In this document: one piece after another, positions 1 through 39,707 of the stretch | Numbering within the stretch: the stretch's first letter is position 1 | How the letters are laid out: each line of letters starts with the position of its first letter | Virus record (IMG/VR): IMGVR_UViG_3300042504_000295 | Span: 1-39,707 of that record | Origin: a virus | Length of the DNA stretch: 39,707 nt | Reading direction: 5' to 3' (one strand) | The notes under the pieces: model-generated | What the model saw: the letters and a program-made list of their open reading frames with translations, nothing else | The model's database searches: none | What the model was told of the DNA's origin: nothing | Translations under genes and position numbers: made by a program

Positions 1-135
1 CTCGGAAAACGCAGTCATCGCTGTGTTCAAACGTGAACGGGCAACGGTCAGAATTTCCTCGGAACCGCCTTTTGACGAGTTTGGTCCGTTTTTTGCCACA
101 TTTGCTGCGGCTACGATTCCGGTAGTGTCTTTCAT
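1..135 (-). CDS. Portal protein, N-terminal fragment (cut by window edge)
   Basis: The first 45 codons of a P22-type portal protein are read on the minus strand from an ATG at 135; the gene runs off the left edge. The encoded residues are identical to the start of the complete portal gene that begins at 36723, and the DNA of 1-123 is identical to 36589-36711. The ATG overlaps the groES stop codon, as in the complete copy. This is almost certainly not a separate truncated gene but the place where the circular genome was opened; the full protein is described at 34537-36723. Confidence 0.9.
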   Translation of the reverse strand, partial: MKDTTGIVAAANVAKNGPNSSKGGSEEILTVARSRLNTAMTAFSE

Positions 136-380
136 GCGTCAAATACTCCGAGGGTGTGTGATTCCCTCATGACCAGAAGGTTGTCACCCTCGTATTTTAA
201 GTCTTGTCCGATGGAATCACCAAATAGCACCTTGTCGCCGACTTTTACGTCCTTGGCTTCAGGCCCAACGGAGATTACCACACCCGTGCCAGTTTGTTTC
301 TGCCTCAAGAGGATAAACAACTCGTGTTTTTCCATGTCTGGACGCACAATCAGGCAGTCTTGCAGGGCTTGAAGGCTCAT
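132..380 (-). CDS. Phage GroES-like co-chaperonin (left copy)
   Basis: An 82-residue protein with the Cpn10 fold signature: an N-terminal strand with DCLIVRP, a short mobile-loop-like segment near residues 16-30, a G-x-G-V-V-I-S-V-G-P stretch, and the [10 protein letters not shown] motif near residues 46-55, which is typical of GroES. It would cap the host GroEL ring and help fold a large virion protein, as T4 gp31 does for its capsid protein. Its ATG overlaps the stop of the upstream gene (TGATG) and its stop overlaps the portal ATG, so translation is probably coupled. It is nearly identical to the copy at 36720-36968. No GroEL gene is present. Confidence 0.85.
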
Positions 381-547
381 TTTTTGGTTTTCATTGTTGG
401 TTTTTTGGCAGGGTTACCGCTACCCGCCGCTTCGCGCTTGACGGAATACGCAATTGCCACGGCCTGCTTTACGGGTTTACCCGCAGACACTTCAGCCTTG
501 ACGTTCTTGCGAAATGCCTCGGGGGATTTTGACTTGACGAGTGGCAT
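377..547 (-). CDS. Small lysine-rich protein, MPLVKS type (left copy)
   Basis: A 56-residue basic protein that starts [15 protein letters not shown] and contains [17 protein letters not shown]. It starts at an ATG overlapping the stop of the upstream gene (TGATG), and its own stop overlaps the groES start. Such short lysine-rich proteins are common next to portal genes in environmental phages, but I know of no proven function. A role in DNA or scaffold binding would be a guess. The right copy (36965-37117) is six residues shorter because of a small in-frame difference near the C terminus. Longer open frames across this stretch are off-frame. Confidence 0.75.
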
Positions 548-711
548 CACTTCCCCTTGGCAGGCTTTTTCGCAGTCTTGGCCGACTCTTTAAAGTCCTT
601 GGCCGAGGGTGCGCCAGCAGCGCCGGGTTTGCGCATTTTTTCGCCAGAGCCAGCCGCGATGCGTTCGCGTTTGGCGTTGATGTTTGCATACAGTCCAGGT
701 TTTGTAGCCAT
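547..711 (-). CDS. Small basic protein, [11 protein letters not shown] type (left copy)
   Basis: A 54-residue protein starting [18 protein letters not shown], with [10 protein letters not shown] in the middle and a lysine/alanine tail. The start ATG lies two bases after the stop of the preceding gene, with a GGAAG-like ribosome site inside that gene's end. The stop overlaps the next ATG as TGATG. Proteins of this type recur beside terminase and portal genes in many uncultured phages; the function is unknown. Its high positive charge and place in the packaging block suggest contact with DNA or a head protein, but nothing in the sequence proves it. The partner copy is 37117-37281. Confidence 0.75.
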
Positions 712-713
712 GA

Positions 714-977
714 TTAACACTTCCATCTTTTAAGTGATGCCTTGGCCCGTTCTGCTGGGCCTTTGGCGTTTTTGACAACCCCTTCCATGCGGGCACAGAA
801 CGAATCTTTACGGCCTTGGTCGGCCTTTGTCTTGGGGCTGGGCGCTGGCGCTTTGAGATTCGAGCCAGTAGCTGCGTTGTACTTCGCACGACCCTTTTCT
901 GTCAAGCCTGCGCCCTTGGACACCGGCAGCTTCTCGCCCTTTTTGACGCTTAGAGAGACAGTTTTCTTTGTTGCCAT
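714..977 (-). CDS. Small basic protein, DUF6321-like (left copy)
   Basis: An 87-residue lysine-rich protein starting MATKKTVSLSVKKGEKLP, with the block GAGLTEKGRAKYNAATGSN near residues 22-40 and a conserved end with SFCARM and ASLKRWKC. This pattern resembles the family I know as DUF6321, found in many tailed phages. The start was placed at 977 rather than at upstream in-frame codons because ATG overlaps the stop of the preceding gene as TGATG and the same start is used in the right copy (37547). Two conserved cysteines (in SFCARM and at the C terminus) are the only hint of chemistry. Function unknown. Confidence 0.8.
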   Translation of the reverse strand: MATKKTVSLSVKKGEKLPVSKGAGLTEKGRAKYNAATGSNLKAPAPSPKTKADQGRKDSFCARMEGVVKNAKGPAERAKASLKRWKC

Positions 978-1393
978 CACGCCTTCTTTCGTTGTTGGTA
1001 CGCGCGCTGCGCAATTCGCCCACACTCCCTACATTCTCGCTTAGGCCCGCCGTTTCGTCCACCTGTGGGCCGAACAATTGTGTTTTCAGGCGTAAATTCG
1101 TGGTTGTGTTTGCAATGCGTTAACGCGCTACGCCACCCATAATTGCCTCTTGCGATGTTTTTCCGAAGTGTAACGGGTTCCAAATGATCGGGGTTACAAC
1201 AGTTTCGGGTTTTACAAATGTGGTCTAACGTCATCCCAGCAGGAATAAGACCTTTGTGTGTTTCATACGAAACGCGGTGCATATACCGAGCACCCGCCCG
1301 AGGATACCCGTCGTGTGTCAATGCACCTACCCACAACCAGCAACCATTTAATTGCTTTTCAATTTTGTCAAAAAGCGAAATTTTGCGTGTCAT
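977..1393 (-). CDS. HNH homing-type endonuclease inserted after terL
   Basis: A 138-residue protein with an HNH_3-type core: H39-R, then LDHICKTRNCCNPDHLEPV with D57-H58, N67 and H70. A second zinc-like pattern follows (C94-x-H96-x-H98 and C121-x-x-C124). It would nick or cut DNA. The ATG follows the terL stop directly (TAAATG), and the gene's TGA overlaps the next ATG, so it sits seamlessly in the operon. The right copy of this locus lacks it. It may be a selfish free-standing homing endonuclease, or a packaging partner like the HNH proteins that help terminases of HK97-type phages. The first is favoured because the sister locus does without it. Confidence 0.9.
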   Translation of the reverse strand: MTRKISLFDKIEKQLNGCWLWVGALTHDGYPRAGARYMHRVSYETHKGLIPAGMTLDHICKTRNCCNPDHLEPVTLRKNIARGNYGWRSALTHCKHNHEFTPENTIVRPTGGRNGGPKRECRECGRIAQRAYQQRKKA

Positions 1394-2926
1394 TTAACTT
1401 CCCATCCAACTTGTTCCTACATGGGACGAAGCATAAGCCTTAGTTGAACGGTTGTCAAGTTTATTGTACTCACCCCGGCTTGCGACTGGGTATGAGAAGG
1501 TCAGCGCAATGGCGTCAGCAGCGTCGGGCGACGCCAAGCCACGGGCTTTCATGTCTTTTTTTGACTCCAGAAAAATCGACCCTTTGGAGTCTGGCTTCAT
1601 CATAGGCGAGATTAGGTCAGTTTTCAAGAACCTGTCGTTTGGGATGCTGGCCGACTTCAGCCAGTCGCGCATGTCGCCCCAAATCTGCGCCCTCATGTTG
1701 CCGTACATGGCCGGGTTGCGTGACTTCCAGCCGAAGTTGACACCCTTGATCTTGTAGCGCTGCTCTTTCAGCCGGTCCACGATGCCGGCGCCTAGCCCAC
1801 CCTCGTCGATAAACACCATCGCCGGCTTGAACTCTTCGATCGCCTCAATGACGTACCCGACCACCGTCATGGTGTCGTCGCCGCGGTGCCGAATGATGCG
1901 CGTGATGTCTCGCCCCTGCCGCACCGCAATCACCGTGGCGTCTGCTCCGAACCGCGCCGGGTCCACCCCGATCACGATCGGCGCGCTTGGGTCTTTGTAC
2001 AGGGGCCTGCGCATGGCGTCGTCCACCACCAGGCTGGAGATAAACTGGTCGTCGCCAGCGTTCGGGAACTCGCCGTACACCTCGACGTGCGCCTGTGACG
2101 AGTCCGGCCCGTATTCATCGATGATCTGTTGGTAGACCTGCTTGTCCGTCCCCTCAACCGTGCGTGCGTCCACCACCTTGGTGTTCCAGAACTCGCGCTT
2201 GCTGTGGAACGTCTCGTAGAAGTACCCCGTGTTGCGCCGTGGGTTGGAGAACGCCAGCCAGAACCGGTTCGGGGTGTTCTCTGTAAAGAAACCAGCGGTC
2301 ACCGCCCAAATGGCGTCCGCAATACCGCTGGCCTCGTCGAAGATTACCATCACACCGTCGAAGTTGTGCACACCCGCGTAGGCGTCTGGGTTCTCTTCCG
2401 ACCACAGCCGGCCCTCGACGCCCCAGTAACGGGTGCCCTTTTTCAGGTCGCGCTCGACCAGCTCGGTCAGCCACTTGGCCGGCATGAGCCTGGTGGCGCT
2501 TACCTCAAACCAGTGGCTGTTTAAGGACATGGCCAGCCACTTGGTGATCTCGGCCCATGTGATGCTTCTGAGCTGGCTTTCTGAGTTGGCCGACACGATC
2601 GTGGTCGAGCCGATGCGGGTGGACAGCATCCAGATCACGATCCATGAGACCAGTGCCGATTTGCCGATACCGCGCCCGCTACTCACCGCGTGGCGTAGGG
2701 TGTTGAAGTCCAGCTTACCCTTGTTCTGCTTGATGTGATCGCCGATCTGCTGGAGCACCTCGCGCTGCCATTTGCGCGGCCCCGAGAAGTGTTCCAGCGG
2801 TGTGCCCTTGACGCCCCACGGGAACGTGTACAGCACAAACGCCAGTGGGTTGTCCTTGTACTGTGGCGACCAGAGCCTGGCCATCAACTCTTGTTCGTCT
2901 TCGGCCGAATAGATGGTGGTTTGCAT
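1394..2926 (-). CDS. terL: Terminase large subunit (left copy)
   Basis: A 510-residue packaging motor. The ATPase domain has a Walker A motif GRGIGKS at residues 84-90 and a Walker B VMVIFDE at 192-198. The C-terminal RNase H-like nuclease has VDPARFGAD (D322, D329), the IDEGG motif (D374) and the late aspartates in SPDAADAI (D468, D471). It pumps DNA into the procapsid through the portal and cuts the concatemer. The start ATG overlaps the TerS stop (TAATG). It is about 80 percent identical by eye to the second copy at 37547-39073; the linker before the shared C-terminal SWMGS differs most. Confidence 0.97.
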   Translation of the reverse strand: MQTTIYSAEDEQELMARLWSPQYKDNPLAFVLYTFPWGVKGTPLEHFSGPRKWQREVLQQIGDHIKQNKGKLDFNTLRHAVSSGRGIGKSALVSWIVIWMLSTRIGSTTIVSANSESQLRSITWAEITKWLAMSLNSHWFEVSATRLMPAKWLTELVERDLKKGTRYWGVEGRLWSEENPDAYAGVHNFDGVMVIFDEASGIADAIWAVTAGFFTENTPNRFWLAFSNPRRNTGYFYETFHSKREFWNTKVVDARTVEGTDKQVYQQIIDEYGPDSSQAHVEVYGEFPNAGDDQFISSLVVDDAMRRPLYKDPSAPIVIGVDPARFGADATVIAVRQGRDITRIIRHRGDDTMTVVGYVIEAIEEFKPAMVFIDEGGLGAGIVDRLKEQRYKIKGVNFGWKSRNPAMYGNMRAQIWGDMRDWLKSASIPNDRFLKTDLISPMMKPDSKGSIFLESKKDMKARGLASPDAADAIALTFSYPVASRGEYNKLDNRSTKAYASSHVGTSWMGS

Positions 2927-3393
2927 TAGGCGCTTTGTTTGTGTGGGGCCAGTCTGGCTTGAAGCGCTGGCATGGTCGTAGACGAGGGCTCGTGTGCAAT
3001 CACATCCACCACGTCGGCGGCGCGGCGCTCGGCTTCGGCCAGTGCACCAAGAATACTGATCTGTTGGTTGACGTCGACCGTGATGGCCTGCTTGGCTACC
3101 CAGCCGTGGACGTTTTGCAGAATAGCCAGGCTGGCCTTGGCGTCGCCCTCTTCAGCTGCTTTGTGCAGCTGTTGGGACGCAAGCAGCTCCCCGTCGGCGC
3201 GGCCTTTTTGTTCGGCCAGCTGCGCCACTCTATCTAACTCGCACAACTGCCGGTAGGCGGTGGGCACCATGCCTGCTGCTAACGCCAGGTTGTCGCCCTT
3301 CAACCCAAGCTTGGCTGCGTCGTAGATGCGGTTAAGCACCGCCTCGGTGGCGCGCACTTCATTGATGACAAGTGGCAGTGAATGAAAACTCAT
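2926..3393 (-). CDS. Probable terminase small subunit
   Basis: A 155-residue protein directly upstream of terL, with overlapping stop and start codons. The N-terminal part (about residues 15-55) is helical and HTH-like (EAVLNRIYDAAKLG, then NLALAAGMVPTAYRQL), followed by a long helical segment with A-E-Q-K-G-R-A-D and A-K-A-S-L-A-I-L-Q. This is the layout of TerS proteins that recognise phage DNA and hand it to TerL. The call rests on position, size and helix pattern rather than on a diagnostic motif. The ATG at 3393 has no clear Shine-Dalgarno site, so the true start may be further inside. The right terminase copy has no such gene beside it. Confidence 0.7.
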   Translation of the reverse strand: MSFHSLPLVINEVRATEAVLNRIYDAAKLGLKGDNLALAAGMVPTAYRQLCELDRVAQLAEQKGRADGELLASQQLHKAAEEGDAKASLAILQNVHGWVAKQAITVDVNQQISILGALAEAERRAADVVDVIAHEPSSTTMPALQARLAPHKQSA

Positions 3394-3524
3394 AGATGTA
3401 TGGCCGCGTGGATGCGTGCGTGCATCTTATATTAAAAAAATAAAAATTGTTGCTGAACGCTACGCTACCGTTGACCGGTCCGCTCGGCCCTTCCCCTCCC
3501 CCCTCCAGCTCAAACCACCATGCA

Positions 3525-3572
3525 GTTAGTGTGTGCTTACTAACATTTTGTGGACAATGTGGACAGTCCACA
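3525..3572. repeat. Compound repeat module 1 (GTTAGT/ACTAAC plus TGTGGAC boxes)
   Basis: GTTAGT at 3525-3530 and ACTAAC at 3539-3544 form an inverted repeat with an 8-base spacer. Three bases later, at 3548-3572, come two direct TGTGGACA units at 9-bp period and then an inverted GTCCACA, so that TGTGGAC-A-GTCCACA (3558-3572) is a perfect palindrome. The whole 25-bp block 3548-3572 recurs exactly at 3651-3675. Confidence 0.85.
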
Positions 3573-3594
3573 ATCAGCCGTCAACCCAAACTGC

Positions 3595-3630
3595 ATGCAT
3601 GTACGTTTATACAGTACTGTATGCATGTAC
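3595..3630. repeat. 12-bp palindrome flanked by 10-bp direct repeats
   Basis: TACAGTACTGTA at 3610-3621 is a perfect palindrome. ATGCATGTAC occurs at 3595-3604 and again at 3621-3630, bracketing it. The arrangement looks like a binding site for a dimeric regulator, lying between the two compound repeat modules. No regulator with a recognisable DNA-binding domain could be tied to it. Confidence 0.7.
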
Positions 3631-3650
3631 ATCACTGTATGAACTGTGGT

Positions 3651-3696
3651 TTGTGGACAATGTGGACAGTCCACATTTAGGTTAGTGCCTACTAAC
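3651..3696. repeat. Compound repeat module 2 (mirror order of module 1)
   Basis: The 25-bp block at 3651-3675 is identical to 3548-3572. It is followed by GTTAGT (3681-3686) and ACTAAC (3691-3696), with a 4-base spacer. The same two elements occur as in module 1 but in the opposite order. Confidence 0.85.
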
Positions 3697-3729
3697 TTAA
3701 ACTTGGCGCCAGAGTTCGCGGCCGGCGAG

Positions 3730-3756
3730 TGTGGACAATGTGGACCATTTGGACAA
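3730..3756 (+). repeat. Three tandem 9-bp iterons
   Basis: TGTGGACAA, TGTGGACCA and TTTGGACAA stand head to tail without spacer at 3730-3738, 3739-3747 and 3748-3756. An AT-rich run follows from 3757 to about 3820. Tandem boxes next to AT-rich DNA resemble the DnaA-box/unwinding-element layout of replication origins. Confidence 0.8.
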
Positions 3757-3825
3757 GCAATTAAATTCGCTGGACCCTAATTGCCTATTTTTTAAGCACT
3801 TATTTTCTGTTAACTGTAATTCTCA

Positions 3826-3843
3826 TAGTCCACAATATCCACA
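3826..3843 (-). repeat. Two tandem DnaA-box-like 9-mers
   Basis: TAGTCCACA (3826-3834) and ATATCCACA (3835-3843) are adjacent. The second differs by one base from the enteric DnaA box TTATCCACA. They lie in the opposite orientation to the iterons at 3730-3756, on the other side of the AT-rich stretch. Confidence 0.7.
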
Positions 3844-3877
3844 AACAGCTCAAACCCGCATTCCCATTGGCCGCGCA

Positions 3878-3951
3878 TGTGGACACCGGCCGCGCTTTCA
3901 CGCCGTCCACAATCAATCCACCGCGTCCACAGTTACAAATTGTTACAAATT
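3878..3951. repeat. Further degenerate GTCCACA boxes and a 10-bp tandem repeat
   Basis: TGTGGACAC (3878-3886), CCGTCCACA (3903-3911) and GCGTCCACA (3923-3931) extend the box array. They are followed at once by GTTACAAATT twice in perfect tandem (3932-3941 and 3942-3951). This lies immediately upstream of the early promoter, so proteins bound here could control it. Confidence 0.7.
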
Positions 3952-3966
3952 CTTTTGCAACAACGC

Positions 3967-3994
3967 TTGACAATGGGCGGAAATCACTTACAAT
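3967..3994 (+). promoter_or_regulatory. Strong sigma70-type early promoter
   Basis: TTGACA at 3967-3972 and TACAAT at 3989-3994 are separated by 16 bp: a perfect -35 and a one-mismatch -10. It points to the plus-strand operon that begins at 4027, leaving a leader of about 25-30 bases with an AGGAAC ribosome site. Host RNA polymerase should recognise it, which fits the absence of a phage RNA polymerase gene. Confidence 0.75.
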
Positions 3995-4026
3995 AGATAC
4001 ATCATCAACCAATCAGGAACTACTGT

Positions 4027-4191
4027 ATGAACGACGCAATCAAAGCTTACATCTACGCACGCACGCAGCAGCAGCTGCGCCCCATTGACGCGTGCACCGA
4101 CGCCGCGCAGTATCACGGCGTCAAAGTCGCTGCGTTAGCAGCTGCGCTGATCGCTGCTGACATCGACGCCGCGCGCCTGTCTCTGATTTGA
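4027..4191 (+). CDS. Small early protein, 54 residues, unknown
   Basis: The first gene after the early promoter. The ATG follows AGGAAC at a good distance. The product starts MNDAIKAYIYARTQQQLRP and is helical, rich in alanine and glutamine in its first third, with an alanine-rich second half (VAALAAALIAADIDAARLSLI) that could form an amphipathic helix. I do not recognise a family. First-expressed small phage proteins often bind host regulators, but nothing in this sequence shows that directly. The long frame that starts earlier, near 3867, crosses the promoter and is rejected. Confidence 0.65.
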   Translation: MNDAIKAYIYARTQQQLRPIDACTDAAQYHGVKVAALAAALIAADIDAARLSLI

Positions 4192-4235
4192 AAACCCCAA
4201 AAACCGTAGATCTCATTTTTTCGGAGTATTACCCC

Positions 4236-4556
4236 ATGAAAAACGCACTACTCACGCCTGACGGTTATTTTTTCGAGCAATTGCCTAATGGCATGTTTAC
4301 CGACGGCGACATGACGTTCAACTATGACATGTCAAACGACATGCGCGGCGTCATATGGCAAAACATGGACGGCCAATATTGCGCCGACGGCGACGGCATG
4401 GTTGTCGCTGCGCACGACGGCGACGCGTGGGTTGTCACCGATCAGGGCGACGTTATCGGCGCGTTTGACACCCTGCGCGCGGCCATTATGTGCGCGCAGC
4501 AGCAGCTCGCCACCAATTACCCGGAAATCTACGAAAACCATGTGGGGGAATTATGA
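4236..4556 (+). CDS. Early protein, 106 residues, unknown
   Basis: The start is placed at ATG 4236 because CGGAG lies about ten bases upstream; a longer frame from a TTG at 4188 would overlap the previous stop and lacks a ribosome site. The product begins MKNALLTPDGYFFEQLPNGM and is acidic, with many D-G and G-D turns (GDGMVVAAHDGDAWVVTDQGD near residues 53-73), which suggests small beta repeats. The C-terminal third looks helical (LRAAIMCAQQQLA). No catalytic motif is visible. Its stop overlaps the start of the next gene (ATGA), so the two are probably coupled. Confidence 0.75.
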   Translation: MKNALLTPDGYFFEQLPNGMFTDGDMTFNYDMSNDMRGVIWQNMDGQYCADGDGMVVAAHDGDAWVVTDQGDVIGAFDTLRAAIMCAQQQLATNYPEIYENHVGEL

Positions 4557-4648
4557 AAGACAAAATTCTAGACATCCTGGCCGTGCTGGCCATCGCGGCC
4601 GCGCTGCTTGTATGCGCGCTGGCCTACTTCGACGTCTTAACCAAATAA
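4553..4648 (+). CDS. 31-residue single-pass membrane peptide
   Basis: An ATG overlapping the preceding stop as ATGA, with GGGGGAA just upstream, opens a frame encoding MKDKILDILAVLAIAAALL followed by VCALAYFDVLTK. The charged ends around a hydrophobic core of about 20 residues indicate one transmembrane helix. The gene fills the gap before the next start at 4659. Small membrane peptides of this kind can act as inhibitors, antiholins or superinfection factors; which of these applies cannot be told from sequence. Confidence 0.65.
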   Translation: MKDKILDILAVLAIAAALLVCALAYFDVLTK

Positions 4649-4658
4649 GGGGCATCAC

Positions 4659-5414
4659 ATGACAAACAAATTTTTGGGTTTTATTGCGTATGAGGGACCG
4701 TCCGAAATCGACGGCGCGCCTATTGTGGTGATCGTCAACAAAATCGACAGCGACAGCGAAAACGAAAAGACCGGCGCGCTTGTACAGACGTTTATTATCC
4801 GGTCCGACGTTTCACCGGTCGAAGCGCTTAAGACCGGCGACGACGTGAGCATTTGTGGCGATTGTGTGCACCGGCCAATTGTGGCCAGCGAAACCGGCGA
4901 AGCGCCGTGCTACGTTAACGTCGGTCGTTCGGTTTTGTCGGTGTTTAACGCGTATAAACGCGGCCGCTATACAAAAGCGGACCCGGCCACAATCGCGCGC
5001 GCTTTGGCCGGCAAAATTGTCCGGCTTGGCACCTATGGGGACCCTTTCGCTGCGCCGGTCCGCATGTGGTCACAAATCACACGCTACGCGGCCGGACGTC
5101 GGGGCTATACGCACCAATGGCAAAACGCCAAATTTGACGCCAGCGCGTGGTCGCCGTTGGTGATGGCCAGCGCGGACACAATCGAACAGGCCGCGCTGGC
5201 CAATTTGCTTGGCATGCGCGTTTTCCGCGTGTCTGTCGGTGTGGACAAACAAGCGGGCGAAGTTATCTGTCCGGCCAGCGCAGAGGGCGGCCGTCGGTCC
5301 ACATGTGCCAAATGCACACTCTGCGCCGGTACATCGATTCAAGCGCGAGACGTGGTGATCGCTGATCACGCTAGCGGCCATCAAAAGCGCGTTATTCGTT
5401 TGGCCAGCGTCTGA
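4659..5414 (+). CDS. Conserved early phage protein of 251 residues, function unknown
   Basis: The ATG lies seven bases after AGGGG. The protein begins MTNKFLGFIAYEGPSEIDGAPIV, continues with a segment T-G-A-L-V-Q-T-F-I-I-R near residues 41-51 and a cysteine pair in ICGDCVHRP (about residues 65-73), then CYVNVG and a KRGRY stretch. Near the C terminus there is a second cysteine cluster (C-P-A-S, CAKCTLC). I have seen this overall pattern in uncharacterised phage proteins; paired CxxC motifs suggest a structural zinc site. It is the largest early gene. Its DNA is unusually dense in GGCC and CGGTCC-like words. Confidence 0.8.
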   Translation: MTNKFLGFIAYEGPSEIDGAPIVVIVNKIDSDSENEKTGALVQTFIIRSDVSPVEALKTGDDVSICGDCVHRPIVASETGEAPCYVNVGRSVLSVFNAYKRGRYTKADPATIARALAGKIVRLGTYGDPFAAPVRMWSQITRYAAGRRGYTHQWQNAKFDASAWSPLVMASADTIEQAALANLLGMRVFRVSVGVDKQAGEVICPASAEGGRRSTCAKCTLCAGTSIQARDVVIADHASGHQKRVIRLASV

Positions 5415-5474
5415 TTTTCAGTGTCTGGCCATGTGGCCAGACGCGGACAATTCGTCCGGCTAAAGGGGCAAAAC

Positions 5475-5705
5475 ATGAGCAAATTTTCTGTAGGCGATCG
5501 CGTCGCATTTGCGCGCGCCGTGGTCCGACGTCTTGGCCACGATAAACCGACGGCCGATGCGCGCGGCCGCGTGGTGGCCATCGATGGCCGCGTGGTGGCC
5601 GTCGATTTTGGCCGGACCATGGTCCGCGCGGACGGCGAGACGGTCCGGTATGTACCGGCCGCAAATTTAACCCGCGTTTTTGATAATGGGGTAGTTTATG
5701 AATAG
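5475..5705 (+). CDS. Small beta-barrel (KOW/SH3-like) early protein
   Basis: The start ATG at 5475 has AAAGGGG at the right spacing; a start at 5421 would lack one. The 76-residue product begins MSKFSVGDRVAFARAVVRR and carries R-G-R-V-V-A-I-D-G-R-V-V-A-V-D followed by a V-P-A-A-N-L-T-R-V end. The S-V-G-D-R-V opening and alternating valines resemble small SH3/KOW-like barrels common in phages. The gene contains a near-perfect tandem duplication of 21 bp (5565-5606). The last bases overlap the next start. Confidence 0.7.
   Translation: MSKFSVGDRVAFARAVVRRLGHDKPTADARGRVVAIDGRVVAVDFGRTMVRADGETVRYVPAANLTRVFDNGVVYE
5565..5606 (+). repeat. Tandem 21-bp duplication inside a coding region
   Basis: Two 21-bp units, 5565-5585 and 5586-5606, differ at one base. 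Each contains two GGCC words and encodes G-R-V-V-A-(I/V)-D. The reading frame is preserved, so the encoded strand-turn unit is simply doubled. Confidence 0.9.
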
Positions 5706-5904
5706 TCCGATACCCGGTTACAAACACAATCCGGCGCCCGATCGATATCCCACGCGGGAGAGTTGGCCGCGGCCTGGCGCTAAAGGCACTTATAAGGGTA
5801 AACCCGTGGAACTAAAGGAAATCTATTTCCAATACTACGCGCTGTTTAAGACCGGACCGTACTCAATCATGCGAGCCAATTTGCAGGACTTTATATGCGA
5901 GTGA
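5698..5904 (+). CDS. Small early protein, 68 residues, unknown
   Basis: Starts at an ATG eight bases before the end of the previous gene. The product MNSPIPGYKHNPAPDRYPTR has a proline-rich start, then K-G-T-Y-K-G-K-P-V-E-L-K-E-I-Y-F-Q-Y-Y and a C-terminal FKTGPYSIMRANLQDF. The aromatic residues suggest a small folded beta domain. No family is recognised. Overlap at both ends with neighbours supports it as a real gene in the early operon. Confidence 0.65.
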   Translation: MNSPIPGYKHNPAPDRYPTRESWPRPGAKGTYKGKPVELKEIYFQYYALFKTGPYSIMRANLQDFICE

Positions 5905-6038
5905 AAGAATTTTGGCAGTGGCTAAGTGAATTAGCCGACGCCACCGATGGCGCGCCGATTGACATGCCAAGCGCCGAACATGCTTTTTTAACCGGCCGGA
6001 CAGTGGCCGAATACTTGGAGATAAAAAATGGACTTTGA
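5895..6038 (+). CDS. Small early protein, 47 residues, unknown
   Basis: A short frame from ATG 5895 (a GTG at 5901 is an alternative) that overlaps both neighbours by about ten bases. The product starts MRVKEFWQWLSELADATDG and ends with an amphipathic helix (TVAEYLEIKNGL). It lacks any diagnostic motif. Support comes from the overlap pattern and from the lack of any other frame across 5905-6027. Confidence 0.5.
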   Translation: MRVKEFWQWLSELADATDGAPIDMPSAEHAFLTGRTVAEYLEIKNGL

Positions 6039-6252
6039 TTACATGAGATTACCCGCCAGCGAAGCGGAACGACTCTGCTACGCGGAGGGCTTCGAAAACG
6101 CTGCAAAACTGTTCGCCCGCATCGAAGCGCTACAGTTTGCCCTAGGACAGGCGACGGCCGCGCTGGTGGCCATTGAAGAAAACGACATGACAGCGCGCCA
6201 GGCATCGGGGGCAGCGCGTGAAGCGCTGCACATTGTCAGGCGGTCGACATGA
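6028..6252 (+). CDS. Small helical early protein, 74 residues
   Basis: Starts MDFDYMRLPASEAERLCYAEG; the rest is strongly helical (FENAAKLFARIEALQFALGQA and EENDMTARQASGAAREALH), with a heptad-like pattern of a coiled coil at about residues 22-50. GGAG precedes the ATG. Its stop overlaps the next ATG (ATGA). Function unknown; probably a dimer. Confidence 0.65.
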   Translation: MDFDYMRLPASEAERLCYAEGFENAAKLFARIEALQFALGQATAALVAIEENDMTARQASGAAREALHIVRRST

Positions 6253-6308
6253 CGGCCGCGCTGGCGGCCCTTGTCGTCGCGTTGCTGGCGGTACTGCTTA
6301 ACCTATAA
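6249..6308 (+). CDS. 19-residue hydrophobic peptide
   Basis: An ATG overlapping the previous stop (ATGA) opens a frame encoding MTAALAALVVALLAVLLNL and a stop right before the terminator hairpin. The peptide is a single hydrophobic helix with no charge. It is the second tiny membrane peptide in this operon. It could be a translational accident, but the coupled start, the exact fit before the terminator and the membrane-helix composition argue for a real product. Confidence 0.45.
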   Translation: MTAALAALVVALLAVLLNL

Positions 6309-6333
6309 AAAAGGCCCTTAACGGGCCTTTTTT
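6307..6333. terminator. Bidirectional intrinsic terminator
   Basis: AAAAAA-GGCCC-TTAAC-GGGCC-TTTTTT: a 5-bp GC stem extended by A-T pairs, with U tracts on both strands. It separates the converging early (plus) and replication (minus) operons and touches the stop codons of both. Confidence 0.9.
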
Positions 6334-8633
6334 CATTTGACAGCGCGGAGGGTCGACGGCGGGGGATCCTCTACCATGTCGCGCAATTCGGACCGGGACA
6401 TTTCGACCATATCAGGCGCGCAGAAAATGTGCTTCTTGGTATCGTGCCGGCGGGACTTCAAGCGGCCACAGTCAACCCAACCGGCCTCTTTCAAGGCATG
6501 CAAAAGCGCGCCCTGGACGACTTTAATGGCGCCAGGCGCGGACCCTTGCAGGCGATCACACAGCGCATGCCAGGGGGCGCCAACGACACCTTTGGAAAAC
6601 TCACCGATACGGGCGCGCATCAACTCCACCAGGAACGATTCGGCGCCGGACATGCCGGCCTCAACCATGATGGCCTTGGCTTCAGTCATCATCGGGGGTA
6701 GACCGGGGTTAAACGCGGCGACGTTGCGCTGGTGCAGCCATGCGGCCACGCAGGACATGCCGCCCGACTTGTACCAACTCCACAGGCCCACAGACTCGGC
6801 GGGGGACATACGGCCGGCGTCGGACCAGATGACAAACCACCGGCGGTCTTCTGTGGGGAGATTGATCGCGACGCGCTCGTTGGAGTAAGCCAGGACGAAC
6901 AAACGATTAAGGGCCATGTAGGGGTGCAGGCCCTTGCGGTTGATCGGCAGCATGTCAGGGGGCGCAGCGATCAGGGGCTTGAGTTGATTTTCCAGCGCGC
7001 GGCGGTCTTTGGCTTCGGCCTGGCGCAGTTCGTTGATCACCATAACCTCGGTCTCAAGGGCGTAACCCCATTGGGACGTCAATTCTTCATTGCGCACCAG
7101 GGAGACGTTGACCAGGGCATCGCCGCCAATGGCCCAGAGGAACGGGGCCCAGAGGGTATCTTTACCGACACCAGGCGCGCCACCATGTAGAACGGCGTGG
7201 TTAATCTTACGGTTGGGGTTTTGGACCTTGAAGGCCATCACGTCAAGGACATGCGCGCGCTCGCGGGCGTCAGGGATCATGCGCTCGACGTGAGCCAGCC
7301 AAGGGCCGGCATCGCCGGCCACGGCCGGGGGACGGGCGTCGCGCCAGCGGTTACCGTACACCAGGCCATCACGGGCGCAGAGGATCGATTCGCCGGGGGC
7401 GTAGGTCAGGCCGACCAGCGCGCGGGCGCCCTTGGCTTGGCGGTGCTCATCAAAACTGGTGGCGGCTTCGATTTTCGAGCGCTTGCCGTGGATTGAGTTG
7501 CAGCCGATGTGCCGGAAGATGGCGTTAAACGTGGCGCGGCTGACCTCGCGGCGCTCTTGCATGTCAAAGTAGGCGTCGTCATCTTGCAGGTAGGCGAAGC
7601 GCTCATACCAGCCCTCTTTCTCGACACGGCCCAGCTCCTTGCGCTCCACCTCGGCCACGATAGCGGCGGCGGCGTCGGGGTACTTGGGCGTCGGTGCCAG
7701 CTTACTCAGGGCTGACTCCATCGCCGCGGCCAGCAGCTCCTCGCGCAGGCCGGGGGTGTGCTTGGGGCCACCATTGTCGGCCACCCATTGCAAGAACACA
7801 GAAGAATCCAGTTCGGTGCAGTGCGAGTGCAGGCAGCAGTAGGCACGGCTGGCGGGCAGGTAGCGGCCCTCGGGGTTGCCGTCGGTGTGCTGGGCGCTGT
7901 TGGGGCAGATGACACCGGCCCAGCCTTCTTGGTTGGGCTTGGACAGCAGCATGCCGTTATCGGACAGCCACACCATCACGTCGTCGGTGCCGTCGTCGGA
8001 GATACGAATCGGGCGGTGGGCATCCTCGGCTTCACCAGGCACCACGTTCAGGGCGGCGCAGATCTGCTCAAGGGTGAAGTCACGCTCGGGCTTAAACTCA
8101 CGCAGCTGGGCGGCGAAGTTGTTGCGGCCGGGCTTCAGGTTAATCGAGCCAGGGATACGGAAATTGCGCACCGCGTTGATCGCGCCTTTGTCGGTGTAAC
8201 CCGCCTCGGCAATGGCGGCGATCGCCGCGCTGAACTCGGCCTTGGTGGGCTGCTCGCTGAACACGTAGCCCCATTGGAACGAGCCGGGGCTGGTCTCGAT
8301 CTTCCACGTCGGCTCAAGCGGCGGGACGTTGGGGGCCTTCTCAGGGTCACCCACGTCGTCCAGCACCATCACCAGCACGTACTCGCACGCAGCAGCACTG
8401 GCGCCGGGGTGGCCATCCTTGAAGCGGTCGATGATGAACGACGCAGTGTTGCCGTAAATGGCCCACTCGGGCTTGATCTTGGCCGTGGGCAACATGGCTG
8501 GCCAAGTGGCCTTGATGGCGCCGTTGGCGTGGAACTGCATCTCGCCCTCTTTGAGCTGGGGCTTCTGGCGTACCAGCAAAAAAGTTTCGCCCTCTGGGGC
8601 AAGTCTGGTAAGATGATCAACGAAATCTTTCAC
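6333..8633 (-). CDS. Primase-helicase (AEP-like primase plus SF3/D5-like helicase)
   Basis: A 766-residue fusion. The N-terminal third resembles archaeo-eukaryotic/RepB-type primases (LVMVLDDVGD at residues 87-96, NFRIPGSINLKPGR near 157). A possible zinc-binding patch follows (CPNSAQH 243-249, CCLHSHC 266-272). The C-terminal helicase has Walker A GGAPGVGKDT at 484-493 and Walker B VMVINE at 530-535, as in DUF5906/D5-like phage helicases. It should prime and unwind DNA at the fork. Translation starts at GTG 8633 behind an AAAGGAG site. It is last in the replication operon and ends at the bidirectional terminator. Confidence 0.85.
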   Translation of the reverse strand: MKDFVDHLTRLAPEGETFLLVRQKPQLKEGEMQFHANGAIKATWPAMLPTAKIKPEWAIYGNTASFIIDRFKDGHPGASAAACEYVLVMVLDDVGDPEKAPNVPPLEPTWKIETSPGSFQWGYVFSEQPTKAEFSAAIAAIAEAGYTDKGAINAVRNFRIPGSINLKPGRNNFAAQLREFKPERDFTLEQICAALNVVPGEAEDAHRPIRISDDGTDDVMVWLSDNGMLLSKPNQEGWAGVICPNSAQHTDGNPEGRYLPASRAYCCLHSHCTELDSSVFLQWVADNGGPKHTPGLREELLAAAMESALSKLAPTPKYPDAAAAIVAEVERKELGRVEKEGWYERFAYLQDDDAYFDMQERREVSRATFNAIFRHIGCNSIHGKRSKIEAATSFDEHRQAKGARALVGLTYAPGESILCARDGLVYGNRWRDARPPAVAGDAGPWLAHVERMIPDARERAHVLDVMAFKVQNPNRKINHAVLHGGAPGVGKDTLWAPFLWAIGGDALVNVSLVRNEELTSQWGYALETEVMVINELRQAEAKDRRALENQLKPLIAAPPDMLPINRKGLHPYMALNRLFVLAYSNERVAINLPTEDRRWFVIWSDAGRMSPAESVGLWSWYKSGGMSCVAAWLHQRNVAAFNPGLPPMMTEAKAIMVEAGMSGAESFLVELMRARIGEFSKGVVGAPWHALCDRLQGSAPGAIKVVQGALLHALKEAGWVDCGRLKSRRHDTKKHIFCAPDMVEMSRSELRDMVEDPPPSTLRAVK

Positions 8634-8658
8634 GGGTTTCTCCTTTAGTTGGAACTTT

Positions 8659-8692
8659 AGCCCCGGCCTAACCCGCCGGGGCTTTCTTTTTT
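8659..8692 (+). terminator. Hairpin with U tract reading rightward
   Basis: AGCCCCGGC (8659-8667) pairs with GCCGGGGCT (8675-8683) and is followed on the plus strand by TTTCTTTTTT. It would stop rightward transcripts reading antisense into the replication operon; on the minus strand there is no U tract after the stem, so leftward transcription may pass to the primase gene. Confidence 0.7.
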
Positions 8693-9530
8693 ACTCAATA
8701 GTTGTTTCGTAAACTTCGCACGATTCGGAACAACCACCATCTTCGTCGGCGCGGGCGTCTCTCATCGGTGTGCCTTTGTTCTCTTCGTACAACTTGAACA
8801 GCGTAATGGTGTCCATATTCTTGCGAAAAAACACGCGGTCGCCGACTTGCGGGCCGTGTGATCGGTACTGCATTTCCATGCGGCGGTGAAAATCATAAAT
8901 GCTGGCGTCACGTTCGATCTGCATAAACTGCTTCTTGATCGACTTCTTGAAGCAACCTTGGCAGTTACCCTCAAACTCGTCGATGCCCAAGTCGAACGCC
9001 TGCTCTGCCCACCAGTCAAGAATCTCAGCTTTGTCGGTAGGCCAGACGTCGATCAGGGGGTATTCGATATTTTTGGCCTCGGCAGTCTTGCTGACGCGGC
9101 GCTTCTCGTCTTCGCGGATGCCAATTGCTGTTGGGATTGTGCGGTAGTCCAGCCCCAAGCTGCGCAAGTACGAGTTCATGGGGTTGATCTTAAGTTCACG
9201 GGTGCAATACGGGAACGCCATATTGGGGATGCCGTACTTCTTGATAACTTCCTCAAACGGCGCGCCAGTACGCGATGCGCTGGCGTAATCAACAACCTTG
9301 TGGGTGCTAGCCACCCGGCCCTCATGCACAACTGCCTCTAGCCATACCGTCTTGAAATCAAAATGCTTGTCGCAGTTGTGAACAAACTCCAGCGTCTTAG
9401 GGTGCTCAAGGCCGGTGTTGGCAAACGTCACAATGAAGTCGTAACGGTCTGACCAGTTGTTTAGCAGCATCTTGGTCATGTAGGCGCTGGTGCGACCGCC
9501 CGAAAATGAGATTTGGTATTGCGGTTTCAT
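8691..9530 (-). CDS. PP-loop ATPase / PAPS-reductase-like protein
   Basis: A 279-residue protein with the PP-loop SGGRTS at residues 10-15, followed by FANTGLEHPKT, a stretch typical of the phosphoadenylylsulfate reductase/DndC/ThiI-like superfamily. Downstream cysteines occur in PYCTRELK (about residue 108), in NCQGCFKK (about 200) and near the C terminus. Such enzymes adenylate a substrate and often handle sulfur. In phages they occur beside replication genes and may take part in nucleic-acid modification, but the substrate is unknown. The start overlaps the stop of the polymerase gene, which ties it to replication. Confidence 0.8.
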   Translation of the reverse strand: MKPQYQISFSGGRTSAYMTKMLLNNWSDRYDFIVTFANTGLEHPKTLEFVHNCDKHFDFKTVWLEAVVHEGRVASTHKVVDYASASRTGAPFEEVIKKYGIPNMAFPYCTRELKINPMNSYLRSLGLDYRTIPTAIGIREDEKRRVSKTAEAKNIEYPLIDVWPTDKAEILDWWAEQAFDLGIDEFEGNCQGCFKKSIKKQFMQIERDASIYDFHRRMEMQYRSHGPQVGDRVFFRKNMDTITLFKLYEENKGTPMRDARADEDGGCSESCEVYETTIE

Positions 9531-11458
9531 GAATACCTCGTTGTTGTGACACCTTCAGCGGCCAAGGGCAGGCCGGTCGCCCATGCAGGCGGGGTGCACA
9601 TGATCTGGTGCATACGGGCGGCGACTGCCTCGGCCTCGTGAGCCGGGCACTCGACAACGATCTCGTCGTGGACGTGTAGGACCACGCCATCGAGCTGGCG
9701 CAGTGAATGGCGCAGGATGTCGTGCGCTACTGCTTGCGTGACGTTCTCGCAAGCCAGACCACGCCACAGACGGGCGCGGGGCCACTCCTTGGCGTCGGCG
9801 GCGGGCTTCCAGGCTGCTTTGGTGTACGTCACGTTGCCTTCATCATCAAATTTGGCATTCGGATAGCACAGCACCCGACCGGAGGGCAAAGCATACCAGA
9901 GGGTCTGGCCGTCAAACAAGTACACAACACGCCCTGCTTTAAATTCATGCCCTTTGTTTCTCATGGCGCGCAGGTAAGCGTTCTCCAACTGCTGGCCGTG
10001 CGCCTGCGCCCACGGGTTGGCCCTGCGCCAGCCGTCCACAGCGCGCTGGACTTCGCCCGGCGACAGCCGGATGCCGTAGGCGCGGCCGAAGACCTCAAAC
10101 GCGCCAGCGCCGCCCAGAAAGCCAAGGGCCAGCTCCTGCACCTTGCCCACCTGACGCTGGTCACCAGCGACGTCGGCGTAAGGCACACGAAAGGTGGCGG
10201 CAGCGTTGACCTTGTACGGGTCAAGGCCCGAGCGGAACACGTCCAGCTTGGCTTCGCCTGCTGGGCAGTTGGACAGCCACGGGTGCACACGGCCCTCGAT
10301 GGCTGACCAGTCGTAGGCGATCAGGACGTGGCCAGGCTTGGCGATCAGCGCCGGCCGGAGCATCCCCTTGAGCACATCTGTGATACGTTTTCCAAATCTT
10401 GGTGTGATTGTGTGTCCACGCACCATAGCGTGGCGTACTTCATCAGGCTCTTTGGCGCATTTGCGGGTAAAGTTGTGAACTTGCGCGCCATAGCTCGACG
10501 CTCTGCCGGTGGCAGCCCCTCCAGCAAAAACGAAAGCGCCTCGGACTCGGTGATCTTCTTCATCGGCCAAGTTTGAGAGGCGATTGAATTTCGCAACCGA
10601 AGACGCCCAGAGGTCGTCCGCGCATTGAATAACGTCTGCAACATGGGGCGGAATCTCATCGGGGTCTTCCATCGCGAGCAAGTTGGCCCGCACAGTTTTG
10701 TCAATCGAATACTTCTCGCCGGTCCACATCAGCTTCTTGGCTTCTGGACCGACGCGCTCCAGCACCCACTCGCGCATCTTAGGTGAGCGCACGCTGGTGA
10801 TGACGCCCTCGGTCACCTCGGACACGATCTGCTGAATCTCGACGGTCTCGTCGGCGGAGTACTTAACAGCGGCTTGGCACAGCGGCACGTCCACCAGCAC
10901 GCCACGGTCGTTGATGCGCTCGTTGGTGTGGTAGTCGGCTAGTTCATCATCAGACAGTGGCCGCAGGGCCTTGCTGATGGCGCGCATGGACCGCACGTCT
11001 TGCTCGCAGTACTCGACCATCTCTTGCATCAGGGCGGCGTCTTCACGGAACTGGCCGTTGGCCTGCGGCAGCGACAGCAGCCGGATCAGTTGCGCGCCGC
11101 GGTGGTCTTTGCGCATGTCAGCGCCAGCAAAGCGCCCCACGTCTTCCAGCGAGCCAGGCGCACAGTTAGCGCGGGCCTGCGCTGCGGTGCAGACGAACTG
11201 CTCCAGCTTGAAGTCGACCTGCAAGACATACCAAAAAATGAGCCGCTCAAAGGCGGCGTTGTGGGCGTAGATCAGGCCCTTGTGCTCGGTCACCTCACGG
11301 GGCAACGGCTGGCCCGGCAACCAGGTGACGACCTCGTCATCACCAAAGGCGTAGGACATGCACAGCACTTCGGTGCTTGCGTCCTGCGCGTAGTTGTAGA
11401 CGCCCTTGGCCTTCAGGTCACAGCGGCTGCGGGTCTCAAAGTCAAGCCAAAGATTCAT
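9527..11458 (-). CDS. Family A DNA polymerase with 3'-5' exonuclease
   Basis: A 643-residue polymerase. The exonuclease domain has DFET at residues 6-9, AHNAAFERL at 65-73 and YCEQDVRSM at 150-158. The polymerase domain has motif A DWSAIEGR at 383-390, motif B from R435 through GFLGG, and motif C HDE at 597-599. It replicates the phage genome together with the primase-helicase and the ssDNA-binding protein. There is no 5' nuclease domain. The ATG at 11458 lacks a strong ribosome site and lies just after a structured leader. It overlaps the PP-loop gene by four bases. Confidence 0.97.
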   Translation of the reverse strand: MNLWLDFETRSRCDLKAKGVYNYAQDASTEVLCMSYAFGDDEVVTWLPGQPLPREVTEHKGLIYAHNAAFERLIFWYVLQVDFKLEQFVCTAAQARANCAPGSLEDVGRFAGADMRKDHRGAQLIRLLSLPQANGQFREDAALMQEMVEYCEQDVRSMRAISKALRPLSDDELADYHTNERINDRGVLVDVPLCQAAVKYSADETVEIQQIVSEVTEGVITSVRSPKMREWVLERVGPEAKKLMWTGEKYSIDKTVRANLLAMEDPDEIPPHVADVIQCADDLWASSVAKFNRLSNLADEEDHRVRGAFVFAGGAATGRASSYGAQVHNFTRKCAKEPDEVRHAMVRGHTITPRFGKRITDVLKGMLRPALIAKPGHVLIAYDWSAIEGRVHPWLSNCPAGEAKLDVFRSGLDPYKVNAAATFRVPYADVAGDQRQVGKVQELALGFLGGAGAFEVFGRAYGIRLSPGEVQRAVDGWRRANPWAQAHGQQLENAYLRAMRNKGHEFKAGRVVYLFDGQTLWYALPSGRVLCYPNAKFDDEGNVTYTKAAWKPAADAKEWPRARLWRGLACENVTQAVAHDILRHSLRQLDGVVLHVHDEIVVECPAHEAEAVAARMHQIMCTPPAWATGLPLAAEGVTTTRYS

Positions 11459-11583
11459 ACTGTACTTTACTTTATAGGTGGGGTGATGCTGCTAGTTCCT
11501 CTTTTCCATCTTGCGATGTGCTGTCCCACAGCTCCTCATTTAACTTGCAGCCTCAGTATGCAAGCACATCACCCCTGTTTCAC
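11459..11583 (-). promoter_or_regulatory. Structured leader upstream of the polymerase gene
   Basis: On the leftward RNA, the segment complementary to 11563-11575 can pair either with the segment from 11515-11522 (8 bp, GATGTGCT/AGCACATC) or with that from 11480-11493 (13 bp with one bulged base, GGGGTGATG plus TGCT). The two pairings share the same arm and exclude each other, as in attenuators. A short GCTGT/ACAGC hairpin (11520-11532) lies between. No U tract follows, so control of translation of the polymerase is likelier than termination. Confidence 0.45.
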
Positions 11584-12225
11584 TTAGGCCGCACGGCGAC
11601 GGCGACCAGCAGCTGGTGCAGCCTCGACTTCTTCAGCCACTGGCGCTTCAGCAGCGCCGTCCATGCTGGCCCACTCGACGATCTCAAACACCGGGGTGTA
11701 GATGCGGCCGTAGGACTTGTGGACGTAGTGGTCCTTCTTCAGGCGCACGATGGCCACAGGCTTGGTCTGGTCCTTCTCCACTTGCGTGGCGATGGCGACG
11801 CCCAATGCTTGCACGGCCTTCTTACCGCCGACCGAGGTCGTGGTGAAGCGTGCTTCCATGTCCTTGTCCTCACCGACGAGGCACTTCAACGACATGCCGA
11901 TCTGTGTCTCCCAGCCGCGCTTGGCACCAGGAGGCGCTTGGTCAAGCTCGGGCAGGGGATGCTGCACACCGGTCATCTTCTCGCCAAGCACTTCGCCGTC
12001 GCCCCAGGCGATAAAGCCGTGAACAAAAGAGAAAGGATTGACGGCCCAGGTGGAGTCGTCTTCGACTTCAGTCTGGTCAGCACCAAACACCCAGTGGCCT
12101 GTCTTGTCCATTTTCAGGATGACGACGCCCGATGTGCCTGCGCCTTGTTCAAGCGAACGCAATGCGGTGGAGAGAGTGGAGACTGCTGGCAGATTTGCCG
12201 AAGAGAAAGTTGCAAGATTTGACAT
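11584..12225 (-). CDS. Enc34-type single-stranded DNA-binding protein (DUF2815)
   Basis: A 213-residue protein with the features of the DUF2815 family, shown for phage Enc34 to be an OB-fold ssDNA-binding protein: an N-terminal P-x-x-S-T-L region, the core with W-A-V-N-P-F-S-F-V-H-G, and the later K-A-V-Q-A-L-G-V-A-I block. It would coat single strands at the fork. The C terminus is unusual: an acidic-alanine linker ends in a basic RRRRAA tail instead of an acidic tip. The neighbours (Cas4-like nuclease upstream, polymerase downstream) are the standard company of this family. Confidence 0.85.
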   Translation of the reverse strand: MSNLATFSSANLPAVSTLSTALRSLEQGAGTSGVVILKMDKTGHWVFGADQTEVEDDSTWAVNPFSFVHGFIAWGDGEVLGEKMTGVQHPLPELDQAPPGAKRGWETQIGMSLKCLVGEDKDMEARFTTTSVGGKKAVQALGVAIATQVEKDQTKPVAIVRLKKDHYVHKSYGRIYTPVFEIVEWASMDGAAEAPVAEEVEAAPAAGRRRRAA

Positions 12226-12237
12226 GATTGTCCTTTA

Positions 12238-13359
12238 CTAAAGTTTAGAGAGAGCCGCAGACAACTGCGACCCGATTTGCAACACTGCTGGGCGGGGGTC
12301 ATCCTCGCTTGCCAGTGTTGTGCCTGATGACACCGACTTGACGAGTTCGTCAGGCAGTGCCAACTTGCGCTTTTTCAGCACCTTCTCAATCTGAGCAGGG
12401 CTGCGAATTTCCTCTGGGCTGAACAGCTCGCCACGGGGCACACCCATGTCGTGCAGCGCAGCGATTGCTTTGTTCTCATCGGTCCACTGACGCCGGGCTT
12501 GCTTTTGTACAATTTTATACCCCGGCACGGGAATGTTTTTCTCAAGCAACTGGAACGCCAGCGCTCTGAGGTCTGTAATCCAGCCCTCCAGCACGTCGGC
12601 CTTGGTCAGGTGCTGGCCGAGCGTAACGGCGTCGATCTCTTTGATCTTCACCAAGGCCGCACGCTCAACAGCGCCCGTCATCTGAGGGCAAACGGGCTTG
12701 GCTGCGCACCAGCGGCAGTGATCGCCGGAATGCAAAACTGCGTCGGGATACTGAGACTCTTTAACTGCCTGCACCAGCGTCTGCTCAAACTGCTTGATGC
12801 GCTCTTTCGTGGTCACCCAGCGTTTGATCATAGGCGGCTGGATGATGATGCACTCAACCTCAGTCGCGCCAGCGAACGCCCACTGCGCGCTTTCAGTGCG
12901 CATGCAGGCCGCAGCGTAGAACATCAGCTGCTCGTTCTCTATAGCGTCCACCACCACGCCATCACCAAATTTCCAATCCAAAACAATAGCGCGGCTACCA
13001 ATACGACCCACAAGATCAGTAGAGCCAAACACGCCAGGTAACAAATCGCCGAAACCAACACGCGTTTCCACTTCATACAACATCTCCTTAGTAGGGTCAA
13101 CTTCATCAAGCAACGCCAACGCTGGAATGATCTTGTCATCGTACAGCTCTTGCGTCAGCACTTGTTCTTCATATTTCATACCGATCACATCGACGTTCAT
13201 GTCTTCAAGAATGGCGCTGATGGCGTTGTGCAGCAGTGTGCCTTCGTCGGCGTACTTGCTGGAGGGTTTTGGGGGCATCTTCTGCACCAGCGCCACAGAG
13301 CCAGGGCAGTTTATGACGCGCTTGGCGGTCGAGCCGCCGACGATGTTACTGTGCTGCAT
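12238..13359 (-). CDS. Cas4/AddB-like Fe-S PD-(D/E)XK exonuclease (DUF2800)
   Basis: A 373-residue DUF2800 protein. The nuclease core shows GSTD at residues 112-115, VLDWKFG at 126-132 (D128, K130) and Q144 in ENEQLMFYAA. C18 together with C215, C218 and C224 (HCRWC, then VCP) forms the one-plus-three cysteine pattern of Cas4 and AddB iron-sulfur nucleases. It probably processes DNA ends for recombination or replication. The gene begins 14 bases inside the small gene upstream and ends 12 bases before the ssDNA-binding protein start. Confidence 0.85.
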   Translation of the reverse strand: MQHSNIVGGSTAKRVINCPGSVALVQKMPPKPSSKYADEGTLLHNAISAILEDMNVDVIGMKYEEQVLTQELYDDKIIPALALLDEVDPTKEMLYEVETRVGFGDLLPGVFGSTDLVGRIGSRAIVLDWKFGDGVVVDAIENEQLMFYAAACMRTESAQWAFAGATEVECIIIQPPMIKRWVTTKERIKQFEQTLVQAVKESQYPDAVLHSGDHCRWCAAKPVCPQMTGAVERAALVKIKEIDAVTLGQHLTKADVLEGWITDLRALAFQLLEKNIPVPGYKIVQKQARRQWTDENKAIAALHDMGVPRGELFSPEEIRSPAQIEKVLKKRKLALPDELVKSVSSGTTLASEDDPRPAVLQIGSQLSAALSKL

Positions 13360-13528
13360 CTGCTGTCTCCGTCAGAGCGATCAGGGCGTTGCGCAGTTGC
13401 TCGGCCTGCTCGCGTGTGAGGTGGGTGGACGCGTAGCCGCAGTGCCGCATGACGCTGATCCAGATCCCATCGTTGTACTCGCTGACGTTGATGCTGCTGT
13501 AATCGGCAGCGGGGATGTGATATTCCAT
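13346..13528 (-). CDS. Small protein leading the replication operon
   Basis: A 60-residue product, MEYHIPAADYSSINVSEYND followed by GIWISVMRHC and a C-terminal helix with LTREQAEQLRNALIAL. AAAGGA precedes the ATG at good spacing. It overlaps the start of the nuclease gene, which implies coupling. The pattern (short beta hairpin plus helix with T-R-E-Q-A-E-Q-L) is common in small phage proteins of unknown role. It is the first gene of the leftward replication operon. Confidence 0.7.
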   Translation of the reverse strand: MEYHIPAADYSSINVSEYNDGIWISVMRHCGYASTHLTREQAEQLRNALIALTETADAAQ

Positions 13529-13579
13529 TTGACTGTCCTTTAGTTGATGAGGCGTTCAGTGTATCACACAAAATATTTG

Positions 13580-13607
13580 TTGTGCAAATCTTTTTTTCAT
13601 GTATTAT
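13580..13607 (+). promoter_or_regulatory. Possible promoter for the second rightward operon
   Basis: TTGTGC at 13580-13585 and TATTAT at 13602-13607 are 16 bp apart, upstream of AAAGGAG and the ATG at 13629. The 100-bp gap 13529-13628 separates divergent operons and is AT-rich, so promoters for both directions are expected here. The leftward one was not identified. Confidence 0.4.
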
Positions 13608-13628
13608 TGCGGCAAAGGAGCAAACGAC

Positions 13629-13808
13629 ATGAAGATTCAAACCGTAGCGCTAACGCTTAGTGAATTGCAGGAAGCCCTGCGCGAATACTGCTTGCAGCGC
13701 GGGTACAACCCGAGCTGCGTGATCATTGGCAGCTATGAGAAAACAATCATGGTCGAACTGGAGCCTAACGGCTTGGTGACCGCAGAGGAGTTTAAGCATC
13801 GTGCTTGA
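13629..13808 (+). CDS. Small protein, 59 residues, unknown
   Basis: The ATG at 13629 is chosen over 13599 because AAAGGAG lies eight bases upstream. The product starts MKIQTVALTLSELQEALREY, a strand followed by a helix, then YNPSCVIIGSYEKTIMVELEP and a short helix. The alternating strands suggest a compact alpha-beta fold. It overlaps the nuclease gene by eight bases. No family is recognised. Confidence 0.7.
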   Translation: MKIQTVALTLSELQEALREYCLQRGYNPSCVIIGSYEKTIMVELEPNGLVTAEEFKHRA

Positions 13809-14076
13809 GAAACAAGTCGAAGCCTACCTCGTCAAGCGCGTCAAAGAGCTGGGCGGGCGGGCGTACAAGTTCACCAGCCCTGCGCATCGCGGCGTGGCCG
13901 ACCGGATCGTGTGCCTGCCCAACGGCCAGACATGGTTCGTCGAGGTCAAGACCGAGGGTGGCAGGCTGTCGGAGTTGCAGAAAGTCTTCGCCAGTGACAT
14001 GGCCAAGATGAATCAGAAATACGTTTGTTTATGGAACAAGGAGCAGATCAATGACTGGATACAACAGTTCGCATGA
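13801..14076 (+). CDS. VRR-NUC domain nuclease
   Basis: A 91-residue stand-alone VRR-NUC protein. The active-site pattern is visible: an N-terminal E in LEKQVEAYL, D in GVADRIV (about residue 39), E-V-K in FVEVKTEGG (about 49-51) and Q in LSELQKVF. Members of this family cut structured DNA such as flaps or Holliday junctions. It starts at GTG 13801 with GAGGAG upstream and overlaps both neighbours. Pairing with a SNF2-like helicase downstream is a recurrent phage arrangement and suggests joint action in recombination-dependent replication. Confidence 0.92.
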   Translation: MLEKQVEAYLVKRVKELGGRAYKFTSPAHRGVADRIVCLPNGQTWFVEVKTEGGRLSELQKVFASDMAKMNQKYVCLWNKEQINDWIQQFA

Positions 14077-14251
14077 GTTGTTTGACGCAGGGTATGCCGT
14101 GCCTTTGTATGACATCCATGAAAACAAAACGCGCTGGCGTTTTCGGGCTGAGTCATGGACAACGGACGGCCCGCCTTTGCTGTGCGATGTAGTAACCCTG
14201 CGCGGCGCACAACTTAACGTAAAAAAAGGGTGGCTGCGTGAAACTGCGTGA
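14051..14251 (+). CDS. Small protein, 66 residues, unknown
   Basis: The ATG follows AAGGAG. The product begins MTGYNSSHELFDAGYAVPLY and contains a tryptophan-bearing strand region (TRWRFRAESWTTDGPPLLCD) and a lysine-rich tail. It sits between the nuclease and helicase genes and overlaps both (26 and 14 bases). It has no motif I can name; a cofactor for one of its neighbours is a guess from position alone. Confidence 0.6.
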   Translation: MTGYNSSHELFDAGYAVPLYDIHENKTRWRFRAESWTTDGPPLLCDVVTLRGAQLNVKKGWLRETA

Positions 14252-15518
14252 TTATCAAGAGACGGCTGCTGACTTCTTGTACGAGCACGACCGCGCCATG
14301 ATCTTGGCTCCGGTGGGTGCTGGCAAGACAGCCATCACGCTGACGGCCATGTGGGAGATGCTGCGCGACGATCACGTCAAGCGCTTCCTCGTGCTGGCGC
14401 CCAAGCGTGTGTGCACCGACGTGTGGCCAGTCGAGCAGCCTAAGTGGGCACCGATGGCCTCGCTGGCGGTGGCCGTGGGCACGCCAGCGCAGCGTAAAGC
14501 GGCCCTGTACAGCGGCGCTCAGATCATCGTCAGCAACTACGACAACATCCAGTGGCTCGCCGAGCAGAACCTGGCGCACATTGACGCCATCGTGTTTGAC
14601 GAGCTGACCAAGCTCAAGAACCCGTCCGGCACCAGGTTCAAGGCGCTGAACAAAGTCATCGGCGATGTCGGCATCCGTTGGGGCTTGACCGGCTCGTTCA
14701 CCAGCAACGGCTTGGAAGACGTGTTCGGTCAGTGCAAGATCGTGGACCAGTCGCTGCTGGGCCGCGCCAAAGGCGCGTTCATGCAGCAGTACTTCGTGCT
14801 GATCAACAAAGACTTCGGCGAGTGGGAGCCACGTAAAGGCTCACTGGAGCTGGTCATGCAGCGCATCAAGCCCGCCACGTTCGTGCTGGAGCCTGGCGAG
14901 TACAAGGACAAGCTGCCGCCGCTGCACACGGTCGAGGTGGCCTGCAAGATGGACATGACGGGCTACAACAAGATGAAGAAAGACTTCGTGCTGGACGACG
15001 TGGTGGCGGTCAACGCTGCTGTCGTCACGCAGAAGTTGCAGCAGATGTCGTCTGGTTTCATCTACTCCGACAACGGCCCGATCTGGCTGTCGCCCCACAA
15101 GTTTGACCGCCTTGAAGAACTGCTTGATGAGAATCAACATGCCAACACCCTGCTTGTTTACCAGTACCAAGAAGAACTGGCCGAGATTAAGCGACGGTTT
15201 AAATGGGTTGTCACACTCGATGATGACGACGCCATCGAACGCTGGAACCGAGGCGAGGTCAGGCTGCTGGCCGTCCACCCCAAGTCAGCAGGCCACGGCC
15301 TCAACCTCCAACACGGAGGCTGTTACGTGGTGTTTCTGTCACTGCCGTGGAGTTTGGAGTTATACGAACAGACCCTTGGTCGTCTGCATCGATCAGGCCA
15401 AAAGAACCCTGTGTGGTGCTACGTCATGCTGACCGACGGCACTGTCGATCACAAAATCTGGCTATCGCTGCATGACAAACTATCCCTTTCTCAAATCGCC
15501 TTGGAGGCACTCAAATGA
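14238..15518 (+). CDS. SNF2-like superfamily 2 helicase
   Basis: A 426-residue SF2 protein. Motif I is APVGAGKTA at residues 24-32, motif II is the unusual VFDELTK at 119-125 (D-E-L-T instead of D-E-A-H), and the C-terminal half has HPKSAGHGLNLQ and TLGRLHRSGQ (motifs V and VI) at roughly 345-395. It is compact compared with cellular SNF2 enzymes. It likely translocates on duplex DNA in replication or recombination with the VRR-NUC nuclease. The start is GTG at 14238, inside the end of the previous gene. Confidence 0.92.
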   Translation: MKLRDYQETAADFLYEHDRAMILAPVGAGKTAITLTAMWEMLRDDHVKRFLVLAPKRVCTDVWPVEQPKWAPMASLAVAVGTPAQRKAALYSGAQIIVSNYDNIQWLAEQNLAHIDAIVFDELTKLKNPSGTRFKALNKVIGDVGIRWGLTGSFTSNGLEDVFGQCKIVDQSLLGRAKGAFMQQYFVLINKDFGEWEPRKGSLELVMQRIKPATFVLEPGEYKDKLPPLHTVEVACKMDMTGYNKMKKDFVLDDVVAVNAAVVTQKLQQMSSGFIYSDNGPIWLSPHKFDRLEELLDENQHANTLLVYQYQEELAEIKRRFKWVVTLDDDDAIERWNRGEVRLLAVHPKSAGHGLNLQHGGCYVVFLSLPWSLELYEQTLGRLHRSGQKNPVWCYVMLTDGTVDHKIWLSLHDKLSLSQIALEALK

Positions 15519-15676
15519 AACGAATCGACCAATGGAAAGCCAAACTGCGAGCGGCCAAGTCTGAGCTGCGGCACAAGACGCGCCAGCTCAACGCAGCGCA
15601 GCGATCGCACGACCGCACGACCAAACTGATTGGCCAACTGGAAGGAAAAATAAATGTACACATGGCGAAGTCTTAA
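15515..15676 (+). CDS. Small basic coiled-coil protein, 53 residues
   Basis: ATG 15515 overlaps the helicase stop and has GGAGG twelve bases upstream. The product, MKRIDQWKAKLRAAKSELRH and onward to a Q-L-N-A-A-Q-R-S-H-D-R segment, is strongly basic with a continuous helical heptad pattern. It overlaps the next gene by 23 bases. No family is recognised. Confidence 0.6.
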   Translation: MKRIDQWKAKLRAAKSELRHKTRQLNAAQRSHDRTTKLIGQLEGKINVHMAKS

Positions 15677-15842
15677 TGATGTGCTGGCCTCGCTGCCAGA
15701 GACCGACGTGAAAGCGCTGCTGGACGCTGAGATGAAGGGCGCTCGCCGCGTCAAGGTGATCGAGCGCCTGCACCAGCGTTACAACACGCTGCGTGTGGCC
15801 AGAGAGAGGGCCGAGCTGCTGGCGCTGGCCACAAAATCATGA
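15654..15842 (+). CDS. Small protein, 62 residues, unknown
   Basis: GGAAGG precedes the ATG. The product starts MYTWRSLNDVLASLPETDVK and is helical and basic, with E-R-L-H-Q-R-Y-N-T-L-R in the middle. The S-L-P-E-T-D-V-K-A-L-L-D pattern resembles small DNA-binding-like helical proteins seen in similar phage operons, but without proof of function. Its stop overlaps the next ATG. Confidence 0.65.
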   Translation: MYTWRSLNDVLASLPETDVKALLDAEMKGARRVKVIERLHQRYNTLRVARERAELLALATKS

Positions 15843-16072
15843 ACAGGTTTGAGGCGTGGGAAGCGCACAACCTGGCCAAGTTTGCCCAAGACGCCGCCAA
15901 GCGGTTGTCTGAGCAAGACGAGCTGATCGAGAGTCTGCAAGAGGACTTGAAGACAGCCCTCCGTGCCTACCGGCACTTAGTAATCGAAAGAGCAAATAAT
16001 GATCCGTCAAACCATCAATTGGGTGAAAAACGCCTATGCCACACCAAGCCCCGAGGCGTTGGCATACCGTGA
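15839..16072 (+). CDS. Small helical protein, 77 residues
   Basis: Starts MNRFEAWEAHNLAKFAQDAA; a long helix with S-E-Q-D-E-L-I-E-S-L-Q-E-D-L follows (about residues 24-44). The last 24 residues lie in a stretch that also encodes the start of the next gene in another frame (74-base overlap) and look unstructured, so the C terminus may have been extended by mutation. Function unknown. Confidence 0.55.
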   Translation: MNRFEAWEAHNLAKFAQDAAKRLSEQDELIESLQEDLKTALRAYRHLVIERANNDPSNHQLGEKRLCHTKPRGVGIP

Positions 16073-16208
16073 GCTAGAGGACAGCAAGCGCAGGCTGCTT
16101 GAGGCCCAGACAGGGCGCGAATACGCCGACAGCATGTGCAAGTACCGCGAGGCGCAGATCAAGCGCCTGACGGCCTATTTGCACAAAGCCACTGAGGAGC
16201 AGTCATGA
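15999..16208 (+). CDS. Small helical protein, 69 residues
   Basis: Starts MIRQTINWVKNAYATPSPEA and continues as one long helix (LAYRELEDSKRRLLEAQTGR and CKYREAQIKRLTAYL), probably a coiled coil. AAAGAG precedes the ATG. It overlaps the upstream gene by 74 bases in another frame and the downstream gene by four. The T-P-S-P-E-A-L-A-x-R-E-L-E-D-A-x-R motif recurs in small phage proteins of unknown role. Confidence 0.65.
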   Translation: MIRQTINWVKNAYATPSPEALAYRELEDSKRRLLEAQTGREYADSMCKYREAQIKRLTAYLHKATEEQS

Positions 16209-16297
16209 CCGAATGCAAACACCGCTGGGAGCCCGTCGAGGGCCAACCGATTTACAAATGCGCCCGTTGTGGCGTTTTTCTGAGGATTATCAAATGA
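16205..16297 (+). CDS. 30-residue zinc-knuckle-like protein
   Basis: ATG 16205 overlaps the previous stop (ATGA), and the gene's stop overlaps the next ATG. The product MTECKHRWEPVEGQPIYKCA continues RCGVFLRIIK. C4, H6, C19 and C22 form a C-x-H...C-x-x-C set that could bind zinc. Its size and clean coupled ends suggest a real mini-gene that automated callers would miss. Confidence 0.6.
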   Translation: MTECKHRWEPVEGQPIYKCARCGVFLRIIK

Positions 16298-16605
16298 CTG
16301 ACAAAGAAGCATTGATTACACGGCTTCAAGAAGAAGCGACTCACGCCTTGCACCACAAAACAATTGCGCTGCTTCTTGAAGCTGCACACGCTCTTGCAGC
16401 ACCTGTGCCATGTTGCGGCAAATACGAAACTTGCACTCAGGCTTGCACACCTCGCGGGAAATTTCTTGGGGCGCGTGAAGCCGCAGCACAGCGCCCGTGG
16501 TTAGACCTGACAGATGAGCAGATTAAAGCGATAGACGAAATGGCGCTGACAAAAAATATGGCAATCGTAATGACGATGGCAGCACTCAAGGAGGTAAACA
16601 CATGA
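16294..16605 (+). CDS. Protein of 103 residues with cysteine cluster, unknown
   Basis: The start at ATG 16294 overlaps the zinc-knuckle stop; an earlier in-frame ATG at 16213 lies inside that gene and is rejected. The product has an N-terminal helix (MTDKEALITRLQEEATHALH), a cysteine-rich middle (PCCGKYETCTQAC near residues 38-50), then RPWLDLTDEQIKAIDE, a motif common in phage proteins of unknown role. A structural metal site is possible. Confidence 0.65.
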   Translation: MTDKEALITRLQEEATHALHHKTIALLLEAAHALAAPVPCCGKYETCTQACTPRGKFLGAREAAAQRPWLDLTDEQIKAIDEMALTKNMAIVMTMAALKEVNT

Positions 16606-17234
16606 GCTACATCGTCGCATCCCTGCCACCTTTAAAGTGCTTCGTGCGCCGCGAGTTCTTGTACAACCACACCAAGGGCTTTGGCGAGTTGGAGCCAGCC
16701 ATCTGGATTAGCATCAAGGCGCTGCGGGGTCAAGTGTTCCGCATCGAGTCGCTGCTGCCCGCATACGGCGCTCTGTACGACAAGCTGCCCTTACACGCTT
16801 ATGTGTGGCGTGAGGACCATGATGGTGACCTGCCCATCGACACCCTGCAACTGTGGGACTGCATGGGCTACCGCTTCACGGTGTGCGAGAAGATTGGCCT
16901 GCGCAACCTCGGGGTTAAGTTCTTGGGCAAAGATAAGCAGTGGCACCACGGGCGCTATCTGTTCACGGTGGACTTTTGCGCTGACGGCATGGACGCTGAC
17001 ACGGGCTTTACGGAGCAGGCCGAGGAGCACAAGTCGTTTAATTTCATTCGACTGGAGAACGGCCAGTTTGCTACGCAGCCGAACAACAGGTGTTTGTGGT
17101 ACGACCAGAGCCTGATCCCCGCCGAGGTCAAGTTCCCCGACTTCCAGGCTGCCAAGACTTTCTACACCGTGGACGGATCGCGCAAGTGGTCTGCTGGCGA
17201 TGACTGGTTCTACGACATTCAGGAACGGCTATGA
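16602..17234 (+). CDS. Conserved phage protein of 210 residues, function unknown
   Basis: The ATG overlaps the previous stop and has GGAGG upstream. The product starts MSYIVASLPPLKCFVRREFL and is rich in aromatic residues, with LHAYVWREDHDGDLPIDTLQ around residues 63-82 and FIRLENGQFATQPNNRCLWY near 150-169. Predicted structure is mixed alpha-beta without a nucleotide-binding motif. Similar proteins appear in other phage genomes without an assigned role. It is the largest gene of this operon after the helicase. Confidence 0.8.
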   Translation: MSYIVASLPPLKCFVRREFLYNHTKGFGELEPAIWISIKALRGQVFRIESLLPAYGALYDKLPLHAYVWREDHDGDLPIDTLQLWDCMGYRFTVCEKIGLRNLGVKFLGKDKQWHHGRYLFTVDFCADGMDADTGFTEQAEEHKSFNFIRLENGQFATQPNNRCLWYDQSLIPAEVKFPDFQAAKTFYTVDGSRKWSAGDDWFYDIQERL

Positions 17235-17461
17235 GCATGACTTGCCCGCACTGCGGGTCGTGGACAACAGTTAAAGAGACACGCACCCGCAAGATAGACA
17301 ACTTGGTGACACGCAGATACGAGTGTGCAAACCTGCACCGATTTTCAACAGAAGAAAGGATCAAAGATGACGAACTGCTGCGACGATTACGGGAACTGCA
17401 ATCAGGGGCGCAACTGCCCAGTGCGTGTGGCGAGAATTGGGCAGCGTATGAAATCCGCTGA
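17231..17461 (+). CDS. Zinc-ribbon protein resembling the NrdR/Ogr N-terminal domain
   Basis: A 76-residue protein with C5-x-x-C8 in CPHCGSW, a basic T-R-T-R-K-I-D-N-L-V-T-R-R segment and C32-x-x-x-H36 in ECANLHRF. This CxxC...CxxxH ribbon plus basic loop resembles the zinc-ribbon of NrdR and of small phage transcription factors such as Ogr, where the second pair is usually CxxC. It may bind DNA and influence late genes. The start overlaps the previous stop; its final third overlaps the membrane-protein gene in another frame. Confidence 0.7.
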   Translation: MSMTCPHCGSWTTVKETRTRKIDNLVTRRYECANLHRFSTEERIKDDELLRRLRELQSGAQLPSACGENWAAYEIR

Positions 17462-17585
17462 CCCACTGCCGCCAAGCGTGTGGCGTGACCAACTCAGGCA
17501 CTTGGCCGAGTGGATGCTGTTGGGCATTGTCGGCGTGGTGTGGCTAACCTCCTTGGCGGCTTGCGTGTACTTTTACGCAAACTGA
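17367..17585 (+). CDS. Small cysteine-rich single-pass membrane protein
   Basis: The ATG at 17367 follows AAAGGA. The 72-residue product starts MTNCCDDYGNCNQGRNCPVR, a cysteine-rich head, then PLPPSVWRDQLRHLAEWMLL and a transmembrane helix (GIVGVVWLTSLAACVYFYA). The head motif C-N-Q-G-R-N-C-P occurs in small proteins of phages of Burkholderiales-like hosts. It overlaps the zinc-ribbon gene by 95 bases in another frame and the endolysin gene by 13 bases tail to tail. Confidence 0.7.
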   Translation: MTNCCDDYGNCNQGRNCPVRVARIGQRMKSADPLPPSVWRDQLRHLAEWMLLGIVGVVWLTSLAACVYFYAN

Positions 17586-18010
17586 CGGGTGCCAGCCTTG
17601 TCGATGATCAGCGCCTGCTTGCGGGGGCTGGTGTCCACGCTGTTGGGGATGCTGATGTGTGTCCAGCGGTCGAACTCGCGGATCACCTGATCGTAGCTGA
17701 TACCACTGGCGATGATCTTGCGCACCACCTCGTCTGGGGTCATACCGGGCACACGGATGTCAGCAGCGCACCCAATGCGGTGCTGGCTGGTGTCCCTGCT
17801 GCCCACCGAGTCGTTGACCTTCTTGGACCGGAAGGCCGAATTGATCATAACCGGCTTGCCGCCCAGCACCACTTTGACTTGCTCCAGAAAGTCAGCCAGT
17901 CGCTTGAGGTTCTCAAGTTCTGCATCGTTGGGGCTGTTGTCCCAGCCGTTGCGCTCGGCTGACTCGGAGGCCGTCAACTCGTCAAGGGTGAAGTTGGGTG
18001 TTAAATTCAT
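17573..18010 (-). CDS. Endolysin, M15 peptidase
   Basis: A 145-residue L-alanyl/D-alanyl carboxypeptidase-type enzyme (M15_3). Zinc and catalytic residues are visible: SAFRSKKVN with R61, SQHRIGCAADI with H77 and D84, and WTHIS with H118. It cleaves peptidoglycan cross-bridges at the end of infection. No signal peptide is visible, so it needs the holin. It is the last gene of the late operon, starts four bases inside the holin gene end, and its own end overlaps the converging membrane-protein gene. Confidence 0.95.
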   Translation of the reverse strand: MNLTPNFTLDELTASESAERNGWDNSPNDAELENLKRLADFLEQVKVVLGGKPVMINSAFRSKKVNDSVGSRDTSQHRIGCAADIRVPGMTPDEVVRKIIASGISYDQVIREFDRWTHISIPNSVDTSPRKQALIIDKAGTRQFA

Positions 18011-18501
18011 TTTGCTGTTCTTGAGAGAATGTCAGTCTTGGCCTGGGAGCCAGCAGACGATCCGAAGTAATAAGCGATGATGCCCGTCCAGGCCGTGCCC
18101 AAGCTGCCCAGCATCATGGTGAGCGCCGTGTTGTCAGCCACGGACATTTGACCGAACATCATGCCGCCAAGGATGGCGAAGAATCCGAAGGTTACCGAAG
18201 CAGCCAGCAGGGGAGGAACCCACGAACGGGTCACCGCCTGCATCTCACGGGCGCTCTTGCGGTCATCGACGGCCAGTTTTTCAAAGTTCAGACCAAGTTC
18301 TTGGGCTTGTTTCTGAAGTTCGATCTCTGCAATCTTGACCTGGGCGATCTGCTCGGCTGACAGCTTGTTGTTGGAGATCATGTCGCCCACTTTGTCGGGG
18401 TCCACACCGATGGCCTTGGAGATGGCCGAGACAGCCATGCCCGCCAGTGGGCCACCCATTGCCGTGGCGATGGTCGGTGCGATTTGTTTGAGCCAGTCCA
18501 T
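18007..18501 (-). CDS. Holin (three-TM family, GTA holin type)
   Basis: A 164-residue protein of the type called holin of 3 TMs for gene-transfer-agent release. The N-terminal part (IATAMGGPLAGMAVSAISKA) is hydrophobic; a charged helix follows (AQVKIAEIELQKQAQEL), then two transmembrane segments at about residues 93-116 (WVPPLLAASVTFGFFAILGG) and 124-147. It would open the inner membrane for the endolysin encoded downstream. Confidence 0.85.
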   Translation of the reverse strand: MDWLKQIAPTIATAMGGPLAGMAVSAISKAIGVDPDKVGDMISNNKLSAEQIAQVKIAEIELQKQAQELGLNFEKLAVDDRKSAREMQAVTRSWVPPLLAASVTFGFFAILGGMMFGQMSVADNTALTMMLGSLGTAWTGIIAYYFGSSAGSQAKTDILSRTAK

Positions 18502-18503
18502 GC

Positions 18504-18923
18504 TTACCCCTTCGATGTGGTGATCTGATCGTCGCCTTTGGTGACTGTGACCTTCTCGCCTTCAACAGTGACCTTCATCGGCTGCTCTTTACGGTCTAAT
18601 TTGTCCAGCTTGTCGATCAACTGCTTCATGACCTCAAACTCGGGTTTCTCTTGCTTGGCGTTGGCCCCGGCGATGCCGTTGAGCATGGAGATCAGGGCCG
18701 TGAGCGATGCGCCCAGCAGGCCCATGACAGCAGCGATCTTGTCCTTGTCGAGCACGAGGCTGGAGGCCACGCCAATGGTGACGATGAGGGTGATGTAGAA
18801 CAACCCGTGCTTGCCAATTGCGCGGCCCGCCACGTCCTTGGCTGGAGAACTGGCCTCCAGCTTGTTCAACTCGACTCTGGCTTGCGCCTTGATCAGTTCA
18901 ATCTGGTGCATCTGATCGTTCAT
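18504..18923 (-). CDS. Membrane protein of the lysis cassette
   Basis: A 139-residue protein with an N-terminal basic helix (EAS-P-A-K-D), two transmembrane segments at about residues 36-85 (GLFYITLIVTIGVASSLVL and the A-A-V-M-G-L-L-G-A-S-L segment) and a charged tail with repeated V-T-V/K-D-D residues. It lies between two other small membrane genes and next to the holin, so it is probably a second holin-like or antiholin protein. The family is not recognised. Confidence 0.7.
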   Translation of the reverse strand: MNDQMHQIELIKAQARVELNKLEASSPAKDVAGRAIGKHGLFYITLIVTIGVASSLVLDKDKIAAVMGLLGASLTALISMLNGIAGANAKQEKPEFEVMKQLIDKLDKLDRKEQPMKVTVEGEKVTVTKGDDQITTSKG

Positions 18924-18924
18924 C

Positions 18925-19167
18925 TCAGTGCCCCTTGATCCAACTTAGGGCAAACCCTACCCCGCTGGAAATGATCGAAACAAAAGCCATTCCAGCCCAG
19001 AACCCACCGCGCCCCTGGTTGGCAAGCGCCACCAGCTTCTCGACATGACCTTCCATCTTGTCGATCTTGGCGCTCATCTCGTCAAACCGGCGCTCGTAGT
19101 TCTGGACACGCTCCCAGAGCACTCCATACTTCACTGGGTCGATCTCATTGGCCATAACTGCATCCAT
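18925..19167 (-). CDS. Small coiled-coil protein with C-terminal membrane anchor
   Basis: An 80-residue protein: N-terminal M-A-N-E-I-D-P-V-K-Y-G-V-L-W, then a coiled coil (NYERRFDEMSAKIDKMEGHV) and one C-terminal transmembrane helix (FWAGMAFVSIISSGVGFALS). A second in-frame ATG at 19155 is an alternative start. This layout is common for small phage proteins preceding holins. It might be a holin regulator or a one-gene spanin-like factor, though it lacks a lipobox. Confidence 0.7.
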   Translation of the reverse strand: MDAVMANEIDPVKYGVLWERVQNYERRFDEMSAKIDKMEGHVEKLVALANQGRGGFWAGMAFVSIISSGVGFALSWIKGH

Positions 19168-19199
19168 GATGAAAGGTTCCGTATTTTAACTAATTTGTA

Positions 19200-21260
19200 T
19201 TAACGTGCAAGGGCGTTTTGGTTTTCCGACTCGCCAGCTAGAGCGTTGGTGGGTACAGCGGGAATTGCAGCGGCACGAGTAACAGCAGCGCCCTTGGTGC
19301 TCCACGTCGATGGATCACTCATTGCCTTCATCAAACTGCTTCGTTCTTTTGCGGGCAGTGTTGCCAACAACTCGTCAAACGTGTTTGCAGAGAGCGATGA
19401 CTCGGCCAGCTTTGCAATGGTCTGTTTGCCAACTTTTGCGCCAATTTTTTCCAGCACGCGGTTTGCGACCGTAATCAAACTATTCAATGGGTTTGGAATG
19501 CGGTGGTTGACAAGTTCTTCTTTGATCAAATCTGACGCCCGTTGCTGACCAGCGGTAATTTGCTTACCAATCGCTGCTTCGGTTTCCAGTTGTTTGGCTA
19601 CCTCACGCACTTTTGCAATTTGGTCTGGCGTCAGCACTTCGCTTAGTGATTCAAACCGAGCACCGCCACGGCCTCCGGCGCGTTTAAGCATGGCTTCCTC
19701 GCCGCGCCCCAAGATGTTTAGGAAAGGCGTAATGCGCTCGCCGCCACCTGGTTTTTCCAGCACGGACACCATTTCGCGCAACACTTGCGCTTGGTTGACG
19801 GGCGCGGACAAATCTGAAAATGTGCGGCGCGCTTGGCCATACTCTGGGACTTTGGTCTCAAAGACATTGACAAAATCGTCTAACAGCCCTCGGGCTGCCA
19901 TTTGCGTGTCGCGCCCAATGCCCGTAGTGGCGGTCGGGCCGTAGGCAATGTCAGCCAGCGACCGTTTAATGTAGTGCAGCGACTCACCAGTAATTTTAGC
20001 GGATTCGCCGGGGATCTCTCGCATGAGGGGGTTGCCCGCCGCGTCAAGCACGCCCGTGGGTTCCATTCTTGGCGCAGATGCTTTGCCCATAATGAAAGGA
20101 CGGCCTTCCATTTTGGCCAGCTTCGCTGCTGAATCAAGCGTGCCTGATGGCATACGCGAAATCACACCCACGAGATCAGCGTCGATCGGCACAACTGCTT
20201 TGTCCGCAGCGTTGTACAAAGGCTGCGACATGATGCGGCGCGTGTTAATCGCCTCTGCCAAATCTGGCGTAATCGCGTTCAGCGTAGATTTACGCGCAGC
20301 CTCTTGAGCCACCTCAATCGACATCCGAGTGTCTGCGGTTGGTCTTGCGCCTTTGGGTTGCGCGCCCTTGATTGCGCGCTCCATAGTGGCCTGTGCAGAC
20401 GGCGCGACAAGGCCAGACCGAGCGAGCGCCTGCTGCGCCGTCAAATCCAACCCTTCAGACTGCGCGCTTTGCAAAGCTGTTCTTGCTGCAGCCACTTGTT
20501 CTGGTGTGCCCAACGAATCACGTGCAATCTTGGCCGCAAGCTGATTGGGCATTTGGCGCATATCGGCGATTTTTGACGCACCTGCTTGCACAAGCCGGTT
20601 TACCACAGGTGCTGCAAGAGGCACAGCGCCCCCAATTATGGCACCTGTTGCAGCCTCATCGGGGTTGATGATTGCTGAAGTTGCGCCACCCAAAGTTGCG
20701 CCGCCTGCTACACGAGTAGCAAGATTGCCTTTAGAAAAACCACCGGTGCGAATGGCTTGCGCCAATGGCGCTGCTGCTGGAATTGCCCTTAATGGTGCGG
20801 AAATCGCCATGCCCACAGGACCAGTGCCTAACACCTCGCCGCCCAATTCGCCTGCGCCTGTGAAAACCGGAAACTCTTGCTTAAACGGCGCGACAGTGGC
20901 TTGCGACTGAGCAAGCCGTCGAGCAGCATCTTCTTGCAAGAACGCACCCGTGTCTGTTGCACCAACAGCCGACAGACCCTTACCCAACAGTCGCTGACCA
21001 CCCAGCATGACGTTGCCACCGCCGCTGATAACGCCCTGAGACACTGCTTCGATGGGTGCACCAATAGTTCCAAAAAAACCGCGCTCTTTGCGCTGTGCTG
21101 GTACTTCGCTTGGTGCAGCAGGTTTCAATCCAACTCGTGCGTCAAAGTCTGCACGGGGTATGTCTGCATAAAATTTCTTATGCAGTGCGTCAGCTAACGC
21201 CGCATCCGACATATCGGAGTATTGCGGGTACTTGGTGCGGATCTCAGCAATTGTTGCCAT
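19200..21260 (-). CDS. Large ejection (internal virion) protein, gp16-like by position
   Basis: A 686-residue protein with the N-terminal motif IRTKYPQYSDMSDAALADAL, widespread in phage ejection proteins, glycine/alanine-rich hydrophobic stretches at about residues 60-220 (GLSAVGATDTGAFL, A-T-G-A-I-I-G-G-A-V-P-L) that could insert in membranes, and a helical C-terminal half. In P22 the three ejection proteins (gp7, gp20, gp16) lie in this order after the tail genes and form the DNA conduit through the envelope. The assignment to gp16 is by position and size. Confidence 0.7.
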   Translation of the reverse strand: MATIAEIRTKYPQYSDMSDAALADALHKKFYADIPRADFDARVGLKPAAPSEVPAQRKERGFFGTIGAPIEAVSQGVISGGGNVMLGGQRLLGKGLSAVGATDTGAFLQEDAARRLAQSQATVAPFKQEFPVFTGAGELGGEVLGTGPVGMAISAPLRAIPAAAPLAQAIRTGGFSKGNLATRVAGGATLGGATSAIINPDEAATGAIIGGAVPLAAPVVNRLVQAGASKIADMRQMPNQLAAKIARDSLGTPEQVAAARTALQSAQSEGLDLTAQQALARSGLVAPSAQATMERAIKGAQPKGARPTADTRMSIEVAQEAARKSTLNAITPDLAEAINTRRIMSQPLYNAADKAVVPIDADLVGVISRMPSGTLDSAAKLAKMEGRPFIMGKASAPRMEPTGVLDAAGNPLMREIPGESAKITGESLHYIKRSLADIAYGPTATTGIGRDTQMAARGLLDDFVNVFETKVPEYGQARRTFSDLSAPVNQAQVLREMVSVLEKPGGGERITPFLNILGRGEEAMLKRAGGRGGARFESLSEVLTPDQIAKVREVAKQLETEAAIGKQITAGQQRASDLIKEELVNHRIPNPLNSLITVANRVLEKIGAKVGKQTIAKLAESSLSANTFDELLATLPAKERSSLMKAMSDPSTWSTKGAAVTRAAAIPAVPTNALAGESENQNALAR

Positions 21261-22480
21261 TATCGAATCCCCAAAGGATCTGGTGCGCCAGCAGCAGGCG
21301 CAGCGCCTTCCGCAGCCATGTCGCCAGTTGCAAACTGACCCTTGCGCTGAACCATCAAGCGCCGCACAGTCTTACCGGCTTCTTTTCTAATCTTTGTCGG
21401 CAGTGTGGGATCAGCCAGTTGACCAGCAGCTTCTTTATACGATGCCGTGTCTTTGTCCGATTGCGGTCCTTCAAATCGAGGGATCATTTTTAAAGCCAGA
21501 TCGGAAACAGGTGCAATCTTTCCAATCGCAATGTCACCCGGTGTTGCTTGTCCAACAAAACGTGCGCCAAGGTCAACCAATCGACCTGCACCGCTACCAG
21601 TAGACTGGTCAATTAATCCGCCATCTTTTGTAATGTCAGCCAGTTCTTTAATTGCAAAATCAAGGTCTTTACTCATTTGTGCCCGTTGTGCGGTGGCTTT
21701 TTCAGCAAACGCCGAGGGTTTACCCTTGACTTGCACACCACCCATAGTAACGGGTGTGACCGCACCGGTGTCCATGTTTACAAGCCCAATGCTGCCATCG
21801 CTAAGAGTTGTTTGTTGTGTTCGCGGTGCTCGGTCAGCACGAGGTGCTGGTGGGGGCCGCTTTGCAGCTTCACGGGCGATTACAAAGTCTTGGAACGAGC
21901 CAGCAAAACCACCGCCTTCTGGCGAACGGGCAAAGTTAAATTCAGAAACCATTGCAGGTTGCGCAGCAGGTGCGGGTGCAGCTTGAGGCTTGCGAATAAA
22001 CTCGCGCTTGGCCGGGTCGTACACGTCACCAGTAGGCGTTACCTTAGGCTGCTGCGACTTCATCCACTCAGCCATACCCATTGTTTCTTTTTGCAGATAG
22101 GTTTGAAACTCAGCAGGATCGTTGGGCACTTCAGCCAACGCTTGTTCTAACGGGGCAAATTGAGAAACAACAGGGCCAAGGTCAGGGTCGGCATATTGCA
22201 TCTTAACCAGTTCACGAACGGCGTTAGGGTCACGGGCACGAAGCAGGCGCTCACGAAACATGCCGGTTTTCTGAGCAGCAGTCTGCGTTTTTACTTCGCG
22301 TTCTTGTTGACCAATTGCGCCACGAACTTGTTGCATTCGCAACGCATTCATCTCGCGGTCTTGCGCCATCTTTTGCTGTGCCATTGCGTTGGCACGTTGT
22401 TCCTCTTGGCCCTGCTCAAAGCCTTGCATAAAGCCACGAGGACCAGGACGCGCCAAAGCGTTAAAGTTCAGTTCAGCCAT
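21260..22480 (-). CDS. Ejection protein, gp20-like by position
   Basis: A 406-residue protein that starts MAELNFNALARPGPRGFMQG at 22480, with GGGAA upstream; an in-frame start four codons earlier lacks such a site and overlaps the preceding gene. The first 100 residues form a glutamine-rich helix (FEQGQEEQRANAMAQQKMAQ), with proline/alanine linkers later (AAPAPAAQPAM). Such composition fits an internal virion protein packed in the head and released with the DNA. Its stop overlaps the next start. Confidence 0.7.
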   Translation of the reverse strand: MAELNFNALARPGPRGFMQGFEQGQEEQRANAMAQQKMAQDREMNALRMQQVRGAIGQQEREVKTQTAAQKTGMFRERLLRARDPNAVRELVKMQYADPDLGPVVSQFAPLEQALAEVPNDPAEFQTYLQKETMGMAEWMKSQQPKVTPTGDVYDPAKREFIRKPQAAPAPAAQPAMVSEFNFARSPEGGGFAGSFQDFVIAREAAKRPPPAPRADRAPRTQQTTLSDGSIGLVNMDTGAVTPVTMGGVQVKGKPSAFAEKATAQRAQMSKDLDFAIKELADITKDGGLIDQSTGSGAGRLVDLGARFVGQATPGDIAIGKIAPVSDLALKMIPRFEGPQSDKDTASYKEAAGQLADPTLPTKIRKEAGKTVRRLMVQRKGQFATGDMAAEGAAPAAGAPDPLGIR

Positions 22481-22482
22481 AT

Positions 22483-23661
22483 TTATTCCCAAGACTGTGA
22501 GCCAAAAGCATAAGCATTTGGATCGGCGCTAAACGATCCAGATGAACGACCAAGGCTGTTGCTGCTACCTAAATATTTACCCAACGCGCTGCCAATATCA
22601 CCGTATGTGGATTGACGGGCTTGTTGGCCCGCAATCAATGCGTTGCCTGTGTTCACGCCTTGGTTAGCCATTGCGCTGCCTGCGCTGGTGGCGTAGTTTT
22701 GACCCAAGTTGCCCATCGCATTTGCAGCAGTCGGCGCAAAACCAGTAACACCCGCAAGCGCATTTCGGCGCAAACTTTGGGTGTCGCGGAAGCGGTTGTA
22801 TGCGTTGCTGTACTCTTGCGAACCCATTTCTTGGCCATAGCGGGCCGCAGCTTTCATGGAGGGGCCAGAAATTTGCCCACCTCGAATGGCGGCCTGACGA
22901 TCCAATTGTTTTTGCCCCTCGGACAGCCGAAACGCATAACCAGGGTCAGCTTGATAATCGGCCATCGTAAAGCCGCGCACCAATTCACCACCTTGCCCAA
23001 TGCCCGACAAATAGCCGGGAAGTGCGTTGACGCCTGCTTGATAAAAGGGTTGTTGTCGAGCAACGCCCTCCTCGTACATTCGACGCTGAAGATCAATCTG
23101 CGATTGAGCACCAGCGTTTGCAGCGTTTGCGGCACCTTGGGCGGTTTTGTTTGCGGAATAACCCTGCGCCAACGAACTGCCAATTGATGCGTAGGGTTGA
23201 AGGGTTTTTAAACTGTTCATGATTGAACCTGAATATGTACCGGCACCCGCAGCACCCGCGCCTCCAGCAGCGCCGCCACCCGACAATGTGCCAGCGGCCA
23301 AGGCTTCACCAGCACCAACTGCCGCACCGGGCGTTGCGGATGCAAGGTACGCAATTGGGTCGGCACTGGCGCTTGCTGCTGCAAGTTGGGCTTCGGTAAA
23401 AGTTGTGCCCGCAGCACCGGAGCCGGAGCCAAACATATTGGCAATACCTTCAGTCCCACCAAGAGCTTCTAAGCCGTAATAACCTGCAATCATGGGGAGG
23501 AGTACGTTGTATTCCTTAATAAACCCGCCACCGCCAGGGTCCATGCCCAGAACATCATCGGCAATCTTGTCACCCAGCACATCTCGGGCTACGTTGTATA
23601 TGCCGCCACCGCCTGGGTCAAGCCCCAAGACATCATCAAAAATTTTACTGAAAAAGCCCAT
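22483..23661 (-). CDS. Ejection protein, gp7-like / DNA transfer protein
   Basis: A 392-residue glycine/alanine-rich protein. The N terminus (MGFFSKIFDDVLGLDPGGGG) is repeated once as DDVLGMDPGGGG about 26 residues later; a hydrophobic stretch follows (VLLPMIAGYYGLEALGG). The middle has coil-forming A-N-A-G-A-Q-S-Q-I-D-L-Q-R-R-M-Y-E-E-G, and the end is serine/glycine-rich. Proteins with this start and the QQPFYQAGVNAL type motif are annotated as DNA transfer proteins in many podoviruses. It is the first of three consecutive ejection candidates. Confidence 0.75.
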   Translation of the reverse strand: MGFFSKIFDDVLGLDPGGGGIYNVARDVLGDKIADDVLGMDPGGGGFIKEYNVLLPMIAGYYGLEALGGTEGIANMFGSGSGAAGTTFTEAQLAAASASADPIAYLASATPGAAVGAGEALAAGTLSGGGAAGGAGAAGAGTYSGSIMNSLKTLQPYASIGSSLAQGYSANKTAQGAANAANAGAQSQIDLQRRMYEEGVARQQPFYQAGVNALPGYLSGIGQGGELVRGFTMADYQADPGYAFRLSEGQKQLDRQAAIRGGQISGPSMKAAARYGQEMGSQEYSNAYNRFRDTQSLRRNALAGVTGFAPTAANAMGNLGQNYATSAGSAMANQGVNTGNALIAGQQARQSTYGDIGSALGKYLGSSNSLGRSSGSFSADPNAYAFGSQSWE

Positions 23662-23671
23662 GCTATTCCCC

Positions 23672-24007
23672 TTAGGTCACTTCGCGGCCAGAAACCCGCA
23701 TGTTGATGGCGGTAGCGGTTCCAGCAATTGTACTGATGAAGTCGCCGGGGTTCAAAACCTGCCCGACCAACTCAGGGAACGTGTAGACCTCGGACGGCTG
23801 AAGCGTCTTGGTCTTGGTAATCAAGTTGCTGTTGCCAGCGGAGCCTGCGTTGCCCACCAAGTTGACCGAGATCGTGGCAGCACTGGCGCTGTAATTGGTC
23901 GCAGTGAACTTGTCAATAATCGTGGTCACACCGTTGGCGGTGTACTGGGTTGTCTGGGTGTTTGCCACATCTTTCGATGGCACCAGATTTTTGACGATGA
24001 CTGTCAT
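23672..24007 (-). CDS. Small beta-rich virion protein, 111 residues
   Basis: The product, MTVIVKNLVPSKDVANTQTT and onward, is a beta-rich sequence of alternating threonine/valine residues (ATISVNLVGNAGSAG, V-L-N-P-G-D-F-I-S-T-I-A-G-T). The start has GGAGAAA upstream. It lies between the needle candidate and the ejection proteins, so a small tail or capsid-surface component is likely. No family is named. Confidence 0.65.
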   Translation of the reverse strand: MTVIVKNLVPSKDVANTQTTQYTANGVTTIIDKFTATNYSASAATISVNLVGNAGSAGNSNLITKTKTLQPSEVYTFPELVGQVLNPGDFISTIAGTATAINMRVSGREVT

Positions 24008-24019
24008 TCGGGTTTCTCC

Positions 24020-24661
24020 TTATTCCAATTCCAACGAGTTGTTGGAGTCGTATTTCGTCATTATCCAACTTGTGCCGTCAGAAACCAAGGTGGCGTTTGC
24101 ACCGGCAACTGCTTGCAGGATCGCAGTACCCGCAGACCCACCGGCCAGCGGCACCACATTACTCGAAGCTGACACAAGGGTCTGGGCTTGGTAGTTCTGA
24201 AAGTTCAACACTCGGCCAGTGCTGGTCGAGGGGGTTGGCAGCGTCACTGTGCACGACGAACCCGACTTGTTGTTGATCAGCCATGTTTCACCAGCGGCCA
24301 CTGTGAAGTCGGCGGTTTTGGTAACTGGTGCGGACAGCAGCGAATTGATGGCGACATTGATGGCCGCAACGTCAACAACTGGCTGCACCTCCAACGCTTG
24401 AATCTGTTTCTGCATCTCGGCCATTTGCGACACCAGATCGCTAGGGCTTGGTTGCGTCTGCACTTCCTGCGTCAGCGTCTGAAGCAGTGCATCATAGCTG
24501 GCGATCAGCGACTCAGCACTGGGGCCGACAACTGGATCGTCAACAACGGCGTTTGCCACGTTGTTCAGCGACAAGAAGAACAAGTACCACGCCCTGTTAA
24601 CCAACCCCGTGGCAGGGTCAACCAGCGGCACCCGTGGGGGTGTGATGATGGGGTTAAGCAT
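24020..24661 (-). CDS. Tail protein with coiled coil, candidate tail needle
   Basis: A 213-residue protein. The N terminus has PRVPLVDPATGLVNRAWYLF, known from many phage tail proteins, followed by a coiled coil (L-L-Q-T-L-T-Q-E-V, L-V-S-Q-M-A-E-M-Q-K-Q-I-Q-A-L) at about residues 58-95 and a beta-rich C-terminal domain ending with A-T-L-V-S-D-G-T-S-W. In P22 the needle gp26 (233 residues, trimeric coiled coil) is encoded right after gp10, as here. Similar size, position and coiled coil support an analogous role; sequence homology to gp26 is not claimed. Confidence 0.55.
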   Translation of the reverse strand: MLNPIITPPRVPLVDPATGLVNRAWYLFFLSLNNVANAVVDDPVVGPSAESLIASYDALLQTLTQEVQTQPSPSDLVSQMAEMQKQIQALEVQPVVDVAAINVAINSLLSAPVTKTADFTVAAGETWLINNKSGSSCTVTLPTPSTSTGRVLNFQNYQAQTLVSASSNVVPLAGGSAGTAILQAVAGANATLVSDGTSWIMTKYDSNNSLELE

Positions 24662-26297
24662 TGGTCGGACTCAGCATCAGTTCAGCGCCCATGATGGCGA
24701 TCTTCACGGGGTCGGTGCCCGACACCTCGTAGACGCGATCACGCAGCTTCAGGGTCATGCCCAGTCTGCGCCAGATGGCACGGCGATAGTACTCGCCGAT
24801 CTTGCCGATGCTGACCCAGTGCTCGTTCGAGTACGTGTGCCCACCATCGTCGGACCAGCGCAGCATGACCTGTGGGTCGTAACCGGGTGCAGCAGGGTAA
24901 CCAATGGTTGACAGCATCATGGGCGGCACAAACGGCACAGGGTAGGCGGCTGCATCAACCAGCGGCTCAAAACCATCGCCTGCCTCAGTGGTCAGCACTT
25001 CGCCCGTTTCAGCAGTGATTTCGTTTTGCACGTACTCGGCAATCAAGATGTTGCCGTCTTCAGCCGTTAATTCTTCCGCATCGTAAGCAGGGAACAAGTT
25101 CAGGCCAACACCTGTTTCGCAGTCTAGTTGCAAGCTGTGCTGCGCGGTGCGCTTCAAGTTGTTCTGGCCGGTGGGCAGTGCTCTCCACGAGCGCAGCCAC
25201 TTCTGAATTTGCCCGTTGTCCGAGTAATCTTCTAAGTCAAATGAGTAAATGTTGCCATTCTCGAAGTCGCCCACAACGATCTTGTTGTTGAACGACATCT
25301 GACAGTTGCTGCGGTGGCGGGTAAAGTCGCCGTTGGCAAACCCTGCCCTCTCGTGCCATACCTGGGTGGCAGCATCGTACACCCATGTGGTGTTGGCCGT
25401 GGGAAAGATCAGCACGTAGAAGTTGTGGCCGTCTTGCTGGTAGGTGTAGGCAACGGCGTCTGTCAGGTCAGAGTACTGCTGGATCTGCCACTCGACAGCA
25501 TGGGTCGAGATGCGCTGGCCTGCGTAGCCATTGGCTCGGTAGACAATGCCCTGACCACGGCGGTCACGGCCAAGCCAAAACAGGCTGTTGTCCATCTTGG
25601 CGATGGAGTAGGGGGCAGCGCAGCCCAACTCGTTGAACGCGCCAGGAATGCGCTCAAGAGGGAAGTCCAGCGCAGCGGTGTCAGACCAGACCTCAATCGA
25701 GTTGGTTCCAAAGGCCCATACTTCGCGGAAGTTGGCAACCACGGCCACCAAGCCGTCAGGGGAGGCTGCGGTTTGCTGGAACTCCAGCGGGTCAATGGAC
25801 GTGCCGTCCAGAAAAGCCGTGACCCACATCTTCTGGCTGTTCGGTTCGTTGAACACGAAATAGCCATCCAAATAGGCCACGGTCACCGCGCCGGGAAAGT
25901 CGGGGTCAGCGATTGGACCAAATGCGTTTGTGGTGGCGTTGTAGATGAAGCTGGGGCCGTTGCAGGCGATGAACAACTGGGTGCCGTTGTCGGCCATGCT
26001 GACAGGGCCAGTGCCGCTGACGTTGCCGATCAACGTGGCAGCGTAGACGTTGTCGATCTTGAACAACTGGGTGCCCGACACCACGAAGCCTGTGCCATCG
26101 TTTGACGAGAACGCCCACAGGCCACGGATCGGGCCTGTGCCCACGGTAACCTCTAAGCGCAGGCCGGGGGCGCGGTTCAGAAACGCTGGCTCCTTGCCCG
26201 CCTCGGGCACGATCTCGGGAAACAGGTTGACCATACGAGCGTCCGCAGCGTTGACGCTGCGAGCTACGTAGGTGCTGCCTAGAATCGGGGTTTTCAT
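24654..26297 (-). CDS. P22 gp10-like tail hub / DNA stabilisation protein
   Basis: A 547-residue protein that opens MKTPILGSTYVARSVNAADA and has repeats of the gp10 family: RGLWAFSSNDGTGFVVSG, then VAYLDGYFVFN, REVWAFGTNSIEVW and LFWLGRDRRGQGIVYR, which mark the blades of its propeller-like body. The C-terminal part has W-R-R-L-G and D-P-V-K-I-A. In P22 gp10 forms the hub beneath gp4 and holds needle and tailspikes. The start overlaps the stop of the upstream gene. Confidence 0.9.
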   Translation of the reverse strand: MKTPILGSTYVARSVNAADARMVNLFPEIVPEAGKEPAFLNRAPGLRLEVTVGTGPIRGLWAFSSNDGTGFVVSGTQLFKIDNVYAATLIGNVSGTGPVSMADNGTQLFIACNGPSFIYNATTNAFGPIADPDFPGAVTVAYLDGYFVFNEPNSQKMWVTAFLDGTSIDPLEFQQTAASPDGLVAVVANFREVWAFGTNSIEVWSDTAALDFPLERIPGAFNELGCAAPYSIAKMDNSLFWLGRDRRGQGIVYRANGYAGQRISTHAVEWQIQQYSDLTDAVAYTYQQDGHNFYVLIFPTANTTWVYDAATQVWHERAGFANGDFTRHRSNCQMSFNNKIVVGDFENGNIYSFDLEDYSDNGQIQKWLRSWRALPTGQNNLKRTAQHSLQLDCETGVGLNLFPAYDAEELTAEDGNILIAEYVQNEITAETGEVLTTEAGDGFEPLVDAAAYPVPFVPPMMLSTIGYPAAPGYDPQVMLRWSDDGGHTYSNEHWVSIGKIGEYYRRAIWRRLGMTLKLRDRVYEVSGTDPVKIAIMGAELMLSPTNA

Positions 26298-26896
26298 TAC
26301 GCTGCCACGCCCTTGATGACGGCAAAGTTAAACACTGGTGTTTCTGTTGTAGTGCCGCCGGTTGTGCGGAATGTCAGATTAAAACTGCCTGCTGCTACAG
26401 CCGTGACCATCAAGTCGTACAGGTCTGTGCCTGACTTTTGGTTCAAGATAATCACATCAGTTGCTGCCACAGTGCTGTTGGTAACGGTGAAGGTTGCCGC
26501 TGTTGCCGAACCTGCTGCGCTGAACAGCGTAATTGCACCAGTGGTCTTGTTTAGCGTCACACCTGTGGTTCGACTGGTGATCTGCGTAACTGCACCGCCA
26601 GCACCAGTGGCATAACCCACACCAGCCGTGCCAGAGGATGTGACCGCTGCGGTGACTGCAAGGCTTGTGCCTGTGGCTGCACCAATGTCAGGAGTGACCA
26701 TGACCATGCTGGTGCTGGTGCAGGCGCTGATATTGCCGCTGGTCACTGTACCCAGCACAGGCGTGACCATCGTGGGGCTGGTAAACAACAGCGTCTTGGT
26801 AAGCTGCTTGGTGATGCCGCTTTGCACGATGGGCATAACGTCTGCTGCGTTGATGACTGTCGCAACGGGCAGTGCTGAAATGGCGATGGTGGTCAT
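26297..26896 (-). CDS. Virion protein with ISALP/PIVQ anchor motif
   Basis: A 199-residue protein whose N terminus (ISALP at residues 6-10, then M-P-I-V-Q-S-G-I-T-K-Q) also appears in the fibre protein at 32145-33203; this block is common at the virion-bound end of phage fibre proteins. The remainder is threonine/valine/alanine-rich beta sequence with repeated G-T-V-T-S and S-A-A-G-S-A-T-A. It is encoded between the gp4- and gp10-like genes, so it may be a fibre or knob attached to the tail hub. Confidence 0.65.
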   Translation of the reverse strand: MTTIAISALPVATVINAADVMPIVQSGITKQLTKTLLFTSPTMVTPVLGTVTSGNISACTSTSMVMVTPDIGAATGTSLAVTAAVTSSGTAGVGYATGAGGAVTQITSRTTGVTLNKTTGAITLFSAAGSATAATFTVTNSTVAATDVIILNQKSGTDLYDLMVTAVAAGSFNLTFRTTGGTTTETPVFNFAVIKGVAA

Positions 26897-26904
26897 AATG
26901 GCTC

Positions 26905-27615
26905 CTAGAAATTGCCTGCGTAGATGTTGAAACGCTGACGATTGGACACCAATGCGTAGGGCATGGACATCACATCGTATGGGTTGTTAATGCGCTTGAG
27001 GTTGCGCTTGCTGGTCATGGCGATGCGCTGCACCTGTGGGCTTGGCTCCACGCCAAACTCGGGTGCGATCTCCATCGCCAAGTTGTAGGCAAACGCCCGC
27101 ATGTAACCTGGGGGGAAGAACAACTCGGTTGCCAGCAAGGCAGGTTGCGTCAACTCTTGCACCGAGATAAAGTGCCACTCCAGCAACTGCGTGGGCCGGG
27201 GGTAGATGTACATCTCCACGTTGGGAAACGTGTTGTTGACAAAAATGACCTGCGGGAAGGTCGATGTTGAGGTCTTGACAGCGATGCCGTTGTACTGGTC
27301 CTGGTTGATGATTTTGATGCCATACGACACGCCACTGGGGGCGCGGAAGTAGGTGGCGTCATCAAGCTGGATTGGGCGGTTGCCCACAAAGTCACCAGAG
27401 GGGCCAAGGGTCTGTTTAATCTGGCCCACGGGCCAGTTAAACACTTGGTCTTGGGTGCAGAACACAGACAGACGCTCGGTGTTCCACGAGTCGATCATCT
27501 GGTTCATTGCAGTCAAGGCATCCTGACTGGTAGCCGCTGACGCCGTTTCACCTTCGGCAAGAATACCGAGCAGACGAAGCGCTCGGTTGATCTGGTCGCC
27601 AGCGGTATAAGCCAT
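26905..27615 (-). CDS. P22 gp4-like head-tail adaptor / DNA stabilisation protein
   Basis: A 236-residue protein with the gp4 family start: AYTAGDQINRALRLLGILAE, then ALTAMNQMIDSWNTERLSVF (residues 30-49), a middle with IYPRPTQLLEWHFIS and a helical end with GYMRAFAYNLAMEIAPEFG and RIAMTSKRNLKRIN. In P22 twelve copies of gp4 bind below the portal and extend the DNA channel. Size and motif order agree with that family. Confidence 0.9.
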   Translation of the reverse strand: MAYTAGDQINRALRLLGILAEGETASAATSQDALTAMNQMIDSWNTERLSVFCTQDQVFNWPVGQIKQTLGPSGDFVGNRPIQLDDATYFRAPSGVSYGIKIINQDQYNGIAVKTSTSTFPQVIFVNNTFPNVEMYIYPRPTQLLEWHFISVQELTQPALLATELFFPPGYMRAFAYNLAMEIAPEFGVEPSPQVQRIAMTSKRNLKRINNPYDVMSMPYALVSNRQRFNIYAGNF

Positions 27616-27616
27616 G

Positions 27617-27865
27617 TTATTTCCCTTCGGATTCGTCGCTTGCCGAAGTCAAAAAGGATGGGACTTCGTTGGGCTGTTCGACAGGTTGATCGGTCACTTT
27701 GCGAGTGTACTTGCGCTTTGGCGCTTCGACTACCGGCTCGGGTGCCACCTTGACGGGCGTATCAGGATTGTACCGTGTCCAGCCGTTTTTTTCATCATTG
27801 TCGATCTCAGCTTGATCGATGGCAACTTTGGCACCAAACTCAGGGTGTACGAGGGTTACGTTCAT
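27617..27865 (-). CDS. Small structural-region protein, 82 residues
   Basis: The product MNVTLVHPEFGAKVAIDQAE has a short N-terminal beta domain, NGWTRYNP in the middle, then a proline/lysine-rich tail with KRKYTRKVTDQP and acidic C-terminal residues. Short proteins with a H-P-x-x-G-A start and basic tails occur next to coat genes in several phages and may attach to the head. Function not known. It starts right after the terminator-like hairpin at 27881-27904. Confidence 0.65.
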   Translation of the reverse strand: MNVTLVHPEFGAKVAIDQAEIDNDEKNGWTRYNPDTPVKVAPEPVVEAPKRKYTRKVTDQPVEQPNEVPSFLTSASDESEGK

Positions 27866-27880
27866 TTGAATCTCCGTGTG

Positions 27881-27904
27881 AAAACGGGGCCGAAGCCCCG
27901 TTTT
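27881..27904 (-). terminator. Perfect 10-bp hairpin with UUCG loop and U tract
   Basis: On the minus strand AAAACGGGGC-TTCG-GCCCCGTTTT. A C(UUCG)G tetraloop is exceptionally stable, and the stem ends in four U residues, so this is an intrinsic terminator, probably partial because the tail genes lie downstream on the same strand. Its arms also give a U run on the plus strand. Confidence 0.85.
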
Positions 27905-27920
27905 ACCAGTTGCTCAAAAA

Positions 27921-28349
27921 TTAAGCAACGCGATAGATTGAGTACGCTGCGTCACCTGTTTTGCGGAAACGGAACGTACCAGATGTGTTGCTGGTTTTGG
28001 TCAGCGAATCTTGGATTGTGTCGTTACCAATAAGGGTGTTGCCCGTGCCAGCGGTGAAGACCACATCGTTTGCTGCATTGTCACCAATGTTGATGAAAGA
28101 GCAGTCAAATGTTGAGCCAACTTTAAGGCTAGAGAATGCAGCGTCAAGCAGTGCACCTGTTGGGAACACGTAAGCGCCTGCGTCTGTGCCGCCTGAGTCC
28201 ATAGTACACACACCAGCAGCCAAATTGTCTGCTGTGATGGTGACAGCCGCGCCAGTCAATGCAACGGGTGCGCTGGTGTTGGAAAAACTGATTTCGCCAA
28301 GATTGCCGTCACCAACTTGGTAACCGCTTGCGCCATTAGGGAGTGCCAT
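27921..28349 (-). CDS. Probable head decoration protein, 142 residues
   Basis: Begins MALPNGASGYQVGDGNLGEI and is rich in alanine, glycine and threonine in beta-like alternation (A-A-V-T-I-T-A-D-N-L-A-A-G, V-V-F-T-A-G-T-G-N-T-L-I-G), ending FRFRKTGDAAYSIYRVA. It follows the coat gene and is bracketed by UUCG hairpins, as expected for a highly expressed capsid-surface protein. The N-terminal M-A-L-P-N-G and G-D-G-N motif is common in such small coat-adjacent proteins. Exact role is inferred. Confidence 0.7.
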   Translation of the reverse strand: MALPNGASGYQVGDGNLGEISFSNTSAPVALTGAAVTITADNLAAGVCTMDSGGTDAGAYVFPTGALLDAAFSSLKVGSTFDCSFINIGDNAANDVVFTAGTGNTLIGNDTIQDSLTKTSNTSGTFRFRKTGDAAYSIYRVA

Positions 28350-28380
28350 GATAATTTCCTTTTAAAGTGGTTTGAAAGCA

Positions 28381-28394
28381 GGGGCCGAAGCCCC
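28381..28394 (-). terminator. Short UUCG hairpin between coat and decoration genes
   Basis: GGGGC-TTCG-GCCCC on the minus strand, right behind the coat stop. The 5-bp stem with C(UUCG)G loop is stable but lacks a U tract, so it may protect the 3' end of a processed coat mRNA or slow polymerase instead of ending transcription. It shares loop and stem core with 27881-27904. Confidence 0.6.
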
Positions 28395-28403
28395 CGGTTC
28401 GAT

Positions 28404-29603
28404 TTAGCCGAAGATGCGGCAAGCCATTTGTGGACGGATGGTGTTGAAGCCATACAACACGTCAACACGGCAAGGCATACGGTCGTTGTTGATGTCGTAC
28501 TGACGAACAACACGCAGGCTGATACCGTTGTGCACGGCACGGCTTGCCATGTCAACGCCTTGTGGCAGCAACAGGTCGGCGGTAGCAAATGCGATGGCAT
28601 CCTTGTGGTACACCAAGTTCTGGGGGAACGAGCCACTAGCAGCACCAACAAAGATGACAGCTTTGCCGGTCAAAGGCAGGCTGACCATGCTACACAGAGC
28701 GTTGCTGGACGAGTACATCGGGGCAACAGTCACAGTGGCGGTGGTAGTGCTGGTCGATGAGGCCAAAGCCACGAACTGGAACAACGAACCTGTGGACTCA
28801 CGAGTCTGTGGGTTGGCTGCAAAGCAGTCAGCGATTGTGAACACGTCACCGGGGGTGATGGTTTCACCAGAACCGACAGTCAATGTCAGAGTGGTTGCGC
28901 CTTCAGCAGTCACGCTCGCACCAGTGGTGTTGCCAGTAGCAGCACGGGTGCCGCAAGTGTGGACCTTGATCGACTGGCTCATGTTGACTTCTTCGTAACC
29001 CAACACTTGCTCACCCATCATGCCGTTCTTGAACTGGCGCGAGATGACATCTGTGGGGTTGAAGAAACCAGACAGACCGTTCACCAAGGCAGCGTTAGCG
29101 GCAGGGTTCACGGTAGCGTAGCGAGGCGACATGGTGGCGGCGTTCTCGTTCAGCTTCTGCTGGGCTTGCAACAGCACCAAGGCGGTCGATGGGGCATTGC
29201 CGGGGGAGCCGACAGAGTTACCAACCAGCTTGTATGCGTTGGCAACGTCAGCGTCCACGGTAGAGGCCAACTGGCTGATACGTGGCTTCAAGACACGCTC
29301 TGCGAAGTCGTCCATCTGCATGGTCAATTCAGCGGATGTGAAGTTGATGCCGATGTGCTTTTGGCTGGAGACAGTCAAAGTGGTGAACTGTTCGTTGTCG
29401 TCCTGAACTTGCAGGGCGGCACCGTCAGTGACCAGAGCGCGGTCGGGCAAACGGATACGCAGTGTAGAACCGATCTTGGCACCTGAGACAGCGAAGCTGT
29501 CGTCGTACTGACGGTTCACGTTGCGGGTGATCACCAAGTTGTTCTCAAGGATTTCGAGAGACTTGCGGGTGATCATGTCAATGGTAAGAATCGAATTGCT
29601 CAT
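28404..29603 (-). CDS. Major capsid protein, P22 coat (gp5) family
   Basis: A 399-residue protein with the P22 coat family start SILTIDMITRKSLEILENNL and VNRQYDDSFAVSGAKIGSTL, followed by a HK97-like core (D-F-A-E-R-V-L-K-P, ATVNPAANAALVNGLSGFFN) and C-terminal T-G-K-A-V-I-F-V-G. P22 coat is 430 residues. The protein builds the T=7-type shell around the scaffold. It lies directly after the scaffold gene (16-base gap) as in P22. Confidence 0.93.
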   Translation of the reverse strand: MSNSILTIDMITRKSLEILENNLVITRNVNRQYDDSFAVSGAKIGSTLRIRLPDRALVTDGAALQVQDDNEQFTTLTVSSQKHIGINFTSAELTMQMDDFAERVLKPRISQLASTVDADVANAYKLVGNSVGSPGNAPSTALVLLQAQQKLNENAATMSPRYATVNPAANAALVNGLSGFFNPTDVISRQFKNGMMGEQVLGYEEVNMSQSIKVHTCGTRAATGNTTGASVTAEGATTLTLTVGSGETITPGDVFTIADCFAANPQTRESTGSLFQFVALASSTSTTTATVTVAPMYSSSNALCSMVSLPLTGKAVIFVGAASGSFPQNLVYHKDAIAFATADLLLPQGVDMASRAVHNGISLRVVRQYDINNDRMPCRVDVLYGFNTIRPQMACRIFG

Positions 29604-29619
29604 GATGATGATTTCCTAT

Positions 29620-30408
29620 TTAGCGGTTGCGGGTTGCCCGTGCTTTGTCGATTTGTCTTTGGCGCTCGGCAGCAATCCAGTCCGATACATTCAGTGTCTT
29701 GGTAGACCGAGGATCGGTGGTGTCAGTGACACCAGGGTTGCTTGCTCGTGCGGTTACCGGACGAATCGGGTCAGGCGCGGACGATGTTTTCTTTTGGAAA
29801 GGCTCGGCAGATATTTTAGCTTCGACTTTTCCAATCTCACGCGCTTGCAACAGTGGCGACAAGCGAGAAATGCGTTCAGCTTCCTTGGGGTTGCTGCCCA
29901 GCCAGTAGGCCAGGTCGGGTCCAAGGTCAGACGCTTTGATGGTTTCGGCCATCACATCGGTGACGCGAAGGTTCGGGTTATACGCAACTTGGTCAAAGTC
30001 ATCGTATTTAGACCGGGCCTCCTCCTCACGCTCTGCAAAGGTTTCTTCAATCTCAGCGCGTTGTTTCTGGATCTCCCGATGTTGGACCAGCTTTTCAGCT
30101 TCGGCACGGATGAAATCACCGTATGCCTGTGGACTGTCAAATTGATCTGCTGTCGGAATATCCGTTGGCATTGCTGGCACGGGTGCCTGCTTTGCCTGCT
30201 GCTCACGTTCCCATTTGCGCTGTTCTCTTGCGAGGCGCTTGCCAATCATCGCGTCGATTTCAGCCTGCGAGTACTTTTTTTCCTCTTGGGTGCCACCGTC
30301 TTGATTCTCAGCTACTACCGGCGCATTTTGTGCATTGTCCGTGGTGGCCGTCACCTCGGGTGCTTGCGCGGAGTCAACTTCCGCTAAGGCTTGGACTTCA
30401 TCAGTCAT
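29620..30408 (-). CDS. Scaffolding protein
   Basis: A 262-residue, highly charged, mostly helical protein without hydrophobic core: an acidic N-terminal region, then YSQAEIDAMIGKRLAREQRK and LVQHREIQKQRAEIEETFAE coiled coils (about residues 105-140), and a basic C-terminal helix (DWIAAERQRQIDKARATRNR). A basic C-terminal helix is how P22 scaffold binds coat subunits. Position immediately before the coat gene fits. No protease gene was seen, as in P22, where scaffold is recycled. Confidence 0.88.
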   Translation of the reverse strand: MTDEVQALAEVDSAQAPEVTATTDNAQNAPVVAENQDGGTQEEKKYSQAEIDAMIGKRLAREQRKWEREQQAKQAPVPAMPTDIPTADQFDSPQAYGDFIRAEAEKLVQHREIQKQRAEIEETFAEREEEARSKYDDFDQVAYNPNLRVTDVMAETIKASDLGPDLAYWLGSNPKEAERISRLSPLLQAREIGKVEAKISAEPFQKKTSSAPDPIRPVTARASNPGVTDTTDPRSTKTLNVSDWIAAERQRQIDKARATRNR

Positions 30409-30428
30409 GTTTCAACTCTTTAGAGTTC

Positions 30429-30445
30429 CCGGTGAACCTCACCGG
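30429..30445. other. Hairpin CCGGTGA-ACC-TCACCGG before the scaffold gene
   Basis: A perfect 7-bp inverted repeat with a 3-base loop, in the leader between the 83-residue gene and the scaffold start. There is no U tract on either strand. A related hairpin (CCGGTC-TACTG-GACCGG) lies on the other side of the 83-residue gene at 30740-30756. It may be an RNA processing or translational control element, or part of a promoter. Confidence 0.5.
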
Positions 30446-30461
30446 TAAGGGTGTGTCACTA

Positions 30462-30713
30462 TTATGCGACAGATTCTTTAGTTTGTGCAGCTTTGTAGGC
30501 TGCAATCACGTCAGCAGTGTGCATGGCAGCACAGATGGCCTGCACACGGGCATCCTCGGCGCTGTAATCGTTGCCGGGGGAAACAACGTGGCGGTGAAAC
30601 TTGCTGCTGATTTCAACGCCGTTTTCCATGATAGTTGTCTTGGTGCGTACTTGGACGACACCTAATTCAATGACCTCGATGCGGTCAACAATTTCAATTT
30701 TTTCTAATGCCAT
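30462..30713 (-). CDS. Small conserved phage protein, 83 residues
   Basis: The start at 30713 (MALEKIEIVDRIEVIELGVV) has GGAA upstream and is preferred over an ATG four codons earlier. The product has an N-terminal beta region (V-I-E-L-G-V-V-Q-V-R-T-K-T), then FHRHVVSPGNDYSAEDARVQ and ICAAMHTADVIAAYKAA. The H-R-H-V-V-x-P-G-x-D-Y-S motif occurs in small proteins beside tail fibre genes in other phages, function unknown. Confidence 0.7.
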   Translation of the reverse strand: MALEKIEIVDRIEVIELGVVQVRTKTTIMENGVEISSKFHRHVVSPGNDYSAEDARVQAICAAMHTADVIAAYKAAQTKESVA

Positions 30714-30739
30714 TTTGATTTCCAATCAAAACCAAGAAT

Positions 30740-30756
30740 CCGGTCTACTGGACCGG
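30740..30756. other. Hairpin CCGGTC-TACTG-GACCGG
   Basis: A 6-bp perfect inverted repeat in the 92-bp gap between the tailspike and the 83-residue gene. Like 30429-30445 it starts with CCGGT and has no U tract. The pair frames a single small gene, which suggests a separately processed transcript or a mobile cassette boundary. Confidence 0.45.
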
Positions 30757-30805
30757 TACAGTTCTCAGATTATGCGCTAAGAAGGCGCTTGTTAAGATTT
30801 ATCTT

Positions 30806-32137
30806 TTATGGTAAATACTGACCACTAAGCCATGTGTATTGAGTAGCGGCTCCAAAAACGTCCACGTTTTTAGCCGCGCCAGATACATTAGCCCGTAAAT
30901 CTACCGTGTCGCCTTCAAAAAGCAACAACTCAGCAGACCCTGCTTCAGAGTAATTGCCGCCTGCTGGTGTGGATGCAGCGTATGGATTTGAAACAGTTGC
31001 TAACGAAGCAATAGTGCTACCACTTCGCAATTGAACAATCGTGGTGTCTTGTCGCGTGTGGCCTACGGCTAGATCACTGTAAAGAACACACCATGTGAAC
31101 AAATAGCGGCCTGCACATTTGGCTGTAAATGTATCAACGCTGAAAGACCCGGCAGAGTCAAAAATTTCCGAGTCAAATTCAACTTTGTATGTGGTTCCAT
31201 CACCAGTCACGTTAAGCGCAGGCGTTGTTCTAACAGCCATGAATGAATCGGTGACGTTAGAGACAATTCTGAAGAAAGTCGATGCGTTGGTAATGGCGGT
31301 TGACTGAATATTGGCTGCGCCAAGTACGCCAGTGTTGTTTACGTCCAATACGCCAATGCGACCATTGAGGGTCACGTTCATGTTGTTAGAGCCGCCAATA
31401 ATTAAATTACCGTTCAAAATCAAACCATTAAGAATGATGTTGTCCGAGTCTCCGGCAATTGTCATGCCCGCTGTGCCAGTACCGCTTCCAGCGTCAATTT
31501 GCAAATACTCGCTGACAACGTGAACTGCTTGATTCAGGTAAATGTACTCATTATTTACTGAGCAATCGGCCACACGAAGTTTGTCGATTTTAATAGAGCG
31601 AACGCCTTTGCTGCCCGGTGTATTTGCTGCGGTGCCGTCTACATGAAAACCACGGGACCAAATTCCACCGTTTCCTTTCCAAACAAGTACGTTTTCTACC
31701 GTAAATTCACCGGGGCGCAAGTTATCGCTTATGGCAAGAAGTTTGATTGCATCGCCGCCAGAATAGCCTGCAAATTTGACGCATTGAAAGTTAAAAATGC
31801 CCCCACCAACACCTCGGGCTGTGGCCGGATTGGCACCATTCCAAAGAAGCATGTCGCCGCTGTTTGCCTTGTGGACAAACACTGCGCCTTGCACCACTTG
31901 AGCGCCCATTGCACCGTAACCAATCAAGCGAATTCCACTGGTCAGCGTGATAGTGCTAGTGATGACGTACTCGCCAACAGGAAAATGAATTTCATTAGCG
32001 CGATTTGCTTCAGCAGCATTGACTGCCGCTTGAATTGCTGTTGTGTCATCTGTAACACCGTCACCAACAGCGCCAAAATCAATCACGTTGATTGGGGCAC
32101 CCTCAATCATGGAGTACGAAATTTTTGTCAGTGCCAT
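30806..32137 (-). CDS. Tailspike: pectate-lyase-like beta-helix with C1q-like tip
   Basis: A 443-residue protein. The N-terminal part has NVIDFGAVGDGVTDDTTAIQ (residues 17-36), the hallmark of the pectate lyase superfamily beta-helix, followed by repeated short strands (S-D-N-I-I-L-N-G-L, N-N-M-N-V-T-L-N-G). From about residue 310 the pattern changes to a C1q/TNF-like jelly roll (AGRYLFTWCVLYSDLAVGHT, ELLLFEGDTVDLRANVSG). It probably binds, and may cut, surface polysaccharide; C1q tips usually trimerise the fibre. Catalytic residues cannot be named from sequence alone. Confidence 0.85.
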   Translation of the reverse strand: MALTKISYSMIEGAPINVIDFGAVGDGVTDDTTAIQAAVNAAEANRANEIHFPVGEYVITSTITLTSGIRLIGYGAMGAQVVQGAVFVHKANSGDMLLWNGANPATARGVGGGIFNFQCVKFAGYSGGDAIKLLAISDNLRPGEFTVENVLVWKGNGGIWSRGFHVDGTAANTPGSKGVRSIKIDKLRVADCSVNNEYIYLNQAVHVVSEYLQIDAGSGTGTAGMTIAGDSDNIILNGLILNGNLIIGGSNNMNVTLNGRIGVLDVNNTGVLGAANIQSTAITNASTFFRIVSNVTDSFMAVRTTPALNVTGDGTTYKVEFDSEIFDSAGSFSVDTFTAKCAGRYLFTWCVLYSDLAVGHTRQDTTIVQLRSGSTIASLATVSNPYAASTPAGGNYSEAGSAELLLFEGDTVDLRANVSGAAKNVDVFGAATQYTWLSGQYLP

Positions 32138-32144
32138 ATTTGCC

Positions 32145-33203
32145 TCACGCAGTAATGTAAGTTATTGTTCCGGCCAGTAAATTCTGCGCCGCAGTTACGT
32201 TGAAATCTGTTGCGTTGAGGGGCGTCTGAGAGGAACTGTTTGTCGCCTGTTTGTATATAGTTATGGCAGAAGAATTTTGTGTAACGCCAATCTTAAAATT
32301 GGGCATATCTGTTGCAAATCTTCGCACTTCCAAAATTGAACCACCGGAAATATTAACTGATAAGTTTGCCGACGCAAAAGGAAGGCCAGAAATTGTTGCA
32401 TTACCAATTGGCAAGGAAACTGAGTCAGTGTAAATGTAAAAATTTACCGTAACCAATCTACCAATTTTGGTGTAGAAACCAGTGTTGTTGGTAGACGGGG
32501 CAGAACCACCGCCAGAAAATGCGTAATTAGGCGTCCAAACACCTTCTTCATAGTCGTTCAGCAACTCGCTTGTGCCTGTGCCCGATGTGGCAGAAAAGTC
32601 GATGCCTTTGCCCGATGTGCCGATGACTAGGTTGCCGTTGTCAATCCGAATATCGCCGCCAACAACATCCAATTTTGCTGTTGGGCCAACTGTTCCCACA
32701 CCAACACGGCTGTTTGTTGCATCTGTGCAGAAAAGGTTAGCGTCTGTATCACCTTCAATCCGCACGTTAAATACTGCGCCGATTTCGTTAATCACAAGAT
32801 TGGTCGTGCCAATAATCATCTTTTCTGTCAACGCGCCGCCAGTTGCGGTTTCAAAGTGAAGTTGCCCCTGTTCAGCGCCAGAGGTTGGGCTGAGAATAGA
32901 TGCGTGAATTACACCGTAGGCTTGTTTGTTACCTGCCGAATCTTCACCATTAAATTCAATCTCGCCAATAGTGTCATTAGCCGCTGGACTTGCTGAGTCT
33001 CTGTACAAATCAAGTAATGGGGCTGCTGCTGCACCAGCATCGGTTGATGTCAGGGTCATACCCAAAGCATCAAAAGATCGGCCAGCAGTCAAATTTGCAA
33101 CGCTGACTTGTTTGGTTGCACTACTTTGAACAATTGGCAGCACCTCAGTGCCAGCAAGCGGGGTAGTTGACGCTGGGAGTGCTGAAATTTTAGTATCTGC
33201 CAT
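32145..33203 (-). CDS. Tail fibre protein with ISALP/PIVQ anchor
   Basis: A 352-residue protein. The start (KISALPASTTPLAGTEVLPI, then V-Q-S-S-A-T-K-Q) is the virion-anchor motif also seen in the 26297-26896 product. A middle section has SRVGVGTVGPTAKLDVVGGD, typical of fibre shaft repeats, and the C-terminal part (YEEGVWTPNYAFSGGGSAPS and G-R-L-V-T-V-N-F-Y-I-Y) resembles fibre head domains of environmental phages. It likely recognises host receptors together with the adjacent tailspike. Confidence 0.82.
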   Translation of the reverse strand: MADTKISALPASTTPLAGTEVLPIVQSSATKQVSVANLTAGRSFDALGMTLTSTDAGAAAAPLLDLYRDSASPAANDTIGEIEFNGEDSAGNKQAYGVIHASILSPTSGAEQGQLHFETATGGALTEKMIIGTTNLVINEIGAVFNVRIEGDTDANLFCTDATNSRVGVGTVGPTAKLDVVGGDIRIDNGNLVIGTSGKGIDFSATSGTGTSELLNDYEEGVWTPNYAFSGGGSAPSTNNTGFYTKIGRLVTVNFYIYTDSVSLPIGNATISGLPFASANLSVNISGGSILEVRRFATDMPNFKIGVTQNSSAITIYKQATNSSSQTPLNATDFNVTAAQNLLAGTITYITA

Positions 33204-33212
33204 GATTGTTCC

Positions 33213-33716
33213 TTAAACGTAGTTGACTTCGATTGATGAAGTAACTGGAGGTGCTTCTGAAAATGTGATAACAGCGCCAGCAACACTGTACGTGTTCTTT
33301 TGCTGGTACACGCCGTTGATGTACACATTGGTGGAGTTTTCACTTGCGGGTGCGCTTGCCAGCGTGAATGCAACAGTGGAACCATTGCCTGTGAAGTTGG
33401 CAATGATTGCAGTGGCGTTGAAACTGCTGCCAACGTTGTCATACGTGGCAATCAGAACGCCTGTGCTGGTTTCAAGTACAAACTTGTACAGCCGCAATTG
33501 AACCCAAATCTCGCCGCCGCTAGGCACCCGGCCAGCAGCATTTAGCACGATAGGGTTGGTGTGGGCGGTGTTGCCAGACGACGAGGTGTACGAAGCCAAC
33601 GGCGTAGTTGTGCCAGCCTCGTAGGTGTAAATTTTGCCGCCAGTCAGCACATTGCCGCTGTTGTCAAAAAACTGGGCACCAACGCCGCCAAAGACTGAAA
33701 GCGATACAGCGGGCAT
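33213..33716 (-). CDS. Tailspike/fibre head-binding-like adaptor, 167 residues
   Basis: Starts MPAVSLSVFGGVGAQFFDNS and continues with LTGGKIYTYEAGTTTPLASY and a segment G-E-I-W-V-Q-L-R-L-Y-K-F-V-L, which follows the pattern of head-binding domains at the start of podoviral tailspikes. The last third (A-F-T-L-A-S-A-P, N-V-Y-I-N-G-V-Y-Q) is a small beta domain common in fibre junctions. Because it lacks a receptor domain, it probably links the two following fibre proteins to the tail. Confidence 0.8.
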   Translation of the reverse strand: MPAVSLSVFGGVGAQFFDNSGNVLTGGKIYTYEAGTTTPLASYTSSSGNTAHTNPIVLNAAGRVPSGGEIWVQLRLYKFVLETSTGVLIATYDNVGSSFNATAIIANFTGNGSTVAFTLASAPASENSTNVYINGVYQQKNTYSVAGAVITFSEAPPVTSSIEVNYV

Positions 33717-33719
33717 GTG

Positions 33720-33878
33720 TTACTCCAAAAGAATCAGACCACCGTCCTCTTGCACGAGGTTGTCGCCGTCTTCAGCTAAAAGGTTGCTTTGTGCCTGTTC
33801 GCTGTTGCGACCACCAAACAGCGTGATGATGCCACCCAGTCCAATGCCAACAGCGTTGCGAACAGCCAGGAAGCTCAT
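33720..33878 (-). CDS. 52-residue protein with hydrophobic start and LxEDG motif
   Basis: The start at ATG 33878 overlaps the upstream stop (TGATG); a longer frame reaching to 33944 is rejected. The product MSFLAVRNAVGIGLGGIITL has a hydrophobic N-terminal helix, then LLAEDGDNLVQEDGGLILLE. The L-x-E-D-G repeats also occur in the gp10-like protein (ELTAEDGNILIAE) and in fibre-region proteins of many environmental phages. Function unknown. Confidence 0.65.
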   Translation of the reverse strand: MSFLAVRNAVGIGLGGIITLFGGRNSEQAQSNLLAEDGDNLVQEDGGLILLE

Positions 33879-34177
33879 TTTGTGTTCATCGGTTTGCAGT
33901 ACACCACGCCAGCAGACGAGATCTGGATGGCACTGACTCGCCACAGACCGCTGGTGCTGATTGCCACCTTGAACGGGATGGGTGTGAATGCGGGGATCGG
34001 TGTGCTGGCAGTTGTTGCCACCGCACCTTCACCAACTTCGACATAGCAAGGTTCTGTGGACCAGACCATGACACCTTCAGGACCAGCGGGCCAGCCAGCA
34101 GTGTTGGCTGCGCTTCCTGTGAAAGAGGCGGTTTGAGCCGGGAAATTGGCTTTGGTAAGGGGATTGAGAAGTTCCAT
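33875..34177 (-). CDS. Small beta-rich virion protein, 100 residues
   Basis: The product MELLNPLTKANFPAQTASFT continues with beta-like threonine/serine/alanine sequence (W-P-A-G-P-E-G-V-M-V-W-S-T-E-P-C-Y-V-E-V-G) and ends SAIQISSAGVVYCKPMNTK. The M-V-W-x-T-x-x-C-Y-V-x-V-G pattern appears in small phage head or tail surface proteins. It is encoded at the start of the adsorption block. GGAAC precedes the ATG. Confidence 0.65.
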   Translation of the reverse strand: MELLNPLTKANFPAQTASFTGSAANTAGWPAGPEGVMVWSTEPCYVEVGEGAVATTASTPIPAFTPIPFKVAISTSGLWRVSAIQISSAGVVYCKPMNTK

Positions 34178-34187
34178 GACGGTTCCT

Positions 34188-34550
34188 TTATGCCAAGAAT
34201 TTTAACTTGTACAGGGTGGACAGGTAAAGCCCAACGATTTCATCAATGATGTTCTGAATCGGGGTGTCGGTTTTGCTCACCACCTCGTACCGCATATCCT
34301 CGATGTCTTTGAGGGACTGCTCCAAAAACTCAATGATGTTCGTGGTTTTCTTGGCACTCATCAAGCTGATAGGCCCAATTAGACCATGACGGCCTTGATA
34401 CGCCTCGGCAAACTTGTCGGCCAAGTCAATCACCTCATCATAGAACGTGTTCAGCGCCATGTGTTTGGAAAAGCTGCGGGTGTTCAAGTGAACCGAGTGG
34501 GCCACGTCACGGGCCAGGAACAATTCGCCTACAAAATCAGCGCATTTCAT
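34188..34550 (-). CDS. Helical protein downstream of portal (DUF5856-like)
   Basis: A 120-residue all-helical protein starting MKCADFVGELFLARDVAHSV, with HLNTRSFSKHMALNTFYDEV and DLADKFAEAYQGRHGLIGPI (about residues 21-61) and a long C-terminal helix. Histidines and acidic residues in repeated helices give a ferritin-like look; I recall the same pattern as DUF5856. It overlaps the portal end by 14 bases. Its role in the virion or cell is unknown. Confidence 0.75.
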   Translation of the reverse strand: MKCADFVGELFLARDVAHSVHLNTRSFSKHMALNTFYDEVIDLADKFAEAYQGRHGLIGPISLMSAKKTTNIIEFLEQSLKDIEDMRYEVVSKTDTPIQNIIDEIVGLYLSTLYKLKFLA

Positions 34551-36723
34551 TTATCTCTCCTTGGGGTGGCATCATCTCAGGCTGCATTTCTGGCATCTGA
34601 CGCTGCTCATTCATCATGACCATATTGTCGTTGCTTTCCATCGCAGCCGCCACAACACCCATAGCAATGTCTTGAATCTGCTGCTCACTCATGCCAGCTT
34701 GCACGGCGCTGATACGCTTAGTCTCAGCATCAAATGCTTTGATCTGGTTGGCCTGTTCCTTGATCTCTAAGTCACGGACTTCCATGCTCTTGTTGACGTT
34801 TTGCAACATTTGGAACATGTTCTCCATCTCAGCCTGCATGGCCTGCATCTGCTGGTTGGCAGCAGCCAAAGCTGGATCGTCATCATCGGCCAGCACTTTG
34901 GGGTCGATGGTCTTTTTGAACCGCTTGGCAAGGTCTTGGGCACCGGGCCAGTCCATGTTCTTGACAAACAGATCGCCAGCAACTTGCCACAACTGTGGGT
35001 TGCCTTGCAGCAACTGAGCCATGCTCTCCAAAGCCTCTTGACGCTTGGTAGCGTAGCCGGGACCGGTAATCACGCGCACATCGTACTTGCCAACGCCGGG
35101 GTTGTAGATCTTCTCGATCAACACGCCTTCTTGGTCCACGATGCGCTTGACCGGCTCTTGCTGCCCTGGGTTCATCTTGACGGTCGATGGCTCACCATCT
35201 TCGCCAATGATGCGGGCGATGCGCTCGGTGTCGTAAATCTTGGGGATCAGGTCCACGAGTTGACGGCCAATGTGACGGATCGCACGGGCCAAGTTGTCAA
35301 CGTAGTGGTAGGTGCCAATGTCGCCCTCACGCTGACGCGCAAGAATGGCTTTACCCGAACGCTCGTTGCTGGTCATGCCCAGCGATGCGTTGTACTGGCC
35401 GGTGGCCGACTTGATGTCCTCGGCAGCACCCGCCTTGGCTTGCAGCAGGCCGCTGGAGGCCATCGGAGGCTGTGCCCGCTGGGGTAGTGGCAACACAGCG
35501 CCTTGGCCGTCTGTAACGTCTGGATTGACCTCAAGGTAAGGCCAGTTGTTTGTGTTGGCAGTCTTCCACTGCTGCTCGAAGCCTTCAAACTGACCGCCGT
35601 ACCCGATGAACGGGGCTTTGGGGGCCAGCGCCAGCATCTCAGCTTCCTGCGACACCCAGTAGTTGTACATGCGCTGGGCATCCTTGGCGTTGCGCACCAA
35701 GCCCGACACGTACATCTGGCCGTCAACCTCGAACTCGTTACCAACCACGCGCACCACGGGGATGTAGGAGCCAGCCCAATCGCGTTCTTCAAGGATGTCG
35801 TAGCCGTTGATCTTGCACCACTTGACCTTTTTGCGATCAGCTTCGCGGGTGCGGATCGGCTTGCCAAACATTTCGCGCAGCATCTTGTCCTCGGGCGTAC
35901 CGCTAAACGCAGTCTGGTTGCCGGGGTACAGGTTGAGCGTGTGCTTCTCGTACTCGATGTAGAAATACTCGGCGATGCGGATGGTGTTCTCGCCGATCCA
36001 CTGGGCGATGGACTGATCGCCCACGCCAAGGCTCATGAGGGTGCTGATAGGCGCTGCATCGGGGTACAAACGCTCGTACTCAGTTTTGGGGATGTCTTCC
36101 GTAATAAAGCACCAGCGGGCATCTGCGCCTGCGGGGTCTTGGATCAAGGGGTCCATGTAGACGCTGAAGCTGTTGCGGATGCGCCCAATCTTGATGTCTT
36201 GATCGAACGTCTTGTCGTCGCAGTACTCGGTCAAGACCCGGATGTAGCCTTCGCCGTAGGACACTTGGTTCTCGCAGGCGGTGTCATAGGCCACGTCAGC
36301 ATCGGAGATGTACTCGATGTGGCGAATCACGCCGTTGAACACGTCTGCCATGTCCACATCGGCCTTGTCGTCAGCCGGGATCACCTTGATGCCAGGGCGG
36401 TTCATGCGCTGCTCGTTCGTCACTTGGTGAACGTGCTGCGGCAGCTTGTTGATGGTCAGGCAGGGGCGGGCATTGATCGTTTGACCTTGCAAAGAGCCAC
36501 GGGTCTGGAGCACATCAGCGGGCCACTGCCACTGGTTGTCTGGAGAGCCAGCGTAGAACCGCAAATCGTCAAGCTCGTCTTCACGAGTCTCGGAAAACGC
36601 AGTCATCGCTGTGTTCAAACGTGAACGGGCAACGGTCAGAATTTCCTCGGAACCGCCTTTTGACGAGTTTGGTCCGTTTTTTGCCACATTTGCTGCGGCT
36701 ACGATTCCGGTGGTGTCTTTCAT
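34537..36723 (-). CDS. Portal protein, P22 type
   Basis: A 728-residue portal of the P22 family (P22 gp1 has 725 residues). Recognisable blocks are F-Y-A-G-S-P-D-N-Q-W near residues 56-65, INKLPQHVHQVTNEQRMNRP, the D-P-L-I-Q-D-P-A-G-A-D-A-R-W segment and the long C-terminal helices with M-Q-A-E-M-E-N-M-F-Q that form the P22-like barrel. Twelve copies form the DNA channel at one head vertex and the terminase docks on it. The ATG overlaps the groES stop. Its first 45 codons are repeated at the left window edge. Confidence 0.95.
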   Translation of the reverse strand: MKDTTGIVAAANVAKNGPNSSKGGSEEILTVARSRLNTAMTAFSETREDELDDLRFYAGSPDNQWQWPADVLQTRGSLQGQTINARPCLTINKLPQHVHQVTNEQRMNRPGIKVIPADDKADVDMADVFNGVIRHIEYISDADVAYDTACENQVSYGEGYIRVLTEYCDDKTFDQDIKIGRIRNSFSVYMDPLIQDPAGADARWCFITEDIPKTEYERLYPDAAPISTLMSLGVGDQSIAQWIGENTIRIAEYFYIEYEKHTLNLYPGNQTAFSGTPEDKMLREMFGKPIRTREADRKKVKWCKINGYDILEERDWAGSYIPVVRVVGNEFEVDGQMYVSGLVRNAKDAQRMYNYWVSQEAEMLALAPKAPFIGYGGQFEGFEQQWKTANTNNWPYLEVNPDVTDGQGAVLPLPQRAQPPMASSGLLQAKAGAAEDIKSATGQYNASLGMTSNERSGKAILARQREGDIGTYHYVDNLARAIRHIGRQLVDLIPKIYDTERIARIIGEDGEPSTVKMNPGQQEPVKRIVDQEGVLIEKIYNPGVGKYDVRVITGPGYATKRQEALESMAQLLQGNPQLWQVAGDLFVKNMDWPGAQDLAKRFKKTIDPKVLADDDDPALAAANQQMQAMQAEMENMFQMLQNVNKSMEVRDLEIKEQANQIKAFDAETKRISAVQAGMSEQQIQDIAMGVVAAAMESNDNMVMMNEQRQMPEMQPEMMPPQGEINEMR

Positions 36724-36968
36724 GCGTCAAATACTCCGAGGGTGTGTGATTCCCTCATGACCAGAAGGTTGTCACCCTCGTATTTTAGGTCTTGGCCGAT
36801 GGAATCACCAAATAGCACTTTGTCGCCGACTTTCACGTCCTTGGCTTCAGGCCCAACGGAGATTACCACACCCGTGCCAGTTTGTTTCTGTCTCAAAAGG
36901 ATAAACAACTCGTGTTTTTCCATGTCTGGACGCACGATCAGGCAGTCTTGCAGGGCTTGGAGGCTCAT
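36720..36968 (-). CDS. Phage GroES-like co-chaperonin (right copy)
   Basis: The same 82-residue Cpn10-like product as at 132-380, with only silent differences as far as I can see. It is the copy linked to the complete portal gene. Its ATG overlaps the stop of the MPLVKS gene and its TGA overlaps the portal ATG. Confidence 0.85.
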   Translation of the reverse strand: MSLQALQDCLIVRPDMEKHELFILLRQKQTGTGVVISVGPEAKDVKVGDKVLFGDSIGQDLKYEGDNLLVMRESHTLGVFDA

Positions 36969-37117
36969 TTTTTGGTCTTCATTGTTGGTTTTTTGGCAGC
37001 TTCACGTTTGACGGCATACGCGATTGCCACACTTTGGGCTACGGGTTTACCCGCAGACACTTCGGCCTTGACGTTCTTGCGAAATGCCTCTTTTGAGGGT
37101 GACTTGACGAGTGGCAT
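36965..37117 (-). CDS. Small lysine-rich protein, MPLVKS type (right copy)
   Basis: A 50-residue counterpart of 377-547: [20 protein letters not shown], then A-G-K-P-V-A-Q-S-V-A-I-A-Y-A-V-K-R, ending in the same K-K-P-T-M-K-T-K-K. It lacks the A-G-S-G-N-P stretch before the tail. Start and stop both overlap neighbours (TGATG). Confidence 0.75.
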   Translation of the reverse strand: MPLVKSPSKEAFRKNVKAEVSAGKPVAQSVAIAYAVKREAAKKPTMKTKK

Positions 37118-37281
37118 CACTTGGCCTTTTTAGCAGGTTTTGCAGTCTTGGCCGACTCCTTAAAGTCCTTGGCCGTAGGTGCACCGGCAGCGCCGGGTTT
37201 GCGCATCTTCTCGCCAGAGCCAGCAGCGATACGCTCGCGCTTGGCGTTGATGTTTGCATAGAGTCCGGGTTTTGTAGCCAT
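37117..37281 (-). CDS. Small basic protein, [11 protein letters not shown] type (right copy)
   Basis: A 54-residue counterpart of 547-711; the first 36 residues are identical, and differences cluster in the lysine/alanine-rich end. The ATG lies two bases behind the previous stop; the stop overlaps the next ATG. Conservation of protein with silent DNA changes supports it being a translated gene. Confidence 0.75.
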   Translation of the reverse strand: MATKPGLYANINAKRERIAAGSGEKMRKPGAAGAPTAKDFKESAKTAKPAKKAK

Positions 37282-37283
37282 GA

Positions 37284-37547
37284 TCAGCACTTCCATCTTT
37301 TAAGTGATGCCTTGGCCCGTTCTGCTGGACCTTTGGCGTTTTTGACAACCCCTTCCATGCGGGCACAGAACGAATCTTTACGGCCCTGGTCGGCCTTTGT
37401 CTTGGGGCTGGGCGCTGGCGCTTTGAGATTGCTGCCAGTAGCTGCGTTGTACTTTGCACGGCCCTTCTCTGTCAAGCCCGCGCCCTTGGATGCAGGCAGC
37501 TTCTCGCCACGACCGACAGAGAGGGAAACACTTTTCTTGGTAGCCAT
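37284..37547 (-). CDS. Small basic protein, DUF6321-like (right copy)
   Basis: An 87-residue counterpart of 714-977. The middle and C-terminal blocks (GAGLTEKGRAKYNAATGSN, SFCARM, ASLKRWKC) are identical, and the N-terminal positions 6-19 vary. Here the ATG overlaps the terminase stop directly (TGATG), which shows the arrangement without the HNH gene. Confidence 0.8.
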   Translation of the reverse strand: MATKKSVSLSVGRGEKLPASKGAGLTEKGRAKYNAATGSNLKAPAPSPKTKADQGRKDSFCARMEGVVKNAKGPAERAKASLKRWKC

Positions 37548-39073
37548 CACGAACCCATCCATGAATTTGTGGCAGCACCGTTTTGAGCGTTGCGCCTAGT
37601 GAGTGGTTGCTCAGTGTACTCTCTGTGAGCCACAGGGAACGCGAAAGTCACGCAAATGGCGTCAGCAGCATCGGGTGACGCCAAGCCACGGGCTTTCATG
37701 TCCTTCTTGCTCTCCAGAAAAATCGTACCTCTTGAATCAGGCTTGATCATAGGCGAAACCAGATCAGTCTTCAAGAACCTGTCCTTTGGAATGCTGGCAG
37801 ATCTCAGCCAATCTTTCATCTTGCCCCACATCTCAGCACGCTTATTGCCGTACATGATGGGGTTCGCACTCTTGTTGCCAAAGTTGACACCCTTGATCTT
37901 GTACCGCTGCTCTTTCAGCCGGTCAACAATGCCAGCGCCAAGACCTCCCTCATCAATCACCACCAGGGCAGGCTTGAACTCCTCAATGGCCTCAATGATG
38001 TGTCCCACCACCGTCATGGTGTCATCCCCTCGATGCCGGTCAATGCGCACAATGTCACGGCCCTGCCTGATGGCAATCACCGTGGCATCTGCTCCAAACC
38101 TAGCTGGGTCAACTCCAATGATGATCGGCGCTGTCTGGTCCTTGTACTTAGACCTGCCCATCGCTTCATCCACAATGTTTGACGGAATGAACTGGTCGTC
38201 ACCAGCGTTCGGGAACTGCCCGTAAACCTCGACGTGAGCCTGGCTGCTGTCTGGTCCATACTCGTCAATGATGTTCTGGTACACAGCCTTGTCAGTGCCT
38301 TCCACCGTCCGGGCATCCACCACCTTGGTGTTCCAGAAATCCCTCTTGCTGTGAAAGGTTTCGTAGAAGTACCCCGTGTTTCGCCGTGGGTTGGAAAAAG
38401 CCAGCCACAAGCGATTAGGTGTGTTTTCGGTAAAGAATCCAGCAGTCACTGCCCAGATGCTGTCCTCAATACCGGATGCTTCGTCGAAGATCACCATCAC
38501 ACCATCAAAGTTGTGAACTCCAGCATAGGCATCTGGGTTTTCGGCTGACCACAGCCTGCCCTCAACAGCCCAATAGCGTGTGCCTTTTTTCAGGTCTTTT
38601 TCCACCAGCTCAGTGAGCCAGTTGGCAGGGGTGATCTTGGTCGCCGCAACTTCAAACCAGTGGCTGTTAATGCTCATCGCCAACCACTTGGTGATCTCGG
38701 CCCATGTCACCGCACGAAGCTGCGACTCTGAGTTGGCCGAAATGATGGTGGTCGAGCCAATCCTGGTGGACAGCATCCAGATGGTGAGCCACGACACCAG
38801 TGCAGACTTGCCAATACCACGGCCAGAAGACACAGCATTGCGCAGTGTCTCAAAGTCTATGCGGCCACCCTGGCGCTTGATGTGCTCAGTGATCTCACGC
38901 AGCACCTCCCTCTGCCACTTCCTTGGCCCCTTGAAGTTCGCCAGTGGCGTGTTCTCTTGGCCCCAAGGAAAAGCAAACAGCACAAAGGCTTCGGGGTCAT
39001 CGGCAATCGCCGGTGTCCACAGCGTTGCCATTAACTCCTGTTCGTCTTCGGGCTTGTAGATGGTGGTTTGCAT
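37547..39073 (-). CDS. terL: Terminase large subunit (right copy)
   Basis: A 508-residue TerL with the same Walker A (GRGIGKS), Walker B (VMVIFDE) and nuclease residues (VDPARFGAD, IDEGG, SPDAADAI) as the left copy. The two differ at about a fifth of positions, spread over the protein, with changes concentrated before the shared C-terminal SWMGS. All catalytic residues are kept, so both encode functional enzymes. No TerS gene precedes it; a plus-strand gene starts 29 bases away. Confidence 0.97.
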   Translation of the reverse strand: MQTTIYKPEDEQELMATLWTPAIADDPEAFVLFAFPWGQENTPLANFKGPRKWQREVLREITEHIKRQGGRIDFETLRNAVSSGRGIGKSALVSWLTIWMLSTRIGSTTIISANSESQLRAVTWAEITKWLAMSINSHWFEVAATKITPANWLTELVEKDLKKGTRYWAVEGRLWSAENPDAYAGVHNFDGVMVIFDEASGIEDSIWAVTAGFFTENTPNRLWLAFSNPRRNTGYFYETFHSKRDFWNTKVVDARTVEGTDKAVYQNIIDEYGPDSSQAHVEVYGQFPNAGDDQFIPSNIVDEAMGRSKYKDQTAPIIIGVDPARFGADATVIAIRQGRDIVRIDRHRGDDTMTVVGHIIEAIEEFKPALVVIDEGGLGAGIVDRLKEQRYKIKGVNFGNKSANPIMYGNKRAEMWGKMKDWLRSASIPKDRFLKTDLVSPMIKPDSRGTIFLESKKDMKARGLASPDAADAICVTFAFPVAHREYTEQPLTRRNAQNGAATNSWMGS

Positions 39074-39101
39074 TTATCTAGCGTTTTGATAGAATGGAGC
39101 C

Positions 39102-39308
39102 ATGATTCTATCTCCAATTGTCAACACCGACATCAAGATGCCAAAGCAAATGCTTGACGCACTTGGCTTGCATGAAACCAGGTGCGTTGTCACCGGCGTA
39201 AGCGTTGTCACCGAAGAATCGGTGCGGGCATTCCTGTCTGCTCGGTACGGTGAAAAATTCGCCAGCAAATTTAACCCCAAATTCCTGTTCAGTATCCCAG
39301 GCGCTTGA
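39102..39308 (+). CDS. Small protein, 68 residues, divergent from terL
   Basis: The product MILSPIVNTDIKMPKQMLDA has a hydrophobic strand, a helix with Q-M-L-D-A-L-G-L-H, then a beta-helix unit (V-V-T-G-V-S-V-V-T-E-E-S-V-R-A-F-L). TGGAG precedes the ATG. It has no counterpart in the left copy of the locus. It overlaps the end of the converging partial gene by 20 bases. No family is recognised. Confidence 0.5.
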   Translation: MILSPIVNTDIKMPKQMLDALGLHETRCVVTGVSVVTEESVRAFLSARYGEKFASKFNPKFLFSIPGA

Positions 39309-39707
39309 GCAACTGGTTGGTGATGACTCCCGCGTAAGGGTGCATTTGCATCGCCCTTAAATCTGATGCCCTCGGATTTTTTGGGTCCGGTATGCCACGG
39401 CCTTGAACCACTTGCGGCAACAACTCAAACACATTGACATCTTCAGCCAAGGTGCCAATGCCCTGACCCGGCACCCCACCTGGGTACGCCGGATGCGTCG
39501 ATCTCAACAACGGGCTTCCAGCAAAGATCTCACCCACGTTCATCACACCACCCTCTTGCGCAGCCAATTGCGCAGGGTCAGACACGGCCAACCTTGCGCC
39601 ACCAATGTTCAGACCTCCAGTATTGCGGAAATTGGTGTCCATCATATTTTTCACGGCCTTGCGCACCTTGTCTGGCGCATCGCGGAACTGCTGCACACTG
39701 GCCGGAT
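39289..39707 (-). CDS. C-terminal part of an unknown gene, cut by window edge
   Basis: The frame stays open to the right window edge, so only the last 139 residues are seen, ending H-P-Y-A-G-V-I-T-N-Q-L-L-K-R-L-G-Y. Visible blocks are DKVRKAVKNMMDTNFRNTGG, SDPAQLAAQEGGVMNVGEIF and a proline/glycine-rich middle (HPAYPGGVPGQG). A GTG at 39696 could serve as a start, but the coding frame continues beyond it. The family is not recognised. Nothing similar exists elsewhere in the window. Confidence 0.6.
   Translation of the reverse strand, partial: PASVQQFRDAPDKVRKAVKNMMDTNFRNTGGLNIGGARLAVSDPAQLAAQEGGVMNVGEIFAGSPLLRSTHPAYPGGVPGQGIGTLAEDVNVFELLPQVVQGRGIPDPKNPRASDLRAMQMHPYAGVITNQLLKRLGY

Follow-up and report, generated by a model that had tools for sequence, protein, structure and literature searches.

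A 9-mer array beside terS in a P22-like podovirus is a predicted iteron origin that co-varies with the wing of the phage primase-helicase

The repeat array and its genomic setting

The window is one IMG/VR virus record and comprises 39,707 bases. It encodes a P22-like podovirus set of portal, capsid, terminase, tail and ejection genes, together with a family A DNA polymerase, an exonuclease, a helicase and a primase-helicase. The record looks composite or circularly overlapped: its first 400 or so bases recur from 36589 onward at about 97%. The right end (36589-39707) then leads into a second TerL, with an 80% identical protein, and a TerS-like ORF, both of which end at the contig edge; a second contig, G001, extends from the first TerL through an HNH gene to the portal. 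The genome itself probably measures about 36.6 kb, and a related phage may be the source of the last 3 kb of the record. As a weak hint of the host, a Rhodoferax (Comamonadaceae) metagenome bin contains two relatives. The early protein encoded at 4659-5414 (251 aa, DUF7227-like, phrog_2554) has matches among Klebsiella phages, and its relatives in mycobacterial, Caulobacter and roseophage genomes are 39-47% identical to it. A PAPS-reductase-like gene (8691-9530), located between the polymerase and the primase, is missing in the very close relatives L005 and L006.

An array of 9-mers including copies of TTGTCCACA spans 3549-3931, in the intergenic space that separates terS from a divergent early operon (Table 1). 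The initial annotation had described a cluster of DnaA-box-like 9-mers at this place, and the cluster is real: the region 3394-4026 holds 3, 9 and 16 copies of TTGTCCACA at no more than 0, 1 and 2 mismatches (cumulative counts), against means of 0.015, 0.33 and 3.2, and maxima of 1, 4 and 12, in 1000 first-order shuffles of the same region. The exact 9-bp tandems (three copies at 3730-3756, two at 3826-3843) and the AT-rich stretch between them were confirmed as well; the second copy of the 3826-3843 tandem has two mismatches to TTGTCCACA. Two features were absent from that annotation. The two tandem sets are oppositely oriented across the AT-rich core, and a pair of identical 26-bp modules begins at 3547 and 3650. 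This 26-mer, TTTGTGGACAATGTGGACAGTCCACA, has exact matches in 24 viral contigs. Short iterons occur as tandems and in either orientation in the window array. Inside the core, TTGCCTATTTTTTAAGCA is found near 3781-3798 and is conserved in L005 and L006 by alignment.

Other motifs accompany the array. A second dyad, GTTAGT-N(4-8)-ACTAAC, lies alongside it at 3525-3545 and 3681-3697 in the window and is strongly multiplied between the array and terS in some relatives (L026, L030, L078, L309). Between the two modules (3599-3645), a LexA/SOS-box-like CTGT-N8-ACAG is present in L005, L006 and L015 and degenerate in the window, accompanied by conserved CATACAGTACTGTAT palindromes. An Rfam search gave no match, and comparison of the array region with named phages gave no nucleotide match. 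On the closed 36,588-bp circle the net GC skew is nonzero; the raw minimum of the cumulative skew falls at 4258 and the detrended minimum at 23.7 kb.

Table 1. Features of the array region and of the primase-helicase gene in the window.
Feature	Position	Strand	Remarks
Small terminase-like protein, TerS	2926..3393	-	excluded as word-setting reader
Intergenic proposed origin region	3394..4026	.	between terS (-) and divergent early operon (+); from ORFs, place conserved in relatives
Module 1, TTTGTGGACAATGTGGACAGTCCACA	3547..3572	.	two direct 9-mers and one inverted overlapping copy
Module 2, same 26-mer	3650..3675	.	103 bp from module 1
Exact TTGTCCACA copies	3549-3557, 3652-3660, 3730-3738	all -	motif count
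One-mismatch copies	starts 3558, 3661, 3739, 3748, 3826, 3878		motif count
Two-mismatch copies, among others	starts 3835, 3903, 3923		motif count
Tandem of three 9-mers, TTGTCCACA, TGGTCCACA, TTGTCCAAA	3730..3756	-	one flank of AT-rich core
AT-rich core	3757..3820	.	69% AT; proposed unwinding element
Tandem of two 9-mers, TAGTCCACA, ATATCCACA	3826..3843	+	other flank of core, opposite orientation
Three scattered degenerate copies	3878-3886, 3903-3911, 3923-3931	-, +, +	motif count
Sigma-70-like promoter of divergent early operon	3967..3994	+	TTGACA-16-TACAAT; consensus match only
Primase-helicase	6333..8633	-	766-aa ORF; proposed initiator and array reader
C-terminal winged-helix domain	6366..6590	-	residues about 682-756; AlphaFold2, pLDDT 86-93 over most
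Wing GRLKSRRHDTKKH	6429..6467	-	residues 723-735; candidate specificity residues K726, R728, D731

The primase-helicase and its C-terminal winged helix

The primase-helicase combines in one polypeptide a RepB'/PrimPol-like AEP primase, a helicase of the NrS-1/SaPI/D5 type (DUF5906) and a C-terminal winged helix, which is a predicted DNA-binding domain. The end of its gene is 2.4 kb away from the array, with the early operon in between. In a full-length AlphaFold2 model (mean pLDDT 76), the primase part is AEP-like with structural matches to RepB' and S-2L PrimPol. The solved helicase nearest to the ring-helicase part is that of NrS-1, both in sequence (E 6e-11) and in fold (E 1e-11), and this part also matches the SaPI5 primase-helicase (7ola) and PriRep1-dsDNA (7pds). 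Residues 600-766 are modelled by AlphaFold2 as a winged helix, and K726, R728 and D731 are all located in its wing loop. A Foldseek search with the isolated C-terminal domain returned nothing at E <=0.001, with weak generic winged-helix matches only, and a PDB sequence search with the same domain returned chance matches only. No second copy of the winged helix fused to another protein was found among the loci examined.

Coupling of the array word to the wing

A search via TerL revealed 80 relatives. About half of those with enough upstream sequence carry TTGTCCACA arrays upstream of terS, and most of the others carry homogeneous arrays of different 9-bp words at the same place, namely TAGCCAACA, TAGCCCACA, TGACCCAAA, TGACTCACA/TGACCCACA, TTGCCTACA, TGACTTACA and TGACYCACA. 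These words share a frame of roughly T-N-R-Y-Y-N-A-M-A and vary at five or six of the nine positions. Comparison of the same region in related phages, which the initial annotation had proposed, thus shows that the array keeps its place while its word is re-spelled as a block. Between the window and L005, TTGTCCACA changes to TAGCCAACA at exactly three bases, whereas about 60 bp of flank are identical in the best-conserved stretch; the TerL proteins are 97% identical and, swapped accessory genes aside, most of the shared DNA is 91-94% identical. Since near-identical phages differ in their word, a common host factor is not expected to explain the switch.

We compared the core proteins of 22 contigs, some whole and some partial, and looked for word-tracking residues in TerL, TerS, polymerase, primase-helicase, helicase, exonuclease and small proteins. 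Such residues fall in a single cluster, at the C-terminal end of the primase-helicase. The wing GRLKSRRHDTKKH occurs with the word TTGTCCACA, GRLASRGYQTKKH with TAGCCAACA, GRVASGDFQSKKH with TGACCCAAA, GLLKSRAHTTKKH with TGACYCACA, and GRIASRELITKKH with TAGCCCACA. Three further scans brought the set to 231 loci that have both array and wing, with words picked per locus by a heuristic, and the new pairs fit the pattern (for example GRLKSSLHDTKKH with TTGTCCATA, and GRLMSRDYTSKKH with TGACTAACA).

All primase and TerL columns from 160 distinct loci were scored with the uncertainty coefficient. The best column for word position 8 is R728, with a coefficient of 0.92 (92% of the entropy) against 0.62 for the next column; D731 is the best column for word positions 2 and 3, and K726 for position 6. 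Dependent and independent models of trait change were compared by the method of Pagel on a tree of the rest of the primase-helicase protein. The likelihood ratio test statistic was 55 for R728 and C8 (p 3e-11), 64 for K726 and C6, 50 for D731 and T2, and 94 for K and D combined (p 2e-19), with p ranging from 3e-10 to 2e-19 across tests and 10-28 parsimony changes per trait. The pattern was also scored on a held-out set of 114 loci not used in spotting it, from which the distantly related MW202483 lineage (L124, L125) was set aside because its word frame is ambiguous. R728 and C8 agreed in 114/114 of these loci and K726 was accompanied by C6 in 49/49, while D/E731 occurred with T2 in 93/114, a loose association. 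In the reverse direction, contigs fetched by the 26-bp array alone, some of them already seen, had the K..R..D wing in 16/16 cases with the domain in reach.

The array word is thus statistically coupled to the wing of the phage's own primase-helicase, by a code that is imperfect. Loci L225 (mostly TGACCCACA) and L254 (TAGCCAACA) have the same wing, GRLASREYQTKKH, and A726 is permissive, occurring with C, A or T at word position 6. At the level of sequence, the putative specificity residues of the proposed initiator co-vary with the iteron, as expected of an iteron origin with a cognate initiator.

Other candidate readers of the word were rejected: the variable proteins of the early operon are not common to word classes, and the HNH and PAPS-reductase genes are missing from a same-word relative. 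DnaA domain IV (DnaA_C) was found neither in the window nor in 30 related records other than MW202483, and a phage-encoded domain of this kind was set aside as a general reader since it is present in that record only. There it is a free-standing DnaA domain IV-like protein of the early operon (L124:7083-7379; Bac_DnaA_C, E 1e-17), and the array words of the same record are TTACRTAAA-like. Phage DSL-LC05 (OR003940, L123) has a related TerL and capsid, but TGACCCACTGGGTCA-like palindromes upstream of terS; its record annotates a repressor in the early operon.

The array as a predicted replication origin

The reading of the array as a replication origin is well supported by inference, because an AT-rich core lies between tandem iterons that face each other, relatives have the array at the same place, and its sites co-vary with the primase-helicase. 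Oppositely facing tandems around an AT-rich gap occur in 89/160 loci, where the gap has a mean AT content of 0.62 compared with 0.52 regionally; the reverse tandem arrangement is rarer (44/160 loci, AT 0.48). From the sequences and structural models, we put at about 0.85 the probability that the array is an iteron origin bound by the phage's own AEP-primase/SF3-type helicase initiator via its C-terminal winged helix. The winged helix would bind the 9-mers, and the two facing tandem sets would let the ring helicase assemble and melt the AT-rich core. The AEP primase domain of the same protein might then prime synthesis by the phage family A DNA polymerase as the origin fires. The wing loop would set word specificity, with Arg728 reading C8, Lys726 favouring C6 and residue 731 biasing positions 2-4.

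The initial annotation had taken the DnaA-box array for a probable origin, at which the phage would recruit host DnaA to start replication. Its origin half is upheld by the layout, the conserved place and the co-variation with the primase-helicase, while its DnaA half is not supported, given a word that switches between phages with 97% identical TerL and letters that track residues of the phage primase-helicase. TTGTCCACA is one base off the enteric DnaA box, the AT-rich core is present and some relatives (L057, L069) have TTATCCACA copies, all of which would suit DnaA; close relatives nevertheless use TAGCCAACA, TGACCCAAA, TTGCCTACA and others, again in step with the phage protein. Moreover, although DnaA and the DnaA box are highly conserved between hosts, no host-wide box consensus is kept, and we consider recruitment of DnaA very improbable. 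The likeness to DnaA boxes appears to be a coincidence or a convergence of 9-mer frames, and the type 1 iterons of P4, CTGTTCACC, resemble DnaA boxes in the same way as the window array.

Two further roles were weighed for the array. It adjoins terS-terL, and packaging sites made of repeated sequences exist, as in phage P1, so that a pac site read by TerS might be proposed. However, the TerS proteins of the window and L005 are identical over the helix-turn-helix and differ only in their C-terminal tail, while their words differ at three positions; TerS with the same helix-turn-helix thus cannot set the word. Relatives L046 and L049 likewise have near-identical TerS and different words, and the TerL and TerS columns follow the word less well than the wing, which leaves a pac site the least probable reading. 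An operator cluster, through which the primase-helicase domain or another phage regulator would control the divergent late and early promoters, with an origin secondary or absent, is unlikely in our view, if less so. In its favour, the transcription units on either side of the array diverge, a good sigma-70-like promoter is present at 3967, the region also contains extra dyads and SOS-box-like motifs, and replication proteins often autoregulate. On the other hand, the strain-variable small early proteins are not consistently common to a word class, and the tracking residues belong to a helicase-primase, which argues for a role in replication. The succession of tandem, AT-rich stretch and tandem is also that reported for the origins of phage-inducible chromosomal islands (PICIs) (PMC6092414).

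By analogy, the best reading is that the predicted iteron origin of the window would work like P4 alpha/ori and SaPI pri-rep-ori, but with a specificity code that can be read and that switches rapidly. P4 alpha consists of a primase, a helicase and a C-terminal winged helix that binds origin repeats (PMC4234260). The helicase of the window protein belongs to the same Pfam family, PF19263 (DUF5906), and shares one polypeptide with primase and winged helix; the P4 type 1 repeats of ori and crr form 9- to 11-bp tandems in both orientations, with a word frame TGT-Y-CAC that is shared with the window array. P4 differs in having a TOPRIM primase and a Pox_D5-type C-terminus, whereas the window primase is AEP-like and its primase-helicase gave no Pox_D5 match; at the sequence level, hhalign gave a probability of 0.1% between the window C-terminal domain and the origin-binding domain of P4 alpha. 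P4 is moreover a satellite with a separate crr, unlike the window, which encodes a complete tailed phage, has a polymerase of its own and carries a single array.

In SaPI/PICI elements and SCCmec Cch2, an initiator helicase, sometimes fused to a primase, reads short iterons via its C-terminal domain (PMC7581432). Every PICI origin has an AT-rich region with an iteron set on either side, a layout that has been called unique to PICIs (PMC6092414); the window likewise has two iteron sets around an AT-rich region. The SaPI origin is located directly 3' of the rep gene, whereas that proposed here lies 2.4 kb away, beside terS. SaPIs and PICIs also differ in mobile element, host and iteron, and the window has no island genes and is not a helper-dependent satellite, having its own portal, capsid, terminase and tail genes. 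We therefore filed the window under neither P4 nor SaPI, since homology to the P4 origin-binding domain was not detectable and the gene order and lifestyle are not those of SaPI.

NrS-1 also has an AEP-type primase and a helicase, and the window helicase is homologous to its C-terminal region. In the open-access text of PMC7102993, NrS-1 recognises an 8-nt sequence with two occurrences in its genome; an iteron array or a word-switching wing was not found in that open-access literature. PrimQH-type AEP families have an AEP primase, a P-loop ATPase and a winged helix, for which origin recognition has been proposed, likely through helix 3 and the wing (PMC5862659). The window protein resembles them by domain order, and its membership in PrimQH is putative. 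Origin reading was proposed there from structure, whereas the window family displays wing-word co-variation, which, on sequence grounds, is evidence for the idea of Kazlauskas et al. that C-terminal winged helices read origins (PMC5862659). In the PLE satellites of Vibrio cholerae, the DNA-binding domain of RepA varies in step with the origin, and replication requires a cognate pair (PMC8263062). Those initiators are of the RepA_N family and swap whole domains, whereas in the window family the change concerns two or three wing residues in an otherwise nearly constant protein.

More tentatively, the wing might be a natural, readable and fast-switching code for origin words, in which two or three substitutions would re-spell the whole array together and give mutually exclusive replicon specificities inside a single phage population under the pressure of conflict. 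The conflict meant in this possible reading would be with co-infecting relatives, with initiator-borrowing satellites or with nucleases directed at the origin, such as Odn of ICP1.

As the initial annotation had pointed out, a recognised origin is rare among phages of this layout, and the present analysis provides a predicted origin and a predicted initiator for a whole group of freshwater phages. It also calls for caution, as a phage genome may contain DnaA-box-like 9-mers that are not DnaA sites. More than 100 natural protein-DNA pairs expose how the wing of a winged helix may read bases, and how a replicon may re-spell all copies of its origin word yet stay viable. With these natural variants, the specificity of the proposed initiator is directly testable.
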